Part shown: positions 1-64,000 of the stretch, piece by piece | Position numbering within the stretch: the first letter of the stretch is position 1 | How the letters are laid out: every line of letters begins with the position of its first letter | Source: Enoplosus armatus | Lineage: Eukaryota; Chordata; Actinopteri; Centrarchiformes; Enoplosidae | Direction of reading: 5' to 3' | Length of the DNA stretch: 64,000 nt | Assembly: GCF_043641665.1 (NCBI RefSeq) | Contig: NC_092180.1 | Location: 14,501,891-14,565,890 of the forward strand | The notes under the pieces: model-generated | Databases searched by the model: none | What the model saw: only the letters and a program-made list of their open reading frames with translations | Told to the model about the DNA's origin: nothing | Program-made: the position numbers and the translations under genes

Positions 1-57
1 TCCAAACTCATCCTGTTCCCCAGGAAGGCTTCTGCTCCCAAGAAGGGAGACAGCACT
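1..57 (+). CDS. rpl13: rpl13 coding exon (partial at window edge)
   Basis: Nineteen codons are visible in frame 1, reading [19 protein letters not shown]. The donor is ACT|gtaagt at 58. The exon continues upstream of the window. Confidence 0.95.
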
Positions 58-1701
58 GTAAGTTTGATTGACTGTAGTAGTGGTTGTTAATGAACTGTTT
101 TATGTTGTGATTGTTTGGCTGATTTTCCTGAGAAAAACAAGTGTTAAAACAAAGGCATGTGGTCAGTAGGAGTGAGTCAGCTTTCTTAGAAAAGCACAAT
201 TTCAGAGCCCTCTCCAGTGTTTGTTTACTATTGCTCCATCTTATGAAAGTTGATATAGCAGTTTTCACACAAGTTTATCGCAACAATGAGTATTGTATAA
301 CTAAAAGAACCCATTCTACAATAACAATTTATGTCTTATGCTTTTTAAAATAATGAAACTGAAAGTGTAGAGATTTGGGGGAGCTCAAAGATTTAGCCCT
401 AACCCGTGTATCTTTGGGTTTGAACTTTTCCAGATGAAGTGATTGCAGTTCATCTGTAATCTCTGAATAACAGTTTATTGAGTTGAACTCTTCAGCAAAA
501 CACCATCATTTGCATTCTGAATGCCATTTTTTTTTAGATTGGTTGTCAGGATTTTTTATAAGAAAGCATGGGATTTGAGGTTCCCTAATGAAACCGGGTT
601 CTCCTGAGCTTTTCAAATTTGATGAGTTTGAGTTCTTTTTGAAATTATCCAGCTGATAAAACATCACTTGAGACCTGTAATGTCACACAAACGCAATGCT
701 GTACGGTCAGTCAGAACAGTGGAGGCTGAAAGCCAAACACTGCTTACTCTGCATCACGTGTCAGTTCACTCCTAAAGATCAGATCCCAGTACACCCCATA
801 ATTATTTTCTGACTTGGCTTTTTGATTTGAGTGATTTCACAACACCCAAATGTAGGTGATGGCTAGATGTTTGTCTGGCTTTATGGCAAGCCTTACCAAG
901 CAATGTATGTGTGTTTATTATTTATTTATTTATTTTTTGCCTTGAAGATTTAACTATTTATCTTTGCAGGAGGAGGAACTGAAGATGGCCACTCAGCTCG
1001 CTGGTCCAGTCATGCCCATCAAAACTGTAAGTTTCAATTCCTTCCAAGATTCACTAGAACCCAATATATCCATATTGAAAAATATATTTATGGATTATAA
1101 TGAGATCACTGGAAATGTGATTGATTTTAGGTGGAAGATTAGTCTGAATTTTATCCTTAATCTCACAGCAGTTAACATTGAACTGGCTGTATTGTCATTT
1201 GCCATTCATGTTGCCAGTGATGACGATGTTCAGAAATAAGCACAATCTTGATGTTTTGCATCGCAGCAGTCAGATGATGACAAATCTCCGGAATCTCTGT
1301 ATATCTTTGATGAAACACTTGAACCCTTTCTCTGATGACTGCTTCTTAAAATCAAGCTGGCAAAATTGCTTGTCCTAAAATATTGATGCCATAAAATTGG
1401 ACTCCTATTTGCATATTAGTCAATGTTTAAAATGGCTGGATTTTGTCCTTTGGCAGAGTTATAATAATAATAATATATAGGTTATTAAGAAATGTTTAGA
1501 AAGTGTCACATACTATTGTCTCTTTTTTTTCCTACACTTCAGGTTCACAAGAAGGACAAGGCCCGGGTTATCTCTGAGGATGAGAAGAACTTCAAGGCTT
1601 TCGCCAGCCTGCGTATGGCCCGCGCCAACGCTCGTCTTTTCGGCATCCGTGCCAAGAGAGCCAAAGAGGCTGCCGAGCAGGACGTGGAGAAGAAGAAGTG
1701 A
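1..1701 (+). CDS. rpl13: rpl13, ribosomal protein eL13 (3' part; starts before the window)
   Basis: This is the 3' end of the gene for 60S ribosomal protein L13 (eL13), a structural protein of the large cytosolic ribosomal subunit. Three coding exons are visible: 1-57, 970-1026 and 1543-1701, all joined in phase 0. Together they encode the last 90 residues. The human protein is 211 residues, so about the first 120 lie upstream of the window. Diagnostic segments are [46 protein letters not shown] and the lysine-rich end DVEKKK. The C-terminus is basic, as expected of an rRNA-binding protein. The stop codon is at 1699-1701, followed by a short 3' UTR. The last intron hosts a C/D snoRNA, a common arrangement in ribosomal protein genes. 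Identity is near certain; no break is seen in the visible part. Confidence 0.97.
58..969 (+). other. rpl13 intron, with two short perfect hairpins
   Basis: This intron of about 0.9 kb lies between the first two visible rpl13 exons. It contains two adjacent short inverted repeats: CAAAGAT (386-392) with ATCTTTG (410-416), and CAGATGAA (431-438) with TTCATCTG (449-456). I found no convincing C/D snoRNA in it: C-box-like motifs occur, but none has a partnered D box and a terminal stem. Confidence 0.6.
970..1026 (+). CDS. rpl13: rpl13 penultimate coding exon
   Basis: The acceptor is tttgcag|GAG and the donor is ACT|gtaagt. The exon has exactly 19 codons, reading [19 protein letters not shown], and both borders are phase 0. 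Confidence 0.96.
1027..1542 (+). other. last rpl13 intron (snoRNA host)
   Basis: This intron of about 0.5 kb has donor gtaagt and acceptor cttcag. Apart from the snoRNA at 1266-1342 and a short (AAT)n run near 1462, nothing else is recognised. Confidence 0.85.
1266..1342 (+). ncRNA. snord68: C/D-box snoRNA, SNORD68-like, in the last rpl13 intron
   Basis: This is a 77-nt C/D-box snoRNA on the host-gene strand. A perfect 7-bp terminal stem pairs GCAGTCA (1266-1272) with TGACTGC (1336-1342). Inside it are C box ATGATGA (1274-1280), D' box CTGT (1297-1300), C'-like box TTGATGA (1307-1313) and D box CTGA (1332-1335). The 11 bases upstream of D', TCTCCGGAATC (1285-1295), are complementary to GATTCCGGAGA of 18S rRNA. 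The fifth base before D' (A1292) pairs with the second U of GAUUCC. As I recall, this is the human Um428 site, assigned to SNORD68, which also sits in an RPL13 intron. The guide before the D box (about CTTGAACCCTTTCT) should have a second target that I did not confirm. The structure is seen directly; the homology is inferred from position and guide. Confidence 0.9.
1543..1701 (+). CDS. rpl13: rpl13 last coding exon
   Basis: The acceptor is cacttcag|GTT after a pyrimidine-rich tract. The exon has 52 codons plus TGA and runs from VHKKDKARV to EQDVEKKK. It is GC-richer than its surroundings, as expected for a highly expressed ribosomal protein gene. Confidence 0.97.
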
Positions 1702-1726
1702 AAATAGTCACTATGGAACTTTGCAA

Positions 1727-1732
1727 AATAAA
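1727..1732 (+). promoter_or_regulatory. rpl13: rpl13 poly(A) signal AATAAA
   Basis: A canonical AATAAA lies 26 bases after the rpl13 stop codon, with GT-rich sequence just downstream. Ribosomal protein mRNAs usually have very short 3' UTRs, so cleavage near 1750 is likely. Confidence 0.85.
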
Positions 1733-1750
1733 GTGTTTAAAAAGATGAAT

Positions 1751-3802
1751 GTGAGGATGTCGTGATTATGATCTTGATTAGAGATGTCATGGTCTGCTCA
1801 TACATTAGGGGACCAACACAAAAGGTTGAAAATATATGGTATGTTGTAAAAACTTAAAAGGTCTGTGTCAATTCCTCAACTGGGTCACTTTTACAGGCAA
1901 GGTCTGATTTATAGATGGTATCAAATGTCTTGAATAACTTGAGTTCAGATTGCAGCTCCTTGTTTATGTCCATGGTAATACCTGTGGTCAGAAGCAAGAA
2001 CATGAAAACAGGATTTGGAATCTAAAAGTTTATTTCAACTGTAACATTGTTGCTTTGGGACCAGGGGAAGATAAAAACATCAAGATTAAAACTTCATCAA
2101 AGTTCATTACCTATTCAAAAGAAAATCCTGATAGCTATAAAGTCAGATCTTTTTCACGGCAGACATTTTGAGTCAATGTAGGTGAAGCACAGGTGTTACT
2201 AATGCAACACCAATGGCCCCTTTATACAGGTGTCCCAGTAAGTTGTGACACATGCACGATGCTGAAGCGGATCAATGGAGTCCAGCCATCATCAATTTTA
2301 TTATGAACACCTGTGCTTTTCCCTCTTTGACGTCAGTGTCTCCTGTGAAAAAGGCGAAGATACTGTAGATCAAATCTTTTGCAGACGTTTCAGTAACGTC
2401 TGAAATACTTCTGATCCCTCACAGCTTTGAATTGAAATCAGAGCCGTTGATAGTACAAAAGAAAAAGAACCGAGGTTTTTTCCCCACTCACCGTACTTAC
2501 ATATTTATCTGATTATAAATGTGTGCAAGCCTGAACTATGAACCTGAAAGTAGGATTCATGGTCTCTATTAGGCTCATAATTACAGCAGTAGGTGGCACT
2601 AGAGGCACAAAATGTGGCTCATTCATGGAGCCATACAAAGCGTTTCAGAATAGAGTTTGTTGACTTTGAGAAATTGTAAATCCATTTTTGAAAGCAGGTT
2701 ATTAACCTGGCATGGCTTTGAAATTGGCATATAATTAACAGCCTATTACCTCATTAATTATGTCAGTAACTCAGCAGTTAGTAGAAGACAGCACATGACA
2801 GAAACTCATACATTTAAAATAAAACTTATCCAGTTAATAATTTTTTTACAGGCAGGTCACCAGACACCAGTAAAGTCTTAACCAGTTGAAGAGATTATAG
2901 CTTTAAAAGACCTGTATGTTACCTATAGCATGTTGATGTACAGGCAGGAGTGCAGGTCAGTGAGGACCCCCGAGGCAGAGGAAGGTCAGGAGATGTCGAA
3001 AGCAAGAAAAAAATCTCACTCTGGTGGGACAATTTAATGCTTAGCTTCTGCGAGGGGGTCAAAGTTTGAGTTTAATTTTCACACAGAAGGTTATGTGCTG
3101 CCATACAAGAGCCAAAGCAGACTGCTAATATGAAACATTGCCATGACAACAGAGACTGGACATTTCAAAACTATTTGTATGTGTTGGGTTGTTCTGTTAA
3201 GGTGAAATGAATAAATAAAAAGTTAAGATTGCATGAGTCATCACCTTTAGAAAATGTCCAAGTTGAGCATGTAAACATATACAGACGGAAAAAATCAGGA
3301 TGAGGTGAGACTACATGTCCTTGTCTGTCTCCTTTAGTGCCTCTCTGTGTTCCAACCGTCTGAATGCAAATTAATAATTCAGTTAATGGAAGTGAGTGGA
3401 CAGGCAAGTCATTTTGGACCAGGGGTGATTGATATTGCTGAAATGGGAAATCAAGTGGATGGTTTTATTTATCTTTAAGATAAGGAACTGCAAAATAATC
3501 CATTTACTAAAACTCAAATGTAACAGGACACGACGGATTTTGAGAACCATGACCTCAAACCACCTTTCCTAAATGTGTTACCAGTGTTGAAAATGGCCCC
3601 CCAGGTAACTCAGTACAAAATCATTTGGACACTGAACACCACATTTCGTTATTCGTCAGTTAATTTAATTTGTTCTATTATAAACTACCTCTTAAAGGAA
3701 TACCAAATAGTATCCAAATCAGTATCTCCTGTGATGCAAGATGTGATTTTAATTCTTGAGTTCTCTCAGAAACAGGATGAGGAAAGGATTAGAGGACTGA
3801 CC
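1751..3802. other. intergenic, no gene seen
   Basis: This is AT-rich sequence between rpl13 and the cpne7 promoter. It contains one short MITE-like element (2183-2322). Reading frames are short, and none has recognisable content. Confidence 0.6.
2183..2322 (+). mobile_element. short MITE-like element, copy 1
   Basis: The element is about 140 bp, with terminal inverted repeats AAGCACAGGTGTT (2185-2197) and AACACCTGTGCTT (2306-2318), which are perfectly complementary over 13 bp. The interior includes AGGTGTCCCAG. A related element lies at 32130-32290 in the opposite orientation and shares the terminal sequence and the AGGTGT-CCAG core. It has no coding capacity, so it would be a non-autonomous DNA transposon. 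The family name is not known to me. Confidence 0.6.
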
Positions 3803-4085
3803 CAGAGCTGAAACGATTAGTCATGTAATCGATTATTGACAGAAAAGGAATCGGCAACAAATTTGAGCATCATCAAGTCTTTAACACTCTCTGGTTATTG
3901 CTTCTCAAATATGATGATTTGCTGCCTTTCTCTTTTTGATATATGGTTGTAAATTGAATATTTTGGGGTTTTGCACTGTTGGTCGGACAAAATTATCATT
4001 TTGACACCTTTGGCTTTGGGAAGTTGTGACATGACTTTTACACTATCTTCTGATAGACTAAATGATTAATCAAGTAACCAATTAA
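3803..4085. repeat. old interspersed fish repeat with GATTAATC-type ends
   Basis: The left end reads GAGCTGAAACGATTAGTC and the right end contains ACTAAATGATTAATCAAGTAAC. The interior (GATTTGCTGCC, TTGGGGTTTTGCACTGTTGG) matches a repeat I remember as very common in percomorph genomes, a non-autonomous DNA transposon with long imperfect inverted ends. The copy is diverged. Its class is recalled from memory and was not searched. Confidence 0.6.
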
Positions 4086-4968
4086 CTCACTACCTCAGAT
4101 GCTCTTTTAGAAGATAAATATGCCAAATACCTGCTCTGGTTACAGTTCGTAGTTACCAGTATTCAAATGAATATTTACCTAATATTTGATTTCCTTATTT
4201 CTGTGCACAGAGTGAACAACTAATGTTTCACAGTTGCTCACCTGATCTGTAAATGTAATAACATGCACATTTCGCATACTCTGGGATTACCTGTACTTTT
4301 TTGAGGGGGTTCTCAGCAGTTTCTTTGCTCCTTTTGCTGCAATAATCACATTTCCTACATGGACTGCTAATACTATCCAACTGACATCAATGAGGTTGCA
4401 TGTGTGCTTGTATCCTGCAGTGTCACCTTCACCCTTATGATGTGTTCTGTGTATCATGTTTACACTGTAACAGGGAACTGATATGTTTTTTGACCACAGT
4501 ATTTGTAGGTCAGTAAGGCAAATATGATGACCACAGAGGCGACTCATGGAGATAATGTTTCTATTCAATGAGCTGTTACTTGAAGCAGAGCCTGCTGAAA
4601 CACAAGCTCGGTGATTGATCACCATTAACAGGGATGCTACAGCTACCATCACCAATGAGAAAGACTTTAGAATCAATAGTGTGTTGGAAAATTACTAAAA
4701 ACCCACCTATGTGCAAAAATACCTCTACTCAAGGGAGCTGCTGGTGGAAAGCTGCGGATAATGTTACACAAACACACCGGCGCTAGTTTGAAAATGTGAG
4801 CGCCTCAGGCCATAAGAGATCTTCCTAAATGGGTTATTGTACGCGCAATGTGGTCAGCAGCACCAAGGAGAGCAGTGAATGTGACTGGGGAGAAGCAGCA
4901 GGAGAGGGGGGCTGAATAGGTTATCCATGTGTGAATGCAGGGAATGTCCTGAGAGGTGCTGAACCAAC

Positions 4969-5000
<32 letters not shown>

Positions 5001-6889
5001 TGGCCGTTGTTTGGAGCTGTGGCGTAACAGGGCTCAGGTGTGTGCCCCAAAGCAGACGCTTCCTACTGACTCTGAATACCCAAGGAAGAAGAGGCAGTTG
5101 GGGGGTAGTGAAAATTGCATCAGAGATCTGACTTTAGGTGATGGTCGTGTCAGACAGCAGCGAGTTTCCATGTTAAACACAGTGTGTGCAGATCCACAGG
5201 CATGGATATGTGGTGACTTTTGTTTAAAGAATTTCACTAATGATATCAACCTGTAAGGGAGATGTGTGTGGTCTTTGGTGTGTAAGACGAACGGTTATCA
5301 GCCTAACAGAGTAGATAATTAAAAAGCCAAATGTTTTATGTTTTGTGCAGTTGGAATAATTTGATTGACCTGCCTGTCTGCTGCACACATCATTTTAGCA
5401 GCTGAAAACGTCTAAGTGGCTCAACTCTCAAAGAGTCAGCCATGTCCTCTTGAAATCAAAGACAAAGTTGTAATGCTGCAAAGCTCAAATAAAAAAGTCC
5501 TTTCTGTCTGAAGGACACTTCAGAATCATGAAATTTCAAAGCCTTCAGGAATAAAATGTTAAAATAACTGAAGCCTACACATTTGTTTTATCATAAAGTG
5601 CTATAATGTACTGCCAACCACACATAGTGCTTTTAAACAGTCAAACCAAAGCTTTTATTTTCTGTTTAAGCTGTATTTTGATGAACCCAAATTTCCCAAG
5701 TAATTTTGTCTATTTTGTTTTCCAGCTGCTTTGTCTTTCACGGCCTTCGCTTGTGTTTAGCAGAAACTCTGCAGAGAGCTGCTGTTTTGTCAGTGCAATC
5801 TAAAAATCTATAAATGTTATGCAATGTCTGGAAATACATTCATGAAAATAATACATTTGTGGGTGGACCGTGAAAAGGTTGAAGCATAAACGTTCAGTGT
5901 AGAAACAATACGTTACGTAACATACATTGCTGTCAAATGATTCAAAATCTACACTGATGAAACAGTTCAATGTGAGTGACATTAGACTTAAGTATGTGCA
6001 TGTGTGCGTGCATTCACAGTACACATGTGGGTGTATGTGCGTGCATGTTTAATAAAGGTAAGAGAGCAGAGAGTCACAGGTCCTCAGCTGTCTGGAGCTC
6101 CCACATGGAGATGTGGATGTGATGTGCTGCTGCAGGAAGATCCGTCCTTTTATGTTCCTGTTGTTTTGCTGTGAAATGTCTCACATGCGTCCTCGGCATC
6201 TTTTTTGCTGAGGTGAGACAAAGACAGCCAGGACCGGCTGATTTAGGCATGATGTGCCTTCTTTTCTGACGACAGATTGACAAACTAGAGGATCATCATC
6301 TAAGCATCTGATTCCACCTCTTAATGTTCACATGTGCAATGGTGGATTAATTTGAGCCCACGCATCTTATTTGAGATTGTGAGCTCGTTGTCAAACGAAG
6401 ATCCAGTAAATGTCAAGGAAATTGTTCTTGATCTGAGGAGTGTTTAACAGGAGCAGTTGATGCGACAGCTGGAACATCTGTGTAGTGTCAAATGCTTACC
6501 TACTCTATGTAGAACATGTAGAACATGATCATAATGCTAATGCAGGATGTTAACAGTGTCACTGTAATTACAGTAGGCTGGAGCTGGAGAAACATCTGAT
6601 TGATATAAGAGTCTAAATATATATTAAACCCCCTCTATTGAGCCTTTGGAGGATTATTGGTGCAAGGAGATTAACTTCAACTAAAGGGAGAGGGTGTGAT
6701 ATTGCATGTCTTACCCTTAGATTTGAATGTATTTCATTGCATTGTGTGTGGATCACAAGTTCATCACTGAATGTCAGCAAATCACACAAAAAACATGGCC
6801 ATACGTATGTCAGGCTCTCATGCTGCCTGACTGACACTCACAATCATTAAAAGCCCCTGTAAGGCATCACCGTAGTCTCGTGTCCTGTC
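4086..6889. other. intergenic, no firm gene
   Basis: No gene is supported here. Contents of note are a perfect (CAG)10 run at 4970-4999 and a minus-strand open frame at 4287-4649 with a hydrophobic start; the latter is discussed in the findings. The rest is AT-rich sequence without recognised motifs. Confidence 0.5.
4970..4999. repeat. (CAG)10 trinucleotide microsatellite
   Basis: Ten uninterrupted CAG units lie in intergenic DNA. They read as polyglutamine or polyleucine in chance frames, but no gene context supports translation. Confidence 0.95.
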
Positions 6890-7600
6890 TTCAAGGCTCG
6901 AGTTTTTTTTTAATTGAACGAGCGAAAACCCCATCCCTACATCAGCAGCTGGACTCTGTCCACTCCCCTTTCTCCGCGAGCCCAGCCTACTCCCTCCTCA
7001 CCAGTCTAACCAATGAGTTGCGGCGGGGAGGGGAAAAAAAGCATCGGGCAGTGTGTTATGGGAGAGGATTAAACAAGTGTGTTAAAGAGTACAGAAGAAC
7101 GACAGGTAGGAAGTGAGTTTTTAACTTGATCGTCTGCAGAGTTTATTGTGTTTGTTTAGGAGCGTTTGCCTGTTTTTGTGTTGTTGTTTTTTTGGATCAG
7201 CTGTATAAATGGTCTTATTGGAAGTGAGTAAGAGCAGTCAATGACACACGATGTTATCAAAGTAGCCTGTTCACGTTTAGTGCGACGATTAGGAGAACTA
7301 AAGCCATTTTTAGCCATTCTCATTTTACGGTAACTGCTGTTGGCTTTTTCAAGGATTAGATTTGCAGCGAACTTGATTTATTATGATTATTATTATTATT
7401 ATCAACAGACCATTTGCGAGCGTTTCCTGTATCGCCTTCATTCAAGTTGTTGGATTGAATCGGCAGCCTTTCGCTCTTTAAGGACGTGTTGCTTTAACAA
7501 GAGGGCTTTATTTTTTACATTAGAACTTTCGCTCGGGTCGTATTTTATAGCTCCCGAGTCTGATTGTATTTCGAGCTGTTCTGATTGTTCTGAAGTTTCA
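6890..7600 (+). promoter_or_regulatory. cpne7: CpG-rich likely cpne7 promoter and 5' non-coding exon
   Basis: CpG dinucleotides are clearly denser here (for example ACGAGCG, CCGCGAG, GCGGCGGGG, TCGCTCGGGTCG) than in the CpG-poor flanks. A CCAAT box (CCAATG, 7010-7015) lies just before a G-rich run at 7020-7034. A possible first-exon donor is GACAG|gtagga at 7105/7106, which could splice to the ATG exon through an acceptor just upstream of 8541, such as ttggcag at about 8519. The position, about 1.0-1.6 kb before the start codon and on the same strand, fits a cpne7 promoter. The transcription start and the splice pair are inferred only. Confidence 0.5.
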
Positions 7601-8534
7601 GATTGATGCTTTTGGGTAACATCTGGTTTCCAGACTCACAGCTGGCAAACAGAAACCACGGGCGCTGTCCCTGGTGCTGAAAGCCAAACAGTGCCGTGCA
7701 CTTGTTCATTTGTCTCCTAAGAATGTGACACTCAGAGTAAATGAGGCAGGTAGAGAAACTCATACTTTCTTCCCCTTTTAAAACAGTTAAGCAGGGGTCA
7801 GAAACCCTTTGCTCAAGGACACTTCAGCAGGGCGGATGCTTGCCACATAGGAGCTTAAACAAACAGTCCCTTTCCTTAGTATCCTCTGGACAGTAAAGAC
7901 ACTCAGCCATGTGTCTGCTGGATTCCTGCTTTTATCAGCCACTTTCACTTGTTTACCCATTGTTGAATGAGGGGAAAATACCCATTTTTCTCTCATAAAA
8001 CTGTTTGGTATCTCATGTTTAGCACTGGAAACAGGATAAAGACAGTGGTAAGGCAGTATGCAGAAAATAACAATATCAAGTATATGTTTTAGTCTATAGT
8101 TTTGAAGATAGCCTTGTGTGTGTGACCCCCTCTTTCTTTTTCATACTGGAATTAAGAGCATTTAAAAAGAGGATGCACCAGATTTGACCGTCTTAAATGA
8201 ATCTTTCCAGGGATTTGATCTAGACTCCTAAAAGCCCAACCCCTCCACCTTCATGTCCTGTCATTACTGAGGTGAGATGATATTCCTCACAAGGGGCTAG
8301 CCTAGACAGGGAGTGATAACAGCTTGTGTTTGGTTTGGTCCCCTGGGACTCAACAGGAATCTCTGTTCTTTTTTTATGTGACATCTGCACCAAGTCAAAA
8401 GAGCCTGTCTCCTGTGAGCGTGCCACGTCTTTATTGAGATCCCTCAACCCACTACTGCATTTGCCCATCCCCTCGGAGCTACCAACAGCCTCACATCTTA
8501 CTGCTTCGCTGGTTGGCAGCTCCTCTTTCCCTGA

Positions 8535-36713
<28,179 letters not shown>

Positions 36714-37500
36714 GCACCAACCCTGTTCCTGGGACCGAGCTTTGACCACAGCACCAGTCCAGCAAACTGAGAGGGAGAAAGGACGCATGCCTTGTGATTT
36801 TGGACAAGGAGTGAAGAGAAAATCTTTCTAAATGTGTTGTTACTCATTTATTTCATTTTTCACCTCTATCAAAGTGTTTACACAAGGACAGTGCGACAGA
36901 GACTGTGGGTTTTGTGTGGATCCGGCGCTTCTCCCTGGCTGTGTGAATTGACGAATTGACCATCCAGCTGTTTCAGCATCATGCGTCCTGGAGGATTGTT
37001 TTTTTTTTTCTCCTAATTTTTATGCATGCAGGCCAGTCCCTCAGTGCTGATCCATCGATCAGCGGATGCAGGCTTATTATTCCTCATTGACCGTGAAATT
37101 CAGCACCTCAGTTCTCTTTATTATGTTACTGTTTTCCTTATGTCATATCTTCAGATAATTTTGAAGATGTACTATATGGTAATGTATGTTGCAATCAAAA
37201 TTCGATTGCTCAACTTGAACATACTGACAATATTTAGATGTTACAGATGAATCACAGGAAGTATAAAGAAGAGCTGCTGCATTCAGACCTGTTATAATTA
37301 TTACATTGACCCTCATATACTTGTGTCTGTCTGGCTGCAGGATTGGCGCTATTTTGGATTGCAGACAATATTAACAGACGCTCACACATCTCAATTACAA
37401 ATCAAGCTACAATGAGTTGACATTGGAACAGACTAGTGGCAAATCATTTTGAGTAAAATGTAAATTATGCTATTATAATCTATTGCTAAAATTAAAAGCT
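36714..37500 (+). other. cpne7: cpne7 3' UTR (extent uncertain)
   Basis: Sequence after the stop shows no other feature. A variant poly(A) signal ATTAAA lies at 37491-37496. Canonical AATAAA motifs occur later at 39720-39725 and 41225-41230, so a longer 3' UTR is possible. The real end cannot be decided from sequence alone. Confidence 0.4.
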
Positions 37501-38879
37501 CTGTTCCAAACTGCACCAGCCGTTCTCAACAAACCAAAAAATGTCCTGTCTGCAACAGCATGAACTATGAATGACACCATCCCTACCCAGCCAATACAAA
37601 AGCAAGCAATGCTGAGTGTGCAATGAGCAGGTGCAGGTTGCCAAGTTAGTGTATTCTGTGTAAAATAATTAGCAAAATGACAATATAAGCTAAATCTTCA
37701 GTAATTATTTATTAAAAAAACAGCAGCATTGGAAGAATCGTTGTTTAGCTCTGACTTGTCACAACCTCAGACCTGTTCACCTTGTACATCTGTGAAACTG
37801 CAAGTGACATAACTTGTGCAATGTGTGATATTTGCTATAGCTTGAGCTCTTTGTATGCTTTTTCGTTACAACAGGGAGCTAACAAGTCACAGCAAGACAG
37901 AAAATACAGTCAGGTCATCAGCTGGCAGGTTAAAGTAGGAGATGTGTTTTGGTAAGAGCTGTCTTTTCTGAGGTTAGCTGTGAACAAAGCCCTGAATAAC
38001 ATTTTTCTCCAAGAGAAGATGAATGATTGCACCCTATTTTTGGTCTTTTGTAAGGTGGCTATGGTATAAGCTGTGAAAATCATGCTTCATGTCAGGTGAA
38101 TCCTTTCCCTCTGATTCAACTTCTTGTTGTCATCCCTGAGCAGGTAGCATTCTTCACGTTTCTGCTGGTTCATTATTTCTTCCTTTCTGCTGCTTTTTAT
38201 ATGCAATATAGCTCTACTCGCGTCATGAGGAATTTAACTGGTGGGCACACTGTTTGGATCAAATGAAAGCACAAAGCCGATCACAGTGAGTGCTGTAAAA
38301 CACTCAGTAATGTTCATAAAACCAGCTCTAGAATGTGTTATATCAGTTACATTTATATTTACCAAATTTCCTCTTTTTTCTTACCATAAAATACCATAAA
38401 AGGTTTCCTCATCATTGCACTTGTGCATCTCCAGAACAAACTGTTCTGTGAATTCATTATTTTCATTTAAAGTCAACTCTTGCCTGAAGGACAGCTATTT
38501 ACTTGAAAGTCTGCATTTGATTTTCTGCTGTTCTATTGAGCTTTACAATAAGCTATAACCTTTACTTACGCTTGTCAGATTGTCGCCATAGTGTTTAGAG
38601 CGTAGCCTGTAACAAGTTAGAATGAGCACAACCTCTCACTGAAACTGACTCTCTAAAGCCGAAAAAACAAGTTGCTTGTTTGAGATACTGTTTTTTATTG
38701 TAGATACCTGCGTTGATATTGCCATCTATCTAACCAAACAAGAAAGGAGAGATCATGTGTTCAAGTCACATGCAATTACATTTTCAAGGAAAAGTTAACT
38801 GAACAAGAAAGTAAAAGAGTTGAATAGACCAAATGTTTTCACAGTTTTCAAAAAGCATCTCCCTGGCATTTAAAGACAC

Positions 38880-38894
38880 CCCCCCCCCCCCCCC
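38880..38894. repeat. poly(C) homopolymer
   Basis: This is a run of about 15 C after AAAGACAC and before ACAACCCC. Confidence 0.9.
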
Positions 38895-41845
38895 ACAACC
38901 CCAAAATACACATGATTTCACCTCAAACGGTGACCGAACAGTTTATTATCAAGCGTCATTGACATTTAAAAACATTTCGGAGGCTTGAATTAAATATAAG
39001 TCACACAGAGTCTCTCCCAGAGCTAAACAAATTTTTTACTGTAATGAACCATTTTCTTTCTTTTCCCTTGGTTTTTGATTGCTTATGCAAAACTAATATT
39101 CCACTGTGTTAAAGAGGTACAAAGTGAAAGAAAGCATAACTTTACTGTTCAAGACACAGTATAAAATATTGTTTGGTTTGGCCTGATAGTTCATTATTTG
39201 TGGCCTGTTCTAGTAATGACTCTATACTTTGTATATTTTCTTAGTGTTTTTGCGTTTATGTTATATATGTATTTGTGCTCTGAACGACTCTGAAGGGTGA
39301 CTAATTCACTTGGCAGAAAACCAAGCTGTCCCTGTCATTAAATGCATTAAAAGAATATCTAGTCTTTACAGCTACTCTAACGTACACATATCCACCCCCA
39401 AGCTGCAAATATTAATCTGACTTTGATTTGTCCTCTGGAGCTTTACCAGCCCTCCCCAGATACAGAATATTGACTTCTCATGAATGCACCTAAACACAGC
39501 TAGCTCTGCTGTTGGCTGCTCTCTGAACTCCTCTGAAGACCACAACTATCGAGGATTCTTCAGTCACTGTGGATCACAGGATGAGGCCTATTGATTCCGC
39601 AGGCCTACATTTGGAGCCATACTCAGTTTCTTGAATGTAAATGATCCTGGAGGGACTGGTTGAGACGATTTACACCAGGAAGGAGGAATGGATGCAAAAG
39701 TTAGGAAATACACTGCTGGAATAAACAGCATTTGACGTTATTGGTTAATTATTCAGAAACCTTATCGTTTCTGTATGATGAGTCATTTGTTTGTGTATTT
39801 ACGCATTTTAATACAGTTTTTTATTTTCTTAGTGCAGTAGTGTCATTATAAGGATTCCTGCGAATCTCAAAAGATTGACAGCCCACAAAGTGTGACCAAA
39901 AAGTGTTTCCTTTCTCAGATTACTATCACATAAAAAAAACATTTTCGTAAACTTGATCTATGACATCAGCTTTGTGCTTTCCCATAAATCTTTAGAGGCT
40001 ACTTATTCTGACTAAATAAGGCAGGAAGTGCAGATATCAACCAATGTTTCTGTCCCTTGAGGGCAAACCAGTTCACATATTAATATCTAAAAGGCATCAG
40101 CACTTCCTCTGTGATTCGTGCATTACATGGCAATTCACTCTTCGTCCCCTATTACCTATATCACCTTATTGCTACTTTGCCTCAGGTTATGAGCTGCTCC
40201 AGCTCAAATGGTTCATTACCCCGCACTCTTAACGTTTTTGTGAGATGGGATACAATTGATAGATGACTGACCTCAGAACATTCAAAATATTATTCCTTTA
40301 TCCAATAAGTAATTTTATTTTATTTTCAATTAAGTAATACAACAACGCCGAAATAAGTGTTTTTTTCAGTTCAAACATCAATACAATGAGCCATGCAAAT
40401 GTTTCATGCTCTGAATTACAAAATGTATTAGATATCTTATGGTTATACATGTTAAACAGTGATGCATGGGGGTTTAATGCCTCACCAAACAAATAACTCT
40501 TGAGTCCTTTTTTTGAGAATAATTTTTAATAATCTTTTTCATTAAGTGACATGTTTGATTGCAATAAATCATGCATGGAATGCAAAAGTATTCAAAGAAC
40601 ATCATTTTGTGCTGGTGTGCTAGCTGAATCCAAGTGCACAGCCATTTGGTGTCATCAATTTAAACGGCTTCACGAAGGAAAAAAAACCCGACATTCATGT
40701 CTTAATGGGAAACCATCATTTGCGCCACAGTGGTGCAAACAACAGTGAGCTGAAACACTGGAGACAATAAGACCACAGTTCATGTGGCCGTCTTGCACTG
40801 CGGATTAAAAAAGCTGAGAAGAATTCACTGAGCTGCTTATTTCCCCTTATCTATGCTTGCACCATTGTCAGACAAAATTAATAAGTCATAGATTTTCACA
40901 CAACACTGATGTATTTGAAATTTCCCATACACACACTTTCCTACTTTCACCCACCCACTGTTCATCAGAACAAGATTTACAGCCAATAACCCCAATATGC
41001 AACTGGTGTAACTGCAGGCCGTGTGGGTCAGAAGCAACCCATGTATCTTTAGTAAATATTTGATTTCTTCAAAAGGAAGAAAGGGATTTATTGCATGCTT
41101 ACTTTTATTGTTAAGCTGTGCTGTACAGTCATTCCTTTGGGTCTTATGATATGCTAATATGCAAGCCTGCATTTGCACAAACCTCTGTTCTTGTAGTTGA
41201 CGCTCTCTGTCTTGCGGTTAGATAAATAAATCTCATCATTTAACTGAAACTGTCTCTGTGATTTGTTATCATATTTAATGAAGTTTAAATCATTTTGTCA
41301 AAAAATGATATACTACATCTGTCATCTGTACATCATGCTTTTGTCATCCAGTTTCCTCTGATCCTCCTCACTCATCTCAGTGATCATCTCACAAAGACAT
41401 GTTCTCACTGCTCGCTGCTGTGCAGGAGGGATGAATAGAAATGAGAGATATTGATGTGCTTGATGAAATGTAGGTTATGCTATCGTGTACAGATTTGGCC
41501 TGTGTGGTTTGGCTGCTGATGCTGTGAGTACTTATTGCATGGAAAGAGGGACTGAGCCTACTCTTTAATTCCATCAGACAGCTCCTTTCATTTAGCGGCT
41601 ATTGTTGAGAGCACTGAATAACGGTTGTTTCCATGGTGACACCTACTTGTGGGGAGACGTAGACCTTCATTTTTGTCAGATTCAGGGACAAAGATGCAGG
41701 ATGTTGTGAGGGCTCTCGGAGGAGGCCATCCTCACATTATTATGAGGAAGAGGAGGCTTTGATTGTGATGGCTGCTGTCCTTTGCAAGGCCACCGAATGT
41801 CAAGTGGGGCTGTGAGCCTCAGGTGAGTTCTGTGTTCGATACAGA

Positions 41846-41848
<3 letters not shown>

Positions 41849-41893
<45 letters not shown>
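41849..41893. repeat. (CT)n microsatellite
   Basis: These are uninterrupted CT units over about 45 bases. Confidence 0.97.
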
Positions 41894-41897
<4 letters not shown>

Positions 41898-42997
41898 CCC
41901 TTTTTGTGCCTGGTTGGCTGATTTATGGGCACAATTAAAGAACGCTCACCATCGCTTAACATTCACTGGCAATAAAATCAACAGCAGGCTTGCACCCTGG
42001 GACAAGGTGCTGTTGTTTAGAGGAATCAGCTCATTGCTTCCATGTTATCAGATTACCTTTAATGCCTTTAAACTCAGCTGGGTATTCCTAGCACTGCTTT
42101 GGCTGGGAGGTCCAGCTGGAGGCACTTTAAAAACAGGAAGGACACGGGATAAATTGGCTTTATTCTCAGTGGCTGGTTGCCTCAACGCCTGTCTATAATG
42201 AGGAAATGACTAATAAGAGATGGAGAAAGGGAAATCTCAGTAGTAATTAGCTGTCTCCTCCTTCCCCTGAGGGAACAGAACACACCTTTGAAATGCTTCC
42301 AGCTAGCTCCTCTGATGTTGTCTCTCACATGCTCTCTATCCCCCTGTCACTGTGCATTTACTGTACAGCACATGCATGTATATATACACACCTACACACA
42401 AACACACTTTGAAGAATGAAGTTGGGGTGAGAACACATCCCAAATAAATAATGATGCTTTTGTGACAAGCAGCTTTGGCAGTGTTCACTGTGTTACACGT
42501 GCAGCGCATTACAGGAAGGAACTTCTCGACTGTACATTGCTACCAATAAGATATTCAATTATTTTTCAAATGATGCAGTGTTCCACGTCTCCAGCAGCTT
42601 TCTCAGCATCCTTGGTCGAGTCTAGTGAAACATGTCAGTAGATGAGTCATTTAGAAACAAGATTCATGTACACTGCTAAAGAAGAAGAGATGCCACAACT
42701 CCACAGAAGGGACAGTAGTTGTGATTTTTAGTTGAGTTAAATTGATCCTTTGCATTGTGTCTCGCTTACTGTCTCGCCCTCCTGCTCCCTCATGCACTCC
42801 ATTCACATTCTCTCTCTTCCTCCTCACACACACATTTCAATTTTCACATTCATTTTGTGATTCAACTTGTCACTGCTCATGAGAAAACAAAAAAACCCTC
42901 ACAAGCGGCAGTCAATATGCATTTTCCCATAACATGGGTATTTAAGTATATTTCCTCATCATAATATTGGAGGAAAAAAGCAAGCCTAAGAGGCGGT

Positions 42998-43425
42998 AAG
43001 CTAATATGCTAACAATGACAATACTAACACACTGATTTTTAGTAAGTAATGTTTACCATGTTCACCATCTTAGTTTAGTGTGTTAAGATGCTAAATATGC
43101 AAATTAACACTAGATAGACTATAAAGCTGAGGCTGATGGGAATGTCATTTGTTTTGCAGGCATCTGGTCATCAGCAAAAGTATTGCACAAAATTACATTT
43201 TGGCCTGATGATGGCACTGGATAAAAAGTTAAGGGATCACCAAAGTTATTACAATTCATCCTGAGGCGGACATGAATGTCCCAATCAAATTTCATGGCAA
43301 TCCATCCCATAGTGGAGACATTTTACTCAAAACTGTCATGGCAATCCATTATTTCCGTGTGGACCAAAGTGGTAGATCGACCGACACTGCCATCTTTAGG
43401 GCCCCCCCACTAGCATGGCTAAAAA
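42998..43425 (+). repeat. old interspersed fish repeat, TTACAATTCATCCTGAGG family, copy 1
   Basis: Signature segments in order are TTTACCATGTTCACCATC, GCTGAGGCTGATGGGAATG, GGGATCACCAAAGTTATTAC, AATTCATCCTGAGG, TTTCATGGCAATCCATCC and ACCGACACTGCCATC. I remember this as one of the most widespread repeats of percomorph genomes. An inverted fragment lies at 53440-53545. It has no coding capacity. Confidence 0.75.
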
Positions 43426-44699
43426 TCATATACAGTGTAATCTGCTTGTAAATTACCTACAATGACAATCTGTAAATATTAAGCTATCACCATGATATTT
43501 TTCATCTTATGTCAAAATGTAAAGAGGAAAAGTTTCAAGAGGGACGTCATTTTATATATACATATAGAAATATGATATATGTAGCAATGTTCAGAGTATC
43601 ACAATGAAACTACCACTCTGGAAGTGGGTCTACCTATCTGCAGAAGAATTAACAGCCTTTTCAGGCTGCAGGACATTCAGATGTGGCTCAGTGACTTTGT
43701 ACCTCAGTCCCAGCCCCCCCTCTCTATGTCTGTGACACCTACAGATATAGTAATTTAATTAGGCTCTAGAGTTCTTTGTTGACCAGCTAGACTGCTCTCG
43801 ACTCTCCAAAGCAGTGCTCAGTCCCTGCTTTATGACCGTCTTCCATGACTGCACAACTTCAACTGTGGGGACTGACAAAACCTCCCACTCTTCTCCACCT
43901 CCCCTTGTGTCCCTTTACCAATATGAAGTTAAACAACTGATCCACATGTGGGAATCTATCAAGCAGTGGAGCCACAGAATTTGGGGTGTAATTAGTACAG
44001 GGAGCAAGCAGGCATCCCAGGTGGACTGAACACCCATCTTATGGAAACATTTTCTGTGTTGCACTCATTGCACCAGTCCTCTTCTCCAATTTCTGATGGA
44101 ACAAAGCAGCCAGAAGGTCTGTGTTTGAGACATCATCATCGTTCATCATAATTTTTGAAGACAGAAGCAGCAGCGAGAGGTTAGAAAAAAGCACTACGGA
44201 TGCCTATTAAAGATGAAGTCCATAACTTTTTTTGGATAAAAATGATCTTCATTTCGTGCCATCTGCTGCGTCGAGTTTTGTTAGATGTGAAGACTGGCAC
44301 ATTTACTGTGGTTATACTTGTTTATGTGTTGCCTGCTATTCAGTCTCATTGCTCAGGGTAGAAGCTTGCTAAATTTCTGGCTGACAATACCAAGAGGTTC
44401 TGTTCAAATTGTGAAATTGTGTTTAAATTGCCAAATCTGGCATCTGATGCTGCTTTAGTGTGTAATTTCACCACCACCAAAAAAAAAGGTGCAAAAAGCT
44501 ATTTCAGTTTTAAATGTTATACCTTAAAAATATTAGGTGTTGTGACAATGTTCAGCCTGTAGGCCCTTGTAATATAATTGAGGCAAGAAATAGTAGAATA
44601 ATAGTAGAATAGTAGAATCATTCTAGACTATGATGATTCTAGACTATTATCTTTTCTGTTGAAGACTTTTTTTTACGTGCTTGTGTACTTGCAAACCTG
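43426..44699. other. no gene seen
   Basis: This stretch includes an AT-rich patch with short nested inverted and direct repeats (44592-44651). No coding content is recognised. Confidence 0.5.
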
Positions 44700-45085
44700 C
44701 AATAATTATTTTTTTTGGCCACTTGGGGGCAGTGGAAACAAGCTGAACACTGACATATCATCACCTTTTAAGTTGATGTGGCGTAACTTGTCTTAACAGT
44801 TGCTTATTTACACATCCAGCAACATTTTCATTCCTTTGGAGTCGTGTTTCTGGCCTCCTGGTCCAAGATGGTCCAATATTTACTCTCTTTTAGCTCTGGT
44901 CTCTACCAACTCCTGCAGGTAGTGTACAGAGACAAAACGACACTATGAGAGCCGTAAGAGTGAACCCAAACAGTAATGTTGTAGGCCAGACAGCTAAACA
45001 CAGAGCTGAAACTCTGTAAAGCTGAGGGGAGCCGCAGATTTGGGTGATAATTCTCTATAGGTTCATCGCTACGAGTGACCCCTTT
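44700..45085 (+). repeat. old interspersed fish repeat, GGAGTCGTGTTT family, copy 2
   Basis: Signature segments are CCACTTGGGGGCAGTGG, TTTGGAGTCGTGTTTCTGG, ATATTTACTCTCTTTTAGC, GTGAACCCAAACAGTAATG and GGTGATAATTCTCTATAGG. It shares its first half with the copy at 18735-18975 and extends further to the right. Confidence 0.7.
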
Positions 45086-48000
45086 CACATTGTTTTCACA
45101 TTGCCATTTGATACTTTGTTATCAAGAAAATATCGATTACAGCTACATTAAAGATAATGAAATTACTGTAAACACCATAAAAAATATTTTTTTGTTGAAC
45201 TGCTTAGCGCTCTGCACATGTACTGACGCCTGTGGCAGGGTTGTGATGAGACATTAGTATCATTGGTGTTAAATTGTCATGAGTCAAACATGTTGAGAAC
45301 AACTGCTACGGGTAATGATGTCACCCACAATATGTAGGCAGCAAACATAGGAGCCATGAAGATGCAGCACCTGCTGTATGAATCAGTGAAGCAGAACGAA
45401 TGGAAGTGTAATACAAACCACTTCTCTAACAGTACTGAATTCTCCCAGTGCTGCCAGATATCAACAAATCACACAGTATTATGTAACAAGAATAACTCAT
45501 ACACTAAATAAAAAGATGGTATGTAATATCAGTATGTAATGCAATAGGGTTGTTAGAAGATGTAGCAAAGACGAAGACAACAATTATTCTTATTGACACA
45601 TCGCTGATTTTCTGGTACATGATGATGATTGGCAATTATGTGCTCACCAGGTTAAATGGGCTTGTGTACACACTTGTGCTTACCGTGGGAGTCGGCATTA
45701 GGATTGTACACGTGTGCACATCTTCACAGTGATTATGATTCATTAAGGTACTGTGAGTTAGTGGTGCAGTTCAACATTTGGGTTTCATGATTAGAGCTGA
45801 CGGAATAAACTGTTGTGCACATTTGGGTGAAATAACATTAACTCATGCTGTGGCAAAACAACGTCTGAATGTTTTGCAATAAAGAAATAACAATTCAATG
45901 CCACTGGTTATATCTTCTATCTTCCAGGCCTGGTTATTAATTTGTCTCATTCCCACAGATAAGTGGCAGCCAGTGTGACCTCGTGTTCAGACATTTCCAG
46001 CTACACTGGAGATTAATAAATCTTTCAGCCACATAAAATGTCACCAATGTCAGGTCCTTTGAATAAAAATGAAATAGCTTTTTTTCCTACACTCACTATT
46101 TTTCACTGGCATTCATACAGGAACAAATCTGTCGTAGAAGAGTAAGAAATACCAGTTTCTTCATTGACAGTACTCTTTGGACTGATGTAGCAGACATGAT
46201 AAATTGATTATATCTATCATTTTTCTTTTAAGCAGAAGTAGGGAGTAGAACTAACAAAGTTATGAGTCAGACACGGGTTAAATAATGTAATATGTGTGCT
46301 GGAGCTATTTCCCATGCAGTCCAGTCGAAGCCAGTCAAGTATGACAGTAATGTTGTGAGTCAACTCCACAATACAGAGGTCATAACTGTGTGCTGTCTTA
46401 TCAGAAAATGACATCTGTTCTGGACTAAATGCTATTACGGGACTTTTTGCTAAAGATAAAGGGCAGTGTGCATCTGTGATTCAGCATACATCTGCCACAG
46501 ACAATAAGAAAATGTGATTTTTTGTTTAAGGTTAACTGAATGAATCATTCGGTATTTTATGCAGACATTAAACACAATGGAATGGAAAATTGAGAGGCTT
46601 GTTTTTTAGACAGGTTGATTTATGTGTCAGCCTGAGAAAGTATTTTAAAGTTTTGTTTCGGGGGAATTTTATTTGATGGGCTGTATTGACCCTGAGGTCA
46701 CATTGCTGATGCAAGATCTTCCATGTGTATTGATCCCAAGTTGTATTTACAAGACCGCTAGTCATATTCATGAGAGGAATCCGCAAACAAACCCTACCAG
46801 GATGTGTTTATATTGGATTTGTGAAGATTTTATATCAAAGAAAAACTCTCATCAGGTTTTCTGATGGTCTCCTTTATCAGATTCTGTGTATGCATGCTTC
46901 CTGATGTTGTGTTGAAATCTCACTGGACTCAGGAGACAGTTTTCTATCGATTAGTAATGTGATAACTCTTCCCTGATGTTGCATCAGCATGCGAGGTGGT
47001 TTGCTAAACTCCTGAGTTAGTTACCTATTGATTGGTGATCAATTGATCTTCATAGAGACACCCCTCCCTTTGCCTGGTGGGCCGTTTTTTGTAATCTTAA
47101 TTGTAATCTATAAATTTGCACTCACATGTGTGACAGCCCATTGAACTGAGGTAAGTATTTTATTTCATTGAAGCACCTTCCACTTTATTAATTGCTTTCT
47201 ATTGTTGGGGGATGTCATTAATGTTTTTCATTGTTTACATTTCTGTAAATTGCATTATTGATGCACTGTTAAATGTAATCTCTTATACGTACCAGGCAAG
47301 ACAATGTTATTTTTCTAGCACCTTTCTAACACAGAGGCATTTCAAAGTGCTTTACATAAGGTGAAGAAATGCATGCGAAGAGCAAAATCAAATCAAAACA
47401 ACAGAATAAAATGTACTTTTAAAATTTTTGATAAAGTGAATTTAATCAAATGTCAAATCCAATGTGATGGGAGCCGAATGCATTGTTTTCAGTCACCACT
47501 GAGTATTATTAAAAGCTAATTCCTATTTACTTCAATAGGTCTTATTTTCATTGTTTCAGCCGTTTCTAGTGGAACAACATTACACTACAACATTGTACTC
47601 GCTAAAGTGATGAAAACTGAAATCTGGGAACACAGCAACATCGCTACAAGGATGTTTGATGAGGCAGAAAACACACATGCATGGGATGAATTATTTTATC
47701 ACGTGTAGTTGGTAGACAGCTGTCACATAGACAGTGAAAGTAACCAGCTATAGGAGGATTAGAGGTGACTCAAGATGTTGTAATTATAACCCAGTCATTG
47801 GTCTCTTTCTCTATCAATCAGTCAATCAACCTAATCAATACCTTAAGCCACACTTAAAGAGACACCTCAACACTCTCAATGAATTGATCCTTTTAAAAAG
47901 CACTGAACCTGTAATGCCTTCTGTATCTTTAGTGTTTTAACAATGGCAAAGAAAGAAGAGAGGGCAGGTGCTTCTTGCTGTTGCCTAATCTATACCAGTG

Positions 48001-48643
48001 AGAGAAATTAACAGATTAAAAAAAACCCTAATGTGTTGCAATCCATTCTCTCTGTTTTTGAATAAGCCAACAAAGTGAGGAACCAATTTACAGCCTCCAG
48101 TGGCCTACTGTCTCTGCAGGAGATAAATGGACTTAATTTTGTCCACTGCTCAGCCTGCATAGCTCCATTGCCAAACCCACAGAGGCAAAGCACAAACTAC
48201 AAGGGAACAGATACTGATGTCTTTATTTCTATTAATGCCTTTAAAGAGGTAAAGATCAGGCAGGAAATTCCCTTTCTAGAACTTCAAACAGTCATATTCA
48301 GATTCAGATGTTCTGTATTTTTGTACATTGACTACAAGCTTATTCTTTCCCCACGGTAATGTGGGGAAAGAATTTCATTTATAATGTAAGATGCATAAAG
48401 TAACATTATTTATGTTCATCAATCTATCTATATCATGTTTTTGCAAGAAGAGGTGAAGAAATGTCAAAATTCAGAGATTAGATGCCCCTCAGGACAGCGG
48501 CAGATAAATAATGATAGGAGAATAATCCAAAGCCATAAATTGTTAAATAGCCTTTATTATAAACGTAGGTAGAAATCAATGCATGCCACATAAAAAAAAA
48601 TATTCTTCATAACTGCATGTGTCAGTCTTTTATTTAAAACCAA
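45086..48643. other. no gene seen; possible repeat near 47315
   Basis: No gene is supported. The segment 47315-47480 (TAGCACCTTTCTAACACAG, CAAAGTGCTTTACATAAGG) resembles a common fish repeat, at low confidence. Confidence 0.45.
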
Positions 48644-49051
48644 TTGTTATGGCTGTGTGTTCACTGTCCTGTTTGTCTCCTTCTCCTCTTCAGCCCTCTC
48701 TAGCTCTGCCCAGGTGTGCTACAGCTGATTCCTCAATGAGGTGCACCTGACCTGGGAAGGAAGTGCTTAAAGGATCCAATGCCAGCTTCAGGAGAGAGAG
48801 GCTTCTGGCGTGGGGAATGCGTAGGCTTGTTGCCTCTCAGCCTGGGATTTTATGTGGCTTTTGCGTTTTGATTTTGTGCCTTTTGGTTGTCTTGATTTTG
48901 TGCCTTTTGGTTGTCTTGATTTAGTGTCTTGGTTGTTTGTATGTCTTTATGTTAATAAATCCCATGGCTTTAATTGTTTTAAAGGTGTTTCTCTGAGGTT
49001 GATTGGGTCAGTGGTGGAGTGTCTGTCCCATTGGGCTGCCAATAACTGACA
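48644..49051 (+). mobile_element. putative solo LTR
   Basis: The segment starts TGTTATGGCTGTG and can be read to end at ATAACTGACA. Inside are a GC-richer stretch, a TATA-like CTTAAAGGATCC near 48766, two direct copies of GATTTTGTGCCTTTTGGTTG (from 48869 and 48894) and a poly(A) signal AATAAA near 48954. This order (promoter-like box, T-rich region, AATAAA) is typical of LTRs. I could not find convincing target duplications or internal retroelement genes, so a solo LTR is the best guess. Confidence 0.45.
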
Positions 49052-51689
49052 ATAAAGCCAATTATATATAAAGGGACCCCCATAGTTTACTTCTGTATCT
49101 CAGAAAAAAATCCCACACAGACATAAACAGAAGATAAAATCACAGGAAAAGGGAAAAGTCACTTTCCTCATTCAGGCCTGGAGGACAAGTGGCCCCAGGT
49201 TTCCCACTAGAGGAGACGTTTGAGTCTGTCAGACCACTGTGGCATGTTTAGGGATTACTTTAATAACCTGAAGCCGAATCCACCTGAGTTTTGGTCCCTG
49301 TGGTGCCCCGGCACCTTTGTAGTGTGCCATGGGATAGTTGATGTTTTGAATTGAAATTGGGTATTTATTTTCTGACAATTATTGGTTATATATAAAAGAG
49401 GGGCTTTTGGAGGCTATTTTAAAGCAAAAAATGTATGTAATTTAATATGTAATGTGACTGGAATACACAAACACATTTGCACAGTTAAACAGCCAGGAGT
49501 CTGTTACAGTATGTGACCCGAACTCTGACCTGAATTGTTCATTCACAAATTCTACTGTGTAGATTATCACAGGTTTTAAATTTGATCACTGATTCGGGTT
49601 CACTGAAAATTAAGATTACTATTTATAGATCTTGTTCAAACTGAGGAGCTAAACACACAGATAATTGTAATGTAATAAATTGGAAAAAAATGATCTTTGC
49701 CCAGTCTCCATCCAAGCACGTAAAGTAGAAAAGCCTATTAGAGACGGGGCTTGATCTTGGTCATAACAGTGAAAATGTAATTGAACATTATTATGAGTAC
49801 GGGCAGAGGTTCTTCATTGTTCTGCTGACCTTTTTTGATTGAAATTATGACTGCATTCTTTTTTACTGACAGCTTTTGTGTCGGTATAATCAACCTTTTG
49901 TCCTTTTGTCACTTATTGTACTAAGGAGATTTCATTACTGGACTTTTTAAACTTTTACAACAGATACATAGGACATCCAGCTTAATAAAAAGTAGAGCAA
50001 TGATGTAATACCAGGTAAAGATCTTGAATTAAAGAATTGTAAATAAAATAAGAAAATTAAAGAAATTAATTAAAATTAGATTGTACAGGTGTACCTAATA
50101 AAGTGGCCACTGAGTATATATTAAAGTATATAGTCTTATATATAATATAATATATAATATTCATCTATGTTACTGGACTATGTCTGTACAGGGAAATTAT
50201 TCAAATTTGCAGTTACTATATTAGACAAAATGCCATATGCTATGTGCTCTGTAGTCAGAATTGGTGAAAGATTTGGCACAGAGTGCGTGACTGGTGGCCC
50301 ACAACAAAGTAGGTAATCGTGTCAGGAGAGGAAGAAGGCTGGAGGCTGTGGTTAGAAGAGACAGACAGACAAAGACAGAAACATTTATATAGATTTACAT
50401 GTATGCATTTCATGGTTATTTGTTTGTCTTTGTCAGTCATCTGAAGAACGGTGGACAGATGTTGTCAATGCTGCACTTTCCAAAACTAACAATCAGCGAA
50501 ACCTTTGTGAGACAAATGCTCCCAAACGGCCAGTAATATTTATTTTGTGCTGTCCACAAGACATAGCAGTCTGTCCTCACCAAGCACATCCATTGTGGGA
50601 GAAATGCATAGCTCACATTTCTTCCCTTAATGTCTGTGAGCAATGTGTGAAGAGAACTTCAAAACAAGACATTTTGTGTTAATGGCCACTGACGGTATCT
50701 GCCACTAACTGCAAACCCATAACAGAGGTGCCATCTATCAGAACTGACAAACAGGATAAATACATCTGTCGCTATTTTTCTGTGGAACAGACCACATGAT
50801 TGTGTCTCTATTAATCACAGTTCGTCACTCTATCACAGGAGATGCTAAGAGTTATTGTTGCTACAAAACATTATTGAAGGACATTTAAATAAAAAGGTTT
50901 AGAAGCAATAATGTGTTAGCACTTGCATTTGAATAGGGGCTTCGGAACAGAAAGGCTTCATACTTGCATTACTTTGACTAAAAAGAAACAATTCTTGAAT
51001 GAAAATTAATTGCACTAAATCAGCTTTGAAGGTCCTAAAAACCTATTTTCTCAATCATCTTCTTATTATGAGCTATAGATGCAACATTTTCTGCCAAAGT
51101 TAGAACAGTTTTGGTTATTTCACAAAACAGATTTGTGTATTTGTGTTTTATCTGAGTTCTTCTCACTGATTTGAAGTGGGTGTAGCTCACTTGGAAAAGA
51201 TGATGTCACATGTTCCTGTGCACCAATCAGGACTTAGCAACATTTGAATGAAAGTCTAATCACAGTACTGTCAATCAAATCAAACTCTTGATAAATAACA
51301 AGATTTTTTGCTAACCTTACCTTAGATTGTTGCTTTTGTAGCCATGAATATCCAGTGATATAGACAGGGTTCAAAATGTGCTTGAGCTACGGGAGAGAGA
51401 CATGAGCCATGTGTTTCCTGGAGAATTTGGTGTCTTCATTGAGTGGTATTACTATAATACCATTACTTACCTTTGGCTGGTGGCCAATTCTAAATTGAGC
51501 TCTTGATATTTTCCAATTAGTAGCACAGCTGCCTGTCGGCTTCCTGATGTGAAGTGGAAAAATACAGTCCTTGACAACATCAGTGACACCAACATTACTG
51601 CTTTATTATCCGTTATTTAGTAAGACAGGTCAGGGGGCATAATTCAAGAAACGTTTCTCATCCCAAATGGGTTGCTAGTTAGTGGCTAT
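49052..51689. other. no gene seen
   Basis: AT-rich sequence. The segment around 50083-50118 (TACAGGTGTACCTAATAAAG) is a terminus I recall from a common fish repeat, but no full element is visible. The reading frames are short and unrecognised. Confidence 0.45.
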
Positions 51690-52107
51690 TGGTAAGTCTA
51701 GTGGAACCAGTTACACAGTTGTCTATCAAGCTAGTTGGGTCACTGTAATTTAACCTGAGCAGATACAAAGTAGATATAAGGCTGCCGAGTGTCTGCTCTT
51801 TGCTTGGCTGAGGATAGGGTCCAAGGATGCTAGGTCAGAGTATGGTGTGAAAACTTTTTTGATACATAATTATTTGTAAGACTAGTGGAGCAAGATTAGC
51901 AGGGATGATAGGTGGACTACTGAGGGGGCCATGGCATTAAGATGATACTGCCTATCAAGCCAGTTGGGCCAGCCATGGCAGTTTAGCCTAAGCAGATACA
52001 ATGTCGATATAAGGCTGTCGAGTGCTCTTTGCTTGGCTGAGAGTGAGAGTTAAAGGTAGCTTAAAGGTAAGTTAGGTCAGGGCTAGAGAAAGGTGTCACC
52101 TGTCATA
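51690..52107 (+). repeat. diverged tandem duplication, two units of about 190-230 bp
   Basis: Unit 1 includes CTATCAAGCTAGTTGGGTC (from 51723), AACCTGAGCAGATACAAAG and GATATAAGGCTGCCGAGTG. Unit 2 repeats these as CTATCAAGCCAGTTGGGCC (from 51952), GCCTAAGCAGATACAATG and GATATAAGGCTGTCGAGTG. Both continue with CTCTTTGCTTGGCTGAG and end near TAGGTCAG. The units differ by several percent plus indels. Confidence 0.85.
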
Positions 52108-53439
52108 GGGCCCCGTACATTTATGACAACACAGCCTGGTACCCACTGCAGGGCCTAGTGATAGGTCAAAACATAATTTAACATTAGGACTGAGGTTCCA
52201 TAGGAATGCTCACCCAACTTTTGGCACATTTTATTGTTTATTGATTAAAGTTGTGTGTTTGAACTGGAGGTAGAGACAACACAAGAAAAGGCTTTCCTTG
52301 CTCAGACCCACAACCACATCCTGTTCATATATGTGAAAGGGGTTGTGTTTCAGTCGTAGAAAGATCTGACGTGTACGTAGACGATATCATGTGGTGTCAT
52401 TGACTGAAATTATACAGGCAATGTCTTCTGGCGTGCAACGTATGCTGTGTGGCTCATGTCCTTTCGATTTTCTGAAGGAGACCAGCCGAGTGCAGGAAAT
52501 AGCTAAATAGATTTTCCCTCATCATTTACTCGCACGACTTTATGATACAGAAACTGTGTTTTCCTTTTGTCTCTCAATTAATCTCACTGTGATCATTTAA
52601 ACTGTATTGAAAAAATAGGCACTGCATAGAGATGAGATTCCTGGTGTTAAGGTGTTTGTTTAATTAATCCCTGCTGAACATCTTTAATTAAACTGGGCTT
52701 CTTCTTTAATTGGATGTTAACCTTCCTTTCTCAGCATGAACAGTAATACACCGCCATTAGGAGCTTGATAATGGTTCTGTTAGTCCATTAAATGTTTGCC
52801 CATGTGTATGTGCAGAAAAAGTCAAAGCTTTATCTGGGAGTGACTGTTGTGATTTAATCCCTTGTACCATCCCACTTTAGCACTCATTGCCACAGTCATG
52901 CTGTTACTCTCTCACTGTTTTACAAGCACAAAATGTCCCGATGGGAGTGAAGGGGTCCGAGTCCCATTTTAATTATAGATTAATCTGGAGGCCAGAAGGA
53001 GAACAGAATATGCGTCAACAAACAAGACTCAATTTCTCTTCACCCACGGTGGTGTATACGCTATAAATGTTAATGTGCAGTTATTGCCGCTGCTTTGACA
53101 ATATCTTAATGGCCAAGGCCTACTATATTCTATACACACAAACACAAAGTTAGTTTTAAGAAGAGTTGAGAGAGAGAAAAACAGTTGAACAGAATTGGTA
53201 GACTATTGATGTTGGCAGGTGAGTTAAATCCCCCCAAATCTGTTTTTGAACACCTGGCAGAGATTGATATTGGTCCTGCTCTTTAGAGTGTGTTTTCATC
53301 AGTATCCCCAAGAGATTACTACTCACCAATCATCAGCACATTGTGTACTCAGCTGACTTTCTCCAATTGGGCTGTTCCAAAATGTGCCAACGAACATCAA
53401 TAAACTAAACTTTTTAAACTAAACTTTGTTGGTCCAACA
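52108..53439. other. no gene seen
   Basis: No repeat or coding content is recognised in this stretch. Confidence 0.45.
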
Positions 53440-53545
53440 CTTTGGTTCACACTGAAATATATCAATAACTTTGATTGGCATGAAATTAGGTACACCTTCA
53501 TGGTGCACAGAGGATGACTCCCAATGACATTGGTGATACAAGTGA
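53440..53545 (-). repeat. old interspersed fish repeat, fragment, inverted copy of the 42998 family
   Basis: GGTTCACACTGAAATATATC, GGCATGAAATTAGGTACACC and CATGGTGCACAGAGGATGAC correspond on the other strand to the end of the repeat at 42998-43425. Confidence 0.6.
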
Positions 53546-53689
53546 ATAGATTTTAGCTGTCTACCAGAGTGTTTCAATTGTGAGTCTTTATTTCTTTATT
53601 GGGATCCCCATTAGCACCAGCATGAGCATTGGTTATTTTAGTCAAATGACATAAATGAATGGGACTTTTACTTCCAGAACCAGGGGTGC

Positions 53690-53960
53690 CCGAAATCAAC
53701 ATGGTTTGGGTTAAAATAAGTTTGGGTTACTTAGTTAAGGTTGGTGGAGCTTCGTTGTCACGATTACAATCATAAACATGTGGTTAAAGTTAGAGAATGA
53801 TTGTGGTCATAGTTAAAAGAAACCAACTATGACTTTGAGTAGGAAACAGGAAATGAACAGTGGCCTCTTGTGGCAAAGTTCCATATTTAGTTGACCCGTA
53901 CATCCACCTCGACCTCCTCCCTCTGTGCACTGTAGCTCTTAAACTTTTCACTTCTTCCTC
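53690..53960 (+). repeat. old interspersed fish repeat fragment
   Basis: Segments GTGGTTAAAGTTAGAGAATG, AAAAGAAACCAACTATGAC, GGAAACAGGAAATGAACAG and CATCCACCTCGACCTCCTCC match a repeat frequent in fish intergenic DNA, from memory. Confidence 0.5.
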
Positions 53961-56900
53961 CACTACTTCCTGTGACTCAGGCCAACTGGTCCTAGCAAGA
54001 TGTCAACAAGAGAGAAGAAGAGAAGCCCAGATGTCCAGTTCCTCAGTAACTTCCAGCAGCACCTCCAGGTTGAATCCAGATGTGATCCGAGTATGTCACA
54101 GCAGGGTTTCCCTTGTGCCTGAAACACTTCGACTGCCAGTCACTGCCACTGGGCTGTGTTTCATTAAGGACAATCTTTAGCTCAAATTTCTGCTTACTCT
54201 GGACAATCAATCAGCAGCAGTTGTGAGGGATTCCTTCCTATCTCACTAAGCTTTGAGATGAAAAAGAAACCAGTCAGAGCATTGAATTGCTGATAGAGCA
54301 GGTGTGAGATTTCTGCAGTTCTACGCTTCCTGGATTAAACCTCAATGATCAATGATCAGTGGTACTGACCGACTGCATGGATGAATGACAACTACCTCTA
54401 CAAGCCTCTGACTTTTAATTTACATTTTCAGAGCTCTCATTTCCCTTTCGTGGAATCGGGTACTTTGTGCAGATGTAGTGAAACATCATCCCAAAGAAAG
54501 GAAAGGGTTTTGATGACAAAAATATGCACATCATCAAAGAGAAGTGATTTTTAAGGTAATTGTATATCAGTCACAAAATGCTCAAAGGTGGGGATGAAAG
54601 TAAAAAACGCTCAGCAATTTTTTTCACAAACTAAAGAAACCATGGCTACTTTCTTCCTATGGAAAAACAAACCAACAGAATTACAAGCAAGTGCTCCACT
54701 TAATTTATGGAGCATTTGTGGGACTACCTCCTCCACACTTCCATCTTTGGAAAAGCAACTTTTAAAGAGCTAAGTAAAATGTGTTTTTTGGCAGACGAGC
54801 AGTCCAGATCTTGATTCTTCCTGTTCTGTACAATAACGCCGTGATCAATGCCATTGATTCTCCACCAGTCCTCTGTGTGGTGAAGGTCAGATGTGGAGCG
54901 AGCTCAATATGCCTTTTCCTGTCCTTCTCTGCTATCACTATTCCCCAGCTTCATTGACAGCTTGGCAGATTAGGCGTCACTTTTGGTGGACAGACAGGCA
55001 ATTCTTTTCAAGAGTGATGGTGTAAAACCGCATTTATACTGTGCTGTCCAAACAGGCTATCTGATACAACCACACATATTTGTTCTTGTTGTTTGTATTG
55101 AGCTGTTTGCCAGGACGCAAGCACACTGACTCTGAGTAAACAGCTGAGGTCCAACTTAAAAACTGGGATGAAAATGGACCATGACTGCACTGAGGAAATA
55201 TATACAACTCTCAGCCTCAGTCAATAAAGTGCATCAGACATCTCAAGCCTCCTGGTCATAGAGCATGATGGTAAAAAGTCTGGAAACAGGTGACTTAGAG
55301 CTGAAATTCTGTGGTTGCTCTAAGCTTTGTCATCCATCTCACCTCATACAGAGCAGGCATCCTCAGGGGTCTGAGTAGTCAATGACCTCCACAGTTCTCT
55401 CCCTGAAAAACACAAGACGCTGCCAGGTAGTGTATACAGCATGCACTGGGCATAAAACAGCTCCATTATGTGACACATTGTAGGCTGCTTTGAAAGATCG
55501 CCCTCTTTATTGTTTCATTTTGCGAGCTGCAGCCAGGAAATTACACAGTTTGATGGAATCATGCAGCCAATTCACCTGAAAACAATGTGCTAGTTTATTA
55601 AAATGATTATATAAAAGATACTGTGGTTCCAATCCTCATCTCTGATTGGCTGAGCCATGTCTAAAAACCTTATGTAGAAATATCTAATCAACGTTCACCT
55701 TGGACAGCGAAAATCTTTTATGCTGTGAGACCAACACTGCTTGGCAGAAGAACAATGTTATATTGTAAAAATATCGAATTAAGATACGTCTAAATCATTC
55801 GGGTTTTCTTTAGTAACACAATAGTGCGTGCTGATTCTTAACCTCTTCAAGTCACTGTAGAGGGTTAATAAGGGTTAATAAGTGAGTTAACATAATGTTC
55901 CACACTGTATCACAGTGTCACATATGTATCATGTATCGGTTGATCTCATATTTCAATTAGGCAATAACATGCGTAGACTAATTATTCAAACCAAATACAA
56001 CATGTTATGGAAATCAAAGGAAAACCCAAAAGGTTTTGTGCATCATTTTACACATTTCATTGTATCTGATATATCAGGTTGGGATCTTGAATTTAATACA
56101 ATGCTCTGTTAACTTAAACAATGCTGTTTTGCACAGCATGTGGACAGCACTCTTGAAGTCACAGCTTTCAAAGCTCACAATTGCATTACTACTCACTGGT
56201 GATATAACAAAAGACTAAATGCAACAAATTGTTCACAGTGATGGATTACTGCACATATCTCAAGCAAGTTTCCTGTTTCTGCAAATGGGTTGTAGTGCGT
56301 TAAAATGGATAATGGCTCTGTAGGGAAGTAAGAAATCAATGTAAGTCTAAAAAGCAGTATGGTGGCAAATGCTTACAAAATGGTCAGCAGTAACATAGAG
56401 TATACATCAATTTTAGTTAAAGCCTTAATCTGTGAAAGGTGTCCACCCTTTCTGCACTGATGATCAATGTCTGCATAGGCTGCATTTAAATGTAGTCTAT
56501 GTTTTATGGTCCACGGTCAAAAGAAAGGTGAATTCATCAGAAGAAAAAAGTCAAATAGGAAATTGTAACTAAATACCTCTGATTTTGCGATTTTACAGGG
56601 AGTTAGCAACAATCAGACAGACATAGAGCTTCTTAAAGATAAAATGTTGTATCTTTTTCTTTCACTGATGCAGCAGAGTATGCATGGTATTTATTTTTTA
56701 TTATTTGACAGGTGGGTTGTTTGAGGTCAGGGAGGAGTCACGGTGACAAAGCAGAAGCCAGCTGGGACAAGGTTGACCCTCGGTCAGAGAGATCACCCTC
56801 ATCTCAGCACTCAGCAACCTGCTCTGAATAATAAAACTTCACAGTGGAAAGTTTTCTTGAGACCAATACGTGTTCACTAGTTGACATTGCATGATGTGCA

Positions 56901-58110
56901 TACAGATGTTTTATGTTTGACAAATCCTTTAGTCACAACAGCGATGAACTACCATATCAGTCGGTGGTTTACTGGGGAATATTTTAAAATCATCACATTT
57001 CAACTCCTTTGAATTGTGTGTTACACTCTATCCTTCCTCTCAATCATCTACAAAGTCAAACTTTTCAAAATAGAGATGGCTCAGTCCTCCAAAATGTCAT
57101 TCCTGTAAGTAAAGAAAGGGTGCCTTGAAACATACCTTTGATCTTCAGTGACTTGCATCAAAGAGCCTCGCAAGTGAAAAATGTTTGAACTCATGGATAT
57201 GAGTTATTGGAAAGAAACACTTCCATTGTTGACAGATTATTCACACAGAAACGAATAATATTCTACCAGAGGATCTTACAGTGAGAAATACAAAGACTAC
57301 TTACACATTACCATAACATGCCTAGTGTATGTGATTGGATTATAGATTAGACACTGTAAATCGCAAAGGAACGCTCTGACGTTTTGGGATATACGTTTGT
57401 TTGGTGCAAAGTTAGATGATAGCATTGATATGAATTTAATCTCTGTGCACTTAGCAATACGTGTTTACACTAGTTTAGCCATGCATTTCAATCTTTCAGC
57501 GGAGGTTACAGCTAAAAAGTTGAAAAAATGACTTTAGAAGAGAGCATTAGTGGAGCTCATGGATATGGCCGAAACCAAGTTACGATGCCGTAAGTACCCA
57601 CGGTGCCACGCTGATCATTTTTATTATGGGAGCTGTATTTTTTTAAATGCTTACAAAAAACGATATGCTCACAAGAAAGACAGATGAAAGAAATACTAGT
57701 GGAACGGAGACTGAAAAGCAAGCTAGCTAGCACACTGAGTGTTTACTGTAATAGCAACAACACATTTGCTCCCCCACTTTCTGATGTGACCAGACCCTTA
57801 GAACAGGCAATTAATTCAGGTCCTGTTTTGTTTTTTTAACTTGACTCTTTTACATTTAGGTTACAGGTTGTGCCTTTAATGATTCTGTGGAATTCAGGTG
57901 TGTAGGTGCGGGAGGGTGTGTACAGGAAAACTTGAGAAAAGGTGAATGGAAATTTAATCTAAACATTGAAAAGAAACTTTGGAACAAAATTTCTCCTATG
58001 TTGTGCATACCGCAGCCTCTCTGAAAGCAGACAGAGCTTTCGTCAGAGGCACACTACTGCAGACGGCAACCTCAGAAATAATTATTAGAGACTGAATCAC
58101 CCAGCCAGAC
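53961..58110. other. no gene seen
   Basis: No gene or repeat is recognised. The open frame at 53860-54180 overlaps the repeat above and looks like chance. Confidence 0.45.
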
Positions 58111-58445
58111 ATGGAGGACATGACGGAGAAGGCTGATAGCCAGAGGTCCTTGGGTGCCTGCAAGTTGGCCAGGAAGCTCAGAGACTGTACAGTGAAAAAA
58201 TGGCCAAAAAAAAAGAGGAGTGAAACTCTAAGTACTGAGAACTACAGCATCTGTGAGGAAAAGAAGGCAATTGAGTTTGTCACAAAGCTAGAGGGACAGG
58301 AGAAAAAAATACAGACAAATCTCCACAAAGAGATGGATGATTTGAGAAATGAGCCCCAGAAAGAGACCTGGGCAAAGCAGGAGAGAGACAGGCGACCAAG
58401 TCCCTGGAGGGAGGTGAAGGCACTGAAACATCATCTGGCAGACAT

Positions 58446-58481
<36 letters not shown>

Positions 58482-58960
58482 CCCCAGGAGAAACACAAGA
58501 AATCTAAGTGGATTCACAAATGAAGAGGTGGGGAATCTCAAGAAAGAAATCACAAAGTTGACAGAGCCTTGCAACAACTATACCTTGAGCAACCTGGAGG
58601 TTGCCACAGAGCTCCCAGATGACAAAGCACGACCAAGAAAAAAAAAAAGAGAAAAAAAAAGAACAGCTTCAAAAAACTACAGGCACTGAGGATAGTATAC
58701 AAAGAGAGCAACCAAAGGTTTGCAGCAGAGCTCCACGAAAAACAAAGAGAAGAATGAGGCTCTTCGTTGAGGAAATGAAAGTTTCGTATCATGAAAGCAA
58801 ACAGAAGTATTAAACAGAGTTCATGTTTAAGAAGTTGAGGACTGAGAGGGAAGCCCTCCATCAACAAATGAAGGAGGAGATTTGAATCCTGCAGAAAAAA
58901 CACCTGTGAAAAGTAACAGGCATTTGACAAAGAATTAGAGGAAAGGAAAATTAAACTCAA
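58111..58960 (+). pseudogene. broken intronless coiled-coil reading frame, unassigned
   Basis: I do not recognise this gene. An ATG in good context (GACATGG) opens a 192-codon frame (58111-58689) rich in Lys, Glu and Gln, with heptad-like stretches such as EFVTKLEGQEKKIQTNL and NLKKEITKLTEP. Coding-like sequence continues past its end: after the purine tract at 58637-58663, other frames give IVYKESNQRFAAELHEKQR and MKVSYHESKQKY, then TEFMFKKLRTEREALHQQMK with short stop interruptions. This pattern means one longer coiled-coil protein broken by frameshifts and stops. A (TA)n tract (58448-58478) lies inside and adds a Tyr-Ile run. No introns or splice signals are needed to link the blocks, which fits a retrocopy, but no poly(A) tail or target duplication was found. 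Confidence 0.5.
58448..58478. repeat. (TA)n microsatellite inside the coiled-coil frame
   Basis: These are about 15 TA units. They keep the 58111 frame open as alternating Tyr-Ile, a sequence unlike the rest of the protein. Confidence 0.95.
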
Positions 58961-60914
58961 AGAAAAGTCCTCATCCTGCTGTGGTGCCCTTTGACCCTAG
59001 CAAGGGACCATAGACTTCTCTACGTGTTCTCAGTGGTGCATTTTCAGCTGTCTATAAAACATTTAAGTAACATATTGTACTGTAAGTACAAGCCTATATT
59101 CTAAATAACAATAATTTAACAAACATAAACTCTACAGAAATATGTCTGTATGTGTTTTTATGGCATTTATTGTGCAGTTGAAGCAATCACAGAAGTATCA
59201 CAGAAGTAGAGGTGAGGAATGGTAATAACACCAAGGTCTTTATGTACGTATCATACCGCTTCATTTTGTTGCTTTTTTGTTCTTCAGATATTTAGGCCAA
59301 GGCTGAGTGTTAAAAGGCGTTGTGATGTGTCTCCAGCAGTTGAAAAATCCATCCCTGAAGTTCTCTCTATTATGCTCCCTCTGGCACAAACAGACTTCCA
59401 CCTACGCCTTGCCTCATATCGATGTGCCTGACATTTTAAAATGTTTGACTGACGCTCTATCACTGCCACAGATTTTGTCTGAAGGGATGGCGTCAAGATT
59501 ATGCCAATTTCCCATCTTGTGTCAGGACACTGAGCCGTGGAATACATTTTGGACAGAGAGGCTAGATAAATGAAAGTATACTGTTTATCTAATGAATAAC
59601 TAATGTTATTGTCAGTTAAAGCTGGTTTATTGTGCATTTTACCATAAAAAGAAACTTCTTTTTCAGTGATACAAGAAAGAAAGTGCCAATGGAATGGTGC
59701 ACTGAGGGTGTATGAACATCTACAATCCACCAAACTGTTGTTGTTTGACAAGTTGTACTGAGAAATAAATGTTTTTAAAGCAACAAAATACATACAAATA
59801 GATGGAGTAAAGCTTATTTGGTTATGCGGCTACAATACAAAATGTGCCTCGGGTATTTTAAAAGTACTGGTGTATTAGAATGTAGTTACATTTAATAAAA
59901 AAAAGCTCTGATAACTGCCTTTGATCATCTGTCCACACATAAATGTAAAATAACAACAGAGCAGAAGTTTAATCTTGTAAAGCCTTTGATAGAGAAATAA
60001 AGAAAAATAGAGCATTAGGCATTTGCTATTCATCACTGCCGGTGCTACAACCGTGTTTTTGAAATTAGCATAATGGGGTTGCCATAACACTGGTATGAAT
60101 GGATGATCTCTTTCACACTCACATTAATTTCCATGTTTGTGTTTTAATGAAAACCAACAAAAAGTACAGCCCCCTTCTTGAGTGGATCTGAATTCTGCAA
60201 GACGTACAGTGACAGAGAGGATGTAATATCCTGGTGGAGTTTCTTTTCTCTTATGCAAAGACAGTTAATGACGCACAAGTAGGCCGACTCATTTTACATA
60301 AAAACGCCAGTGTGTTATTTTCAAGCATGTGAAAGTTTTTCAAAGTCAGATAATGCACACCAAATTGATCATCTATTCCTATTAATGACTTTAATGACGT
60401 TACTAACATTTCCCACGAGCCATACATGTCTTTTGTCTCAAAATTAACTGTAACTTCACATGCAAATTGGAAAACTGTGAGATATGAAGGAAAAGGTTTA
60501 GGAGCCCTTGTAGTCAGACAGTAATAACATATTACTAAGTTAAACTAAACATAAGTTTTGATCAGTTATCTATTTGGGTTTACCTTATGGCTTTATTATT
60601 AACAGTAGAGAGATGTCAGGAGAGGAATCACACGTAACAATGAATCCTGGCAAATTTGGATTTTTTTTTTTGTCCTAATGATGGCTTGTTGCAATTTGAA
60701 GAAATTATAGAAAAATTTAAAAAGTTTTAATTAGTTGCACAGTTTAAAAAACAAACAAAACAAAAAATCAAAGTTATGGATCTCCACTGCTGGGAAGATT
60801 ATTTCATTTAGTGAAAGAAAGAAAGACAAAGAAAGTAAAAAGCTAGTTTTTCTACTTTTTATACACACAAGCATATATATCGATCAATATAGTGGCAGTG
60901 TCTGACATAGTCCT

Positions 60915-60956
60915 TAGTGTGTGTGAATGAGTGAGTGTGTGTTTGTGTATGTGTGT
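60915..60956. repeat. imperfect GT-rich simple repeat
   Basis: This is GTGTGTGTGAATGAGTGAGT-type sequence with several interruptions. Confidence 0.85.
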
Positions 60957-63394
60957 TATTGAGTTTCACCATGGATACAGCACATATATTTCCAGAGGCT
61001 GTGAATCATTCTGTCAGGCTAAATGAGTTGTCTGATAATTAGGGTTACTGCATCATCGTGCAGTCATTGGTCAGTGGCAGACAGCTCCATCTCTCAAATT
61101 CCTGTCTCATTCCCATTCAAGTCTCCTTCCACATTCACTCTCAAAGTCGTTCATTATTTTTCTTTTTTTGTCTTTCTATTTCTTGTAGGTTGGCCATTGT
61201 TTCACTAAAATTAATCTCATCTTTTTATATCATGATATTGGGTTATGATTTATATTCCATTTGCTCCAGTGATCAGTCATTTAGTAAACTGACTTGTTAT
61301 TCTATACTGAGTAAACAATCGATCAGTTTCCTTGACATCAGTGGGCTTTGACTTCTATCTGTTAGTGCTTCTTTTAAGCCAGTAGGAGCACACGTGTCTT
61401 TGAAGATTGTAGTCTATGTGAAATCATATCAATATGCTGAAGCTGCAGCTCTGATCACAACATCCTGATTAATTACAAATATGATGGAAAAAGCAACTTT
61501 AGGTACTGCTCCTGATCTTTCTGACAATCTCTCTACCAAAGACAACTTTCCTGCAAAGGTAAACTATTTATTAGTTAAAAAATATATTTCTATTAGCAAG
61601 ATAATTGAAACAATTTGTTATGTGAGCAAAATATTTGCAATGAGTACTGGGTTAAAAGGGCCTGAGAGCATATTTGATTTGTTGGTTGTGGAATAGATGC
61701 ACAGTAATTGATTAAATTGCATCTCAAGTGGCTGTTTTGCTAGAAGCAGCATCTTAGCCTTCATATATCCATCTACAAACAAGTCACCTCTCACTTGTCC
61801 TTCTACAAGCTTTTTTAAAACCTTCGAGTAGCAAGGATACATTTTCTTAAAACCAAAGATGTCAATTTTCTTCAGTCAGGGAAAACACAATAAAAGCTGG
61901 AGACAGGGCTAAATCATATGCACATTTTCTTTTAAAAGCAAACACAGACCGTTTTTGCACTCTTGTTGCTTGTATTTTAACAGGCAGAGAGAGAGGCAAA
62001 TACAAAGGAAAGCAATACAGTGACAATTCTGAGAAATACATGACCAAAGAGATTATTTAGTTTAGTATTTATTTCTGCTTACGTAGTCTAATTGGAAGTG
62101 GCATCTCTGGGCAGTCAGATTAACTTCTGTCCTAAATGAGTCCACCGCAGCTCTGCAAAAAAACCCTCATGATAAGACATTGAGCCGACAGAGAGTCTGA
62201 CCTCAGTACAGCTTGATAGAGCTAGACTCTATATCAATCTAACATCACTTTAGGAGATTAAGATGCAGAAAAGTCAAGGCTGTTGAAGACTTTCTGAAGG
62301 TGCTGTGGGGATGATTCTTTGCCCAATAGTTGGGTAACAAACCACAATGTTCTGAGCTCAGTATAAATTAGTGAACGCTCAGTACTATCCACTGCAGACG
62401 GGGATCTGCAGAGTAGAGTTTCTCTTGCCTAATTTGTGTGGAGAATTAAATTGAAGAATGAATGTGACTGGGAGAGAACACACGGTGATTTTTCAAAGGA
62501 AGAACACTGTTTGAAAAAGCTTTTAACTCTTCATATTCTGCATAACTTCAACCCCAGCAAAAAATATGTAAATATATTACACCCAAAAATACGGAAAGAC
62601 AAAATATGTTCTGATACAAAAATTAAAAAAGAGGAAAAAGAACTGCCATGTCAATAAAATATATAGTAGTTTAAGCAGTGCAGTTCAGATAAGGAGGCAT
62701 GTGACCAGAAGGTTGATCCCCAAACTGGCAGGATGAATATTGCTCTCCACTCATTACCACCAAGATCCCATTGCTGTTGTACTGGGCAGCTTCCAGGTGT
62801 GAATGTGTGCAACTGTGAGTGTCAGCAGGGTGTTCCTGAAAAAGAAAGCAGTGCTCTCAGTGAAACTTGCCTGATTAAATAACGTTTTCAAAAAAATGTG
62901 GATATAGTACAGCTTCACCATGAAGTAAAGCTTATATTTACAAAAAACAGCTGTTTTGCTATACAAAAAAAAGCCCAACATTTATGTCATTACTCACACC
63001 TGTTCTGTTCCAATTAAGGGTACAGTACTAGCTAGCCATACCAGTGAGCTAACAGGCAAGTAATGGATTGCAGTCATAAAGTTGTGGTGATTTTGGCACA
63101 CCAGACATGATAGTTTGCATCCAACAAGTTGATAACGCTCTGTGTCAGGCTTTACACAGTCCCAACCCATAAATATTAACAGGTGAAGGAAGTTATGGCT
63201 ATATGTAGCTTTGATTGGTCTGTCTGCTTTCTCCATCTTGTCTCAGTCTGATGAAGACCATCATGGATGAAACGTGGGGTATTTATAGTACAATGGCTGT
63301 TCTGTAGTCTGCTCTATTCTGCATCATTGTACTAAAGAAACAAAAAACTAATGTTTTATTATTGTGAGCTTTAGGACATGATCAAACTGTACTT

Positions 63395-63432
63395 CTATTT
63401 TATTATATTATTTTATTTTATTTTATTTTATT
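63395..63432. repeat. (TTTTA)n simple repeat
   Basis: About four clean TTTTA units are preceded by imperfect ones. Confidence 0.9.
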
Positions 63433-64000
63433 CAAACTAATCGGCACATGCACGTAAACTAACATACACATATTGGTTTGATCTCATTCTTCTTTTCTAA
63501 CCACAAGTGGAAATGACAGTAAATGGAGGGGATGAAAGAGAGCTGTCAAGTCTGTGACACATGGGATGCAGCAGCAGCCAAAAAACACATTTCTCGCTCT
63601 GTGCCAGCGTGCCCATACTGAAGCCTCCATTTGACAGAAGCGAGGCTGCCAACATCCATATTCATTATCACCATGGCTGCCACAGTATTGCTGCGTTAAT
63701 GATTCATTAATGGACTCATTGCAAGAATATCAGCCTATATAAAATGTATACATTACCAGTACATTGTAAAGATACAGCAGCTAGATATGGTATGAATTAA
63801 TTTCATTATGAATGGCAGCCTTGAGAAAAGCTGCTTCAGTATCAGTTTTTTGCTCTCATTTATCTGTCCTGTGAATTTTATAAAAGATGTGATAATAATT
63901 TTGTATTATATGTAAAAAGTATCCAGAACCAACAGAAACAACTTTGATTCACTTAGTTGTTCATTGAGTTTCTGCACATGGAAACTAAAGTTTACCTATT

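Follow-up and report, generated by a model that had tools for sequence, protein, structure and literature searches.

Two SNORD68 copies within a fish rpl13 gene share an 18S guide and differ from human SNORD68 in the D strand

The locus: rpl13 and its surroundings

The window analysed here, the whole 64-kb stretch of DNA (64,000 nucleotides), opens inside the ribosomal protein gene rpl13. On the forward strand it carries the 3′ part of exon 4 (1–57), exon 5 (970–1026), the 516-nt intron 5 (1027–1542), which follows CDS nucleotide 477, and the coding part of exon 6 including the stop codon (1543–1701). Assembled around both snoRNA copies described below from the window and further DNA of the same genome, the CDS reads through for 211 aa and is interrupted by introns after CDS nucleotides 104, 246, 420 and 477; judged by eye, the gene probably has an additional intron in its 5′UTR. 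In the PDB, the last 90 aa of the protein find their matches among vertebrate eL13 chains; together with the assembled CDS, this confirms rpl13 as the host gene that the earlier note had proposed; taken alone, the last exon scored 18.9 bits against Pfam Ribosomal_L13e, under the cut-off of 24.9. The codon junction of fish intron 5 is that of human RPL13 intron 5 (c.477+1, p.N159_V160ins18; PMC7988564).

Downstream of rpl13, copine-type exons lie at 8535–8825, 13185–13517, 23020–23280 and 35139–35537, all on the forward strand. In a Pfam scan of ten ORFs, C2 was found in 13185–13517 and Copine in both 23020–23280 and 35139–35537; the exon at 8535–8825 was recognised by eye. Copine exons beside rpl13 are as expected if the human gene order RPL13–CPNE7 has been kept. 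Between the copine exons, pieces of a Tc1/mariner-type transposase occupy two overlapping frames at 30556–31444 (forward strand), the first recognised by eye and the second containing Pfam HTH_Tnp_Tc3_2 and DDE_3. The transposase type and the size of the genome would suit a ray-finned fish, to which the gene probably belongs.

A SNORD68 box C/D snoRNA in intron 5

Intron 5 hosts a SNORD68 (snoMBII-202) box C/D snoRNA at 1265–1343 (forward strand), hereafter copy B. From the letters alone the earlier note had described an intronic, SNORD68-like C/D snoRNA and had named a covariance-model search beforehand as one of its tests. Searching the 64 kb on both strands with Rfam gave a match to RF00324, the family of SNORD68, at 1275–1353 with 64.5 bits and an E-value of 7.3e-12 (gathering score 40), the sole gathering-score Rfam match within the window. 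Published human snord68 primers agree with the RF00324 consensus. A weak overlapping match to snoR66 (RF00202; 21.4 bits, far under its gathering score of 43) was discarded: snoR66 has a generic C/D scaffold in common with copy B, and the guides differ.

The boxes C, D′, C′ and D follow one another in the order that had been described, two of them imperfect. Box C (AUGAUGA, 1274–1280) precedes the D′ guide UCUCCGGAAUC (1285–1295), box D′ (CUGU, 1297–1300), box C′ (UUGAUGA, 1307–1313), the 18-nt D strand AACACUUGAACCCUUUCU (1314–1331) and box D (CUGA, 1332–1335); box D′ is one base off CUGA, and box C′, aligned to the RF00324 consensus, is one base off RUGAUGA. The ends are closed by a terminal stem in which 1265–1272 pairs with 1336–1343. 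Its seven pairs between GCAGTCA (1266–1272) and TGACTGC (1336–1342) had been put forward as a perfect 7-bp stem; they stand, but the full stem is 8 bp long owing to the extra pair A1265–U1343.

Copy B is the sole site in the window where an exact C box is followed 50–125 nt later by a CUGA and the stem has 7 bp or more, a combination occurring on average 0.075 times, and at most once, in 40 Markov-shuffled windows. Three looser C/D scaffolds lie elsewhere in the window, and because relaxing the stem to at least 5 bp raises the shuffled mean to 0.425, the scaffold alone is weaker evidence. The 11-nt guide, allowing one mismatch, occurs once in the window and at least once in 29 of 100 shuffles and is thus unremarkable by itself. 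What carries the identification as SNORD68 is the covariance match, together with the host gene and the second copy. Scans of viral contigs with the snoRNA, the 18S string and the first 28S string gave 0 matches each.

An intragenic duplicate in intron 3

A genome search with RF00324 (579.7 Mb, 134 contigs) returned at least two matches: copy B itself and, with 62.4 bits, a hit at C1:14501583–14501661 that begins 308 bp ahead of the window; as 55 out of 120,371 first-look candidates went on to scoring, two copies are a lower bound. No third copy was found within 8 kb around rpl13, and 14 control genomes yielded 0 matches to RF00324. The second copy (copy A; L005 4673–4751, C1:14501573–14501651) is full-length and lies outside the window in rpl13 intron 3.

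Copies A and B form a 96-nt direct repeat of 89% identity without indels, and weaker similarity extends upstream, the mark of an intragenic duplication within rpl13. Duplication of snoRNAs inside their host gene has been seen before (PMC2653536). A C-box-like stretch at 1205–1265 was considered as a degenerate further snoRNA copy and rejected, its local alignment score of 22 being reached by 82 of 1,000 shuffles; this stretch belongs in part to the duplication's decayed flank. The copies are identical in stem, boxes and D′ guide and have diverged in the D′–C′ loop and the D strand: all differences (9 of 79 nt) fall between box D′ and box D, none of them in box C′. Stem, boxes and D′ guide, 49 nt in all, thus contain 0 differences (P 7e-5 for random placement, a post hoc value). 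Either purifying selection on the two copies or partial gene conversion is indicated, and the latter could in part account for the identity of stem and guide.

The 3′ splice site usually follows a vertebrate intronic C/D snoRNA by about 70–80 nt. Here the spacing is 199 nt for copy B and 122 nt for copy A, and these larger distances count against a functional reading. The longer distance of copy B, together with its less stable own fold (−12.6 kcal/mol compared with −16.0 kcal/mol for copy A), would suit a decaying duplicate in a gene that makes only the intron-3 RNA. We regard such decay as unlikely, since copy B has the same boxes, D′ guide and 8-bp stem as copy A and even the higher RF00324 score (64.5 versus 62.4 bits).

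The D′ guide and 18S U428

The D′ guide is the same in both copies. On 18S letters that come from a published U428 oligo plus eight further bases, and not from fish rRNA, it pairs with GAUUCCGGAGA over 11 contiguous bp, in agreement with the complementarity to 18S that had been claimed for TCTCCGGAATC at 1285–1295. The claim that the fifth base from D′ falls on a U was likewise correct: A1292 (D′+5) lies opposite the second U in 18S GAUUCC, which is the U that the human guide places at D′+5. The 18S letters after GAATCAGGGTTCGATTCC are presumably GGAGAGGG; GAATCAGGGTTCGATTCC itself is the complement of a chimeric U428 oligo and contains the guide's 18S site (PMC6124571). The human target named in the earlier note, 18S Um428, is borne out by the literature, as human SNORD68 guides U428 and its knock-down lowers U428 methylation (PMC6124571). 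Most likely, then, the fish D′ guide directs 2′-O-methylation at the U428 equivalent.

Two exact vertebrate target strings, 18S and 28S, had 0 matches in the 580-Mb assembly, so the fish rRNA targets are assumed, not read; rDNA is probably absent from the assembly or divergent there.

The D strand: pairing with 18S next to U428

Directly 5′ of the target GAUUCCGGAGA, 18S reads AGGGUUC. The D strand of copy B pairs there over 9 bp (AGGGUUCGA, adjoining U428) and copy A over 8 bp (GGGUUCGA), with one G–U each; the last two bases (GA) of the D-strand pairing overlap the D′ target. An “extra base pairing” between SNORD68 and 18S, some nucleotides of which are in common with the 28S pairing, has been reported (PMC6124571), and such pairing adjoining U428 would explain why GAACCC is conserved in the D strand. 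Judged by these pairings, the fish D strand most likely acts as a helper for U428. As the human D strand pairs with the same 9 bp of 18S, this helper reading is not special to fish.

The D strand and 28S A2388

Human SNORD68 has a second target, 28S A2388 (2401 in newer numbering; PMC8393311, PMC9941101, PMC5597630, PMC6451326, PMC6124571). Its knock-down lowers A2388 methylation (PMC6124571), which is partial in human cells (scores of 0.54–0.69 in HCT116). The A2388 letters were fixed by a published primer, the site spacing and the L002 sequence CGGAGAAGGGTTCCATGTGAACAGCAG, which place A2388 in GGAGAAGGGUUCC, a string that L002 contains exactly; the sites 2388, 2402, 2409 and 2411 read A, U, C and G on this eukaryote 28S. 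An initial candidate for the 28S target, CAGAAAAGG, was dropped because the A2388 primer and the site spacing point to GGAGAAGGGUUCC. Both L002, an IMG/VR contig, and L001, a bacterial MAG contig, carry eukaryotic rRNA (Rfam LSU_rRNA_eukarya), and the two records look contaminated or misclassified.

The D strand measures 18 nt in both fish copies, compared with 24 nt in the human string, which we joined from published primers and the Rfam consensus and whose last bases are consensus, not human read. On 28S the human D strand forms 12 bp with one G–U and has A2388 exactly at D+5 (−25.9 kcal/mol). Copy B forms 9 bp, again with one G–U, with A2391 at D+5 and C1330 opposite A2388 (−15.6 kcal/mol; like the human value, this counts a few pairs past an internal loop). 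In copy A the longest run is 7 bp (−11.5 kcal/mol), and D+5 faces G2392 or a mismatched A2391, with no paired adenosine there in the registers listed. A double guide would have A2388 opposite D+5, and on the 28S letters of L002, which are not those of fish, neither fish copy does so; D+5 misses A2388 because the D strand is shorter in both.

Two further readings of this register change concern the fish 28S and the activity of the guide. The A2388 region differs in L001 and thus varies among eukaryotes, so the fish 28S may be changed there. Alternatively, the D guide may be active but shifted by three bases, so that copy B would methylate the A2391 equivalent instead of A2388; its 9 bp (one G–U) with 28S GAAGGGUUC, which put A2391 opposite D+5, would permit this. 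We consider such a shift improbable, as the duplex is weaker than that of the human string (−15.6 versus −25.9 kcal/mol), copy A has a C facing A2391 in the same register, and A2391 (2404 in newer numbering) is absent from the human site list in its portion from 2401 to 2415. Overall, A2388 guidance by both rpl13 copies has probably been lost or has moved.

Proposed function and significance

The analysis thus shows the sequence itself, a covariance match, the box layout, a duplicate, pairing geometry on non-fish rRNA letters and a changed D-strand register. Given these observations, we are highly confident that a functional fish SNORD68 with a D′ guide to 18S U428 lies at 1265–1343, as one member of an intragenically duplicated pair (introns 3 and 5). 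That it is a chance C/D-like string in an intron is scarcely conceivable. C/D boxes are short, the window has three looser scaffolds, and shuffled windows contain on average 0.425 sites with exact C and D boxes closed by 5 bp or more of stem; but chance would have to produce an E-value of 7.3e-12 for RF00324 and, in addition to a conserved second copy elsewhere in rpl13, both the host and the guide that SNORD68 should have.

We infer that the RNA is expressed by being spliced out with rpl13 intron 5 and then released by debranching and trimming. It would be assembled with the box C/D proteins SNU13, NOP56, NOP58 and fibrillarin, whereupon the D′ guide would direct 2′-O-methylation at the 18S counterpart of human U428. 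Base pairing of the D strand with the AGGGUUC immediately 5′ of the 18S target would most likely support this, and the second job of the human RNA, 28S A2388, would probably have been dropped by both rpl13 copies. A broader evolutionary scenario, which we advance tentatively and rate at a little under an even chance, is that SNORD68, in the lineage leading to this fish, underwent duplication inside rpl13 and changed from a double guide into an 18S-only guide, the D strand being kept only as an 18S clamp adjoining U428, while 28S A2388 methylation disappeared, passed to another snoRNA or shifted by three bases.

The SNORD68 pair adds two RNA genes for annotation and provides a natural test of which parts of SNORD68 are selected, as the diverged copies keep the 18S guide and GAACCC but not the A2388 register. 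It would also bear on whether a 28S methylation that human cells carry only in part can be missing from a vertebrate.

Comparison with known SNORD68 RNAs

We found no literature on SNORD68 in any fish in a non-exhaustive search, and the pair may well already be catalogued for other fishes. In chicken, an RNA in RPL13 with the mammalian homologue HBII-202 has a 12-nt guide to 18S-U-389 and is given as one isoform in RPL13 intron 2 (PMC2653536), in contrast to the two SNORD68 copies (introns 3 and 5) in the single fish rpl13 gene. Chicken intron 2 may equal fish intron 3 if the 5′UTR intron is left uncounted; as the chicken numbering may omit this intron, we dropped the idea that the snoRNA had moved relative to intron 5. 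With SNORD68 (HBII-202/MBII-202, RF00324) the fish copies have in common the host RPL13, the box layout, the D′ guide to 18S U428 and the conserved UUGAACCC in the D strand. They differ from human SNORD68 in a D strand that is 6 nt shorter and out of the 28S A2388 register; apart from this changed second guide, the fish element is an ordinary SNORD68.
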